Source: Neoarius graeffei (Eukaryota > Chordata > Actinopteri > Siluriformes > Ariidae). From it: DNA of 64,000 bases. The notes beneath the pieces are model-generated. The model did not search any database. It was not told the DNA's origin and saw nothing but the letters and a program-made list of their open reading frames with translations. Both the position numbers and the translations under genes were made by a program. Of this stretch, positions 1 to 64,000 are shown one piece after another. The stretch spans positions 60,524,200-60,588,199 of the forward strand of contig NC_083581.1 of assembly GCF_027579695.1 (NCBI RefSeq), given 5' to 3'. Position 1 is the stretch's first letter. Every line of letters starts with the position of its first letter.

Positions 1-128
1 ATGTCACTGTTTTCCTGTCTGGAATCAGGCTGTTGCTTTAGGAATTCTCCACCCAGCAGAGACTTGAGCTTCTCCATGCTGCTGTTAATTTGTTCTCAGC
101 ACAACTTCTCCACTATTGGCTTTCTCAG
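1..128 (-). pseudogene. hes5-like (her) bHLH pseudogene, exon 2, cut by window edge
   Basis: Read on the minus strand after an acceptor (ttgtctttag), the frame gives LRKPIVEKL, a damaged basic stretch, then INSSMEKLKSLLGGEFLKQ and QPDSRQE. This is the basic region, helix 1 and loop of the Hes5/her class of Notch-induced repressors (LRKPxVEKxRRxRINSSxExLK). Where RRER is expected the codons are TGC TGA GAA CAA, so one Arg has become a stop and two others Cys and Gln. All three changes are C-to-T or G-to-A at former CpG sites, the mark of methylated, unselected DNA. The phase-0 join to exon 1 at 3050-3112 fits the family. The rest lies left of the window. The family call is strong; calling it dead rests on the in-frame stop inside the DNA-binding region. 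Confidence 0.8.
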
Positions 129-194
129 CTAAAGACAAGATGGAATAGAAATATTTCATCACACTTTTATATATATATATGTATATATAATATA

Positions 195-2966
195 CAGTTG
201 TGGTCAGAAGTTTACATACAATTACATGAATGTCATCTTGGATATGAATGTCGTAGCAATATCTGGGCTTTCAGTAATTTCTTTGAACTGTTATTTTTCT
301 GTGGCAGAATGACTGTACAGCATACATCTCTAATTAAAAAAAACACTAGAATTTGGTGCACAAATTTTAATTTTCTTTGGGTTTTCTGAAATCAACACAG
401 GGTCAAAATTGTACATACAGGGTCAAACATTACATACGCTCACTTAGATTATTAATTCAGTGGTGCTGAAACTTCCAAAATGTCTCTTATCTTGCCAAGG
501 CTGAGGCCTCTTAACTTCTTGTTAGTGATCATGATTGACTCCAGCTGGTAGCTTTTCTGTGCCTTCATAAAACAGGTTTGTTTACAGCACTCATTGGATT
601 GACCAACACACAGTAAAATGGGAAAGTCCAAGGAGCTCAGTGCAGATCTGAGAAAGAGGATTGCAGATACAGTGCCTTGAAAAAGTATTCATACCCCTTG
701 AACTTTTTCACATTTTTCCACCTTACAACCACAAACTTAAAAGTTTTTTATTCGAAAACATGAATATTCTTTGATCTAAACCATTCCATTGTAGCTCTGG
801 CTGTATGTTTAGGGTCATTGTCTTGCTGGAAGGTGAATCTCCTTCCCAGTCTCAAGTCTTTTGCAGCCTCCAACAAGTTTTCTTCCAGGATTGCCCTGTA
901 TTTAGCTCCATCCCTCTTCCCATCAACTCTGACCAGCTTCCCTGTCCCTGCTGAAGAAAAGCATCCCCATAGCATGATGCTGCCACCACCATGTTTCACA
1001 GTGGGGATGGTGTGTGCAGGGTGATGAGCAGTGTTAGTTTTCCGCCACACATAGCGCTTTGCATTTAGGCCAAAACGTTCAACTTTGGTCTCATCTGACC
1101 AAAGCACCTTCTTCCACATGTTTGCTGTGTCCCCTACATTTATTATGCCTGTCTTTCAACAATGGCTTTCTTCTTGCCACTCTTCCAAAAAGGCCAGATT
1201 TGTGGAGTGTACGACTTATAGTTGTCCTGTGCACAGATTCTCCCACCTGAGCTGTGGATTTCTGCAGCTCCTCCAGAGTGATCATGGGCCTCTTGGCTGC
1301 TTCTCTGACCAGTGCTCTCCTTGTTCGCTCTGTCAGTTTAGGTGGATGGCCATGTCTTGGTAGGTTTGCAGTTGTGCCATACTTTTTCCATTTTTGAATG
1401 ATGGATTGAACAGTGCTTCTTGAGATGTTCAGAGCTTGGGATATTTTTTTTATAACCTAACCCTGCTTTAAACTTCTCCAGAACTTTATCCCTGACCTGT
1501 CTGGTGAGTTCTTTGGTCTTCATGATGCTGTTTGTTCTTCAGCGTTCTCTAACAAACCACTGAGGCCTTCACAGAACAAGTGTATTTATGCTGAGAGTAA
1601 ATTACACACAGTAGGACTCTATTAACTAATTAGATGACTTCTGAAGGCAATTGATTGCACTGGATTGTATTTAGAGGTATCAGAGTACAGGGGGCTGAAT
1701 ACTAATGCACACCACATTTTTCAGATTTTTATTTGTTTAAAATTTTGAAGACCATTTATCATTTTCGTTTCACTTCACAATTATGTGCTACTCTGTGTTG
1801 GTCTATCACATAAAATCTCAGTAAAAAACTTTTAAGTTCATGGTTGTAAGGTGGGAAAATGTGAAAAAGTTCAAGGGGTATGAATACTTTTTCAAGGCAC
1901 TGTCTACACAACTCTGGAATGTCTCTTGGAGCCATTTCTAAACAACTGCAAATTCCAAGATCAGTTTGAACAATTGTATCCAAGTTATTGTGAGGTGTAG
2001 TCACTTTGCCAAGCCACTTTGCTTCAAGAAAACCCAAACTGTCAGGAACAACCTGGGAACCACCATGGCACAGCCCTGCCATGAACTGGAAGCTGATGGA
2101 TCACTGTCTACAGTTCAGATCACCATGGACTAAGAGGCTGCTATCCAAGAAATAACCACCTACTCCAAAATTGACATCTTCAAGCTTAACTAAAGTTTGA
2201 AGCTGACCGCACGTACAAAGAAAAAGCCTTCTGGAGGATAGCTGTATGGTCAGTTGAGACAAAGATTGAGTTGTTTGGCCACAATGACCACCATGTACAG
2301 AGGGACACTGTACCAGCTGGTGGTGGTGGTAGGATCATCATATTCTGGGGCTGTTTTGCTGCCAGTGGAACTGGTTTATTGCACAAAGTGGATGGAATAA
2401 TGAAGAAGGAGGACTACCTCAGAATTCTTTGGCATAAACCATTAGAAACTTGAACACGACTTGGGACTTGGGAGTTACAACAGGACAATGAACCCAAACA
2501 CGCATCAGAGCTGGTTGTAGAGGATAAAGCAGGCTAACATTAAGCTTAAAACAAGTCCTGACTTCAACCCTATTGAAAATATATGGACCATGCTTATAAG
2601 TCGAGTCCATGCCAAGAAAAAAAATTTAATTGAACTCTACCAATTCTATCATGAAGAGTCGTGAAATATCCAACAAAAATTCTGCCAGAAGCTTGTTCAT
2701 GGTAAACAAAAATGCTTGCTCAAGGTGAAACTTGTGAAGAGACATTTTACCCAAATATTAGGTGTGCTGTATGTATATTTTTGACCCTGTGTTGATTTCA
2801 GAAAACCCAAAGAAAATTAAAACTTGTGCACCAAATTCTAGTGGGTTTTTTTTTATTAAAGATGTATGCTGTACAATCATTCTGCCACAGAAAAAGAACA
2901 GTTCAAAGAAATTACTGAAAGCCCAAATATTGCCATGACATTCATATAAACTTATGACCACAACTG
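195..2966 (+). mobile_element. Tc1-like transposon, decayed, split by another Tc1
   Basis: Ends are CAGTTGTGGTCAGAAG and its inverse, each beside TA. A transposase starts at about 618 (MGKSKELSADLRKRIAD), is interrupted at 669 by a second Tc1, and resumes near 1905 with LHNSGMSLGAISKQLQIP, the Tc1 paired-type HTH. Later pieces (2271-2453) read FWGCFAASGTG, the core before the second catalytic Asp. The frame has many breaks, so it is a dead copy. It lies in the intron of the her pseudogene. Confidence 0.85.
670..1902 (-). mobile_element. Tc1-like transposon inserted in another Tc1, C-terminal deletion
   Basis: Terminal repeats CAGTGCCTTGAAAAAGTATTC and inverse, TA on the left. Minus-strand fragments run MKTKELTRQVRDKVLEKF (1523-1338), RVARRKPLL (near 1140) and WSDETKVERFGLN to FTFQQDNDPKHTARA (1119-748). 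The first two Asp of the DDE triad are present. The reading stops after IHVFE, and the region that should carry the third residue (Glu) and the C terminus is missing, with sequence passing straight to the terminal region. Non-functional copy. Confidence 0.85.
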
Positions 2967-3049
2967 TATATAAATAAATAAATATTCCCCAAAGTATTAA
3001 TAAAATGAGAAATGAAACTGCATACAATATCATGGTTTAGTATATTTAC

Positions 3050-3112
3050 CTTATTAGTCAATGAAAGAAGGTGCTTGGAGTTGATCATTGACGCAGTGAT
3101 TGTAGGAGCCAT
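3050..3112 (-). pseudogene. hes5-like (her) pseudogene, exon 1
   Basis: Twenty-one codons from ATG (3112-3110), starting MAPTITASMINSK, end in AAG followed by the donor gtaaat. Fish her4/her15-type proteins begin with similar MxPTITxSM leaders and have an intron just before LRKPVVEK, so this joins in phase 0 to the fragment at 1-128. The intron now holds a 2.8-kb Tc1 nest (195-2966). Reading frame, start and donor of this exon all look whole; the damage seen is in exon 2. The family placement comes from remembered her N termini plus the exon 2 match. Confidence 0.72.
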
Positions 3113-3129
3113 GGCTGTGTTTCCTCTAT

Positions 3130-3312
3130 CAGCTCTCTGTGAAGAGAAGATCTGAGCTATGCTGATCTCTCTCTCTCTCTCTCTCGCTCCCTCTCTCTCA
3201 CTCCCTCCTCTATTTATACTCCTCTATTTTACTCCTCTATTTATACTCTCTAATCTCCATATGAATGTGTGAGTTCTGGGTTTGCTGGAGGTTCTCACAG
3301 TCCGCAGCCAAT
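3130..3312 (-). promoter_or_regulatory. Notch-type her promoter: CCAAT box, CSL site, TATA boxes
   Basis: On the minus strand the order is ATTGGCT (3306-3312), seven bases, GTGAGAAC (3291-3298), then TATAAATAG twice (3237-3245 and 3210-3218), then a CT-rich leader and the ATG at 3112. GTGAGAAC fits the CSL/Su(H) consensus YGTGRGAA except for its first base, and a CSL site shortly upstream of a TATA box is the known layout of E(spl)/her genes. The same ATTGGCT-N7-GTGAGAAC block occurs on the other strand at 8193-8214. Function is inferred; the sites are seen. Confidence 0.65.
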
Positions 3313-3970
3313 GGGGAGGTCAGATGGGACTAAAGAACTGCAAGCTGCCACATGCTCAATAATTACTTAGAAAACAACGGTTCTGTCTCAAGGGAGCAGG
3401 TGGAGGGTCTTATGATGATAGGCAGTGAAATGCTTAGGAGTGTGTGAACGTGGGAAACCAGTGACCTTACATATTTTTAAGCAGATGCTTGATAGCAGGA
3501 TATCCAATCCTAACATTAAAGCAATTTTATGAAGACTGTAAACGTACTGCAGTATACTAAATCTATCTATCTGTCGATTACATAATATTTTACAACATAT
3601 GATCATGTACAGTAGCAGTCAAAACTTTGGACACACCTACTATTTTCTACATTGTAGAACAATACTGAAGACATCAAAACTACAAAATGACATATGGAGC
3701 ATATATGGAATTATGTGGTAAAAATTTCTGAAAAAAAAGTTTCATATTTTAGATATGAGCCATTGTTTACCTTGATGATGTTTTGCACACTATTGGCATT
3801 ATCTTTACCAGCTTCATGAGGTAGTCACCTGGAATGCTTTTCAATTAAAAGGTGTGCCTCATCAAAAGTTAATTAGTGCAATTTCTTGCCTTCTTAATGT
3901 GTTTGAGATCAAACAGTAAATAGTAAATAATAAAAATACAGTAAATAGCCCTATTCCACAACTATAGTAA

Positions 3971-4351
3971 ATCTCATCTCATCTCATTATCTCTAGCCGC
4001 TTTATCCTGTTCTACAGGGTCGCAGGCAAGCTGGAGCCTATCCCAGCTGACTACGGGCGAAAGGCGGGGTACACCCTGGACAAGTCGCCAGGTCATCACA
4101 GGGCTGACACATAGACACAGACAACCATTCACACTCACATTCACACCTACGGTCAATTTAGAGTCACCAGTTAACCTAACCTGCATGTCTTTGGACTGTG
4201 GGGGAAACCGGAGCACCTGGAGGAAACCCACGCGGACACGGGGAGAACATGCAAACTCCACACAGAAAGGCCCTCGCTGGCCACAGGGCTCGAACCCGGA
4301 CCTTCTTGCTGTGAGGCGACAGCGCTAACCACTACACCACCATGCCGCCCC
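3971..4351 (-). repeat. V-SINE (tRNA-derived, DANA/Mermaid-like), full length
   Basis: Read on the minus strand: tRNA-like head with A box (TGGTGTAGTGGTTAG) and B box (near GGTTCGAGCCC), the conserved V domain around ATGCAGGTTAGGTTAACTGG, and a LINE-like 3' tail ending in (GATGA)n. A 12-bp target duplication ACTATAGTAAAT flanks it (3961-3972 and 4352-4363, the first sharing two bases with the tail). Confidence 0.9.
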
Positions 4352-4394
4352 ACTATAGTAAATAATAATAATAATAATAATATTATCTATAGCA

Positions 4395-4782
4395 GGGCGG
4401 CACAGTGGTGTGGTGGTTAGTGCTGTCACCTCACAGCAAGAAGGTCCGGGTTCGAGACCGGTGGCCGGCGAGGGCCTTTCTGTGCGGAGTTTGCATGTTG
4501 TCTGCGTGGGTTTCCTCCGGGTGCTCCGGTTTCCCCCACAGTCCAAAGACATGCAGGTTAGGTTAACTGGTGACTCTAAATTGACCGTAGGTGTGAATGT
4601 GAGTGTGAATGGTTGTCTGTGTCTATGTGTCAGCCCTGTGATGACCTGGCGACTTGTCCAGGGTGTACCCCGCCTTTCGCCCGTAGTCAGCTGGGATAGG
4701 CTCCAGCTTGCCTGCGACCCTGTAGAAGGATAAAGCGGCTACAGATAATGAGATGAGATGAGATGAGATGAGATGAGATGAT
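4395..4782 (+). repeat. V-SINE, full length
   Basis: Plus-strand copy with GGGCGGCACAGTGGTG head, B box, V domain and a tail of six or more GATGA units running directly into the mariner-like fragment at 4783. No clean target duplication was found, so its right junction may have been rearranged. Confidence 0.85.
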
Positions 4783-5586
4783 ATTATTTGAGATGTAAAT
4801 ATCCCAGAAACTACATAGTCTAGGCAAATGAAACTGAACAGGCTTAATGTTGAGCAATATAAGATTTATTCCTCAAAATTTGACTGAGAAATTCAAAGGT
4901 ATGTGGATTCCATGAACGATTTCACAAATTTTCAATATGCGTGCCGCCTGAGACACGGACACACAGACAGCCTTCTTCTTTGAACTTTTTGTTCCATGTC
5001 CAAGTCTGCACTGCATTTGTTGCATTTTTAGAGAATTCTCTCATAAATGCACACTGCACAGTCTTGTTCGACTGTGTTCGAGCGTACATTTTTGCACCCT
5101 CTTAAGAATACATTTCAACAAAGAACGCACTTGCTTATATAAAAAACACACAACGCCTTTTCTTTTCCAGTGAATGGCATTTCTATACCTAATAAGATAA
5201 AAACATTAAACATAAAATTTTGACCTGTTTCCATACATGCTGTTAAAATTTGAGGTCAATTGAACCAGAATTGGCAAAGTTATTAGATTGTGAAATATCA
5301 AATTTTTTGAAACTGTTATTTTTATATAAGCAAGTGCGTTCTTTGTTGAAATGTATTCTTAAGAGGGTGCAAAATTGTTGGGTAGTGCAATGACCTATAA
5401 ATATATTAATCACATGAATAACAGTGGATATGCTTTGCTCTTTGAGCTTCATCCTTGTTTTCCAGGAAAAATAATTTTCCACATAAGCAGAATCTCTCTC
5501 TTATAGTTTGTTAAATATCACATTTCTCTGTTAACTGACCTCACCATCAACCATCTTGAATTTTGATATGCTCGCTAACCAGTAAG
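4783..5586 (-). mobile_element. Mariner-like fragment with DUF4817-type HTH remnant, copy 1
   Basis: Nearly the same sequence lies at 13057-13840. The inner part reads, on the minus strand, as a decayed FTGKEKALCVLEYARTQS-type helix-turn-helix found at the start of some mariner-related transposases. This copy lacks its true left end, which abuts a SINE tail. It also carries a 57-bp piece (5090-5146) that is the inverse of 5319-5375, absent from copy 2. Confidence 0.55.
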
Positions 5587-5665
5587 TCAGCTGGGATAGG
5601 CTCCAGCTTGCCTGCGACCCTGTAGAACAGGATAAAGCGGCTAGAGATAATGAGATGAGATGAGT
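5587..5665 (+). repeat. V-SINE 3' tail fragment
   Basis: Only the last 80 bases of a V-SINE (CAGCTGGGATAGGCTCCAGC onward to the GAGAT repeats) are present, joined directly to the mariner-like fragment on its left. Confidence 0.8.
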
Positions 5666-6035
5666 TATCTATAGCACCTTTCACAATGCCAAGGTTGCTT
5701 TACAGAAGGGATGAAAAAAACACGAAGCAGTAAGAGAGGAAGAGAAATGTTCGTGAAGAAGATAAGTTTTCAATTCAGTTTTGAAAGTAGAGAAAGAAGA
5801 GCAGCCATGGAGAGATTGAGGAAGAGAATTCCAGAGTTTGGAGGTAATGCATTGAAGGACCTGCCCCCAGGGTGGAAAGTCTGTTGCATGGGACAGCAAG
5901 TAAATTGATACTAGAAGTCCTAAGTGAGTGAGAGAGGGTGTATGGGGTCAGTAATTCCCTAAACTATATCGGAGCAAGATTATGCAAGGCTGTGAAAGTG
6001 AGAAGCGAGATTTTAAATTTAATACGGCATGGCGG

Positions 6036-6416
6036 GGCGGCACGGTGGTGTAGTGGTTAGCGCTGTCGCCTCACAGCAAGAAGGTCCTGGGTTCGAGCCC
6101 CGTGGCCGGCGAGGGCCTTTCTGTGCGGAGTTTGCATGTTCTCCCCGTGTCCGCGTGGGTTTCCTCCGGGTGCTCCGGTTTCCCCCACAGTCCAAAGACA
6201 TGCAGGTTAGGTTAACTGGTGACTCTAAATTGACCGTAGGTGTGAATGTGAGTGTGAATGGTTGTCTGTGTCTATGTGTCAGCCCTGTGATGACCTGGCG
6301 ACTTGTCCAGGGTGTACCCTGCCTTTCGCCCGTAGTCAGCTGGGATAGGCTCCAGCTTGCCTGCGACCCTGTAGAAGGATAAAGCGGCTAGAGATAATGA
6401 GATGAGATGAGATGAG
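6036..6416 (+). repeat. Young V-SINE inserted into the head of an older SINE
   Basis: Complete copy with GATGA tail. The 12-bp ACGGCATGGCGG at 6024-6035 recurs at 6417-6428, marking the target duplication; the target was the 5' end of another SINE. Confidence 0.88.
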
Positions 6417-6640
6417 ACGGCATGGCGGTGCAGTGGTTAGCGCTGTCGCCTCACAGCAAGAAGGTTCTGGGTTCGAATCTCAAGGCCGATGGAAGCCTTT
6501 CTGTGTGGAGTTTGCATGTTCTCCCTGTGTCTGCATGGATTTCCTCCTACTTCAAAGACATGCAGATTATGTAAAAAAAAAAAAAAATTGAACTTCTTGT
6601 ATGTCGCTCTGGGTAAGTGTCTGTTAAATGCCTGTAATGT
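6417..6640 (+). repeat. Older SINE with V domain but a different 3' tail
   Basis: tRNA-like head and a shortened V domain run into A-rich sequence, then a tail CGCTCTGGGTAAGTGTCTGT and TGCCTGTAATGTAA. That tail belongs to another fish SINE/LINE group, so it is a different subfamily from its neighbours. The extreme head (about 6022-6035) was split off by the younger SINE. Confidence 0.7.
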
Positions 6641-6803
6641 AATATGGGACAGAACTGGTAGTCAGTGGAGCTGACAGAGGATGGGGGTGATGTGAGCAGA
6701 GCATTTAGTATGGGTTAGAACTCTAACTGCAAAGTTCTGAATATACTGTGGCTTTTGTAAAGACTTTGCAGGAAGACCAATGAGGAGTGAATTGCAGTAA
6801 TCT

Positions 6804-7094
6804 ATCCATCCATTCATCCATCCATTATCTGTAGCTGCTTATCCTGTTCTACAGGGTCGCAGGCAAGCTGGAGCCTATCCCAGCTGACTATGGGCGAGAG
6901 GCAGGGTACACCCTGGACAAGTCGCTAGGTTATCGCAGGGCTGATACAGAGACAAACAACCATTCACACTCACATTCACACCTACGGTCAATTTAGAGTC
7001 ACCAGTTAACCTAACCTGCATGCCTTTGGACTGTGGGGGAAACCGGAGCACCCAGAGGAAACCCACGCAGACACAGGGAGAACATGCAAACTCC
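6804..7094 (-). repeat. V-SINE, 5' truncated
   Basis: Minus-strand copy with ATGGATGG-type tail; the tRNA head is missing. Target duplication TTGCAGTAATCT (6792-6803) / TTACAGTAATCT (7095-7106) lies in the LINE fragment. Confidence 0.82.
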
Positions 7095-7283
7095 TTACAG
7101 TAATCTCAATGGGACATAATGAAAGCAAAATGAAAGCAGTAACCTATATTACGTTAAGAACCGCTCAACCAAGTAAAGAGAAACGACAGTCCATTACTTT
7201 AAGGCATGAAGTGCCTTTTAATTAATAAAAATAAAGAAACACCATTGAATTAGATGGTGTGTCCAAACTTTTGACTTGTACTG

Positions 7284-8100
7284 TGTGACAAACTCTTAAT
7301 AAGAACTTGGTTTTGTCTTGTATATCACTCCTTGCCCCTCTATCTTCAATTTTTAACATTATTATTTCCTATAGCCAGAGCAAAGCTTTTGGGTGAAAGT
7401 GTGCTCTGTGTCTTTCAACATTAAATGACCACATTGGAACACTTTTCCTGAAACCCGCCAGCCCCCTAAACACACACACACAGCTGCTTGGCCTGCTGTC
7501 TATCCCTCGTTCACATTCTCCTGTTTCAGTAGCGGGAATGTGGGAGCAGTGCTGTAGCAAGGCTTCCCACACTTCTAGATTCATGACATTGAAACTGAAC
7601 ACAAAGAAAGCGTGGCCCATTAGACAAAGCTAGGACGGTAAGCCCCCCTATTCCAGACCTCCAGGCCAGCCATCTGGAGTGATTCATTCAATTACCACCC
7701 AGAGACTACACAATCTGCTCTCAGTGTGTGGGACACAGTTATCTCTAAATATCAGCCTGTGCTAATTCGAATTCGTTTGCAGTATAGGAAGTTATATATT
7801 CTGCGATGACTATCTTTACAGTGGTGTGAAAAATATTTTAATAATCTGTAATGCCATTAAAAGTTCTTTAAGACTTGCTTTTGGATGAGTCACCTTGATT
7901 ATTTTTGCTTATACTGGAACACATCCATTATGCATTACATATATTGATGCTAGTAGCTCACTATACCTTTGGGCAGATGTTTGATTTGCGCAGATCCTTT
8001 CCCACAGCACATCACTGACAACATGAATCATCTGTGTGTTGATTTACAACACCCAGAGCTGCTTTGCCAACAATGACGTTAACAACTGATTGACACTAAG
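7284..8100. other. No recognised gene or repeat
   Basis: Between the Tc1 end and the plus-strand her promoter. No coherent ORF, TIR pair or tRNA-like unit was seen. It may hold part of the original spacer between the two divergent her genes. Confidence 0.4.
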
Positions 8101-8117
8101 GTATGAAAAATAGCCCC

Positions 8118-8250
8118 TCCCACCTGCCTATTAATTCTCAGCTATTGTGCACCAATTACTCCAACAATTCATCCATTTTCTCAAGCTCACTGATTGGCTC
8201 AGAAACGTGAGAACTTGCATCTCATTAAATGCCCTTAGTTTTTGTATAAA
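8118..8250 (+). promoter_or_regulatory. Second Notch-type her promoter
   Basis: ATTGGCT (8193-8199), seven bases, GTGAGAAC (8207-8214; CGTGAGAAC matches the CSL consensus fully), then TATAAA (8245-8250) 50 bases before the ATG at 8300. An E-box CACCTG lies near 8119. The spacing between the CCAAT-type box and the CSL site is the same as in the minus-strand copy at 3291-3312. Confidence 0.6.
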
Positions 8251-8299
8251 TGCTGGCGAAAAAGCAGTTGAAAATCAGATCTACATCACTGACTCACTC

Positions 8300-8335
8300 A
8301 TGAACACCAGCCATCATGAAAGATCTGCAAAAAAG
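8300..8335 (+). pseudogene. her-like exon 1
   Basis: ATG opens twelve codons (MNTSHHERSAKK) ending in AAG with donor GTATGT, phase 0. A short leader ending in basic residues before a phase-0 intron is the normal first coding exon of her genes. The promoter just upstream supports the start. Taken alone the exon is too short to prove; it gains weight from the remnant at 8491-8733. Confidence 0.5.
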
Positions 8336-8490
8336 GTATGTCTAGTCCAAAGCATGTTAATTAAAAATAATGCGGTACATGTGCAATCTATGGATCTATT
8401 ATGAGCAGTCAGCTTCCCGAAAGCTCTGGAGATATTTTTGTATGTATCCTGATGAAGCCTAGCACTTACGGTGATGTGGTTTGATTTGTC

Positions 8491-8733
8491 AGAGGCAAGC
8501 TCATGGCCTTGGAGAGGAGATGCACTGATGGTGTGGAGCGTCTCAAGGCCATCGTGGAGGCCCAGCTGCACAGTAGCATCTCTCACATAGACCTCTGGGA
8601 CAAGACAGTCTCATTCTTTACTTCAAAAAAGACATCGATCTTTCACGATGGTTATTCCAAGAACTCTAGAGAGACCCTGCGGCTTTTCCCTGCTTCAGAT
8701 GAAGATGTGATCCCTCTCTGTTTTCAGAAGTGA
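8491..8733 (+). pseudogene. Decayed her bHLH-Orange remnant
   Basis: After a weak acceptor (ttgatttgtcag) an open frame reads MALERRCTDGVERLKAIVE, then QLHSS, TVSFF, and HDGYSKNSRETLRLFPASDE. This lines up with her proteins as VEKxRRDR..IEQLKxxLE (basic/helix 1), TVSFL (end of helix 2) and the Orange domain (xxGYSxCxRETLxFLS). Part of the basic region and most of the loop and helix 2 are missing, and no C-terminal WRPW was found. The match is partial, so a chance resemblance is possible, but promoter, exon 1 and domain order all agree. Confidence 0.45.
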
Positions 8734-9440
8734 TGCACTTCAGCTGAATGTTCGACTGAATGACTCTGGATGCCTCAAGTGAAAATGGAACTTTTGCTCT
8801 GAAATGGCAAAGAATTTCTAACATAGCTGTATGTAAAGTCTTTTGTAAAGACAAATTAATTCTGTAACACACACGGCTCTGTAGGGCTTTTAGTTTGTCC
8901 ACAGCTGGACCATAGCCATTCTTATTTAGCAACAGAGAGCTTTACTATTCTATGCAAAGAATATGGTTAATAGGTACATGGAACCCATGCAAATGTTGAG
9001 CAGAATATTTGAATGAAAGCCATATTCCTTTGACAAAGGAACCATTAGTATGCAGTTAATGCAAAAACTAAGTTATAAAGTGTTTCTCAGTATTTTAGGT
9101 TACTTAGGTTGAAAAATATTTGCATGAATGCATTAGATTATCAGATAATGGATGGATGGATGGATGGATGAATATTATATTAGTATAGATTATATGAGTC
9201 TTTTTTAATAAAAACCCACAAAATCTGTTTATAATCATGCCTCCTTAATTTTTTTTCATCGTTTCCATTTTACTGATAGTCTCAGTCTTAGTTGATGAAT
9301 TAAAAAGTCAGAGAGATGGATACATACAGTACTGTACATACAGAAAAATCAAGTTTCTACAAGTTGGCTTAAGAATTTATTTAAAAAATGACCAAACAAG
9401 CAGAACTTGCATGTGTTTATAGAGTAATATCCACCCATCT
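8734..9440. other. No recognised gene; short ATGG microsatellite
   Basis: Contains a (GGAT)n run near 9149-9172. No conserved ORF or terminal repeats were seen. It may include the eroded 3' end of the her-like relic. Confidence 0.4.
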
Positions 9441-9442
9441 AT

Positions 9443-9783
9443 CCATTTTGGCATATCACAACAGTGACGTGGTCACTTGGACAGCTTCAGCCATCAGAGT
9501 GTCTAGGCAACATTACAGTAGTGGTTTCCCATTGCCTTCTACTGGATTATTATAGAGGTTTTCTCCTCTCAACCATTCACACTCACATCTATGGACAATT
9601 TAGAGCCACCAATTAGCCTAACCTGCATGTCTTTGGACTGTGGGAGAAACCAGAGCACCTGGAGGAAACCCACACGGACACAAGGAGAACATGCAAACTC
9701 CACAAAGAAAGGCCCCCATCAGCCACTGGGCTCAAACCCAGAACCTTCTTGCTGTCAGGCGACAGTGCTAACCACTACACCAC
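9443..9783 (-). repeat. SINE with V domain, second subfamily
   Basis: Minus strand: tRNA-like head with B box and V domain, but the 3' half (9443-9575, with CAGTAGTGGTTTCCCATTGC and TAGAGGTTTTCTCCTCTC) differs from the GATGA-tailed SINEs. The same 3' half occurs at 48803-49083, so it is a real subfamily. Confidence 0.75.
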
Positions 9784-9900
9784 CATACAATAATACAGAA
9801 GCCAAAATTATAAACACAAGTTTTGAGGTTATCAAATTGGAAGGTTAATCTGTACTGCCATCTAGAGGGCTTAATTAGACAAATCAATATAAGACTAGAT

Positions 9901-10082
9901 TACACTCTTAGAAAAAGGTTTTTGAAGAGTTCAGTAGATTTTTAATAGTTCCTAGCTTGCAAAACGACTTCTATTTTCTGAAAGGTAAACACTGTGTTCT
10001 AGGGTTCTACATGGAAGTTGAAACGTTTCCCCAGAATGGCAACCAAAGAACCCTTAAGTGTTCTAAATTTTCTCACAGTGTA
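9901..10082. mobile_element. Short MITE with TACACT ends
   Basis: TACACTCTTAGAAAAAGG at the left mirrors TTTTCTCACAGTGTA at the right; the inside carries the GGTTCT/AACCCTT repeats typical of a common small fish MITE. Confidence 0.6.
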
Positions 10083-10211
10083 CCAACAAACACGCATTGA
10101 TATATTTCCATTATGTGATTGGTTTTGCTTTGCTGAATGACACAGTATCAGTGACATACATTAAGTCTATAGGATATATGCATACATACGCTCATTATAT
10201 ATATATATATA

Positions 10212-10517
10212 TCTGGGTCATTCTAGAATTTGAGATAAACCTTTTGTAATTTTCTACAAAAGTAATATTTACTAAATCAGTTTTGAACAGTAATGCAAAT
10301 GATGACAAACTTTCACCAATTTATCCATAAAATATTAACTAAATGACTCCTCCCATTACTGGCTGCCTTTGACTCCTGATTCATCCATTCAACTCGAATA
10401 AACATGAAGTGATTCAGTAACAATCTGGTTTTTGGAGCTTATTTTATTAACTGTTATGAAATCACTTGCATAGAAAGTCTATTTTCTGTATGTGAAATTT
10501 CAGTAATATATATACAC

Positions 10518-10575
<58 letters not shown>

Positions 10576-10885
10576 GGTCATTCTAGAATTCGGGATCCAG
10601 TCTTTGAGATAAACCTTTTGTAATCTTCCACAAAAGTAATATTTACTGAATCAGTTTTGAACAGTAATGCAAATGATGACAAACTTTCACCAATTTATCC
10701 ATAAAATATTAACTAAATGACTCCTCCCGTTACTGGCTGCCTTTGACTCCTGATTCATCCATTCAACTCGAATAAACATGAAGTGATTCTGTCTAACAAT
10801 CTGGTTTTTTGGAGCTTATTTTATTAACTGTTATGAAATCAATTGCATAGAAAGTCTATTTTCTGTATGTGAAATTTCAGTTTAT
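10212..10885. repeat. 360-bp unit, two tandem copies with GT/AT microsatellite
   Basis: GGGTCATTCTAGAATT recurs exactly 360 bases apart (10215 and 10575), and the two units are nearly identical through the GTGAAATTTCAG end. A (GT)n(AT)n tract sits between them and another GT run follows the second. Confidence 0.85.
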
Positions 10886-10933
10886 ACAGTGTGTGTGTGT
10901 GTGTGTGTATATATTATCCGTCACAATGTTCTT

Positions 10934-12510
10934 GTTAACTCTGTTATAACTCTTCTAAAACCACGTAAAAGCCACAAAGGCATTTTATAACACTCTTGAC
11001 ACCTGCACCCAGTGATGTCACTTCCTCTAGCGGGAAACTTCAGAAAGGCACTGAGGTATGTTGTGTTTCTTCTCCCATTAATTTGTATAAAATGTTGAGG
11101 ATACACCAACAGTAGGTTAATTATTCGTCAAATCTGTTATTGTGATATTGGAGTGAATCTCTCACTCGTTTTAAAAAAAAAAAAAAAACAATAATGTGAC
11201 CAAAATCCATAACATTGTTTTTATACATGTCGTTTGGTAGCTAGTTTGAGGTTAGCATGTGGAGTTAAGACACAAAATGGTGGAAAATGTTGACTCTGTT
11301 ATCATCAGTTCTGTTAATGGATAGCCAGTTTAACGATAACAGAGTTGACGGTGACTAACAGAGTCAGATGTAACCGACTGCATTGAAGCATGCTACATTG
11401 TTTGTTTTGAGTTTCTTACAGATTCTGGGTCATTTAATGTAAGGGCTACATGTGTGGTATACCATTCCAGGTTAAAGAAATTGAATAATTTCTATTCTAG
11501 GTAGATGAAGCTGTCAGCAGCAGAAAGGCAACGGCAGTACCGGGCACGGCGAGATGCCGACCCTGTAAAAAGGGCAGAAAATTTACAAAAGGACAGAAAT
11601 AGGTGGCACAAGAAGAAAAATGCAGGGCAAACAAGCGGAGTCGCTGATCTGGATGAAAGGGAGAAAAGGTACAAGCGTAGGTATTGGAGAGAGGCGCAGC
11701 AGAGGTGCAGAGCAAGAAGGCAGCAGTTTGTGGAGATGACACCACTGCAAATGCCAGAGCGACTCCCTCTAGTTCCATCAACAGTGAGGCTCCATCAGAT
11801 GATCACTTTCACACCAGGAAAGATCATCTACAGAGACATCTGTTGTCTCTGCTCAATCAAGCAGATTCTGGAGTATGGATGTCGTCATAACACACACATG
11901 TTTGAATTTGAAGTGGAACCCACGCTTTCTGCCACTGCTGAATCAGATACTCAGCCCATCCTTTCTGACATCACAGATCAACAAGAACAGACAATTGAAG
12001 AAATAAATTGGGAAAGCAAAGATGTCATTGGACAGTGGTGTGTCGTCAAATACGATGATGATATTTATCCTGGGACAATTGTCGAGGTCAATGAGACCCA
12101 TGCAAAGGTCACGTGCATGCATAAAGTGGGGGTAAATCGCTTCTATTGGCCAGTGCGTGAGGATACGCTGTGGTATCTTTTTGATGATATCCTCAGATTC
12201 ATCCCGCAACCAACCAGAGTGACGTCACGACATGTCGAAATTAACAAGAAAATATGGGCAGAAATTGCTAGTGAGTGATTGGCATCAAGGCTAGGCCAGA
12301 TCAGTAATGCATGATACAATGTACACTTCAGGTTTACTTGTTATAATTAAATGTTTGGGGTTGTTTTTAGAATGGTTGGAATACATTTGAAATGGTTTAA
12401 AATGGTTAAAGTACATTAACACAGTTTTGAAAATTATTGAGTCAAGATATGGGTGGTCAATTCTGTTAGTCATATTAACTCTGTATGCCATCAGTGTCAA
12501 TTCTGTTTAA
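10934..12510. repeat. Recurring TTAACTCTGTTA-type motifs around the basic-domain ORF
   Basis: Upstream of the ORF: TTAACTCTGTTAT near 10935, GACTCTGTTATC near 11291, TTCTGTTAATGG near 11310, GATAACAGAGTTGAC near 11335 and CTAACAGAGTCAG near 11356. Downstream: TTCTGTTAG near 12459, TTAACTCTGTATG near 12476 and CAATTCTGTTT near 12500. Both orientations occur, as in subterminal transposase-binding repeats. Confidence 0.5.
11505..12278 (+). CDS. Unnamed basic-domain protein with C-terminal SH3-like module; probably transposon-derived
   Basis: An uninterrupted 257-codon frame starting MKLSAAERQRQYRARRDADP. Residues 1-75 are highly basic with two repeats of the pattern (AERQRxYRARRDADP and EREKRYKRRYWREAQ). 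Residues about 105-135 hold a Cys/His cluster (CCLCSIKQ, then C and H). Residues 168-257 form a compact module starting GQWCVVKYDDDIYPGTIVEV and running through MHKVGVNRFYWPVREDTLWY. From memory, unnamed multicopy proteins of fish and cnidarians join the same N and C parts around a longer middle with transposase-like acidic residues; if so, this copy has lost the middle. Splice-acceptor-like ctattctag lies just before the ATG. Copies of a TTAACTCTGTTA-like motif lie on both sides. Function unknown; a second, broken relative is at 35264-35653. Confidence 0.6.
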   Translation: MKLSAAERQRQYRARRDADPVKRAENLQKDRNRWHKKKNAGQTSGVADLDEREKRYKRRYWREAQQRCRARRQQFVEMTPLQMPERLPLVPSTVRLHQMITFTPGKIIYRDICCLCSIKQILEYGCRHNTHMFEFEVEPTLSATAESDTQPILSDITDQQEQTIEEINWESKDVIGQWCVVKYDDDIYPGTIVEVNETHAKVTCMHKVGVNRFYWPVREDTLWYLFDDILRFIPQPTRVTSRHVEINKKIWAEIASE

Positions 12511-12986
12511 GATTTGCTTTTAAAATGATACATTTGAAAATAAGAACCTATCAGATGTTGTTACAACGAATACTATTTTTACAACATGAAATTAAAAGAA
12601 ATCATTCATTTATTAGGTTTTTTTTTTTTTAAATGCACACCATCTTGGGAACTCGTCAGATGAATGGTTTTGTTTGTTACTTCAAAACAAAAGGTCTCAA
12701 TCTTATCAGATTTAAAGTTGCTTTAGTGAATATAGAGACAAAAGTTGTCTTGGGGAAACAGGATTTAAAATTGATTACGTTTGCTAAATATACATATTTT
12801 ACTGAATTCGTCTCCAACAGAGGTGACAGATTTTTCTGTTCTTTTGAATAAATACTTAGCCTTACAGGTGTAAGGTTTGAAAATAGTTGTAGTGTTAAAT
12901 TTGAAGTGTGCTGTCTGACAATAAAAAAAAAAATGTTTAATGGAAAAAAATCCAATTTTGTTTTCTTTCAACACTTGAAATGTACC

Positions 12987-13048
<62 letters not shown>
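12987..13048. repeat. (CTAT)n microsatellite
   Basis: About fifteen uninterrupted CTAT units. Confidence 0.95.
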
Positions 13049-13049
<1 letters not shown>

Positions 13050-13056
13050 ATAAATA

Positions 13057-13840
13057 CACGGTGTTTTCAAAAAAATTGATATTATTTGAGATGTAAATAT
13101 CCCAGAAACTACATAGTCTAGGCAAATGAAACTGAACAGGCTTAATGTTGAGCAATATAAGATTTATTCCTCAAAATTTGACTGAGAAATTCAAAGGTAT
13201 GTGGATTCCATGAACGATTTCACAAATTTTCAAAATGCGTGCCGCCTGAGACACGGACACACAGACAGCCTTCTTCTTTGAACTTTTTGTTCCATGTCCA
13301 AGTCTGCACTGCATTTGTTGCATTTTTAGAGAATTCTCTCATAAATGCACACTGCACAGTCTTGTTCGACTGTGTTCGAGCGTACTCTAACACACACAAC
13401 GCCTTTTCTTTTCCAGTGAATGGCGTTTCTATACCTAATAAGATAAAAACATTAAACATAAAATTTTGACCTGTTTCCATACATGCTGTTAAAATTTGAG
13501 GCCAATTGAACCAGAATTGGCAAAGTTATTAGATTGTGAAATATCACATTTTTTGAAATTGTGTGTTATTTTTATATAAGCAAGTACATTCTTTGTTGAA
13601 ATGTATTCTTAAGAGGGTGCAAAAATGTTGGGTAGTGCAATGACCTAGAAATATATTAATCACATGAATAACAGTGGATATGCTTTGCTCTTTGAGCTTC
13701 ATCCTTGTTTTCCAGGAAAAATAATTTTCCACATAAGCAGAATCTCTCTCTTATAGCTTGTTAAATATCACATTTCTCTGTTAACTGACCTCACCATCAA
13801 CCATCTTGAATTTTGATATGCTAGCTAACCAGTAAGTGAC
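13057..13840 (-). mobile_element. Mariner-like fragment with DUF4817-type HTH, copy 2
   Basis: Left end CGGTGTTTTCAAAAAAATTG then the sequence shared with 4783-5586. A minus-strand frame (13480-13220) reads ETPFTGKEKALCVLEYARTQ and TWTWNKKFKEEG, like the helix-turn-helix N terminus of mariner-related transposases. No catalytic domain is present. This copy lacks the inverted 57-bp piece of copy 1 and so shows the ancestral order. Confidence 0.58.
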
Positions 13841-13849
13841 AGTCTAGAC

Positions 13850-14387
13850 AGTTATAGCCTATTTTATTTGTATACAAAATTAACATATATAATTCAACAT
13901 GTCAAGTGTCCACAAACTTTAGGTCATATTAGTGTAGATTCAGACTATCACTGTGAAGCTGTGCGTTTCTGTTTCAGGATTTAATAAACCTTTTTTTGTT
14001 AACTCTTTGGACATAAAACGTGTGGTTAAGCAGCTACTCATTACATCCCTAAAGTGAGTAGCATGCATTTAAAATCCTTTGGCTTGGATCGGTTCTTTAG
14101 CACCAACTCAGTGGCTTACAGGAGAACCGTTATACAGATGGGCTTACACGAGATTGTGCACATGTACCTGATCAAATGCCAAATAGGAAAAACAAAATGG
14201 CCAAGTGTCCTGAGGCAATGGGTAGAAACATGTTCTCTCTGTAGTGAAAATCAAATCTGGGTGTTCTGCTACAGAGTCTTTATAACCTTTTGGCTTGGTT
14301 TTTTTTCTGATTTTGGATGAACATTTCTGATAAAAACATATCAACTACGATGAATTGTAATCTTCCTCTTAAATTGTGCAAAAGGCA
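13850..14387. other. Mostly unassigned; trace of a Tc1 end
   Basis: GTCCACAAACTTTAGGTCAT at about 13908 resembles the end of a fish Tc1 family; nothing else was recognised. Confidence 0.4.
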
Positions 14388-15797
14388 CTGGCATACATGT
14401 CAACCTTTGGTCAATCAAACCTGTATAACCAACCTCCAAAATCCATATTTCCCTTATAAAATCCGTATAAGATGCAAATTAAAATAATTTGCCTAAAATT
14501 TGAATGATAATTAACAATGATATATCCAAGTTACGTTTTATTCAATATTAATAACAATAAACCTTCAGAATGAATACAAAGCTCCAATGTTTGACAAAAA
14601 CACAAAGTGTCACTCTAATGGCCCTTTTCCACTACCCTTTTTCAGCTCACTTCAGCCCGACACGGCTCGCGTTTCGACTACCAAAAACCAGCACGACTCA
14701 GCTCGCTTCAGCCCTGCTTAGCCCCTAAAACTCGCACCGTTTTGGAGTGGGGCTGAAGCGAGCCAAACCGTGCCGAGTGAGGCTGGGGGCGTGAGCAGAC
14801 ACTCCCCTGTGCACTGATTGGTGAGGAGGAGTGTCCTCACATGCCCATACACGCCCCGCGAGCGCGCTGGGATCTGTAAACACCGTAAACCCGGAAGAAG
14901 AATTACGAATTACGAGAATTTCTGAAGCCTTATGCGCCTCGCCTCATCTATACGCTCTTGCCAGTATCTGTCCGCGTTGTCGGTGACAACAAGCCACAGC
15001 ACCAAGACCAGCAACACTAACGACTCCATGTCCTCCATGTTTATTGTTTACTATCCGGGTCGTGAGACTACCGCTTAAAAGGTCACTGATGTCACTGTTT
15101 GCGCTGCTTAACGACATCACCTGATGTCCACCCACTTTTGCTAACTCCACCCAATGTGTCCACCCACTTCCAGCCAGCACGGTTCAGCGTGGTTGTAGTC
15201 GAAATGCAACTCCAACAGCCCCGCTCAGCTCGACTCAGCACGGCACGGCTCAGCTCGACTCAGCACGGCACGGCTCAGCCCAACTCAGCCGCGTTTGTAG
15301 TGGAAAAACGGCATAATGTTCTGAATTGTACTCCATGACAGCTTTTTTAGCACTCTGCACCAATACCTCACTAGGCTGCATGTGACAGCAAGTGTCTGTG
15401 TTGATCTTGCCGGACTGCCCATTCAGAATCTTTTCAGTCGCTAGTGAAAGTCACTCAGGTGGAAATACGCTTTTCAAACAAAATGTTACTTCCCGGTTGG
15501 CGGGATTCTCACAATGCGGTGTGCGCATGATCAAAAGTGGAACGAAGTCTCGCTACCACAAGATAACGCGCGATTTCATAAGACTCTTTACTGGCTGGCT
15601 GTGCTTTCTGTGGTGTACAGTACGTTTGTAAATGTTATGCGCTCTTTTATCATTGTGGGAATTGATTATAGCTCTAAATAAATATTGAAGTTTTTTTTAA
15701 AGAATCCGTATAACTTTATTTGTACACCCGTATACTACGTTTATTGAATCAAATCCGTATAAAATACGGACATTCCGTATAGGTTGACATGTATGCA
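14388..15797. mobile_element. Non-autonomous DNA transposon with GCATACATGTCAACC ends
   Basis: GCATACATGTCAACC at the left is mirrored by GGTTGACATGTATGC at the right, with further subterminal inverse matches (ATCCGTATA). No transposase frame; it is split by a Harbinger-type MITE. Confidence 0.7.
14619..15313. mobile_element. PIF/Harbinger-like MITE with TAA target duplication
   Basis: Ends TGGCCCTTTTCCACTAC and inverse (GTAGTGGAAAAACGGCA) sit between TAA at 14616-14618 and 15314-15316. The interior is GC-rich with short CAGCTCGACTCAGCACGGC repeats near the right end. Confidence 0.75.
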
Positions 15798-17280
15798 CTG
15801 GAACCGATGAGAGCAAATGGTTTAGGTGTGTGCGTGTCTGTCACTGCTTGCCTCTTTCACTTTGTTCCATTTAGAAGCATCAAAACCAGTATCTCACCAA
15901 TCTTGTGTAATTGTTTTTGGATTTTTACACCTCGAGGGCACATTACTGATTTTATTTGCAATAGAGGAAATGAAGCAGTCCAGAGTAGGAGTACCTTAAA
16001 AAGTCACTAATGTAGCCTACTTGTAGTTGTGCACTTTTTCCTTTTTCCTTCAGCGTTGGTGTAGTGTAAACATCTTCAGCAGCCACAGTAACCAGTGGAC
16101 TGTCTTCCATTTTCTCTTTCCACTAAATTGCAGGTAATAGTTGCAGAGCAGGTTCATCCAGAAGACAGTTTTTAAAATCATAGCATTATATTTTTGGTAA
16201 TGGTGCCTTTACTTGAGAGAATTACCTGGATAATGGTGAAATAAAACACCCAAAGGGCAAAATTCTTTTGTTGTCAAGCCTTATGGCTCCATTAGAACAC
16301 ATTACACTTACCATTACCCAGTTTGATGATGTTTCCATCTCGTGGCAGATTGCTATTGGATCTGTTTTCAGTGTTTAACCATGAACAGTACTGTATAATG
16401 TCCTATAGGTTTGCTTTCAGGAAAGTGGAGACATTGAGATATTGTAATGACCCCAGTGAAATGGTCTGAATCAGGGAGTGAGCTGAAACTAATGATCATG
16501 TTTTTCTGGTCTGTTTGTGTGCTGTGTCTTGCAGCAGGAGGGAAATAAGATAAGAATGTGATATCCATCCTCAGCATGGTATTGTTTAACCAAGCCAATT
16601 ATTGACCAGTGAGATCTTTGGAAACACAGCAAGCACCTAAAGAAATGTTAAATGTCGTATTAAGAATAAAGGACTTGATTTTTTTTTTTAAATTGAGGTC
16701 TACTGTCACATGCTATAGTACCAGCTGATTCTTTGTACCGTGTAAAAATATGTACTGTAAATATTTTTTACAGCAGTTACTGAAATACTGTACGTATATC
16801 TATAGTAAGAGAAAAAATCAGGAAATAAAAGTAATTTACAGTAACAATTACTGTGACTATTGTGTAAACCTTACATTATCTTTTACTTAAATGTACTGTA
16901 AAATATACATGTAATAAAATCTCTCTAAAATGTATTTTAATTGCATTGACATTTGTATTTAGTACTGTGGAATTATGTGTGCCCTTTGATTTCAAATCTC
17001 AAGACTTGTACTAATTTGTACCAACAAACTAGTACAGTATAAGTTTTCTTTAATGTACATAAAAATAAAATACATTTTCTTTAATGGATAACATAAAACA
17101 ACATCCTTTACTGAACAAATAAAGTAATCTGGAGGAATCATACACTTTTTACTGACACTTGGAACTAGAAACTGAAACCAGGGCTGCTCTTATTTATCAC
17201 AAATCTGAGTGTACATTGTGTGTGAGATGAATAAAAAATGAACACTTGCTGAAACCAACCTGCATACCAACTGAAAGAGA
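15798..17280. other. No recognised gene or element
   Basis: AT-rich intergenic sequence; no long ORF, TIR pair or SINE head seen on either strand. Confidence 0.45.
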
Positions 17281-17284
17281 AAGA

Positions 17285-17450
17285 AACAAAGAATGAAGGT
17301 AGTGAATAAATGGTGTTTTGGGGCTGTTTTACAACAAGTGAACCAGTGGCTCTCATGAAGATTGATGGTGTCATGAGTTCTACTAATAACTGGGATAATT
17401 TAGCTCTAAACCAGGTTGCCTCCACCAGGAGGTTAAGACTTGGCTATAGC
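17285..17450 (+). pseudogene. Tc1 transposase remnant
   Basis: The plus strand reads VFWGCFTTSEPVALMKIDGV, then QVASTRRLRLG, the segment between the first and second catalytic Asp of Tc1 transposases. Terminal repeats are no longer visible. Confidence 0.6.
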
Positions 17451-17689
17451 TAATGTAGGCCTGCATCCAGCACATGAATTTGAGGCAATTTGAGGCTCAG
17501 CAAATATTATTTCTCAGTTTAATAAAGAATGACGAGAATAAAGTTGATTGTACGTATATTCTAACACTTGTGTGTGATTCAGGACAAGCTTCTGTGTCTT
17601 TGTAAAAGTGTATGGACTAATTTCTGACTGTAAGTGGATTAATATTTTGTTTGGCTTTTGCGGTTTACATATTTATTAAAACTTTTTTT

Positions 17690-18065
17690 CATCTCATCTC
17701 ATTATCTCTAGCCGCTTTATCCTTCTACAGGGTCGCAGGCAAGCTGGAGCCTATCCCAGCTGACTACGGGCGAAAGGCGGGGTACACCCTGGACAAGTCG
17801 CCAGGTCATCACAGGGCTGACACATAGACACAGACAACCATTCACACTCACATTCACACCTACGGTCAATTTAGAGTCACCAGTTAACCTAACCTGCATG
17901 TCTTTGGACTGTGGGGGAAACCGGAGCACCCGGAAGAAACCCACGCGGACACGGGGAGAACATGCAAACTCCGCACAGAAAGGCCCTTGCCAGCCACGGG
18001 GCTCGAACCCGGACCTTCTTGCTGTGAGGTGACAGTGCTAACCACTACGCCACCATACCGCCCCA
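17690..18065 (-). repeat. V-SINE, full length
   Basis: Head with A and B boxes at the right, (GATGA) tail at the left. Flanked by a diverged duplication AAAACTTTTTT / AAAACATTTTTT. Confidence 0.88.
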
Positions 18066-18124
18066 AAAACATTTTTTAATTATTGTTAATAATAATAATA
18101 ATAATAATAGGTGGATGTTAGCAT

Positions 18125-18480
18125 AGGCGGCATGGTGGTGTAGTGGTTAGCACTGTCGCCTCACAGCAAAGTCCTGGGTTCGAGCCTAGTGGTCGGCGAG
18201 GGCCTTTCTGTGTGGAGTTTGCATGTTCTCCCCGTGTCTGCGTGGGTTTCCTCCGGGTGCTCCGGTTTCCCCTACAGTCCAAAGACATGCAGGTTAGGCT
18301 AATTGGTGGCTCTAAATTGACCGTAGGTGTGAATGGTTGCTTGTCTCTCTGTGTCAGCCCTGTGATGACCTGGCAACTTGCCCAAGGTGTACCCTGCCTC
18401 TCGCCCATAGTCAGCTGGGATAGGCTCCAGCTTGCCTGCGACCCTGTAGAACAGGATAAAGCAGCTAGAGATGATGGATG
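18125..18480 (+). repeat. V-SINE, full length, ATGG tail
   Basis: Perfect 11-bp target duplication GATGTTAGCAT (18114-18124, 18481-18491). The tail ends in GATGGATG instead of GAGAT repeats, a second tail type. Confidence 0.9.
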
Positions 18481-18574
18481 GATGTTAGCATTTGTAAAAT
18501 AGCCTAAGGATATAAACAAGATATGAATGCGAACGTCATGTGGGATTCAAGCCTATTTATTCATTTGGCTATAG

Positions 18575-19505
18575 ACCCCTTTCACTGACGTCACCCGAAA
18601 CCGGAAGTAAACAAACCCTGCGCCATATTGGAAGGCCAGCAAACTCGTGATTGGGGGAAATAACGGCAGCGCGCGGTATATGAACCCACGAGGCACTTGG
18701 ATCATCAAAAACCTACAATGGTAAACTTTTGTGCTGTGTTAGGGTGTTCTAACAAAGCTGATGAGAAAGGTGAAAAGAAGTCTTCCTACAGAATACCAGC
18801 TGTGATTGAGACACAAGGGGAACAAACCAAGGAGCTTTCTGCCAGGAGACAGCGAGAGTATTTAGCTGCTTTAAGCAGAGCGGATCTGAATACTTCTCGT
18901 CTACAACAGTACAGAATATGTTCAGACCATTTTGTTACTGGTAAGTTACTAGGCTAGAGTGTTGTAGAACATTTTTTTAAATGTTTACTGAATAAAAACA
19001 TCCTTAATTTTATCACATTTATGTTATGTATTTCATTTCTTTCTTTTGTTTTAATTTTTCTCTCTCCATCCCTCTTTGAATTTTAAATATAGTTTTTCCC
19101 CATGTCCAAATAATTCAAATATATATAAATAAAGAGATAAGTAGTAAATTAAAAATAAATTATGAAATAAAAAAATCCATAACAGCATGAATACAGATTG
19201 CAATAGTGGTCAAGTGCTATAATTTTTTTTAACATGATAGTGGAGAATTTCATTTAATCTGCACTGATTATTATATGAAATATAAATGAACAAATTCTGA
19301 ACAGGTCTTTCATAGAATGGAACAACTGTTAATGTAGTAAAGAAAACACTGTTAACATGTTAATAAAAGAAAATTTGCTGCTACATTTCAGGTGTAGTTT
19401 GTTTTATTTATGTATGTACTTGCATAGATGTGTACTTGGTCTTCCAATATGGCGCCCTAACAAAATCTCGCGGTGCGGTGACGTCACGCGAAAGCCCTCT
19501 ATACA
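18575..19505 (+). mobile_element. THAP-bearing non-autonomous DNA transposon
   Basis: The left end (TATAGACCCCTTTCACTGACG) and the inverse of the right end (TATAGAGGGCTTTCGCGTGAC) form imperfect terminal repeats; GCCATATTGGAAG is also inverted near both ends. A THAP exon lies inside. THAP domains occur in P and Kolobok transposases; the superfamily is not settled because the target duplication is unclear. Confidence 0.6.
18697..18957 (+). CDS. THAP zinc-finger exon (transposon-derived)
   Basis: The frame starts at 18697 but the THAP signature begins at the internal Met of MVNFCAVLGCSN (18718); further on are YRIPAV and YRICSDHFVTG, i.e. the C-x4-C pair and the later C-x2-H of a THAP (C2CH) DNA-binding domain. 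It is followed by a good donor (ACTG|GTAAGT) near 18940. No transposase body follows, so this is the first exon of a deleted element, not a host THAP gene. Confidence 0.65.
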   Translation: MDHQKPTMVNFCAVLGCSNKADEKGEKKSSYRIPAVIETQGEQTKELSARRQREYLAALSRADLNTSRLQQYRICSDHFVTGKLLG

Positions 19506-19519
19506 TAAAATGTCTAATA

Positions 19520-21122
19520 CAACCCTGATTCCAAAAAAGTTGGGACAAGTACAAATTGTAAATAAATATGGAATGCAATGATGTGAAAGTTTCAAAATTC
19601 CATATTTTATTCAGAATAGAACATAGATGATATATCAAATGTTTAAACTGAGAAAATGTATCATTCAAAGAGAAAAATTAGGTGATTTTAAATTTCATGG
19701 CAACAACACATCTCAAAAAAGTTGGGACAAGGCCATGTTTACCACTGTGAGACATCCCCTTTTCTCTTTACAACAGTCTGTAAACGTCTGGGGACTGAGG
19801 AGACAAGTTGCTCAAGTTTAGGAATAGGAATGTTAACCCATTCTTGTCTAATGTAGGATTCTAGTTGCTCAACTGTCTTAGGTCTTTTTTGTCGTATCTT
19901 CCGTTTTATGATGGGCCAAATATTTTCTATGGGTGAAAGATCTGGACTGCAGGCTGGCCAGTTCAGTACCCGGACCCTTCTTCTACGCAGCCATGATGCT
20001 GCAATTGATGCAGTATGTGGTTTGGCATCGTCATGTTGGAAAATGCAAGGTCTTCCCTGAAAGAGACGTTGGCTGGATGGGAGCATATGTTGCTCTAGAA
20101 CCTGGATATACCTTTCAGCATTGATGGTGTCTTTCCAGATGTGTAAGCTGCCCATGCCACACGCACTAATGCAACCCCATACCATCAGAGATGCAGGCTT
20201 CTGAACTGAGTGCTGATAACAACTTGGGTCGTCCTTCTCCTCTTTAGTCCAAATGACACGGCGTCCCTGATTTCCATAAAGAACTTCACATTTTGATTTG
20301 TCTGACCACAGAACAGTTTTCCACTTTGCCACAGTCCATTTTAAATGAGCCTTGGCCCAGAGAAGACGTCTGCGCTTCTGGATCATGTTTAGATACGGCT
20401 TCTTCTTTGAACTATAGAGTTTTAGCTGGCAACGGCGGATGGCACGGTGAATTGTGTTCACAGATAATGTTCTCTGGAAATATTCCTGAGCCCATTTTGT
20501 GATTTCCAATACAGAAGCATGCCTGTATGTGATGCAGTGCCGTCTAAGGGCCCGAAGATCACGGGCACCCAGTATGGTTTTCCGGCCTTGACCCTTACGC
20601 ACAGAGATTCTTCCAGATTCTCTGAATCTTTTGATGATATTATGCACTGTAGATGATATGTTCAAACTCTTTGCAATTTTACACTGTTGAACTCTTTTCT
20701 GATATTGCTCCACTATTTGTCGGCGCAGAATTAGGGGGATTGGTGATCCTCTTCCCATCTTTACTTCTGAGAGCCGCTGCCACTCCAAGATGCTCTTTTT
20801 ATACTCAGTCATGTTAATGACCTATTGCCAATTGACCTAATGAGTTGCAATTTGGTCCTCCAGCTGTTCCTTTTTTGTACCTTTTAACTTTTCTAGCCTC
20901 TTATTGCCCCGTCCCAACTTTTTTGAGATATGTGTTGCTGTCATGAAATTTCAAATGAGCCAATATTTAGCATGAAATTTCAAAATGTCTCACTTTCGAC
21001 ATTTGATATGTTGTCTATGTTCTATTGTGAATACAATATCAGTTTTTGAGATTTGTAAATTATTGCATTCCGTTTTGATTTACAATTTGTACTTTGTCCC
21101 AACTTTTTTGGAATCGGGGTTG
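19520..21122 (-). mobile_element. Tc1-like transposon, close to intact
   Basis: Terminal repeats CAACCCTGATTCCAAAAAAG and inverse (CTTTTTTGGAATCGGGGTTG), each beside TA, 1603 bp. It carries one uninterrupted transposase frame. Two further copies of the same family lie at 50441-52243 and 56856-58452 on the other strand. Confidence 0.92.
19739..20812 (-). CDS. Tc1-family DD34E transposase
   Basis: 357 codons starting MTEYKKSILEWQRLSEVKMG; the family start may be the later Met of MGRGSPIPL. Residues about 20-135 form the paired-type HTH (QIVEQYQKRVQQCKIAKSLN), followed by a basic stretch. The catalytic Asp are in LWSDKSKC and FQHDDAKPH; the Glu is in DLSPIENIW with 34 residues between second Asp and Glu, the Tc1 spacing. 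Small lesions: ISSTVHN lacks one Ser present in the 57-kb copy, and WSDESKFE has become WSDKSKCE. The triad is present; activity is not shown. Normal role: cut-and-paste at TA sites. Confidence 0.9.
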   Translation of the reverse strand: MTEYKKSILEWQRLSEVKMGRGSPIPLILRRQIVEQYQKRVQQCKIAKSLNISSTVHNIIKRFRESGRISVRKGQGRKTILGARDLRALRRHCITYRHASVLEITKWAQEYFQRTLSVNTIHRAIRRCQLKLYSSKKKPYLNMIQKRRRLLWAKAHLKWTVAKWKTVLWSDKSKCEVLYGNQGRRVIWTKEEKDDPSCYQHSVQKPASLMVWGCISACGMGSLHIWKDTINAERYIQVLEQHMLPSSQRLFQGRPCIFQHDDAKPHTASIAASWLRRRRVRVLNWPACSPDLSPIENIWPIIKRKIRQKRPKTVEQLESYIRQEWVNIPIPKLEQLVSSVPRRLQTVVKRKGDVSQW

Positions 21123-21215
21123 TATAAAACCAATTTGAAATATGTGTATTAGTAAAGTTTAATTAATTTCACATTTTTATATTAATATATAATATACTAA
21201 TATATAATTATTAAT

Positions 21216-21591
21216 GGGGCAGCACGGTGGTGTAGTGGTTAGCACTGTTGCCTCACAGCAAGAAAGTCCTGGGTTCAAACCCAGTGGCCAGCGAGGGCCT
21301 TTCTGTGTGGAGTTTGCATGTTCTCCCTGTGTCCGCGTGGGTTTCCTCCGGGTGCTCCGGTTTCCCCCACAGTCCAAAGACATGCAGGTTAGGCTAACTG
21401 GTGACTCTAAATTGAGCGTAGGTGTGAATGTGAGTGTGAATGGTTGTCTGTGTCTATGTGTCAGCCCTGTGATGATCTGGCGACTTGTCCAGGGTGTACC
21501 CCGCCTCTTGCCCATAGTCAGCTGGGATAGGCTCCAGCTTGTCTGCGACCCTGTAGAACAGGATAAGCGGCTACAGATAATGGATGGATGG
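21216..21591 (+). repeat. V-SINE, full length
   Basis: Target duplication ATAATTATTAAT (21204-21215) / ATAATTACTAAT (21592-21603); ATGG-type tail. Confidence 0.88.
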
Positions 21592-21993
21592 ATAATTACT
21601 AATAAACATTTCAAATTTTGTGTGTATATATATATAAAGAGAATCAAGGCTCTGGTGAACCCTGTTAACATCCAAAGGGTCAGTGGGGACGTGGTGGAGG
21701 AATTTAAGTACCTGGGGATGTACTTGGATAATAAACTGGACTGGTCCAAAAATGTGGACACTGTGTATACAAAAAGGGCCAGAGCCATCTCTATTTTCTG
21801 AGACGGCTGAGGTCCTTGAACATCTGCCGAACGATGCTGCGGATGTTCTATGAGTCTGTGGTGGCCAGTGCCATCCTGTATGCTGTCGTCTGCTGGGGCA
21901 GCGGCTTGAAGGTGAAGGACACTAACAGACTTAGTAAGATCATCAGGAAGGCCGGCCATATCGTAGGCGTGGAACTGGACTCTCTGACAGTGG

Positions 21994-22725
21994 CAGTGGC
22001 GTGCACAGATAGACACAAGGCGGTGCTCAAGCACCTGCCCCTCTGCCCTCTGTCCAAAAAAGTGCCCTTTTGAATTTTTTTTTTTTACAGTTTATTGAGG
22101 CCAATGTCGACATGATCTTTTAGAAAAGCCGCGGCATTAAAAGCGTGTGTGAAAATAATGTCCCGATGTGTGACCCCTCCGCACACACACCGGACCTCTG
22201 TCTCTCTTGCTCTGTCACGTGAACAAGCGTGCAGTGCATTCAATGTGAGCTTGCAGCAGCATAGCGTCCTGGAAGCCACGGCCTTGTCGTAGCACAGACA
22301 ACACATCGGGCAGTCAGTCAGCTCTTCCCCTGCCCCACCAGCCAGGTAACACATGAATCGAGTGAAAATGTATTGTTTGCCCTATAAGCCCAAGCTGTAA
22401 TTATTTTGTCGTGAAATAGCCCGTCGCATACAGAAACAACTGCACATAAGTATTATATTTTTTGCTAGACCATTTTCAGATTTAGGAAAACAAAAATTTA
22501 TTTTTCTATTTTGTTCAACTAGAGATTCCTGGCAAAGTCAAAAAGCCTTGATGTAATAAATTAAGTGGTTGTTTTACACCTTTAAAAACTAAAATGGGTC
22601 AGTGGCGACCCGAACACAAGAGGAGGGTTAAATCTCAGACTTTTATAATAAGGTGTTCCACATGCGCAAAAAAGTGCCCCCCCCCCCCGAGCACTTGCCC
22701 CCCAAAATGTCTGTGCACGCCACTG
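21994..22725. mobile_element. hAT-type MITE, copy 1
   Basis: Ends CAGTGGCGTGCACAG and inverse CTGTGCACGCCACTG, perfect 8-bp target duplication GACAGTGG (21986-21993, 22726-22733). A minus-strand frame (22354-22085, MCYLAGGAGEELTDCPMC...) is also open in the sister copy at 43461-44203. Confidence 0.88.
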
Positions 22726-23033
22726 GACAGTGGTGTTAGAGAAGAGGACACTGTCCAAAATAAAAACAATCTTAGACTGTCCTTCCCACCCTGTACATGA
22801 GGACCTGATCAGCCACAGGAGCACGTTCAGTAAACGGCTGATTCTTCCACGCTGCACAACTGAGAGACACAGGAAATCATTCCTACCTGTTGCAGTCAAG
22901 CTGTACAATGCCACTGTATAACTGTGGTACACTGTCTTACCATGTATACTGTATCCTTAACTCAGGTGCAATATCTGTACTGTATATAGGAATCATTGTA
23001 TATAAAATCACTTCATTTTGCTTTTACTTAAGT

Positions 23034-24600
23034 TCATCTCATCTCATTATCTCTAGCCGCTTTATCCTGTTCTACAGGGTTGCAGGCAAGCTGGAGCCTA
23101 TCCCAGCTGACTACGTGCGAAAGGCGGGGTACACCCTGGACAAGTCGCCAGGTCATCACAGGGCTGACACATAGACACAGACAACCATTCACACTCACAT
23201 TCACACCTACGGTCAATTTAGAGTCACCAGTTAACCTAACCTGCATGTCTTTGGACTGTGGGGGAAACCGGAGCACCCGGAGGAAACCCACGCGGACATG
23301 GGGAGAACATGCAAACTCCGCACAGAAAGGCCCTCGCCGGCCCCGGGGCTCGAACCCGGACCTTCTTGCTGTGAGGCGACAGCGCTAACCACTACACCAC
23401 CGTGCCACCCGCCTTTTACTTAAGTTCATCTCATCTCATCTCATTATCTCTAGCCGCTTTATCCTTCTACAGGGTCGCAGGCAAGCTGGAGCCTATCCCA
23501 GCTGACTACGTGCGAAAGGCGGGGTACACCCTGGACAAGTCGCCAGGTCATCACAGGGCTGACACATAGACACAGACAACCATTCACACTCACATTCACA
23601 CCTACGGTCAATTTAGAGTCACCAGTTAACCTAACCTGCATGTCTTTGGACTGTGGGGGAAACCGGAGCACCCGGAGGAAACCCACGCGGACATGGGGAG
23701 AACATGCAAACTCCGCACAGAAAGGCCCTCGCCGGCCCCGGGGCTCGAACCCGGACCTTCTTGCTGTGAGGCGACAGCGCTAACCACTACACCACCGTGC
23801 CACCCGCCTTTTACTTAAGTTCATCTCATCTCATCTCATTATCTCTAGCCGCTTTATCCTTCTACAGGGTCGCAGGCAAGCTGGAGCCTATCCCAGCTGA
23901 CTACGGGCGAAAGGCGGGGTACACCCTGGACAAGTCGCCAGGTCATCACAGGGCTGACACATAGACACAGACAACCATTCACACTCACATTCACACCTAC
24001 GGTCAATTTAGAGTCACCAGTTAACCTAACCTGCATGTCTTTGGACTGTGGGGGAAACCGGAGCACCCGGAGGAAACCCACGCGGACATGGGGAGAACAT
24101 GCAAACTCCGCACAGAAAGGCCCTCGCCGGCCCCGGGGCTCGAACCCGGACCTTCTTGCTGTGAGGCGACAGCGCTAACCACTACACCACCGTGCCACCC
24201 GCCTTTTACTTAAGTTCATCTCATCTCATCTCATTATCTCTAGCCGCTTTATCCTTCTACAGGGTCGCAGGCAAGCTGGAGCCTATCCCAGCTGACTACG
24301 GGCGAAAGGCGGGGTACACCCTGGACAAGTCGCCAGGTCATCACAGGGCTGACACATAGACACAGACAACCATTCACACTCACACCTATGGTCAATTTAG
24401 AGTCACCAGTTAACCTAACCTGCATGTCTTTGGACTGTGGGGGAAACCGGAGCACCCGGAGGAAACCCACGCGGACAGGGGGAGAACATGCAAACTCCGC
24501 ACAGAAAGGCCCTCGCCGGCCCCGGGGCTCGAGCCCAGACCTTCTTGCTGTGAGGCGACAGCGTTAACCACTACACCACCATGCCACCCGCCTTTTACTT
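23034..24600 (-). repeat. Four tandem V-SINE units, about 395-bp period
   Basis: GCCTTTTACTTAAGTT recurs at 23411, 23806, 24201 and 24590 (spacings 395, 395, 389); a parent GCTTTTACTTAAGTT is at about 23020. Each unit is one SINE plus its target duplication. Units 1 and 2 share CTACGTGCGAAAGG where units 3 and 4 have CTACGGGCGAAAGG, so duplication went in steps. It sits inside the LINE 3' UTR. Confidence 0.93.
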
Positions 24601-24731
24601 AAGTTATTGAACTTATTTAAATTTATTTTATTTTTATTTATTCTTTTTTCAGACGGTTTTATCTTCTATTTTTAGACATGTTTACTTCTCTGATTCAGGA
24701 GATTGGTAGCAAATTTGAATTTCCCTCTGGG

Positions 24732-26419
24732 CATCGGCGTCGCCACCATTGAACGTGAAGGGGGCGTGTCCCCTTCACATTTCATAATTCTTCGTTTGGA
24801 CCCCTCCCACATTTAACATAAAATAGTTCACCCAGTGCCGTTTCTATTGCTTCGTGAAAGAATCCATTCCACTTGATCGATAAGAGAAAACACAGAGCAC
24901 TGAAAATCCACTCCGGGTTTTCCGGGCGCTCCCTACAACAGCTCACCGCGCGCGAGGGAAGGGAATCTCAGCGCGAGCACAGACATTTCGGTGCAGCTGC
25001 TCGAAAGTGGAGGAAGTGACGTCAGCACATTGCCACCTCACAATGTCTAGCTTTTGCTAAAACCTTATTCTTTTGTTACATGCCCTCAAAATCAACCCTA
25101 GGCCACGTTAAATTAATGTTCAGCTAAACAATGAAATAAGCTTAGCCTAATGGGGTGTTCTTGGTTGATGATGAATTGTTTGCAGTATTTGCTCCTCCCC
25201 AGACACAATGGACATAAGGACATTCTTTACAAAGAAGCAGAAGTCAGTCAGAATTTCCCCACAGGACAGGGCTTTTTTTGTCCCAATGGAAATGTTAGTT
25301 CAGTTAGCTGGCTAGTCAATGTTAGGAGATGTATCAGCTAGCTTAATGTTAGCTATCATTTAACTCAAACCCAGTAGGCCTGCCTTACTGTAATGCCAAG
25401 AATGAGGTCAAGTCTGCTCTGATGATATTTACTGATTCCCTGTTGTGATTTGAAAAACTTTTGTCTGGTCTTTGGCAGTTTTCTGGAAAGTAACGTGGGA
25501 AATCAGTGTATGGGGAAGGAATAGTAGAAAGGAAAGCAATGGAGAGAGATGGATGTTATTCCAGGTGGACTGTGAAGGAAAGGGGGATAAAAGTTATGAA
25601 GTGGTAGAACTTGTGGTGGCACCAATATAAGAAGGAGTTATATCTATAAATGTATTTGTTATACTCATCTGTAAATGTTACTGTAGTACCACCATTGCAT
25701 GTAGGTTGACAAAACTGCACTTGTTCATTGTGTGAAGTTCTCTTTTACGTGTCATTGCTTGACACGGTGTGATTTTGTGTTATGAAGACTGCATGATGCC
25801 ATGTCATTTTTGTTATGAGTATCGCTAAATCGGAAAAAAGTAAAACGCACCCACTAAAGTCACTGTTGGTGGTGAACAAAACTGCACCTGTTCATTGTGT
25901 GAAGTTGGTTTTTATGTGTCGCTGTTGCTTGACACAGTGTGATTTTGTGTTATGAAGTTTGCATGATGCCATGTCATGCCTGTTCATTGTGTGAAATTAT
26001 GAATATTCTTATTTTTAAACATACAGTTGAGTGTCACTATTGCTTGGCACAGTGGCATGTTGTGTTACATCGAAAACTAAATAAAAAAGGAAACCCAAAA
26101 TAAAAAGTAAAATGCACGCATAAAGTCATTGTTGGTGATAAATTGTGTCACATTCATCTCATTATCTTAGGCAGAGCAGTGGGTTTAAAAACAGGCTGAT
26201 GAATATATGGACTAGTTGAATGAGGACTTATTGTTGAGTCTCTAAAATAGTCATTGAATTAAGTGACTTTTGTAGGTAAAATTAGGTGTTTAACAACCTG
26301 TTAAAATACACCAGAATGCAGGAAATGGCATCTAATTAATTAAAAATTTTCTGGAGGAGGACCCCCAGACCCCCCACCAGTGTGTCCCCTCCACATTAAA
26401 AATGCTTCTGACGCCCCTG
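24732..26419 (+). mobile_element. hAT-like non-autonomous element (ZMYM/TTF-type relative), copy 1
   Basis: Ends CATCGGCGTC and inverse of CAGGGGCGTCAGAAGC, perfect 8-bp duplication CCTCTGGG (24724-24731, 26420-26427). Near 25209 a short frame reads MDIRTFFTKKQKSV, like the first residues of fish ZMYM1/TTF-type hAT transposases; no catalytic part follows. The right half has three imperfect subrepeats around CTTGTTCATTGTGTGAAGTT and TGACACxGTGTGATTTTGTG. The right end recurs inverted at 62975-64000. Confidence 0.8.
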
Positions 26420-26454
26420 CCTCTGGGGATTAATAAAGTGATTCTGATTTATTT

Positions 26455-26458
<4 letters not shown>

Positions 26459-26508
<50 letters not shown>
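26459..26508. repeat. (AC)n microsatellite
   Basis: About twenty-five AC units between a LINE end and a Tc1. Confidence 0.95.
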
Positions 26509-26509
<1 letters not shown>

Positions 26510-26512
<3 letters not shown>

Positions 26513-27958
26513 TTTCATAATTTAATTCAAAAAGGTAAACTTTCATATATTCTATATTCATTACATGTAAAGTGAAATATTTAAAGCCTTTTTTGTTTTA
26601 ATTTTGGTGATTATGGCTTATAGCTCATGAAAATCAGAAATCCAGTATCTCAAATTATTAGAATATTCCCTAAGATCAATCAAGAAAAAGGATTTACAAT
26701 ACAGAAATGTCCAACTTCTGAAAAGTATATTCATTTATACACTCATTACTTGGTTGGGGCTCCTTTCCATGAATTACTGTATCAATGCGGTGTGGCATGG
26801 AGGTGATCAGTCTGTGGCACTGCTGAGGTGTTATTGAAGCCCAGGTTGCTTTGATAGTGGCCTTCACCGTATCTGTATTTTTGGGCCGGGTGTTTCTCAT
26901 CTTCCTCTTGACAATACCCCATAGATTCTCTATGGGGTTCAGGTCAGGCAAGTTGGCTGGCCAATCAAACACAGTAATATCATGGTCAGCAAACCATTTG
27001 GTAGTAGTTTTGGCACTGTGGGTAGGTGCTAAGTCCTGCTGGAAAAGGAAATCAGCATCTCCAAAAAGCTCGTCAGCAGATGGAAGCATGAAGTGCTCTA
27101 AAATCTCCTGGTAGATGGCTGTGTTGACTTTGGACTTGATAAAATACAATGGACCAACACCAGCAGATGACATGGCACCCCAAATCATCACAGACTGTGG
27201 AAACTTCACACTGGGCTTCAAACACCTTGGATTCTGTGCCTCTCCACTCTTCCTCCAGACTCTAGAACCATGATTTCCAAATTAAATGCAAAATGTACTT
27301 TCATCTGAAAAGAGGACTTTGGACCACTGAGCAACAGTCCATTTCTTTCTCTCCTTAGCCCAGATAAGACACTTCTGACATTGTCTCTGGCTCAGGAGTA
27401 GCTTGATATTAGGAATGCGAAAGTTGTATCCCCTTTCTTGAAGATGTCTGTTCGTGATGGGTCTTGATACACTGACACCAGCCTCAGTCCACTCCTTGTG
27501 AAGCTCTCCCAAGTTCTTGAATCGACTTTTCCAGACAATCCTCTCAAGACTGCGGCCATCCCTGTTGCTTGTGCAGCTTTTCCAGCCACCCTTTTCAGCA
27601 ATGACCTTTTGTGGCTTACCCTCATTGTGAAGGGCATCAGTGATCATCTTCTGGACAACAGTCAAGTCAGCAGTCTTCCCCATGATTGTGGTTGTGTGTA
27701 CTGAACTAGCCCGAGAGATACACTGTGTTCATACTGTTTTACTCAAACTCGAAATTAAAAATTCTAATATTTTGAGATGTTTTTTTTTTGTACTGTATGC
27801 CATACTGATTAAAATTAAAATAGAAAAATGCTTGAAACATTTTAGTTTATGTGTAATGAGTCTATAATATATAACATTTTCACTTTCTTAAATAACTGAT
27901 GGAAAATATTGAACTTTTTCACAATATTCTAATTTTTTTTTTTGAGATGCACTACAGT
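26510..27958 (-). mobile_element. Tc1-like transposon, left end lost
   Basis: The right end (ATTCTAATTTTT then GAGATGCACTA) is the known CAGTGCATCTCAAAA-type terminal repeat; the left one is missing next to the AC microsatellite. Transposase parts: MGKTADLTVVQKMITDAL (27683), SKVLFSDESTF (near 27290) and MIWGAMSSAGVGPLYF to FQQDLAPTHSAK and NPIENLWGIVKRKM (27221-26694). All three catalytic positions can be seen, but the frame is broken between the two pieces. It ends about 96 bp upstream of the ICMT start codon. Confidence 0.88.
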
Positions 27959-28015
27959 ATATAATAATCTCGAGTCACAGCAGCCCCGCCTTCTGAATTT
28001 ATTGAGTGCGAATTG

Positions 28016-28025
28016 TCTCGCGAGA
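28016..28025. promoter_or_regulatory. TCTCGCGAGA core-promoter motif of ICMT
   Basis: Perfect palindrome TCTCGCGAGA 28 bases before the ICMT ATG, in a short CpG-rich stretch (27961-28060) without TATA. This motif (bound by BANP) marks many vertebrate housekeeping promoters and works close to the start site. Site seen; binding inferred from the motif. Confidence 0.75.
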
Positions 28026-28053
28026 TTTCGCACGAGATCTCCCTGTTTTCAAC

Positions 28054-28272
28054 ATGGCAGGCAGTAAGTTGGTGCTGGAAGGGAGGATAAGTATTACAAG
28101 CTTTCTTTTAGGACTTGGCGTGATAATAATTCCCCTGTTTGTAAACTTTGGCTCCCATGTTGACTGGATATTCGATTACCTCAGCGGTGTAAACGGGAAA
28201 ATAGCCATTGCGCTTTATATTACAGTTATCAACGGCTTCCTGCTAATAATTTACAAGGGACCTCTGTACAAG
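28054..28272 (+). CDS. icmt: icmt exon 1
   Basis: 73 codons from MAGSKLVLEGRIS to KGPLYK, donor AAG|GTAAGA, phase 0. Encodes the divergent N-terminal membrane helices. The start is the first ATG after the CpG-rich promoter. Confidence 0.96.
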
Positions 28273-28551
28273 GTAAGAGTGAGAGATAAACAGGCTGTGT
28301 GTTATATTTATACTCTCTGTAATTGGATCAGTATCATCACGACGATGAAGCTGTATTGTTCCTTTGGAATGACTTCATTTTCTAGGAAAAATAAAAGCTT
28401 TAGCTAATGTTTCGTGAGGATCAGCAGATTAACCTGAACTGTCCTGCTGCCAGTGTGTAAGTGGACATAATCCACTTTAAATGGATTTGGCTAACTGGCG
28501 AGTCATGGAGACAAGTAGATGTGTTGTTTAGCCTGTACTTTCTGTGCACAG

Positions 28552-28608
<57 letters not shown>

Positions 28609-31297
28609 TTGTGCAAAAGTCTTAGGCACCCTATTTTTTTTCTTTATACAAACTTTGCTATAGATTTCTATTTTATGACTTCTACACTACCGTTCAAAAG
28701 TTTGGGGTCACCCAGACAATTTTGTGTTTTCCATGAAAAGTCACACTTTTTTATTTACCACCATAAAATATAGTCAAGACATTTTTCTGAGCATTTAATC
28801 GACCCCACAAATGTGATGCTCCAGAAACTCAATCTGCTCAAAGGAAGGTCAGTTTTATAGCTTCTCTAAAGAGCTCAACTGTTTTCAGCTGTGCTAACAT
28901 GATTGTACAAGGGTTTTCTAATCATCCATTAGCCTTCTGAGGCAATGAGCAAACACATTGTACCATTAGAACACTGGAGTGAGAGTTGCTGGAAATGAGC
29001 CTCTATACACCTATGGAGATATTGCACCAAAAACCAGACACTCGGGCCCTGTCCACACGGCAACGGATTCAGGTGAATCTGATAAAATTGTTTATCGTTT
29101 CGGCCTGGCGTCCACACGGCACCGGCGTTTTGGGTGCCCCAAAACGAAATCTTTTGAGAACGGGTTCCAGAGTGGAAAAATCTGGCAACGGCGCCGTTGC
29201 GAAGTCGTCTGGATGAGTAGAACGGATTTGTTTATGATGACGTCACGACCACATGACTGTCAGTGCTTCACGCCGGGTAGAAGTGTAACGAACTCGATGC
29301 GAGTTGTCAACAAATCCTATAACTTGGTTCATGAAACGCGCTTGCAAAATATTTTCACTGTGAATATTTATTGTGTAATGGTGCAAAGTGAGAGAGAGTG
29401 AAGTCTTTAGTCCAAACACTGCATAAGCAGTACCAAACCGCGCACTGCCCGTGCGCTTTCCAAAAACAAAAACAATCCCGCCAGCAAAAATAGGGAAAAA
29501 AAAAAAAAAGGCGCGATCTCACCTCTTCAGATGTTGGTTTAAGTCCAACAATACAGTCCTCAAAAAGGGCGTAGAAGAACAAAGTAATCCATCAACGTGT
29601 AGCATTCAATTTATTCCGGACCATTAAAGAATTCTGGAGGATATCAGAATGTTGGCCTACCGGCTTCCATCTACCCCCGTTCATTCCTCTTTCCGCATCT
29701 TTCGTTTTGTGCTACTGATTAATAATCAAAACTTTGTGGCTGATGCTACAGAAGAAGGGGTTTATGCGCATGCGTCTACTTCTATTGTTCTGGTGTCTCC
29801 GATGGGACCGTCTTACAGCGCACGTAGAGGTGTGGCATGTGTATTGCATCGTTTTCAGCAAGTGTTGCGTTGCCATATGTACCTGATATTTTACTGATCC
29901 GTTGCCCATGTGGACGCGATATTTAAAAAAAAAATCTCGTTGCCGTTGTCGTGTGGATGTAGTAGAATTTAGCTAGAATAGTCATTTACCACATTAGCAA
30001 TGTATAGAGTGTATTTCTGATTAGTTTAAAGTGATCTTCATTGAAAAGAACAGTGCTTTTCTTTCAAAAATAAGGAAATTTCAAAGTGACCCCAAACTTT
30101 TGAACGGTAGTGTACATTATTGAGTCAGTCCAAATGTTCATTTTCCAGCACAAAATGCATTGTTACAGAAAATAAATGTTTGTATCTGAGCAGCATATTA
30201 CATAAGATACCACTTTTCAGATTAAAAAAGAAAACATAATGAAGGCTACTGGGTTTTGGTGCAAAATTAAATTAAGACGCGAGTGTGACAAAGTGTCCAG
30301 AAGAACTGTGGCTGGTTCTGTAAGACGCTCAGTAAAACCTACAGCTCATTTCCTTATAAAACTGCGTGCTCACTGTACCTGAGACTACTTTTTTTTTTTT
30401 AAACAAAGGGTCATCTCACACCAAATATGAACTTTGTTTCATTTATTATGGCTTACTGTTTATAGTATAATTTTTTTTTATTTTGAAACACTTCATTTCA
30501 TTATTTTGAAGCCATTTTTGGTCTACGGCATTTCTTTACACGTGACCTAAGAAATTTTAAAGGAACAGTCCACCGTACTTCCATAATGAAATATGCTCTT
30601 ATCTGAATTGAGACGAGCTGCTCCGTACCTCTCCGAGCTTTGCGCGACCTCCCAGTCAGTCAGACGCAGTCAGACGCGCTGTCACTCCTGTTAGCAATGT
30701 AGCTAGGCTCAGTATGGCCAATGGTATTTTTTGGGGCTGTAGTTAGATGTGACCAAACTCTTCCGCGTTTTTCTTGTTTACATAGGTTTATATGACCAGT
30801 GACATGAAACAAGTTCAGTTACACAAATTGAAACGTAGCGATTTTCTATGCTATGGAAAGTCCGCACTATAATGACAGGCGTACTAACACCTTCTGCGCG
30901 CTTCGGCAGCGCATTGATATCTGAGCTCCGTATCAATGCGCTGCCGAAGCGCGCAGAAGGTGTTAGTACGCCTGTCATTATAGTGCGTACTTTCCATAGC
31001 ATAGAAAATCGCTACGTTTCAATTTGTGTAACTGAACTTTGTTTCATGTCACTGGTCATATAAACCTATGTAAACAGGAAAAACGTGAAAGAGTTTGGTC
31101 GCATCTAACTACAGCCCCAAAAAATACCATTGGCCATACTGAGCCTAGCTACATTGCTAACAGGAGTGACAGCGCGTCTGACTGCGTCTGACTGACTGGG
31201 AGGTCGCGCAAAGCTCGGAGAGGTACGGAGCAGCTCGTCTCAATTCAGATAAGGGCATATTTCATTATGGAAGTACGGTGGACTGTTCCTTTAAGAG

Positions 31298-31328
<31 letters not shown>

Positions 31329-34300
31329 AGTTATTATTTTTTTTATTTTATTTTGTTTCCTTTTGTTTTTCCTCATTAGGTCGCTGTGCGAGCTTGCTTT
31401 CTAGGATTTGTCTTCGGATGTGGCTTGAGCATAAGTTTTGCAAACACGACATGGACACAGTTTGGCTGGTATATGAACTCAAGTTTCTGCATCTCAGTAT
31501 TAAATGAAGATTGAATCACACTTTTTTGAAATCAGGAACGGTCAGCAGTATGCCTTTCCCTAAGTCATGTCTAAATCGTAGTGTTGCCTTTCTGCAGGTA
31601 CATGTGTTCACTGGCATTCTTCCACTACTCTGAATACCTGGTCACAGCCGTCATCAACCCTCGCAGTCTGTCTCTAGACTCCTTCCTACTCAACCACAGT
31701 GTTGAATACACTGTAGCAGCAATCTCTTCCTGGATGGAGTTTACTGTGGAAAAACTGCTTGTTCCAGGTCTGTTCAGTTGTTTTCATCTGAAAGATTTGC
31801 TTTAGTGCTTTTATAACAGACAGACAGATATCAGAGGTCATGTTCACAGCTGCAACAGACGGGGGGCAAAATTCAAGGAAAGACCAACTTGGTGACGGGA
31901 TAATTTTTTTTTTTTTTAAAGGTCCCACCATATAACAAAATTAATGTGACATTAAGCTTTTAATTTGAGTGTCGGCGTCTCAAGAGTATTGCCGGGATTA
32001 CGGAGTTATTTCAGGTTGCGGTTGCCTCTCCTGTTAAGGCTAGTACCAGTTAAAATTGAAGCTTTAATAACTCGCAGGCTCTCACTGGAAAAATGGAGCT
32101 TTGCAGTATAGTTTAATGGAAAATATCAATGGCCTGTGGGTCACGTTCTATCAAACGATAAATAACGTCTGTTAATTCACAATACACTGGCTGCCAAAAA
32201 AAAAGAAAAAAAAAAGGTTGTGCACACTAATATTTTGTTGGACTGCCTTTAGCATTGATTATGGCGCACCTTCACTGTGCCATTGTTTCAGCAACCTTAT
32301 GCAATGTCGCAGCATTAATTTCCATCCAAAGTTGCATTAGATTTTTGCTGATATCTTGTCTTGACCACTGGAAAATCAAATCACTCATGGTCCCTGAACT
32401 ACTCTTTCACAATGTGAGCTCTAATTTTATGCCTGTGCCATCAAGGAAGAAAAAAATCCATTGATGTGAAAACCTGGTCATTCAGTGCTTTCAGGTCATC
32501 AGCTGACTTCATTTTATTGCCACGTAATGTTGCTGCATCAAGACCTGACCAATTGAAGCAACACACGATCATAACACTGCCTCCAGAGGCTTGAACATTC
32601 GCCACTATGCATGATGGATGCATCGGTTCATGCGCGTCCCTTCTTACCCTGATGCGCCCATCGCTCTGGAACAGGGTAAATTTGGACCCATCAGACCACG
32701 TGACCTTTTTCCATTGCTCCAGAGTCCAATCTTTATGCTCCCTAACAAATTGAAGCCTTTTCTTCCTATTACCCACTTTTTAGTGAGGCTTTCTTATGGC
32801 CACCCAGCCTTTCAGTCTCAATCTTGTGAGTTCTCGTCACATTGTGCATGTGGAAATGCTCTTACTGTCACTATTAAACATAGCTGTGAGTTCTACTGTC
32901 ATTTTTTTTTTTAATGATTGGACTTCAAGTGTTTAAGGGCGTATTCACACCTACGTTGTTTGGTCCGGATCAAACGAACTAAATTTACCTTGGTCCGGAC
33001 CTTTTGGGTTGGTCTGAATACAAACCACCGAACTCTGGTCCGGACCAAACAAGCGGACCAAGACCGAGCTGCAAGGTCGGACTCGGTCCGGACCAAAGGA
33101 ACCCTGGTGCGGACCTTTTGGAGGTGTGAAAGCAGACCGGACCTAATCCGACAATTTTGCTTTTTTTGTACCTCGGGAGCTTCCGTCGTTTGTCGAGCAT
33201 TATGGGAAACAGAGTCTTGACACTCCACCGCAAAGTGCAAACACTGTTTCGGTTGTCAAGGGAACCTTACAACAGTCGTTCAGTCATTCAGACCAGTGGT
33301 AGGCTAGACTACAGAGTACAAAAAATGAGTAGGGGGCAAACGTGGGCCGAGGAAGAAACGCGTACCCTTGTGGATATATGGGCAAATGTCCACATATCTG
33401 AGCTTTTGGAGAGAACACACAAAAATGCTGACGTGTTTGCTGTATTCAGTGAGACAATGAAGGAGAAGGGGTTCACGCGCTCCCCAGAACAGCGCTTTGT
33501 GCGCGTGTCGTCTCTGACCAATAGCTGAACGACCTCAGGGCGCGTGGCTTTGTTGACAGATTCTGGTCCGCTTACTAAAATGTACAGTGTGAAAGCGAAC
33601 CGCACCAAAATGAAAAAATAAAAAAAACATTTGGTTCGGACCAAAGCAAGTGAACTATCGAACTATCCTGGTCCGAATACACCCTAAGTGTTCTGTCATC
33701 ACGGTGTCTCAGGATTTTTTCCGACAACATTTCTTCTACAAAGCTGATGGCAGTTCACCACTATCCTTCCAGATTTTAATCACGTTTGAAAGTTCTTAAC
33801 CCGATTTCAGTAATCTCCTTAGTAGTTTTCCTTTGCTTGATGCAGGACAATAATTTCACCCTTCCGAAACACGGTAACGTCTTTTCCATGACCACGGGAT
33901 ACGTCTTCCGACATGACTGTATAAGAAATGAGAAGCTACTCACTGCATCAGTTAGGGTTTAAAGTGCATATCCTGGACCAAATTAGTTTTTTTTTTTTCT
34001 TTTTAATATGAAAGTATGTCCCTTTACACACTCATCCAGAAGGGTAATTTTGCACAAGGCCATCTGTCTACAGCAGAAAAAAATAAAATAACAAAACGCG
34101 TCCGGAAAAATCCCAAGGGAGTCTGGAGCCAGATTCGTGACATCACCTGCGGAAGCGCCAGCAGGCTGAGAGAGCTTGTACGGTTTCAGTGCACAGCCTC
34201 TGTAGACCAAGTTTAGCAGCTAGCGATTTTGCATTGAAATATGGAATTGTCACCTGAGCGCAATGTGGGAAACAATGAGTACTAATCCCATCAAGGTTGG

Positions 34301-37300
34301 CGTTGCTACACCCTCCTACGATACATCTGTTAACCATTTTAATAATTATGTGATAACGTTGAAGAAATTTGCAGAAAACCACCAGGTCGTTTTCTCATAA
34401 ACAAACCAGCGCTGACATAGGATTCAGAGGGAGGCGTCCCATGCGTGACATCACGAAAATCAATGTTTTCCAGGAAATCCAAATGCCAAGTTTTTTCAGA
34501 GGCGGACCAATTCGCCTCAAATGACTTGATTTCAACTGAATTTTTCTGGTATTGCGCAAGGTAAAAAAAATTGCACAAAATGCAAAATGTGACAGATTTT
34601 TGACCAAAGTTTAATATAAAATAGGAGAATTGCATTGATCTTGCTCTTGAATTTACCCGTGATATGCACTTTAAGGATTGTTGGCTTCTGAAACATATTA
34701 ATCACTGCAGGAATTATCCAGTCAAAGTCTCCTGAGCATTTTTGCTTATTTGAATCCAAATTGGGGCTTTTTTGGCCAGTCAGTGTGTATAAGGCTGTGT
34801 TTCTTGTAGGATAAAATGTGCTAATGAAGAAATCCGTTTGTCAATACTCTCTAGTTACATTTTGGCTGTTTTTGGAAAGTCTTTGCAGTAAGAGGGGATC
34901 TCAGCAATCTGTCGACGTAAGGCATCTAAGGCCAGTATGAAATTCTGATGAATGCAAAGGCAGGCATTAGCTGGTGTCTGGGAACAAAGCAGGATGTTTT
35001 GTCGTCACAACCGTGCAAATTTACTGACTCCAATCTTTATATCTGGATTTTCTTCTTTGAATGTTGCATAGCATTCCTTAATACTCAGTCAAATGTCTCT
35101 TTTGTCGTTTTCTTTTTCCTTCACCGTCTTGAACAGTAATGATATCCCGTCTTCCAGGTGTAATTTTATACTTGTATAGTCCTTACAGTAAAACTGTCTG
35201 TCTTACAGCTCCCACTGTTAACTGACTGAAGCCTCGTAGGCGTGTTTTGGTTATTTTCAGTTCCTATAGAATCTTCACAAAACTCTCTGATGCCAAATTT
35301 CTTAACACAGCTCGTCTTTTCTCAGGATTTCTAGGTAATAGGTTTCTAAGTCGATTGGCGGCTCGATTTAATAAACTGGAAGTAGATTCGGGTCTTCTGC
35401 CATGTTGACTAACACATGGTTCAGGAGTCAAACTGGCCAAAGTCTTGCGTTGTCTGCATTTCTGTTGCTCCAATCTTTTCTTATTTAAAACAATAGTTCT
35501 TTCTTCATCTGTCATTCTTTCCACTCTGTTCTGTTCTCTCTGACAACTAACTTTACAGTACTCTCTATGCTTTGCCTTATACAAGTCCTAATTGCCTTCA
35601 GCTTTAAGTTTTGCTCTTCTTCGTTTCTGTCTTTCAGCTGCTGTTAAGGCCATTTTGTTACAGTGAACTACTGTATAAAATAAATCAGTCATGAATTTTG
35701 GCAGGGGATATAGAACCGTTAACATGATGATGACAGCATGACTCGCGTGACAGTCTTTGAGGTAGATATTTATATATTAACTAGTCAGAAAAATAAATGG
35801 ATTTGTGGCTTTACTTCTTTATCCAGGAGGGTTATAATGTACAACTTTTAATCTTCCGAAAATAGTCTGCTATTGGAGAAAAATTAAACTACTTAGATTT
35901 GTGACTCGCGTGACATCATCAATGAGACTGATTATGGTGAGTTCACTGTCTGAAGCATCTCTGAATCTGGCCACCTATAATACCACCCTTTGTTTGTCTG
36001 GTTACGTCTATGGAAATTTTTTTTTTTTAGGTGGCAAGGAAAATTCCGTGGAAATTTCCACTGAAGGAAATTGATCCAAGCTGAGAGCCTGAAAGGGCGC
36101 TCATTGACCCCATGAAAACATACAAAAGTATATAATTGTAATGTTCAGATGTCAATTTTTTTCTGTCCCACATACTGCAACCATTTGTCAAACTGAAACC
36201 CTATCATATGACTTTTATAAACAGAACTTGACAATCAACCTGATGTTCACGTTTTTAAAATCTGCCACGAGAAATCACAATTCTAACAGATTATTACTTA
36301 TCCAGTACGTTTGGCTGTGTTAATTATTTTACAGCTTTCAGATTTCGTTATGTACAGATTTGCACAGTTGAGGATGATTTGCTGAGCCAGCTTAATTAGC
36401 AAATTGTAATGTGAAGGGCCGGTGTGGCTGCAGTGTTTATTTCAACCAAATAGAAATAATAGTAATTTGAAGATCAAGTTCAAGTGGAATTGGGTGTAGC
36501 TGCTGCTTAGCTGGATTGAAGACGTGCAGCCGAGCTGGTCCTTTGTGGATCGGATTAAAGGCCTCTGCCCAAGAGTAACCTCTGTATTGGTGTACACCTG
36601 AATCAGAATTTGTCATCATTGTACCAAGTACAACAAAATTTAAAAGCTAACCTTAAAGTAGAGCCCTGCACTCCCGCAGGACTCTCCGCAAAGCAGTGCG
36701 GCGCGGGACAAATTTTGAAAGCTCATTGCAAGCGGGCGGGAGCGGGAGTGCACATATGCGGCGCGGGCGGGAGCGGTGATGAGCTGCAGTCCCGCTAACT
36801 AAAAACATGTTTAAAATAAAATTTATAAATTATTAATTTATGTCTATCATATATAATTTGTGCTGGATATTTTATTTGGCATTAATAAAAACATTTTAAG
36901 ATGCCTAAATTGGCAGACAGAGTCAGATTGCCAGATTGAGTGAGGAATGGCATCTTAAATTTGCCATTGATCACCCTAACAGGAAATTCTTTGATCACTC
37001 TAATGACTCGCAGTTCACACCCAGCCAGCAAGAGAACCATGAGTGAAGTGATTTACTGCTTGCGTTAGTCTACAACTCTAATCAGAGAGACAGGTTACAC
37101 AGTGACGGTAGGCTTGACTCAATGCTATCCCAGAAATCCTTCCTGTAATATGCAAATTTGGCTGTCCAATCAGAGGCGGCCAAATTTGCATATTACAAGA
37201 AGGATTTCTGGGATAGCATTGAGTCAAGCCTACCGTCACTGTGTAACCTGTCTCTCTGATTAAAGTTGTAGACTAACTCAAGCAGTAAATAATTCACTTC

Positions 37301-40300
37301 TCTTACTATCTCTGCTTTGCAATAAAAAAAAAAAAAAAAACACCATTGGTACAAAGCAAGCCCATTCACTTTTTTTATGCTGATCAGAGAATTACAATGG
37401 TTTCTCATGTGATAAAAATGTGCGATTCGCGATTAAATATTTTAATCGCTTGACAGCACTAATTATTATTATTATTATTAGAGACACTACATGCTGAATT
37501 CAGAAACAAGGTAAATAATAAACATGAACGTGAGCTATAGATATTTATGCTCAAATCCACTCAAAGTAGGGGGCGGGGCACCATCACGCTGTGTCAAGAC
37601 AAGAACTTTCCTGAGAAATAACGGGAACGTCTGCATCATGCGGGATTTGCGGGTGGGAGCGGGACTGAAAATCATAATTTTTTTGTGGGCGCGGGCGGGA
37701 GCGGGACTGAAAATCATAATTCTTTGCGGGCGGGAGCGGGACTGCACAATGCGGGCGGGAGCGGGACTGAAAAATCCGACCCGCGCAGACCTCTACCTTA
37801 AAGTACAAGACCACATAAAAATAGAACAAGACCACACAGGACTAGAACAGACCAAAAAAAATAGAACAGTACCCAAAATGCACAACATTTTAAAAGATAA
37901 TAAATAAAGGCGAATCATGAACAGTTAGGATGATGTCACGTTTGAGAGATTCTCAGCTCATCTGCTTCTGTAACCATTTGACAAAATGTGTCTATCCTGT
38001 ATAGTTTTTATATTGTGATTAATCCTCGTTAACATGTCCCTGGGCAGAGCTGAAGCAGCTGAACTGGATCTGTTTTGTGGGATTAATAATGGTGTTCTGT
38101 GGAGAAGGTCTACGCAAGTCTGCCATGCTGACGGCGGGATCCAACTTCAACCACATAGTGCAGAACGAGAAGGCTCAGAGCCACGTGCTGGTCACTAATG
38201 GCGTCTATTCGTTCTTCAGACACCCTTCATATGTGGGCTGGTTCTACTGGAGCATCGGTACTCAGGTATGAGGTGGCTAAATAAAACTTGGAAAATGGCT
38301 GTTGGGCCCAAGTTCCTATTGAGTAAATAATTGCTCATTGTGTAGTTACAACAAAAAATTGCTTACTGTTTTATTGGGTATGTGGGTGGACAAATCATAC
38401 ATTTATTATCTAGCCTGCTGGGCAAGTGGAAACTCCAGTGTGCTTCCCAGTCCCATATTTTTGTTTGCCCAGAAACCTAATCAACCTGGCTAAAAAATGA
38501 TGGCTCACATATATTATATTCGTATGGCAGGTTAGTTAGCTCGTTAAATACAATAATACAGATTAAGAAAAAGGAACAAGTTAATTATCATCATCCTTTC
38601 AGAACAAAGTTTCTAATGTAGTGTGTTGTAGTTGTGCAAAAAAACAGCAAGTTGGCAGTGTTCTGTCCTTGCATTGCACGTAAGATGATCATGTTTGGCT
38701 TGGCTTTTTTTTTTTCTATTTGTTTTTTTCTTTTCTCTCAATTACCCCATAAGAACCCGGACCCATTTCCCCTTAAAGGAAAATTATGGGGAATATAAAA
38801 CAGACCAAATGGACCACACAGAACAGATTTCTAATTTGTTTTTTAAATTCTGACCCCTACTGGCAAAGATCTGGAAAGTTACGTGTATGTCATATTGGGC
38901 ATTTATAATAAACTTATTCCTTATTTGAAAATAAATCAGCTTGACTTTTTTTGTTCAGTAATGCATTTTTATTTGCATTTCCATAAGATACAATAACATT
39001 CTAACTAAGTTTAACAAAAAAAAATTGTCTGATTGGTTTTAAAACAAAACGTGTGCAGACTGAATAATAAAAACTACCTCATATTGGGTAATTATGCAAC
39101 AAGTTACTGTAACTGTAAAAAAAAAAAAACTGAGCTACAGACAGATTTAGTAACCTTCAGAAAACATGTACATAGTGCAAAAAAACTATTAAAGAATACT
39201 GAAGGGGAATAAAACCTTCGTATTATCAGCACCATGTTTTAACCATTCTCACTCTCTCAGGCCCATTAAAGTGCATATTCTGGACTTATTATTATTTTTA
39301 TTATTTTTATTTTTTTATTTTTTTTTTATATGAAAGTATGTCCATTTACACACTCATCCAGAAGGGTAATTTTGCACAAGGCCATCTGTCTACAGCAGAA
39401 AAAAAAAAAAACGCGTCTGGAAAAATCCCAAGGGAGTCTGGAGCCAGATCCGTGGCGTTACCTGCGGAAGCGCCAGCAGGCTGCGAGAGCTTTGCACGGT
39501 TTCAGTGCACAGCCTGTGTAGACCAAGCGCTCCCATTTCTCTCTCATTGTCCGGTCTTTTGGAAAACGATGAGTACTAATCCCATCAAGATTGGTGTTGC
39601 TACACCCTCCTACGATACATCTGTTACCCATTTTAATAATTACGTGATAATGTTGAAGAAATTTGCAGAAAACCACCAGGTCGTTTTCTCATAAACAAAC
39701 CAGCGCTGATGTAGGGTTCAGAAGGAGGCGTCCCGCACGCGACGTCACGAAAATCAATGTTTGCCGGGAAATCCAAATGCCAAGTTTTTTCAGAGGCAGA
39801 CAAATTCGCCTCAAATGGCTTGATTTCAACTGAATTTTTCTGGTATTGCGCAAGGTAAAAAAAATTGTGCAAAATGTGACACATGTTTGGCCAAAATTTA
39901 ATATAAAATAGGAGAATTACATTGAGCTTGCTCCTGAATTTACCTGTGATATGCACTTTTAAACAGTTTTAGCAAAGTAGCCTAGGCCAAATGGTAACAT
40001 CTGAAACAATTTCGTTCTTCAGTGGAGCAAAGACACACATTACACTTCTCACAGAGGGTGGTGGTTGCATTGACTTTGCATAATTTGCAACGGCCATGCT
40101 TTTCACACTTCACAGGCCAGTGTGCAACCTGGTCAGTGCGAACATCAACCGGAACGCCAACACGCACTCTCTTGGGCAGTGGTGGAGATGAGGCATCAAG
40201 TGTTGGGCGACCCCTTTGTGCCTGCAAAAAAAATCAGGCTAGTGGCAACCTCTGCCTGGAAGCTCCTTTGTTTCAGTGGCTTTTGGACACCAAGCAGTTT

Positions 40301-43300
40301 ACAGTCATGGCAGTAGATCAACCATGCATTAACGAGGCCTAACATGATGGTTTGCCAGAAGAGGTGGAGGTACCACCTCCATGACCTCATGTGGTACTTG
40401 TACCTTGCAACACACATGCATCAAGGAGGTCTATCCCCTCCCATGAATGTGTTGTACTCCTTCACAATGTGCGGCCTGTTGACCTCCACAAATGCTTTGT
40501 CTGCTTTGCTTCAGCATCAAGCTTTGTCCTGAGGCTCAGTTGCATAGTAGGATGAGATCAGGGTAACAGATTTTGTTGTCATACCACTTCACAATGACCA
40601 TACTTCCCCTTTCTCCACCCTGGCATCAACAGATCCTCTGCCTCTCTTGGCAAGACTTTTGTCATCCGGCAGATTCTACCATAACAGAGGCCAGTTAAGT
40701 CCCATCTCCTTAAATTGCTGAATTGATTATTTTGATCATTCTATTAAGTTTTTCTAGTAGCATTTGGGGTCTTGGACATTCACAGTAAATTTTAGGACAG
40801 TAGTCCTGGTAACTAATTAATTAATAAAAGCCTGACATGACAGACATGCTAAATGACAATAGAAACACATCGGTTTCTATCATCAAAATCTGACAGACAA
40901 AATAACGTCTACCATCATATTCTGACAGACACTCTAGATGACAATAGCAACAAAACTGTTTCTTACATTATTAATCTGACAAATTTAGTAATAATATTAA
41001 ATACCTCATCACTAGAACCAAATAATAAAATAAAATATTGAAATAAAGAGAATTTATTTTCAAAATTGAAATATCAACAATAATTGTCAGAACAGTGACG
41101 ATAGACACGACTGTGTCACTTTCGCGGGGAAATAACACATTGAAATGGCCTGTCGGCTGAAAGGGTCGCAAGTGGCTCTGATTTATCTCAACTTACGATA
41201 GTTTTCCTCCAGAAAAATGTAAATATGAATGCACAAATATATTCTCAATGTTTCTATCGTCAAAAATTTCTATCGTCAGGATAGCTGACTGAAAATCTTG
41301 CCTTGATTTATTTGATGAAATCTAGCTGTCAGAACTCCAAGTCTTGCCCGGAAGTAAATGTCTGCTGTCTCAAAAATCATGCGCAGTAGAATTTCCTCTT
41401 TGCGTCAGTCAACATGTGCGTGGTGAGGGCTTGAATTTTGCTATCGTCAGGTGCATTTGACTGACAGACTGATGATAGCATTTTTTAAAAATAACTGTGG
41501 GCTTCTCTCGTGAACGAAATAGTTTTTTCACTGTTAATCTATTTCAACTCTATCTGTTGACACCCAAAAATGATAAAGCCTGCTTCCACACGATAACTAC
41601 CAAAGATCCATAATGGCTGAGTCTATCGTCAGGTCATCTGACAGAAATTCACTGACGATAGCAAAAGGGATAATGAAAGTGATTTTTAAAATGGGAGTTA
41701 TGTCTGTCAGATATGTCAAAGAAATAGAACTTTATTCTTTATTTTATTGATATACTCAGTGTATTTTTAAATGACGTGCTGTTTTAGAAGACCAAATACC
41801 ATATTTTCAATCTTGAAAATATTACCTCACTGAAAAAAGGACAAGAAAAATTTCTTATTTTGTGGGCAAGTGATTAATGGATCCAGTTACGGTAGAATCT
41901 GCCATCCTCAAGCATACAACCAGCCAAGCGATTGCTACGGAGTGTTCCTACAAAGTAGATCTGTTGCTCAAGAAGCTTGAGAACCAGTGGTGCTGAGGAA
42001 AAAAAAATTGTCTGCAAAGACTTTGTAGTTTTGGTTTGATGGGAGAGTTTCACACAGCTTGACCACAACGTCACCTCCCATGCCCAGTATGTTTTTTTTT
42101 TTTTTTTTCTTCTCCTCTCCCCCCTCCCAGTGCCACCTTCATAAACCACAAAATCACAGAGGATTCCTGAGGATGAGCAGCAGGCCCAAATTTTCAGTCC
42201 CCATGGGTGGGGTTTGCCCTTCACATACTGCCTTATTGGGCTGCGTTCTGAACACTGTAGCATTTAGCCATACTACAAAAAAATTAATAGAATTACATTG
42301 AATTAGGAGCACCGTAAAATCGTGTTTGTTTTACTTACAGATATTCAAAAATTGTTTTGTAACCTATATTATTAATAATTTTATAAATTTGCTATATTTG
42401 TTTAAATGTGCTTTGAATTGAACATTTTTCTTATTGTGACAAATACGTCACACAATATTTTCCACGACTATGTTAAGGTTAAATGCCCGATGTGACATCC
42501 ATGTTACCACAATGTTGTCGTAACTTGTTTTAGATCAATTTCTTCAGGAAATGTTGTCAGAACATGTTAAATGTAATATTTGACATCTTATTTAAGTATC
42601 AGAATTGTTAAATCGGTTGAAACTTGCCTTTAGTCACCAAAAAATAAGATGTTTGAAATGAGATGATTTGGTCAGGTGTGGTTGCCCTGCACACGGCCAT
42701 CTTGAAAATGGTGTCATGGGTATTCAAATTCAGAGTGTCACGTGACTGCACCAGGAAGTTACGAACATGTCACTTTGGGGCCTAATGAGGTAAAGTCAAG
42801 GATAAAGCTGTGTGAAAGTTTGCAGGACATTTAAAGTCGTGGTGACACCTGTGTCACGGTGGGTTCTTACTCGCTGGCCTCTTTATTAGGAACACCCATA
42901 CACCTGCTCTTTTATGCAGTTCTCTAATCAGCCAATCCCTGGACAGCAGCACGACGCATAAAATCATGCAGAAACAAATCAAGAGCTTCGGTTAATGTTC
43001 ACTTCAAACACCAGAACGGGAACAATTGTGATCTCAAAGTGTGACTTTCACTGTGGCATGGGTGTTGGTTTGAGCCAGATCGACTGGTTTGAGTATTTCA
43101 GAAACTGCTGATCTCCTGGGGTTTTCACACGCAACAGTCTAGAGTTTACACAGAATGGTGCGAAAAACAAAAACCACTGAGTGAGCAACAGTTCTGTGGG
43201 TGGAAACAAACGCCTGGATACGAGAGGGTCAGAAGAAAATGGCCAGATTTGGTTCAAGCTGTTATGTAAATCATAACTCTTTACAACCACGGTGAGCAGA

Positions 43301-44743
43301 AAAGCATCTCGGCATGTAACAGCAGAACAACACACTGGGTTCCGCTCCTGCCAGCCAAGAACAGGAATCTGAGATTCAAGAACAAGTTTCTATTAAAGTG
43401 GCCGGTGAGTGTGTGTTGAACCACGAGGTGACTGTTTTGCTAGCAGGACAGTTATATAAGCAGTGGCATGCACAGATAGACACGAGGTGGTGCTCAAGCA
43501 CCTGCCCCTCTGCCCTCTGTCCAAAAAAGTGCCCTTTTGAATTTTTTTTTTTTACAGTTTACTGAGGCCAATGTCGACATGATCTTTTAGAAAAGCCGCG
43601 GCATTAAAAGCGTGTGTGAAAATAATGTCCCGATGTGTGCCCCCTCCGCGCACACACCGGACCTCTGTCTCTCTTGCTCTGTCACGTGAACAAGCGTGCA
43701 GTGCATTCAATGTGAGGTTGCAGCAGCATAGCGTCCTGGAAGCCACGGCCTTGTCGTAGCGCAGACAACACATCGGGCAGTCAGTCAGCTCTTCCCCTGC
43801 CCCACCAGCCAGGTAACACATGAATCGAGTGAAAATGTATTGTTTGCCCTCTAAGCCCAAGCTGTAATTATTTTGTCGTGAAGTAGCCCGTCGCATACAG
43901 AAACAACTGCACATAAGTATTATATTTTTTGCTAGACCATTTTCAGATTTAGGAAAACAAAAATTTCTTTTTCTGTTTTGTTCAACTAGAGGTTCCTGGC
44001 AAAGTCAAAAAGCTTTGATGTAATAAATTAACATTAAGTGGTTGTTTTACACCTTTTAAAAACTAAAACGGGTCAGTGGCGACCTGAACACAAGAGGAGG
44101 GTTAAATCTCAGACTTTTATAATAAGGTGTTCCACATGTGCAAAAAAGTGCCCTTTTTTCCCCCCAGAGCACTTGCCCCCCAAAATGTCTGTGCACGCCA
44201 CTGTATATAAGACTGAACTGAGCTTTATGTGACGCTTGCGTTTTGTCAGTGTTCTGACATGCCTGTGCGTTCCTGATTCAGAAGAAATTATCCGTCATCT
44301 GCGGACACTGGGCAGCTACGAATTAAAAGCTAATTGCTCAGTTACAAAAATCTCCTTGGCCCGGGTTACCGATTTATCCACCCTTATATCTGCATGACTT
44401 TATGCATTGTGCTGCTGCCACATGATTGAATGATTAGATACCTGCATAAATGTGAAGGTGTACAGGTGTTCCTCTTAAAGAGGATGGCAAGGGTGTTTTT
44501 TTTTTTTTTTTCCCCTCAATATATATATTTGGATTAAAAGCATCAATGCTCTCTCTGTAGATAATGCTGTGCAACCCGTTCTGCCTCTTGGCCTATACAC
44601 TGGCTTCCTGGCGGTTCTTCAAGGAGCGTGTGGAGGAGGAGGAGATCTCTCTCATCCATTTCTTTGGAGAGGATTACATCGAGTACAAAAAGAAAGTCCC
44701 TACTGGTTTGCCCTTTATCTCAGGCATCAGAGTAAACTCATAA
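28054..44743 (+). CDS. icmt: Protein-S-isoprenylcysteine O-methyltransferase (five exons)
   Basis: Coding exons 28054-28272, 31380-31468, 31598-31767, 38048-38265 and 44561-44743, all with GT-AG junctions and matching phases (0, 2, 1, 0), give 292 residues (human 284). ICMT is an ER multi-pass membrane enzyme that methylates, with S-adenosylmethionine, the prenylated C-terminal cysteine of CAAX proteins such as Ras and lamins. Visible marks: hydrophobic helices in exon 1; ACFLGFVFGCG; WYMCSLAFFHYSEYLVTAV; AGSNFNHIVQNEK; the cofactor/catalytic motif RHPSYVGWFYWSIGTQ; and the C-terminal EEEEISLIHFFGEDY then YKKKVPTGLPFI. Introns of 3.1, 0.1, 6.3 and 6.3 kb are filled with transposons. Convergent with RNF207, as in human. 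No damage seen; expected to be functional. Confidence 0.97.
28685..30112. mobile_element. Inner Tc1-type element with CACTACCGTTCAAAAG ends
   Basis: CACTACCGTTCAAAAGTTTG at the left and its inverse at the right, both beside TA. Non-autonomous; interrupted by a further MITE. Confidence 0.82.
29044..29971. mobile_element. Non-autonomous DNA transposon, third nesting level
   Basis: GGGCCCTGTCCACACGGCAAC at the left resembles the inverse of the right end (CTACATCCACACGACAACGG). GC-rich interior without coding signal; superfamily not settled. Confidence 0.6.
30561..31290. mobile_element. 730-bp fold-back MITE on TTAA
   Basis: Two arms of about 360 bases are near-perfect inverse copies around about 30925, with ends AGGAACAGTCCACCGTACTT and inverse. 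TTAA sits at 30557-30560 and 31291-31294. TTAA targets are used by piggyBac and Kolobok elements. The mirror-image ORFs inside are a by-product of the palindrome. Confidence 0.9.
31380..31468 (+). CDS. icmt: icmt exon 2
   Basis: Acceptor CTCATTAG, then VAVRACFLGFVFGCGLSISF and on to TQFGW split over the junction; donor GTATAT. Only 129 bases of intron separate it from exon 3. Confidence 0.96.
31598..31767 (+). CDS. icmt: icmt exon 3
   Basis: Starts after TTTCTGCAG and reads YMCSLAFFHYSEYLVTAV, then SLDSFLLNHSVEYTVAA to KLLVP; donor GTCTGT. Close match to the vertebrate ICMT core. Confidence 0.97.
32937..33684 (+). mobile_element. PIF/Harbinger element remnant with TAA duplication
   Basis: Ends GGGCGTATTCACACC and an inverse of GGGTGTATTCGGACC between TAA at 32934-32936 and 33685-33687. 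Keeps part of the Harbinger Myb-like gene, but no nuclease gene. Confidence 0.78.
33325..33528 (+). pseudogene. Harbinger Myb/SANT-like DNA-binding fragment
   Basis: Reads MSRGQTWAEEETRTLVDIWA, then ISELLERTHKNADVFAVFSE and EKGFTRSPEQ. This is the trihelix Myb/SANT-like domain (W-x-EEETRxLxDIW) of the second PIF/Harbinger protein. The frame ends at residue 67 before the usual third helix is complete, so it is truncated. Confidence 0.6.
33963..34670 (-). mobile_element. Kolobok-like MITE with THAP remnant, copy 1
   Basis: Ends AGTGCATATCCTGG and inverse ATATGCACT between TTAA at 33959-33962 and 34671-34674. The minus strand has MVNRCIVGGCSNANLDGIST, the start of a THAP finger, then loses the frame. 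THAP plus TTAA points to Kolobok. Confidence 0.72.
35264..35653 (-). pseudogene. Second basic-domain family member, broken
   Basis: From ATG at 35653 the minus strand reads MALTAAERQKRRRAKLKAEG N, then a stop, then YKAKHREYCKVSCQREQ, MTDEERTIVLNKKRLEQQ and RQRKTLASL. The xLxAAERQ start and the run of basic, helix-prone repeats are the same pattern as the ORF at 11505. One in-frame stop at codon 22; the frame ends at 35264 without a C-terminal module. TGACTCGCGTGACA occurs twice upstream (about 35739 and 35906). Function unknown; transposon origin inferred. Confidence 0.5.
36659..37795. mobile_element. hAT non-autonomous element with inner repeats
   Basis: Ends TAGAGCCCTGCAC and inverse of TAGAGGTCTGCGC, perfect 8-bp duplication CCTTAAAG (36651-36658, 37796-37803). 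The right arm has repeats of GCGGGCGGGAGCGGGACTGA. Contains a palindromic MITE and a hAT-like end (TTAATCGCTTGACAGCACTA at 37443). Confidence 0.85.
37040..37301. repeat. Inverted repeat with arms of about 125 bases
   Basis: GTGATTTACTGCTTGCGTTAG at the left is mirrored by CTAACTCAAGCAGTAAAT at the right; arms are almost identical to a centre near 37168, where TTTGCATATTAC and GTAATATGCAAA face each other. Confidence 0.85.
38048..38265 (+). CDS. icmt: icmt exon 4 (catalytic motif)
   Basis: Reads ELKQLNWICF, AGSNFNHIVQNEK and the RHPSYVGWFYWSIGTQ block that binds cofactor and prenylcysteine substrate; donor CAG|GTATGA. Confidence 0.97.
38266..39265. other. icmt intron 4, unassigned part
   Basis: AT-rich sequence with short T and A runs; no TIR pair or coding frame recognised. 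Confidence 0.45.
39270..39957 (-). mobile_element. Kolobok-like MITE with THAP exon, copy 2
   Basis: Same family as 33963-34670: AGTGCATATTCTGG at the left, inverse ATATGCACT at the right, TTAA on both sides (39266-39269, 39959-39962; one extra T at the right). The minus-strand frame 39676-39458 includes MGNRCIVGGCSNTN, HRFPKDRTMREKWERLVY, a much better THAP finger than copy 1. Confidence 0.78.
39982..42263 (-). pseudogene. piggyBac-family transposase pseudogene
   Basis: Minus-strand pieces in order: 42263-41874 reads SPIRQYVKGKPHPWGLKIW, CDFVVYEGG and YFVGTLRSNRLAGC; about 40480-40340 gives VKEYNTFMGG and RSWRWYLHLFWQT; 40227-39982 gives CEKHGRCKLCKVNATTTLC and CNVCLCSTEERNCF. These are the catalytic-domain blocks and the C-terminal Cys-rich finger of piggyBac transposases. 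Several breaks and a 0.9-kb insertion (40831-41720) separate them; the N-terminal part was not found. Confidence 0.75.
40831..41720. mobile_element. Unclassified insert rich in CTATCGTCAG motifs
   Basis: Left end TGACATGACAGACAT resembles the inverse of the right end (ATGTCTGTCAGATATGTCA). CTATCGTCA/TGACGATAG occurs at about 41095, 41254, 41270, 41441, 41623 and 41652, with TGACAGA repeats between. No ORF of note. It lies inside the piggyBac pseudogene. Confidence 0.55.
42300..42866. other. Unassigned icmt intron 4 sequence
   Basis: No frame, tRNA-like unit or paired ends recognised. Confidence 0.4.
42867..43417 (+). mobile_element. Tc1-like fragment with GGCC-TTTATTAGGAACACC ends
   Basis: CTGGCCTCTTTATTAGGAACACC at the left mirrors TATTAAAGTGGCCGG at the right. 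The inside keeps short pieces of a transposase N terminus (near 43250-43370: CTTTACAACCACGGTGAGCA and CCAGCCAAGAACAGGAATCT), a common fish repeat of internally deleted Tc1 type. Confidence 0.6.
43461..44203. mobile_element. hAT-type MITE, copy 2
   Basis: Ends CAGTGGCATGCACAG and inverse, perfect 8-bp duplication TATATAAG (43453-43460, 44204-44211). Over 90% like copy 1 at 21994-22725 by eye. The minus-strand frame 43914-43552 covers and extends the ORF of copy 1. Confidence 0.9.
44561..44743 (+). CDS. icmt: icmt exon 5 and stop
   Basis: Acceptor CTCTCTGTAG, then IMLCNPFCLLAYTLASWRFF, the EEEEISLIHFFGEDY helix and end GIRVNS with TAA at 44741-44743. A possible polyadenylation signal AATAAA lies at 45369-45374. 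Confidence 0.97.
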   Translation: MMLCNPFCLLAYTLASWRFFKERVEEEEISLIHFFGEDYIEYKKKVPTGLPFISGIRVNS

Positions 44744-47500
44744 GACTGGGGAAAAGGGAGACACGCGGAAAAGTCTGGTGCACTCCTGGACACTTCCTGG
44801 ACTGGCACTGTGGGTGAACTGGTCACCTGGTGACCTCCTGGCTCACGTTAACGCCAAGGGAAATGAGGGGACACGATACAGAGAGCCTGGCCTGTTGATC
44901 TGCTCTGAGACACAACGGTTCACTCTGAGCAGGGTGAAGCCTCTACCTCGATGCAATTCAGACCACTAACACACAGCTATAAAGTCTCTCTGCGCTCCCC
45001 TGCATCATCACTTCACTTTATCTTTTCTACCCTGTCATATAATACTTTTTGTATCCACATATTCATGTAGATCAGTTTTGCATCTCTATTTCATGATACA
45101 GACCTGTTTAACACATCCATCCTTTTCATGTCATTTCTTGTCAGTTCCTTAGTTTCGGTGTCTTAAGTGTGTGTGTGTGGTTGTTTTCTTTTTGTAGAAC
45201 AAGGTTTAGAATTTAAAAGGTAATGAAACTGCAGTGAGGTTGTACGGTATGTGCAGCAAGAAGTTTACTGCAGCTCAGTATACATTCAGCCTGCCTTATA
45301 CTAAATATTCCAGACACTTATACCAGATTTTATTTATTTTACAGGAAAGCTTGGGAACTCTCCTAGTAAATAAATTAGTATTTTGCGTATGGTATTTCTC
45401 ATCTTTATTAGGTTAAAAACTCCGATAGGAACAGGGGTGGGTTTCCCAAAAGCATCGTACCACAAAGATCATCATTTAAATTGTAGAGCGAGCACAATGA
45501 ACACACTCTCTCCTAGTTAAGATGCTCTTAGCGTTAAGAGGCTTTTGGGAAACCCAACCCAGTTCAGTAATGTCTAGAGGTTTTATCTAGATAAGATCCA
45601 TCAGTGCAATTGTTTAAGCTTTCAGACCTGTCAACCTTAGAAGCACTGTGTTTTTAAACATCAGAGCACGTGGCTACGTTATCAATCACAAATATACAAA
45701 TGGAGCAGTCTGTCCATCCATCCCCCCCCCCCCAATAAAAATGGTAGATGAGCTAGTTGGCATGTCAATCTAGGAAAAAAAATAACGTGTAGGTTTTGAA
45801 TTTTCTGATATTAATGGAGCCCTTCAAAGCCCCACCCCCTTTCCCCATCTCATATTAATAATCTCGTTTTTTTCAGTTGAAAGATGGCGCCTTGCTAAAA
45901 TTGCTGGTAAAATCTATTCATTGCCTTGGCGAACATTATACAAGTCTATAGTTAACATCAGTCAACTATATTTATTAGGGATACCACTAAATAAGTTCTG
46001 TGGAAATGAGTCAAAAGGGTTAGAAGAGAATTTTTTTTTTTAAAAAGGGAAAAATTAACAAAAATTAGATAGGGCTGTAATGAAATACCATCAGTGGAAA
46101 AAGGAAAAAAAAATCTACAAACAATTTTAATGGTAATGATAATTGGAGCGTGGTTAAAAACACTGCTTGTTTTCCAGTACTGGTCAGGGCAGACGTGTTC
46201 AATGTGGTTAATCCAGTTTCTACTGTAACAGAAGTGTGTGTGTAACTTTTCTGTTTTAGTCAAGATGTAAACACGAAGTGTATATGCACGCTTTTTGTTA
46301 ATTGCTTTACATCACATCTAGGAAGAACGAAAGTAAACTTCTTTATTTAGAGCTTTTTCAACTTTCTTACATGTAAACATTTAGCGTCTGCATCTTAACT
46401 AAAACAGGCAAGTGTCAAATCCGTTCCACACTTCCCTTTCTATCCCGGAACTGATTTGTGAATGGACTACATCAAAACTGTTCTCTACCAAGAATACACA
46501 TTAATCCTTTTCAGGGCTGGCAAGTCTGCATTTTTGATATTCTACTGATGTGTGGCTGTAGAAAGAGTAAATTTATGACCTTCATAATGTTCCTATAGGA
46601 GTTTTACACATTATGATCTTTCTAAACTTTTTTGTTTGTTTGTTTGTTTCTCCTAACATCGGTCAGGCCATTTGGGCACATGCAGCTCTCAATGCTGAAA
46701 TCTGACAATCTCTAATAAACACCTTTTCCTAAATTTTGCCTTATTAATAGTGATAAACTTGGCGCTGCAGGCAAAATTCAAGCATAAGTTGAGTGGGAAG
46801 AAGTGTCTGCTCGCTAATTGGATTCTGCATGAAGTGGCCAACTGGAACAGATGTATTTATTGGCACACTGAATACACAAAGTCTGTCAGTAAGAGAACCT
46901 TATTAGTTCCAACACGCATGGGTGAGTTTGTGATGTTCTACAGCTTCTATGCATTGCGTGTATTTTGGTCAGTTTCTGTTCTCATTTTATCAGTGTCCAT
47001 ATTTTCACCAGTCCTTCCAACCCATTTAAATAAATCAAATAATGCATTTGTTTGATTTATATACATTCGGCCATATCCGTGGCTATTTTTCCATCCTTCA
47101 TTTTCAACATGAACTAGCTTCACTGGATGGCAGGAAGTAGAATTTGCTGCACTTTTTTTTGATGAATGACCCCTAACAGTTTCTAATAATTGTCAGACAA
47201 AGGTTTCATTCATGTACAACAGGATGGCAAGTCGCAGTATATCAAGTATTACAGTAAGACAAATGGAAAGGAAACTGAACTGTACAATTATTCATGACAC
47301 TGAGCATACAAAACTACTGCAAACCTCTGAAATAAAGACTTAATATAAAGACAGTATGAGTAATATATTTAATATATTATGTTTTTGTTTAATCGGTGCA
47401 CTCCAAAGCAGATTAAGTGCATTTTCATCAACAATGTCTTAGCGAGTGTCTTCTGTTCACAAGTATGCAAATAGTTGAGGGAGTTTGTCGGTCTGCTTAA
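44744..47500. other. Convergent spacer between icmt and rnf207
   Basis: Holds the 3' UTRs of both genes and a 125-bp MITE. No other frame or repeat family was recognised. AATAAA at 45369 is the best icmt poly(A) candidate. Confidence 0.55.
45436..45560. mobile_element. 125-bp MITE with GGGTTTCCCAAAAGC ends
   Basis: GGTGGGTTTCCCAAAAGC and GCTTTTGGGAAACCCAACC are inverse ends of a short common fish MITE. Confidence 0.7.
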
Positions 47501-47651
47501 TCAGCTGAGTTGCGGTTTAACAGGGACGCAGTGGCTCATGTCAGTTGTGCATTTCTGTTTGTTGAGCCTATACAGGTCCTTGCTTTTGAGAGTGGAGTCG
47601 TCAGATAGGTTCAGAGTGCAATAGTCTTCATGGGCAAGTGAGCGTTCATTG
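47501..47651 (-). CDS. rnf207: rnf207 last coding exon
   Basis: Acceptor TTTATCTCAACAG, then NERSLAHEDYCTLNLSDDST, LKSKDLYRLNKQK and end VKPQLS with TGA at 47503-47501. DDSTLKSKDLYRLNKQK resembles the human end EEPLLKNMDHHRSKQK. Separated by a 5.4-kb transposon-filled intron. Confidence 0.78.
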
Positions 47652-50600
47652 CTGTTGAGATAAATCACATTAACAGCTACTCACTACATGTTGATAACAG
47701 CAGAAGGTTTACTATACTTTATCAGTATATTTAATTCTATATGACTGAAATGAACACTTGTACACAATTAGATTTCCATGAAAACTAGTAGGTCTTTTTT
47801 TTTTTTTTTTTTTTTTTTTTTCCCTTTCTTCTTACATTTTCATCATGCAGGCATTGGGTTCTCTGGGGAGCCCAAGAGGTTTGTGGAGCATAGGGGCTGA
47901 GATGTATTTTGTTTTTTTTCCCCCCCCTTCTTCTTTTAGTTTTGTTACATTGATAGAAATCACAACCCACTATTCTCAAAGTTACTTATTTTTGAGTTTT
48001 GATAATTAACCTGTTAGACTGGTCATGGGCGGCACGGTGGTGTAGTGGTTAGCGCTGTCGCCTCACAGCAAGAAGGTCCGGGTTCGAGCCCCGTGGCCGG
48101 CGAGGGCCTTTCTGTGCGGAGTTTGCATGTTCTCCCCGTGTCCGCGTGGGTTTCCTCCGGGTGCTCCGGTTTCCCCCACAGTCCAAAGACATGCAGGTTA
48201 GGTTAACTGGTGACTCTAAATTGACCGTAGGTGTGAATGTGAGTGTGAATGGTTGTCTGTGTCTCTGTGTCAGCCCTGTGATGACCTGGCAACTTGTCCA
48301 GGGTGTACCCCGCCTTTCGCCCGTAGTCAGCTGGGATAGGCTCCAGCTTGCCTGCGACCCTGTAGAACAGGATAAAGCGGCTAGAGATGAGACTGGTAAT
48401 TTGAATAAACAGCCAAAACTATTGTACACACAAATAATGAGTCTATTTTCATAAAAATGGTCTATACAAGCAGGATTTGTGGGATCTATTTATTTATTTA
48501 AAATCTCTTTCTCTTTACAGTTACACAGGTCCTGGACTAGAAATATTTTTTTGATTTGCCTGATTGCAAATCCATTACATTTAATGTGCATGTTTAATGT
48601 TCATTTTGAAACATCTGTCTTAGTTTATAGGAACCACACCACAATCATCTTTATTGCATTTTGTCTTCACGTGTTAAATTTACTATTAAGGGGGAAAAAA
48701 AAAGATCTGATCTTATTTTCACATGAACTAGGACAGTGGGGTTGGATATCATCCAATTTTGGATGGAAGAAGTCAAAAGAAAAGCTACAAACCCTAAGGG
48801 AAGAATTACAGTAGTGGTTTCTCATGGCGTTTTACTGGATTATTATTATTCTAGAGGTTTTCTCCTCTCAACCATTCACACTAATGGACAATTTGGCGTA
48901 GCCAGTTAAACTGCATGCCTTTGGACTGTGGGGGAAACCGGAGCACTTGGAGGAAACCCACACAGACGCTGGGAGAACGTGCAAAATCCACGCAGAAAGG
49001 CCCCCGTTGGCCGCTGGGCTCGAACTCATAACCTTCTTACTGTGAAGCGACAGTGCGAACTACTACACCACCGTGCCACCCCAGTGTGAGATTATGTTGG
49101 GGGGGAAACTGTTCTGACAGCTATTATCGGTTCAGTTTAATTATTATACAGGAGTACATGCCTCTTCTAACAACTTCCCATGTTAGCTGTAATTTTCTTC
49201 CAATTTCATCATTTGTAAATTCCTGCCCATTATAGCTTACTCTTCCTTATCACATGACTCCTACAAAAACACATGAAGGATAAGAATCCCACCACTGGTT
49301 CTTTTCAAATTGCTACTTGTATTGCACTATATGGTCAAAAGTACAGCCCTGGTTCCAAAAAGGCTGGGATGCTGTGTAAAATGTAAATAAAAACAATGGG
49401 ATGATTTGCAATTATATGCTCATTTGAATTGAATGCCTCTGTGCACAAAGCGAGTTCTTTGAAAACATGATTTCCCAAGGATGAACCGGAACATTGACTG
49501 TGCCCCAAGCGTCCTCGCCCAACATCAGTGCCTGACCTCACTAATGTTCTTGTGGCTGAATGAGCAAATCCCTGCAGCCACGCTCACACAGTGGTGTAGT
49601 GGTTAGCACTGTCGCCTCACAGCAAGAAGGTTCTGGGTTCGAGCCCAGAGAACATTGGGGGGGGGCTTTCTGTGTAGAGTTTGCATGTTTTCTACGTGTC
49701 TGCATGGGTTTCCTCCACAGTCCAAAGACATACAGTTAGGTTAATATGGGGTGGCCTTGGGATGAAGTGTCCTTGAGCAAGGTACCTAACCCCTAACTGC
49801 TCCCTGGGTGCTTTAGTATGGCTGCCCACTGCTCTGGGTGCGTGTGCATGTGTTCACTGCTTCAGATGGGTTAAATGCAGAGGATGAATTTCACTGTGCT
49901 TGTGTGTGCATGTGACAAATAAAGGCTGCTTCTTCTAAAAATCTAGTGGAATGCTTTTCCAGAAGAGTGGAGATTAGGGGACTAACTCTGGAAAGGGATG
50001 TTCAACAAGAACGTGTGTGATAGTTAGGGGCCCACAAACTTTTGGTCATGTAGTGGACGTCAAAGGACAACTGAACACCCTCAGAGAAAAGTGCTAACTG
50101 CCCTCTTCTGCATATGTGAGCTCACAGATCCCCATGATTATTTAACGCTGCTCTGATTCATGAGGAAAGGAGGACCACCATTCTTCATGTCGAAGAGCAG
50201 GGACAATTAAGGCCAGATCCCACAATACTGATAACTATAACAATAACTATAAATAAAGGCCCGGTCCCACAATACTTAACGATAACTATAAATAAATCTG
50301 TGGTTTATGTGGTTGGTGCTGGCGCGATTTTTTTTTCAGGCCTGGACCTGATCCGATAAAACACCTGACCAATCAGGTAATTGTTTACATGTGGTGATAT
50401 CTGAGCATGTGCTATTTTTCCCCAGGAATTTTTGTACATACAACCCCAATTCCAAAAAAGTTGGGACAAAGTACAAATTGTAAATAAAAACGGAATGCAA
50501 TAATTTACAAATCTCAAAAACTGATATTGTATTCACAATAGAACATAGACAACATATCAAGTGTCGAAAGTGTGACATTTTGAAATTTCATGCCAAATAT

Positions 50601-53600
50601 TGGCTCATTTGAAATTTCATGACAGCAACACATCTCAAAAAAGTTGGGACAGGGGCAATAAGAGGCTGGAAAAGTTAAAGGTACAAAAAGGAACAGCTGG
50701 AGGACCAAATTGCAACTCGTTAGGTCAATTGGCAATAGGTCATTAACATGACTGGGTATAAAAAGAGCATCTTGGAGTGGCAGCGGCTCTCGGAAGTAAA
50801 GATGGGAAGAGGATCACCAATCCCCCTAATTCTGCGCCAACAAATAGTGGAGCAATATCAGAAAGGAGTTCGACAGTGTAAAATTGCAAAGAGTTTGAAC
50901 ATATCATCTACAGTGCATAATATCATCAAAAGATTCAGAGAATCTGGAAGAATCTCTGTGCGTAAGGGTCACGGCCGGAAAAACATACTGTGATCTTCGG
51001 GCCCTTAGACGGCACTGCATCACATACAGGCATGCTTCTGTATTGGAAATCACAAAATGGGCTCAGGAATATTTCCAGAGAACATTATCTGTGAACACAA
51101 TTCACCGAGCCATCCGCCGTTGCCAGCTAAAACTCTATAGTTCAAAGAAGAAGCCGTATCTAAACATGATCCAGAAGCGCATACGTCTTCTCTGGGCCAA
51201 GGCTCATTTAAAATGGACTGTGGCAAAGTGGAAAACTGTTCTGTGGTCAGACGAATCAAAATTTGAAGTTCTTTATGGAAATCAGGGACGCCGTGTCATT
51301 CGGACTAAAAAGGAGAAGGACGACCCAAGTTGTCATCAGCGCTCAGTTCAGAAGCCTGCATCTCTGATGGTATGGGGTTGCATTAGTGCGTGTGGCATGG
51401 GCAGCTTACACACCTGGAAAGACACCATCAATGCTGAAAGGTATATCCAGGCTCTAGAGCAACATATGCTCCCATCCAGATGACGTCTCTTTCAGGGAAG
51501 ACCTTGCATTTTCCAACATGACAATGCCAAACCACATACTGCATCAATTACAGCATCATGGCTACGTAGAAGAAGGGTCCGGGTACTGAACTGGCCAGCC
51601 TGCAGTCCAGATCTTTCACCCATAGAAAACATTTGGCGCATCATAAAACGGAAGATACGACAGAAAAGACCAGAGGTGGAAAAACTGGATTGACAAAGTA
51701 AAAGTCCTGCTTAGGTTTTCCTTCTGCCTGTGCTCGCAACACAGATGATTTCACCAATTAGCTCATCAACCTGGCTTAGGGGATGTGGTAATTAGGATCA
51801 GCTGGTTCACTGAATTGGCTGGAGCAAAAATCTGGCAGGGTTTTTACTTTCTGCACCCGGGTTTTTCCACCTCTGGAAAAGACCTAAGACAGCTGAGCAA
51901 CTAGAATCCTACATTAGACAAGAATGGGTTAACATTCCTGTCCCTAAACTTGAGCAACTTGTCTCCTCAGTCCCCAGACGTTTACAGACTGTTGTAAAGA
52001 GAAAAGGGGATGTCTCTCAGTGGTAAACATGGCCTTGTCCCAACTTTTTTGAGATGTGTTGTCATGAAATTTAAAATCACCTAATTTTTCTCTTTAAATG
52101 ATACATTTTCTCAGTTTAAACATTTGATATGTCATCTATGTTCTATTCTGAATAAAATATGGAATTTTGAAACTTCCACATTATTGCATTCCATTTTTAT
52201 TTACAATTTGTACTTTGTCTCAACTTTTTTGGAATCGGGGTTGTACTTGTTGCATCATGAAGTCACAGAATACGGGTTCACGGAAAATAAAAAAATATAA
52301 TACAAAGCATGGATCTTTTATTCCATTGATATTTTCCATGAAATATCAATAGTAAATTAATAAATTAAACATATACATGCAGGTGAGATTTTAGTTATAA
52401 ACTTCGGCAGTCCAAACATTTTAATTGTTTTAGACTTCTTAATTTTTTATCCATGATGGATCATCCATATGAAATCAGTAACTAATCTGTAATATACTGA
52501 AACGTCCATGACCAATCCATAAATGATTAGCATCTGTGATGCAGCCATACTGTAATAAAATCTGTAACCACTCTGTATTTTGTATCCTTTTTTTATTATA
52601 TTTCAGTAATCCATGACCTATCCGTAGTTTGTCAACCACCAGAGTATGTGCATGGGTTGTTTTGAAGTCCAAGCTGTACAGTATGACCCGGAATAACATG
52701 CTACTACTTGGAAAAAACTTCCATGACTATTCCTAAGTTGCATACATTTATTTCCCTGAGTGGCAGGACCAACCGATATAATAGTCAGGATTATAGTTGT
52801 GGTGTGACTGCTCCAGATTGGAATTAAATTCAGGTATAGGTATAGTTATCGGTGTTGTGGGACCGGGCCCTTATTCTTTCTTGAACTCCTAGCTACAGAT
52901 GCACAATGTCCCATTAATAGGGTAAATGTTTGTCTGCATCACTTTAGTGTATTTTTTCAAACTTGAATTGACATAAATGATAATTTCTTTATGTTATAGG
53001 TGTTGCAACATATTTCTCTTCCACAGAGACAATACAGAAGCAAAGAGTTGATTAGTTGTGGTGAGCTCTTGCCTGTCCTGGTTATCAGCTGCTATGCTGC
53101 TGTCCTCGTAAATTTTCAGCATCGTCTCTGTGTGGTCATCTTTAAGCTCCTTTGGCTCCTTGAGCCTGCTTAAAATCATATCAAGGAAGTTGCATGACTG
53201 ATTATAAGGTCTGGAGTGGATTTGACGTGAGTAACATGACCAAAAAAACAAAACACTGACCTGGGTTCTAGGCGTTCTTTCACCTTCGTTATGGATCGGA
53301 TGTAAGGGCCTATTTGCCGGGCAATAGTCGTCAGGTAGGAATTCTCTTGCTTTAACTGAGCCAAGTCATGAAGTTGTGCTAGGAATGGAAAAATGAGTCA
53401 GGACATCAGCCAGACGTGAGAACATGTAATATACAATAGTGCTTGAAAGTTTGTGAACCCTTTTAGAATTTTCTATATTTCTGCACAAATATGACCTAAA
53501 ACATCATCAGATTTTCACACAAGTCCTAAAAGTAGATAAAGAGAACCCAGTTAAACAAATGAGACAAAAATATTATACTTGGTCATTTATTTATTGAGAA

Positions 53601-56600
53601 ATGATCCAAGATTACATATCTGTGAGTGGCAAAAGTATGTGAACTTTTTGCTTTCAGTATCTGGTGTGACCCCCTTGTGCAGCAATAACTGCAACTAAAC
53701 ATTTCTGGTAACTGTTGATCAGTGCTGCACACCGGCTTAGAGGAATTTTAGCCCATTCCTCCGTCCAGAACAGCTTCAACTCGGGGATGTTGATGGGTTT
53801 CCTCACATGAACTGCTCGCTTCAGGTCCTTCCACAACATTTTGATTAAATTAAAGTCAGGACTTTGACTTGGCCATTCCAAAACACTATTCTTCTTTAAC
53901 CATTCTTTGGTAGAACGACTTGTGTGCTTAGGGTCTTTGTCTTGTTGTATGACCCACCTTCTCTTGAGATTCAGTTCATGGACAGATGTCTTGACATTTT
54001 CCTTTCGAATTCGCTGGTATAATTCAGAATTCATTGTTCCATCAATGATCGCAAGCCGTCCTGGCCCAGATGCAGCAAAACAGGCCCAAACCATGATACT
54101 ACCATCACCATGTTTCACAGATGGGATAAGGTTCTTATGCTGGAATGCAGTGTTTTCCTTTCTCCAAACATAACGCTTCTCATTTAAACCAAAAAGTTCT
54201 ATTTTGGTCTCATCCGTCCACAAGACATTTTTTCAATAGCCTTCTGGCTTGTCCACATGATCCTTAGCAAACTGCAGACAAGCAGCAATGTTCTTTTTGG
54301 AAAGCAGTGGCTTTCTCCTTGCAACCCTGCCGTGCACACCGTTGTTGTTCAGTGTTCTCCTGATGGTGGACTCATGAACATTAACATTAGCCAATGTGAA
54401 AGAGGTCTTCAGTTGCTTAGAAGTTACCCTGGGGTCCTTTGTGACCTCGCCGACTATTACACGCCTTGCTCTTGGAGTGATCTTTGTTGGTCGACCACTC
54501 CTGGGGAGGGTAACAATGGTCTTGAATTTCCTCCATTTGTACACAATCTGTCTGACTGTGGATTGGTGGAGTCCAAATTCTTTAGAGATGGTTTTGTAAC
54601 CTTTTCCAGCCTGATGAGCATCAACAACGCTTTTTCTGAGGTCCTCAGAAATCTTCTTTGTTCGTGCCATGATACACTTCCACAAACATGTGTTGTGAAG
54701 ATCAGACTTTGATAGATCCCTGTTCTTTAAATAAAACAGGGTGCCCACTCACACCTGATTGGCATCCCACTGATTGAAAACACCTGACTCTAATTTCACC
54801 TTCAAATTAACTGCTCATCCTAGAGGTTCACATACTTTTGCCACTCACATATGTAATATTGGATCATTTTCCTCAGTAAATAAATGACCAAGTATAATAT
54901 TTTTGTCTCATTTGTTTAACTGGGTTCTCTTTATCTACTTTTAAGACTTGTGTGAAAATCTGATGTTGTTTTAGGTCATATGTATGCAGAAATATAGAAA
55001 ATTCTAAAGGGTTCACAAACTTTCAAGCACCACTGTAAATAACACTTTATATTGATTTACCCTCGTAAATTTCTTGCTCATTTGCCACCCTTTGGTACGT
55101 CTCTTCCCAGATCTAAGAGGAAAATGTCATAAAACTTTCAGTTTTCTCAACTGAACTTGACGCTAATCCACCACAAGAACAAATATGATCAGTATTTATG
55201 ATTACCTCCTCAAACATTGCCCTCATCATCTCGACAGATGCGTATTCTGATGAGATCTCACCATCCATCTCCAGAGACCTGTCCAGGATCTCGCTCATGG
55301 TGTCTGTCTTTATGAGGGAATGGTGTTTAGTCAGATCTCGATGAATCTCCTGAACCTGATCTTTAAGCTTCTGGATTTCCGTCTGCAAATTCTACTCCGA
55401 GAGATAAGGAAAATAAGACTATATGAGGAACAGTACAAACAAAGATGCAGTTACAGGCCATATCGCTAGCCTATTAGCATCCTGTGTGTACCTTGTAGCT
55501 GTTCTCATAATCTCTGCAGTGCTCCATGAAAGGACTCTCTCCACCCTCAGCCAGGAGGACTTTAGTGCTGATGTAGCGGTGAGAAGTGGGCTTTCGGACC
55601 ACTGAAGAGTCTAGTATCATATGTCCACCTGTTGGGGTGTGACAGGTCACAGATGGCAGCCTGCACGGAGCGAAAAAACAAACAAGCAAACTGCTATATG
55701 GAGATTCAGCGCTGACTCAAGTGATCTATGAAGCACAGCCAGGATGTCTGTGAGGCATTTTTTCATTTTGTGTTCCAGTGGTGGAAAAACAACTCATCAG
55801 TATCAAAGTTATTATATTTGTTTTTGAGTTCTGATTATTAGTTACTCATGTATTTGACTGTTCAGTTAAACTGAATCGGTTTAATCAAAATCTCAATAAC
55901 TCAAAAAAAAAAAAAGAAGTCCGTCTATAAATAATGTCACATTGACCTAATGTGTTCTGTCAGTGGACATTTGAGGACTAAAAAGCTCTATGGCTCTATG
56001 ACGGGGTCCTTGACTCTAAAAGGTTTGAGAACCTCTGCTCTACACAGTACAGAGACACTAACAATCCACCGCTAGTGCCCAGTCCTGAGACGCTGCCTGA
56101 TGTGGACACTGAGCGTCGCTGACCCAGAAGTAACAGTGGCTCCAGACAGCGGGCAAACTCGGATCGATACTCCGTGTTTATCTGTGTAAAAAGACACTCC
56201 ATCAGAAAAGTGCTGACGGTAAAGAACACATGCTAAATGTGCAGCCTGCTTTTACCTTACTGCTCTGGGATGGCCTCAGTCTGTGAGGCAGCTTTACAAT
56301 CTTCTTCAGCCTCTCCATCAGTTGCTAAATGAGGCAGGAAAACCATAAAGAAAGACTTGGGATCCTCAACACCAAACATATTTTAACAAAGCACTTTTTA
56401 ATTTGAGGTGACTTCACAGAGGTACAAAGTACAGTACTTGAGTAATGATACTCATCTCATCTCATTATCTCTAGCCGCTTTATCCTTCTACAGGGTCGCA
56501 GGCAAGCTGGAGCCTATCCCAGCTGACTACGGGCGAAAGGCGGGGTACACCCTGGACAAGTCGCCAGGTCATCACAGGGCTGACACATAGACACAGACAA

Positions 56601-59600
56601 CCATTCACACTCACATTCACACCTACGGTTAATTTAGAGTCACCAGTTAACCTAACCTGCATGTCTTTGGACTGTGGGGGAAACCGGAGCACCCGGAGGA
56701 AACCCACGCGGACACGGGGAGAACATGCAAACTCCACACAGAAAGGCCCTCGCCGGCCCCGGGGCTCGAACCCAGGACCTTCTTGCTGTGAGGCGACAGC
56801 GCTAACCACTACACCACCGTGCCGCCAGTAATGATACTTTGCAACATTATTATAACAACCCCGATTCCAAAAAAGTTGGGACAAAGTACAAATTGTAAAT
56901 AAAAACGGAATGCAATCATTTACAAATCTCAAAAACTGATATTGTATTCACAATAGAACATAGACAACATATCAAATGTCGAAAGTGAGACATTTTGAAA
57001 TTTCATGCCAAATATTGGCTCATTTTGAAATTTCATGACAACAACAGATCTCAAAAAAGTTGGGACGGGGCAATAAGAGGCTGGAAAAGTTAAAGGTACA
57101 AAAAAGGAACAGCTGGAGGACCAAATTGCAACTCATTAGGTCAATTGGCAATAGGTCATTAACATGACTGGGTATAAAAAGAGCATCTTGGAGTGGCAGC
57201 GGCTCTCAGAAGTAAAGATGGGAAGAGGATCACCAATCCCCCTAATTCTGCGCAGACAAATAGTGGCGCAATATCAGAAAGGAGTTCGACAGTGTAAAAT
57301 TGCAAAGAGTTTGAACATATCATCATCTACAGTGTATAATATCATCAAAAGATTCAGAGAATCTGGAAGAATCTCTGTGCGTAAGGGTCAAGGCCGGAAA
57401 ACCATACTGGGTGCCCGTGATCTTCGGGCCCTTAGACGGCACTGCATCACATACAGGCATGCTTCTGTATTGGAAATCACAAAATGGGCTCAGGAATATT
57501 TCCAGAGAACATTATCTGTGAACACAATTCACCGTGCCATCCGCCGTTGCTAGCTAAAACTCTATAGTTCAAAGAAGAAGCCGTATCTAAACATGATCCA
57601 GAAGCGCAGACATCTTCTCTGGGCCAAGGCTCATTTAAAATGGACTGTGGCAAAGTGGAAAACTGTTCTGTGGTCAGACGAATCAAAATTTGAAGTTCTT
57701 TATGGAAATCAGGGACGCCGTGTCATTCGGACTAAAGAGGAGAAGGACGACCCAAGTTGTCATCAGCGCTCAGTTCAGAAGCCTGCATCTCTGATGGTAT
57801 GGGGTTGCATGTGGCATGGGCAGCTTACACATCTGGAAAGACACCATCAATGCTGAAAGGTATATCCAGATTCTAGAGCAACATATGCTCCCATCCAGAC
57901 GACGTCTCTTTCAGGGAAGACCTTGCATTTTCCAACATGACAATGCCAAACCACATACTGCATCAATTACAGCATCATGGCTGCGTAGAAGAAGGGTCCG
58001 GGTACTGAACTGGCCAGCCTGCAGTCCAGATCTTTCACCCATAGGAAACATTTGGCGCATCATAAAATGGAAGATACGACAAAAAAGACCTAAGACAGTT
58101 GAGCAACTAGAATCCTACATTAGACAAGAATGGGTTAACATTCCTATCCCTAAACTTGAGCAACTTGTCTCCTCAGTCCCCAGACGTTTACAGACTGTTG
58201 TAAAGAGAAAAGGGGATGTCTCACAGTGGTAAACATGGCCTTGTCCCAACTTTTTTGAGATGTGTTGTTGTCATGAAATTTAAAATCACCTAATTTTTCT
58301 CTTTAAATGATACATTTTCTCAGTTTAAACATTTGATATGTCATCTATGTTTTATTCTGAATAAAATATGGACTTTTGAAACTTCCACATCATTGCATTC
58401 TGTTTTTATTTACAATTTGTACTTTGTCCCAACTTTTTTGGAATCGGGGTTGTATTATTATTATTATTATTATTATTATTGTGCACTGCAAAAAAAAAAA
58501 GACACCTTGGAAATTTAAGGTATTTGTATAGGTAATTGTATGGGGCCAAGTAAAATTAAGGATTAATTTCACAAGTGATTTCGAAGTTTTGAAAATTGCC
58601 CAAGTCGCGAAGCAACTTAATCCTTAATTTTACTCGGCCCCATACGATTACTTGTTTATAATATATAGGGCCAAATTCATACTTTGGAAGCCATTCAAGT
58701 TCACAACATTTGTCATTCACGTTTTCTGAACCAATCAGGGCGCAAGACTATCTTGCACGTTTGAATCAGTTTCTAAAGCATTCCTTGTTTTCGCAAATCT
58801 CTCGCTTTTCCCTCGAGGACTTTTCGTGATTCTTGAAAAGTAACATCTTTCAGGATTGATCCCAGATATTTCTCTTGTCTCAGATGCGGATCCAATGCTG
58901 CCTGCCTTACTTTAAGAGAGTCTGGCTCATAGTTTTCCCCATTTTCTTTCCTCACTTCTGCATAAAACTGTGATAGCACCTTGTCTAACTCCCAGCATTC
59001 ATATGCCACTAGAGAGTCGTTTATTTGTCTTTCTGCGGCCTATTTCTTAAACACGGAAAGCCAAAATTCATACTTTTTTTGGTATTTTCATTTCCGCTTG
59101 CAGCTTTCAATTGGTTTAGCATTTCTTCGTCAAATGTAGCGAAACGCGGCATTGCTGAGTCAGCAGAGTCAGCCATTTTGTTGACACAATTTGCTAATTT
59201 TTGTAACCGTAACCAAGCAACGAACTAGCCAATAGCATTTCAGAAATACGGCCCCGTATTAAGGAAAAAAGCCCTCCTTGATTGACCAATCAGAATTGAG
59301 TAATTTGATCCTATGTATTATAATGAATATAATCATATTTATCTAGTCTTTTTATAAGTATAAATACATAGGAAATTGTGCATGCTGATTGGTCGAGATA
59401 TTCAGACTATTTCTCGATAATCACCTCAAGCAACTCGGCAAAATAGCGGCCAACCGCTTCATCACCGTAAGTAAGGAAGAATTACAAATGATGAAAGAAA
59501 ATGCTGTTCCTAAAAGCACTTAAAATGCTATGAAGTTTGGTCTAAAACTATTCAAAGGTAAGGTGGACTTGTGATTTATATTATCAATTTCAAAACAAAG

Positions 59601-62600
59601 TATTTTATGTGGGGTGGCACGGTAGTGTAGTGGTTAGCACTGTTGCCTCACAGCAAGAAGGTCCGGGTTCGAGCCCCGTGGCCGGCGGGAGCCTTTCTGT
59701 GTGGAGTTTGCATGTTCTCCCCGTGTCCGCGTGGGTTTCCTCCGGGTGCTCCGGTTTCCCCCACAGTCCAAAGACATGCAGGTTAGGTTAACTGGTGACT
59801 CTAAATTGACCGTAGGTGTGAATGTGAGTGTGAATGGTTGTCTGTGTCTATGTGTCAGCCCTGTGATGACCTGGCGACTTGTCCAGGGTGTACCCCGCCT
59901 TTCGCCCGTAGTCAGCTGGGATAGGCTCCAGCTTGCCTGCGACCCTGTAGAACAGGATAAAGCGGCTACAGATAATGAGATGAGATGAGTATTTTATGTG
60001 ACTCAGCACAGATAATTGACACAAGCATGCACACATCACTACTTAATGCATGCTGCTTTTGAAGTTTGAAATAATCTTTTTTTACATAATCACCTGTGTA
60101 TTTATACTAAAACAATTATTCTCCTCAGGCTCAGTGAATATCGGTGAATAATAACTTCGACTTTGTCTCGGTTATTATTCACCGATTTTCACCTTGCCTT
60201 CAGTGAATAATTATTAATTATAAGGTTACAAAAAAACAAAACAAAAAAACCCCACGACTATTCAACCTATTTCTAGACATTTTCTACTAATACAAGCTTG
60301 AAATAGTCTTATTTTGTTGACAGATCTTTTTTATTTGTGCGGCACGGTGGTGTAGTGGTTAGCACTGTTGCCTCACAGTAAGAAGGTCCAGGTTTGAGCC
60401 CCGTGGCCGGCAAGGGCCTTTCTGTGTGTAGTTTGCATGTTCTCCCCGTGTCCATGTGGGTTTCCTCCGGGTGCTCCGGTTTCCCCCACAGTCCAAAGAC
60501 ATGCAGGTTAGGCTAACTGGTGACTCTAAATTGACCGTAGGTGTGAATGTGAGTGTGAATGGTTGTCTGTGTCTATGTGTCAGCCTTGTGATGACCTGGC
60601 GACTTGTCCAGGGTGTACCCCGCCTTTCACCCATAGTCAGCTGGGATAGGCTCCAGCTTGCCTGCGACCCTGTAGAACAGGATAAAGCGGCTAGAGATGA
60701 TGAGATCTTTTTTTATTTTAAGACAATTTAGAAATTTCTTTATCGACAAAAGCAAAATTATCTGCTACTAAAACATGAAAATGTAAAGATTGAAATGAAT
60801 AAAAGCATAAAAAGACAGAATAATAATATTTCATTTATAATAGTTTATTTGTATAGCGCTTTTAACAATAGACATTGTCGCAAAGCAGCTTTAAAGAATT
60901 TTAATGACTTTAAACATGAGCTAATTTTATCCCTCACCTATCCCCAATGAGCAAGCGACGGTGGCAAGGAAAAACTCCCTCAGACGACACGAGGAAGAAA
61001 CCTCGAGAGGAACCAGACTCAAAAGGGGACCCATCCTCATTTGGGTGATAACAGATAATGTGATTATAACATTTTTAACATGAAGTCAGTTTCGTTGATG
61101 TTATCACCCTTCATTGATGGAAACTTGAGTGCAAAACTGTTCATGACAACTGCAGTCCTAAAGTTAGCAAGTCAGCTGTTGTCCTCAGCCTTAATAAAAG
61201 CATTACTGTAAGTATCCAGAGCATCTTCCAAATGTGACTTTTAACTGTCCATATGGGGCCGTCCTCCACAGGAGCGATATTATAATAATAATAATAATCT
61301 CATTGAAAGTAATATTAAATCACTTTGCCCTCCCCTCTCTCTTTTTTTTTGCAACTTTTTTTTTTTTAAAGATATTTTTGGGGCTTTTTTCACCTTTATT
61401 GGATAAGACAGTGTAGAGACAGGAAACGAGCAGGGGAAAGAGACACGGGGAGGGATCGGGAAATGACCTCGGGTCGGAATCGAACCCAGGTCCCCGGACC
61501 CACGGCGCGGCGCCCCATCCACCCGAGCCACGACGCCCCATTTTGCAATGTTTTTACATTTAAGTTCTTGAATAGCGCATGCAGGTGTGGACACACTTTA
61601 TCTTTGACTCATATAATTTTTAGCTCCTACAACATAGCACATACACTTTGTGTACCTCGTCACTCCTGCCTATTACCATGCAGCTTTCTGAAAAGTTGGG
61701 GGGGGGGAGAGCAGACTTACATAGCCCATGTCCAGAAACTCAAACTTATTTGCTGAACTAAGGAAAGCAGAGCATGTAACCAGATGGACCTGCAGAAGAA
61801 ACAGGAATTACTGAATCAGATAGATAGACAGACAGACAAACACCAGGAAAGGCTCTGACCTGTAGAGTCGGCAGCAGTGCAGCCAGATGTGACAGCTGTT
61901 CTTTAAAAGCTCGTTCCTTTTCCTCATGCTGGCTGCAAAATGATTCATTTTTCATTTATAATTCAAAATTCTTCATGATGATTTGTCAGTAGGTGTTGAT
62001 TAAAATTCTATAATAGCATGGCTCAGACAGTAAACCTGACTGCAAATCATAGGTTTATGTACTGTATATTAATGCACTCGTTCTAATACATTATCACGTC
62101 TATAGCAACAAGTCATTTACAAAGCATTGAATAGTTATTTCTCCACATAAATAGTTTTTTTTTTAAAGTGTGCAGTTGATACGGGAATGTTTATTTAGCA
62201 TTTTGGAAAGATGTTCCAGTGTCAGTATCACTTTGTAACTTCTCAGTCAAGAGGAAGATTTCAGGATTCAAAGTTTTCCTGTTTCGTGGTAACACCCATC
62301 CATCCATCCATCCATTATCCATAACCGCTTATCCTGTACAAGGCAAGCTGGAGCCTATCCCAGCTGACTATGGGCGAGAGGCGAGGTACACCCTGGAGAA
62401 GTCACCAGGTCATCTCAGGCCTTCATGGTGACATGACAAGCATCAGTTTTGTGTCATTAACTCGAAGGAAGAGAAAGAAATTGCCGTGGTACAATAGAGG
62501 GATAAAACACTTTATAGACGATTTAATTTCAAGGTGCCCATGATACAGAAATGTAGAAACATAGAAACAAAGTACTATAATTATCTCTTGAATAGAAGCA

Positions 62601-62839
62601 GAGTGAGATGTCAGGCAGATTTGCAGAGATAATTTTAGATTGTGTAATAAGATCCTTACTATCTTGCGACTGCCTCAAAGCTCTCTGTGGATTTTATTGT
62701 GCTTTATATAGCTGATGGAGACATGATGCGTTCCTCAGAACAAAACATTACATTTGATTATACAGTATAACATTCGGTTATAATACACTAACCTTTGAGC
62801 TGCTTTAAGTAGAACCTTCTTTCTCTCTGCTAGTTTTTC
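47501..62839 (-). CDS. rnf207: RING finger protein 207, 3' eleven coding exons
   Basis: Exons (5' to 3'): 62839-62793, 61932-61860, 61789-61721, 56324-56256, 56181-56051, 55660-55492, 55391-55206, 55112-55061, 53378-53261, 53165-53073 and 47651-47501. Phases all agree and give 385 residues, starting EKLAERKKVLLKAAQS and ending VKPQLS. RNF207 is a RING/B-box protein of heart muscle linked to the hERG channel and QT length. Matches to human: EEKERAFKEQLSHLAALLPT, SEFARCLEPLLLLG, STKVLLAEG, VQEIHRDLTKHHSLIK, KQENSYLTT, SITKVKERLEPR. The part here is the coiled-coil half; RING and B-box exons lie beyond 64000. The last intron appears to start with GC. No disabling change seen. Zebrafish has two paralogues, so a or b is not assigned. 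Confidence 0.95.
47796..47822. repeat. Long poly(T) run
   Basis: About 25 T in a row, followed by C and T; simple sequence in the last rnf207 intron region or its 3' flank. Confidence 0.9.
48027..48389 (+). repeat. V-SINE, full length
   Basis: Target duplication AGACTGGTCAT (48016-48026) / AGACTGGTAAT (48390-48400); tail cut to one GATGA. Confidence 0.9.
48803..49083 (-). repeat. SINE with V domain, second subfamily
   Basis: Same 3' half as 9443-9783 (CAGTAGTGGTTTCTCATGG, TAGAGGTTTTCTCCTCTC); tRNA head at the right end. Confidence 0.75.
49326..50056 (+). mobile_element. Tc1-like fragment (CACTATATGGTCAAAAG ends) with SINE inside
   Basis: Left CACTATATGGTCAAAAGTA mirrors right CAAACTTTTGGTCATGTAGTG. 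49484-49585 reads DELxRRLxxxRPTSV-like C-terminal transposase text (GTCCTCGCCCAACATCAGTG), joining 49938-50056 (AGTGGAATGCTTTTCCAGAAG). Another Tc1-type end (CAGCCCTGGTTCCAAAAAGG) lies at 49345. Confidence 0.65.
49590..49937 (+). repeat. SINE with V domain and a third type of tail
   Basis: tRNA-like head, short V domain, then CTTGAGCAAGGTACCTAACC and GACAAATAAAGGCTGCTTCT, a tail shared with other fish SINEs. Inserted in the Tc1 at 49326-50056. Confidence 0.75.
50441..52243 (+). mobile_element. Tc1-like transposon, same family as 19520-21122, broken
   Basis: Ends CAACCCCAATTCCAAAAAAG and inverse, beside TA. Transposase pieces 50748-50993 and 51043-51483 match the intact copy. Breaks: a short deletion after KNIL near 50990, TGA for CGA at 51481, and a 205-bp MITE at 51671. 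Confidence 0.92.
51671..51875. mobile_element. 205-bp hAT MITE inside the Tc1
   Basis: Ends CAGAGGTGGAAAAAC and inverse GTTTTTCCACCTCTG; perfect 8-bp duplication GAAAAGAC (51663-51670, 51876-51883). Removing one duplication restores the Tc1 sequence seen at 58085. Confidence 0.93.
53073..53165 (-). CDS. rnf207: rnf207 penultimate exon, GC donor
   Basis: Acceptor TTTTAAGCAG; reads LKEPKELKDDHTETMLKIYE to ADNQD. The exon is placed to end at ACAG|GCAAGA because this GC donor restores phase with the C-terminal exon. Without splicing, the frame stays open to TAA at 52994-52996, giving a different tail (ELTTTNQLFASVLSLWKR...). Confidence 0.8.
53261..53378 (-). CDS. rnf207: rnf207 exon (SITKVKERLEPR)
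   Basis: Acceptor CCATTCCTAG; reads QLHDLAQLKQENSYLTTIAR to VKERLEP; donor CCAG|GTCAGT. Confidence 0.95.
53434..55035 (-). mobile_element. Tc1-like transposon in an rnf207 intron, nearly full length
   Basis: Ends CAATAGTGCTTGAAAGTTTG and inverse of CAGTGGTGCTTGAAAGTTTG, each beside TA; 1602 bp. It separates rnf207 exons at 53378 and 55061. Confidence 0.92.
53654..54748 (-). pseudogene. Tc1 transposase, one stop and a lost catalytic Glu
   Basis: Frame starts with a long leader; the family start is MARTKKISEDLRK at about 54670. Paired-type HTH (GKGYKTISKEFGLHQST), linker with RSGRPTK, and RVARRKPLL follow. At 54235-54233 TGA replaces the Trp of PEGYWKNVLW; the same frame continues LWTDETKIELFGLN, IMVWACFAASGPG, IQQDKDPKHTSRS. 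The third catalytic residue has become Lys (DFNLIKMLW for DLNPIEMLW). The C terminus is complete. Confidence 0.9.
55061..55112 (-). CDS. rnf207: rnf207 exon (IWEETYQRVANEQEIYE)
   Basis: 52 bases, too short for most ORF scans; acceptor CCTCTTAG, donor G|GTAAAT. Human has IWEEAYQRVANEQEIYE. Confidence 0.94.
55206..55391 (-). CDS. rnf207: rnf207 exon (KDQVQEIHRDLTKHHSLI)
   Basis: 62 codons from NLQTEIQKLK to MRAMFEE, acceptor GGAGTAG, donor GAG|GTAATC. Best conserved coiled-coil exon. Confidence 0.95.
55492..55660 (-). CDS. rnf207: rnf207 exon (STKVLLAEGGESPF)
   Basis: Acceptor CTCCGTGCAG; reads LPSVTCHTPTGGHM, then KPTSHRYISTKVLLAEG and HCRDYENSYK; donor GTACAC. Confidence 0.94.
56051..56181 (-). 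CDS. rnf207: rnf207 exon (EFARCLEPLLLLGQRR)
   Basis: Acceptor TTTTTACACAG. Reads INTEYRSEFARCLEPLLLLG then a Ser/Gly-rich linker. The donor at 56050 (CT|GTACTG) was chosen because it alone keeps phase with the next exon; it is the least certain junction of the gene. Confidence 0.85.
56256..56324 (-). CDS. rnf207: rnf207 exon (QLMERLKKIVKLPHRL)
   Basis: 23 codons, acceptor CATTTAG, donor AAG|GTAAAA; ends RPSQSSK as in human PIQSSK. Confidence 0.93.
56452..56826 (-). repeat. V-SINE, full length
   Basis: Perfect 11-bp duplication AGTAATGATAC (56441-56451, 56827-56837). Lies in rnf207 intron beside a Tc1. Confidence 0.93.
56856..58452 (+). mobile_element. Tc1-like transposon, same family as 19520-21122, broken
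   Basis: Ends CAACCCCGATTCCAAAAAAG and inverse. Frames 57164-57553, 57593-57856 and 57816-58232 match the intact copy. Breaks: TAG for CAG near 57551 and a short deletion near 57810 that shifts the frame. PIENIW reads PIGNIW, so the catalytic Glu is also lost. Keeps WSDESKFE and the extra Ser missing from the 20-kb copy. Confidence 0.92.
58453..58482. repeat. (ATT)n microsatellite
   Basis: About nine ATT units directly after the Tc1 end. Confidence 0.9.
58525..59275 (-). mobile_element. Crypton-like (tyrosine recombinase) fragment
   Basis: Minus strand: MADSADSAMPRFATFDEEML at 59175, then YECWELDKVLSQFYAEVRKE, NYEPDSLKVRQAALD and SRKVLEGKARDLRKQG (59009-58773). This is the N-terminal part of Crypton proteins and their domesticated kin (ZMYM2-4, QRICH1, KIAA1958: EPxSLxxxxxxLxRxL, SRxVLxxKxxxLxxQG). 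The recombinase catalytic part is absent. A near-repeat of GTATGGGGCC and TTAATCCTTAATTTTACT forms a hairpin at 58530-58655. Confidence 0.6.
59612..59988 (+). repeat. V-SINE, full length
   Basis: Perfect 12-bp duplication GTATTTTATGTG (59600-59611, 59989-60000). Confidence 0.93.
60337..60702 (+). repeat. V-SINE, full length
   Basis: Duplication AGATCTTTTTTATTT (60322-60336) recurs from 60703 with one extra T. Confidence 0.9.
60840..61060. repeat. Interspersed repeat with LINE-like end
   Basis: TTTGTATAGCGCTTTTAACA and GTCGCAAAGCAGCTTTA, then AACTCCCTCAGACGACACG, match a common fish repeat whose other strand ends like a LINE 3' terminus. Family not settled. Confidence 0.5.
61356..61540 (-). 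repeat. Second tRNA-derived SINE family, no V domain
   Basis: Minus strand: head GGGGCGTCGTGGCTCGGGTG, B box GGGTTCGATTCC, body TCATTTCCCGATCCCTCCCC, tail CCAATAAAGGTGAAAAAAG. Target duplication TTTTGCAA on both sides (about 61347 and 61541). Confidence 0.85.
61721..61789 (-). CDS. rnf207: rnf207 exon (VHLVTCSAFLSSANK)
   Basis: 23 codons between TTCTGCAG and GTAAGT, ending FLDMGY. Confidence 0.94.
61860..61932 (-). CDS. rnf207: rnf207 exon (QHEEKERAFKEQLSHLA)
   Basis: Acceptor CATTTTGCAG, donor CAG|GTCAGA; phase 2 to 0. Almost the same as human in this stretch. Confidence 0.95.
62292..62425 (-). repeat. V-SINE 3' fragment
   Basis: ATGG tail and the AGCTGGGATAGGCTCCAGC region only. Confidence 0.8.
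62793..62839 (-). CDS. rnf207: rnf207 exon (EKLAERKKVLLKAAQ)
   Basis: Acceptor TCTTTCAG, 47 bases, donor GTTAGT; equals human DRLAERKALLLQAVQ, in the coiled coil after the B-boxes. Confidence 0.9.
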
Positions 62840-62974
62840 CTGAAAGACATAAGTGCAGAGTATCATCAATAAATAGATTTTAAAACACCAAGTTGGAGAA
62901 ATAGTATGATTTTAATGTCTATAACAATCTGTTAACATTTTACATTAAGTTACATGAAACTAATATTATTTACT

Positions 62975-64000
62975 CAGGGGTGTCAGAAGCATTTTTAATG
63001 TGGGGGGGACACACTGGTGGGGGGGTCCTCCCCCAGAAAATTTGTAATTAATTAGATGCCATTTCCTGCATTCTGGTGTATTTTAACAGGTTGTTAAACA
63101 CCTAATTTTACCTACAAAAGTCACTTAATTCAATGACTATTTTAGAGACTCAACAATAAGTCCTCATTCAACTAGTCCATATATTCATCAGCCTGTTTTT
63201 AAACCCACTGCTCTGCCTAAGATAATGAGATGAATGTGACACAATTTATCACCAACAATGACTTTATGCGTGCATTTTACTTTTTATTTTGAGTTTCCTT
63301 TTTTATTTAGTTTTTGATGTAACACAACATGCCACTGGGCCAAGCAATAGTGACACTCAACTGTATGTTTAAAAATAAGAATATTCATAATTTCACACAA
63401 TGAACAGGCATGACATGGCATCATGCAAACTTCATAACACAAAACCACACTGTGTCAAGCAACGGTGACACATAAAAACCAACTTCACACAATGAACAGG
63501 TACAATTTTGTTCACCACCAACAGTGACTTTAGTGGGTGCGTTTTACTTTTTTTTCCGATTTAGTGATACTCATAACAAAAATGACATGGCATCATGCAG
63601 TCTTCATAACACAAAATCACACTGTGTCAAGCAATGGCACATAAAAGAGAACTTCACACAATGAACAAGTGCAGTTTTGTCAACCTACCCGTACATGCAA
63701 TGGTGGTACTACAGTAACATTTACAGATGAGTATAACAAATACATTTCTAGATATAACTCCTTCTTACATTGGTGCCACCACAAGTTCTACCACTTCATA
63801 ACTTTTATCCCCCTTTCCTTCACAATCCACCTGGAATAACATCCATCTCTCTCCATTGCTTTCCTTTCTACTATTCCTTCCCCATACACTAGGGTGCATC
63901 AGTTGCCCCCTAAAAATGAAAAGTTCCTCCGATCATGATGCATTTTTGTTTTTATGTTCCTTTTGGTAAGAAAACACACTGGGTGAAATATTTGACAAAA
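62975..64000 (-). mobile_element. hAT-like non-autonomous element, copy 2, cut by window edge
   Basis: CAGGGGTGTCAGAAGCATTT start and following 0.9 kb match the inverse of 25520-26419. The middle subrepeats (CTTCACACAATGAACAGG) are present; the other end lies outside. It sits in an rnf207 intron upstream of the exon at 62793-62839. Confidence 0.85.

Follow-up and report, generated by a model that had tools for sequence, protein, structure and literature searches.

Within the window, by which we mean the whole 64,000-nucleotide stretch of Neoarius graeffei DNA analyzed here, an open reading frame (ORF) of 257 codons stands among short, related motifs, and the locus raises the question of whether it is a mobile gene, the remnant of one, or a gene adopted by its host. 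A sequence-only reading took it for a mobile gene with three possible identities (an internally deleted member of a transposon family, a domesticated gene, or the DNA-binding partner of an unknown element), and suggested, among other checks, a count of genomic copies, an alignment of the flanks for ends and target duplications, and a dN/dS test. Following these leads, we conclude that the window copy is very probably a non-autonomous, internally deleted DNA transposon of a cut-and-paste-like kind, in which N-terminal and C-terminal parts of a longer protein are fused in frame.

The mobile setting is borne out, as the ORF sits within a DNA transposon copy with the following layout.

10575..12987, + strand: whole transposon copy, 2,413 bp, right tip missing; placed by alignment to an 852-bp miniature and by the ends of relatives
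10575..10594, + strand: left terminal inverted repeat, GGGTCATTCTAGAATTCGGG; same start in the miniature copies
10215..10574, + strand: second, tandem occurrence of the left end, starting with the same GGGTCATTCTAGAATT
11368..12967, + strand: internal segment absent from the 852-bp miniature class, from the miniature alignment
12968..12987, + strand: inner portion of the right terminal repeat, matching the right end of the miniature at 95% across 20 bp

The left end is doubled in tandem (10215 and 10575, ~360 bp apart) within a 91% repeat of 10196-10542 and 10556-10914. On the right, the last ~18 bp of the terminal repeat are absent from the window copy, and a (CTAT)n microsatellite at 12987-13049 starts where the repeat should go on. 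Positions 1-818 of the 852-bp miniature (locus L008, 1050-1901) align to window 10575-11367 and positions 815-834 to 12968-12987; the miniature ends in GGGTCATTCTAGAATTCGGGGTACATTTCA on the left and an imperfect inverse of GGGTCATTCTAGAATTCGGGGTACATTTCA on the right. The two flanks of the ORF show no inverted repeat beyond what shuffled sequence gives (72/500).

Aligning the flanks of relatives brought out both inverted ends and 4-bp target duplications. Ends related to the window's left repeat, ~26 bp long, are inverted at both tips of six larger copies of related subfamilies, which were chosen because both tips matched, and all six carry perfect 4-bp duplications (AATG, AGTT, ATAT, ATAT, AGAC, and ATAT). 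Ten miniature copies include four with exact 4-bp duplications and five more that are one base off; in five further miniature copies, none is exact and four are one base off. A search of the 2.34-Gb genome with the ORF protein returned at least 192 matches, which speaks against a single-copy syntenic gene without repeat ends, and the many dispersed copies found in the genome scan are what a DNA transposon with terminal inverted repeats should show.

The ORF itself is composed of a few recognizable parts.

11505..12278, + strand: ORF read as a core-less transposase, 257 aa plus stop
11505..11732, + strand: N-terminal basic region, aa 1-76, with 25 K/R and 10 D/E
11745..11755, + strand: deletion junction at about codon 82/83, from DNA similarity to the core-bearing copy on C1 and from the post-core alignment
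11835..11897, + strand: Cys/His cluster, aa 111-131, read from the sequence
12021..12209, + strand: possible Tudor/SH3-like module, aa 173-235, from a low-confidence model (pLDDT 50)
11056..11500, + strand: possible 5' leader intron, predicted from a donor-like GAG/GTATGT and an acceptor-like TTCTATTCTAG

Its ATG sits immediately 3' of a stop and all 257 codons are open, exceeding the longest stop-free run (197 codons) across 60 order-1 Markov simulations of the window; the intact frame reported earlier is thereby confirmed. The accompanying statement that coding sequence elsewhere is almost entirely broken needs qualifying: a Tc1-like transposase frame of 360 aa (DDE_3) is open at 19739-20821, so the remaining coding sequence is not wholly broken. 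The structure model of the full-length ORF is poor (pLDDT 41); helices are predicted for the N-terminal basic region, likewise in a poor model, and the best fold matches of the low-confidence model of aa 173-235 are Tudor domains, without significance. The Cys/His cluster is partly common to core-bearing relatives.

Longer relatives reveal what the ORF is missing. In L042, which is read as two frames (127 aa at the N-terminus, then 679 aa), the N-terminal basic region matches that of the ORF, 523 residues precede the post-core part, and the C-terminus is again ORF-like. L043 has a 556-aa frame with core and C-terminus and a short N-terminal match upstream. Core frames were obtained from nine of the 14 loci tried and share three acidic blocks: HxDFxEN in 7/7 frames that cover the region, SDGPxTQY in 6/6, and GKGxxDG in 7/7, this last block being preceded by E in six and by K in one. 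The HxDFxEN, SDGP, and ExxHGKG motifs plausibly represent a DDE/D triad. They are absent from the window ORF, where the N-terminus joins the post-core part directly, and we infer that the missing segment was catalytic. Because longer relatives hold this core with its conserved acidic motifs, the option of an internally deleted member fits.

Two copies bear on the junction. The nearest core-bearing relative, on C1, has 11751-12285 and 12457-12984 in common with the window. DNA similarity to this copy starts at 11751, and the post-core protein alignment of the window ORF starts near aa 82-83. In the C1 copy, ~68 core residues lie directly upstream of the C-terminus, after which come the 3' motifs and flanking DNA as far as 12984. 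Its motif form is that of the window. It is incomplete, and 4 kb of its upstream sequence contains no N-terminus. The C24 copy shares the junction of the window ORF, its main pieces being 88-90% identical in DNA, and is broken by insertions and stops such that its coding matches fall in pieces; within the 5.5 kb read there is no motif (2 mismatches) and no terminal repeat (4 mismatches). At the DNA level, window 11368-12300 occurs at only three genomic places, the window included, and no copy was found that has the N-terminus, the core, and exactly the window's ends.

We propose that an internal deletion took the presumed catalytic core of a transposase-like gene (~520 residues in L042, the one relative measured) and thereby put the N-terminal basic region in frame with what follows the core, namely the Cys/His region and the C-terminal module. 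The window copy retains the left terminal repeat and the subterminal 12-mers, and further internal deletions in the family produced miniature elements without the ORF. The large protein would be the transposase of the family, binding the 12-mers through its basic N-terminus.

These 12-mers are distributed on both sides of the ORF.

10935..10946, + strand: subterminal motif, exact TTAACTCTGTTA
11128..11139, + strand: subterminal motif, 2 mismatches
11290..11301, + strand: subterminal motif, 1 mismatch
11305..11316, + strand: subterminal motif, 3 mismatches
11337..11348, - strand: subterminal motif, 1 mismatch
11356..11367, - strand: subterminal motif, 2 mismatches
12457..12508, + strand: 3' cluster of three motifs, at 12457 and 12475 with 2 mismatches and at 12497 with 3

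Seven of the 12 window matches to TTAACTCTGTTA at up to 2 mismatches fall in 10900-12520, where the density elsewhere in the window would predict 0.13, and 300 Markov copies of that region contain at most three. When any 12-mer may serve as the seed, none of 100 simulations reaches seven matches; the same control on the real window finds five of 136 tiles that do, four of which belong to three other repeat clusters and one to the element's own tandem left end. Across the window, the motif is not enriched at 3 mismatches (101 versus 90.5 expected), nor is its 11-mer form at 2 mismatches (26 versus 25.8 expected), and the signal is therefore one of local clustering. The clustering described by the sequence-only reading stands, while its count of at least eight motifs per side does not: at up to 3 mismatches, 10900-12520 holds 13 matches, seven before the ORF and six after.

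Like motifs, in subfamily-specific forms, also flank a number of the relatives examined. Downstream of the gene in the C1 relative, a similar three-motif cluster occupies the corresponding position. The form is TCAACTGTGTTA in the L013/L018/L025 group, TCAACTCTGTTA in the window copy and L015, TCAACACTGTTA or TCAACCCTGTTA in the L028/L032/L038 group, and GTAACTCAGTTA in some members of the L020 group. Within the stretch examined, neither motif nor ends of the window kind occur at several other loci of the protein family. Shared descent accounts for part of this agreement between motif form and subfamily. Several like 12-mers in both orientations within one element fit predicted binding sites.

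The window also harbors repeats of other kinds. At 32958-33635, eight TCCGGACCAAAG-like palindromic motif copies surround an open Myb/SANT frame (33130-33528) that matches PF13837 (E 1.8e-9), and the region is possibly what remains of a Harbinger-type accessory gene together with repeats belonging to it. Nine TTTCTATCGTCA-like motif copies, both strands counted, occur in 800 bp at 40854-41653, perhaps as subterminal repeats of another element. A 395-bp unit repeated four times in tandem at 98% (23034-24605) reads like a dispersed repeat with frames that recur in the window.

Is the fused protein of the window copy under selection? With up to four relatives as outgroups per site, its branch carries 15 nonsynonymous and 3 synonymous changes, and the C24 branch 7 and 4. 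On these small numbers, the window branch agrees with an absence of constraint: the ratio is as expected from a neutral nonsynonymous share of 0.79 and would have P 7e-5 were dN/dS 0.15. The window ORF and the C24 copy differ with dN/dS 0.68 over 222 codons. Deeper comparisons give 0.15 (L013, 82 codons) and 0.11 (L014, 77 codons) at dS >1.6, which is saturated; the C-terminus was probably under past constraint, presumably within active transposases. The window copy looks neutral, on small numbers, and given its lost right tip it is probably a relic that is still open by chance.

The same kind of deletion recurs throughout the family. A search with ORF aa 1-80 gave 150 matches, and the best 30, window included, comprise 14 core-less copies, 3 with a core, and 13 with neither, as judged within ~1.5 kb. 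Joints differ among the core-less copies. L050, L051, and L064 are 98.5-99.4% identical to the core-bearing L057 over ~500 bp, so these core-less copies are recent.

To count frames, 41 pairs of N and C parts were chosen by eye from the listed matches of the two protein searches (C part within ~700 nt; the window's C-part start entered manually), and 31 are in frame by coordinates. The same is true of 13 of 18 junction types, or 12 by a strict reading of J8, which is in frame by coordinates and shifted inside with stops (P 0.0009-0.004 versus one third); type labels of pairs without a sequence reading rest on spacing alone. Adding types that were read apart (J2, J3, and the C20:11.57 Mb row in frame; L029 and L089 out of frame) gives 15 or 16 of 23 (P 0.0004-0.002), and a small sample found via the N-terminus only gives five of seven (J1, J2, J3, J4, and J7 in; J8 and L089 out; P 0.045). 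The J9-like C22:1.30 Mb row, in frame with 2 stops (L052), was excluded from the census. In frame does not equal intact, as several fusions contain stops. Within-family dN/dS is 0.10 for L050 versus L064, on 7 changes, and 0.34-1.28 for others, with one family undefined.

Core-less in-frame fusions have arisen repeatedly, by comparison of their junctions. The excess of in-frame junctions, combined with mixed dN/dS, at most suggests selection favoring the fusion proteins. Separately, among the listed core-less pairs, eight with a common spacing type lie at C2:117.80-126.33 Mb, and their coordinates put every one in frame, which may reflect local spread or a gene cluster; L049, the one pair of this stretch that was read, has one internal stop.

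It is quite possible, if somewhat short of probable, that all of this is mere debris, in which random internal deletions left proteins without a role and the frames are open because the copies are young. The neutral look of the window branch is consistent with such an origin, as are the J4 and J7 copies, which differ by few changes with no clear constraint, and the five of 18 junction types that are out of frame by coordinates, joined by L029 and L089 by sequence. An in-frame share above one third in the 18 types, the 23 types, and the small sample argues against it.

We tentatively raise the possibility that the core-less protein, if expressed, binds the 12-mers without cutting and damps transposition in the manner of the P-element KP protein; it would occupy the 12-mer sites or join the transposase, lowering cutting. 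A broader version, that the lineage repeatedly deletes its own core in frame and spreads the two-part proteins, which arose independently about a dozen times and are kept by selection because they act as brakes or help in targeting, is rather doubtful. If true, it would amount to a recurrent, self-made, KP-like control layer within one vertebrate genome.

A helper or accessory function, in which core-less proteins are a second useful transposon product for targeting or as a complex partner, is unlikely. Harbinger elements carry a Myb-like partner, and both the many in-frame fusions with differing joints, some of them amplified, and the low L050/L064 ratio on 7 changes point in this direction. 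The other within-family ratios, however, are higher or undefined, and the core-less protein is a deletion product rather than a separate gene.

Domestication as a DNA-binding, chromatin-reading protein retained by the fish is very unlikely. In its favor, the frame is intact while that of the C24 copy is not, and a stop would arise from ~5% of single substitutions. Purifying selection, however, is not seen: the 15:3 changes on the window branch are as expected without selection, which makes a conserved host gene improbable, dN/dS against the C24 copy is 0.68, and the element's ends still frame the ORF.

The internally deleted transposon is also favored by the miniature copies. The 5' flank at 11000-11366 occurs at 39 other places with 86-89% identity (40 scored of 1368 candidates). 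The miniature census, in which counts are lower bounds, scored 40 places among 1761 first-look candidates and listed 49 matching pieces. Counting the query itself, 28 of these 40 places span 98% or more of the 852-bp element. The deletion joint of this class, 11367/12968, has TCA common to both sides. A second class retains window 12842-12987 beside the right end, and 3/3 copies read go directly from ~11338 to ~12842, so the 3' flank of the ORF is native to the element. Both classes are therefore internal deletions of a window-like element and the ORF block is no foreign insert. That a miniature element acquired the block by a separate insertion, as its three DNA-level places beside many miniature copies could be taken to imply, is therefore extremely improbable, given the part of its 3' end kept beside the same right tip in the second class, the same order of parts in the core-bearing C1 copy, and the position of the 3' motif cluster inside the block.

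One genome thus presents many parallel core deletions of one transposase-like family. This makes it testable whether transposase fragments with DNA-binding parts are debris or repeatedly selected regulators. Frames of this kind are listed as uncharacterized fish proteins, and such orphan frames can be deletion products of a transposase-like gene without a Pfam match.

Finally, we compared the family with databases and known systems. Neither the ORF nor its parts passed a curated cut-off in Pfam, PHROGs, NCBIfam, or PDB sequences (best E 0.032); the core-bearing L042 and L043 have no match in Pfam, L042 has none in PDB sequences (best E 1.6), and Rfam has none within the window. Searches of viral contigs, prokaryote genomes, phages, and plasmids yielded no ORF relatives. 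Three pattern matches to the ORF were attributed to chance by tblastn (best E 0.075). In the literature searched, which lies outside most subscription papers and the repeat libraries, the peptide strings looked for do not occur and no published account was recognized as this family.

Several described transposons share part of its features. In Sola2-type amoebozoan elements (PMC3627910), target duplications are 4 bp long and AT-rich, ATAT being an example, and a putative transposase of 888 aa is encoded by one of them; the window family likewise combines 4-bp duplications, ATAT included, with a large transposase-like protein. However, three of the six duplications here (AGTT, AGAC, and AATG) are not AT-only, and the Sola2-type terminal repeats in that account are 12-21 bp as opposed to ~26 bp. 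With their length of 4 bp and ATAT among them, the duplications agree with Sola2 as described there, a candidate superfamily for this family. In hAT elements such as Tgf2 (PMC4890040), both ends carry many short subterminal repeats, and the zinc finger part of the transposase binds the ends. The short subterminal repeats are shared with the window family, whereas hAT duplications are 8 bp rather than 4 bp and L042 and L043 lack a Pfam match. Kolobok and the T2-MITEs of Xenopus form a vertebrate transposase family (PMC6004289) with predominant miniature copies, as in the window family; they differ in their TTAA target and AGGRR tip, compared with GGGTCATTCTA tips and ATAT-like targets here.

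A further comparison is with the Drosophila P element and its KP-type internally deleted elements. Small P elements often can encode repressors, such as the 207-aa KP protein, and PMC7776569 describes how internal deletion yields a shortened protein while subterminal repeats and internal sites for transposase binding are present. The window family resembles them in its deletion product and subterminal repeats, with the 12-mers as predicted binding sites. P-like elements have 8-bp duplications and a THAP domain, in contrast to 4 bp and no THAP match here, and relative to KP the window ORF additionally keeps the C-terminus; by analogy, a KP-like repressor role of its protein is plausible. Overall, internally deleted elements with a leftover ORF are a known kind, to which the window copy belongs, and the repeated in-frame loss of the core in one vertebrate genome is a variant of it.
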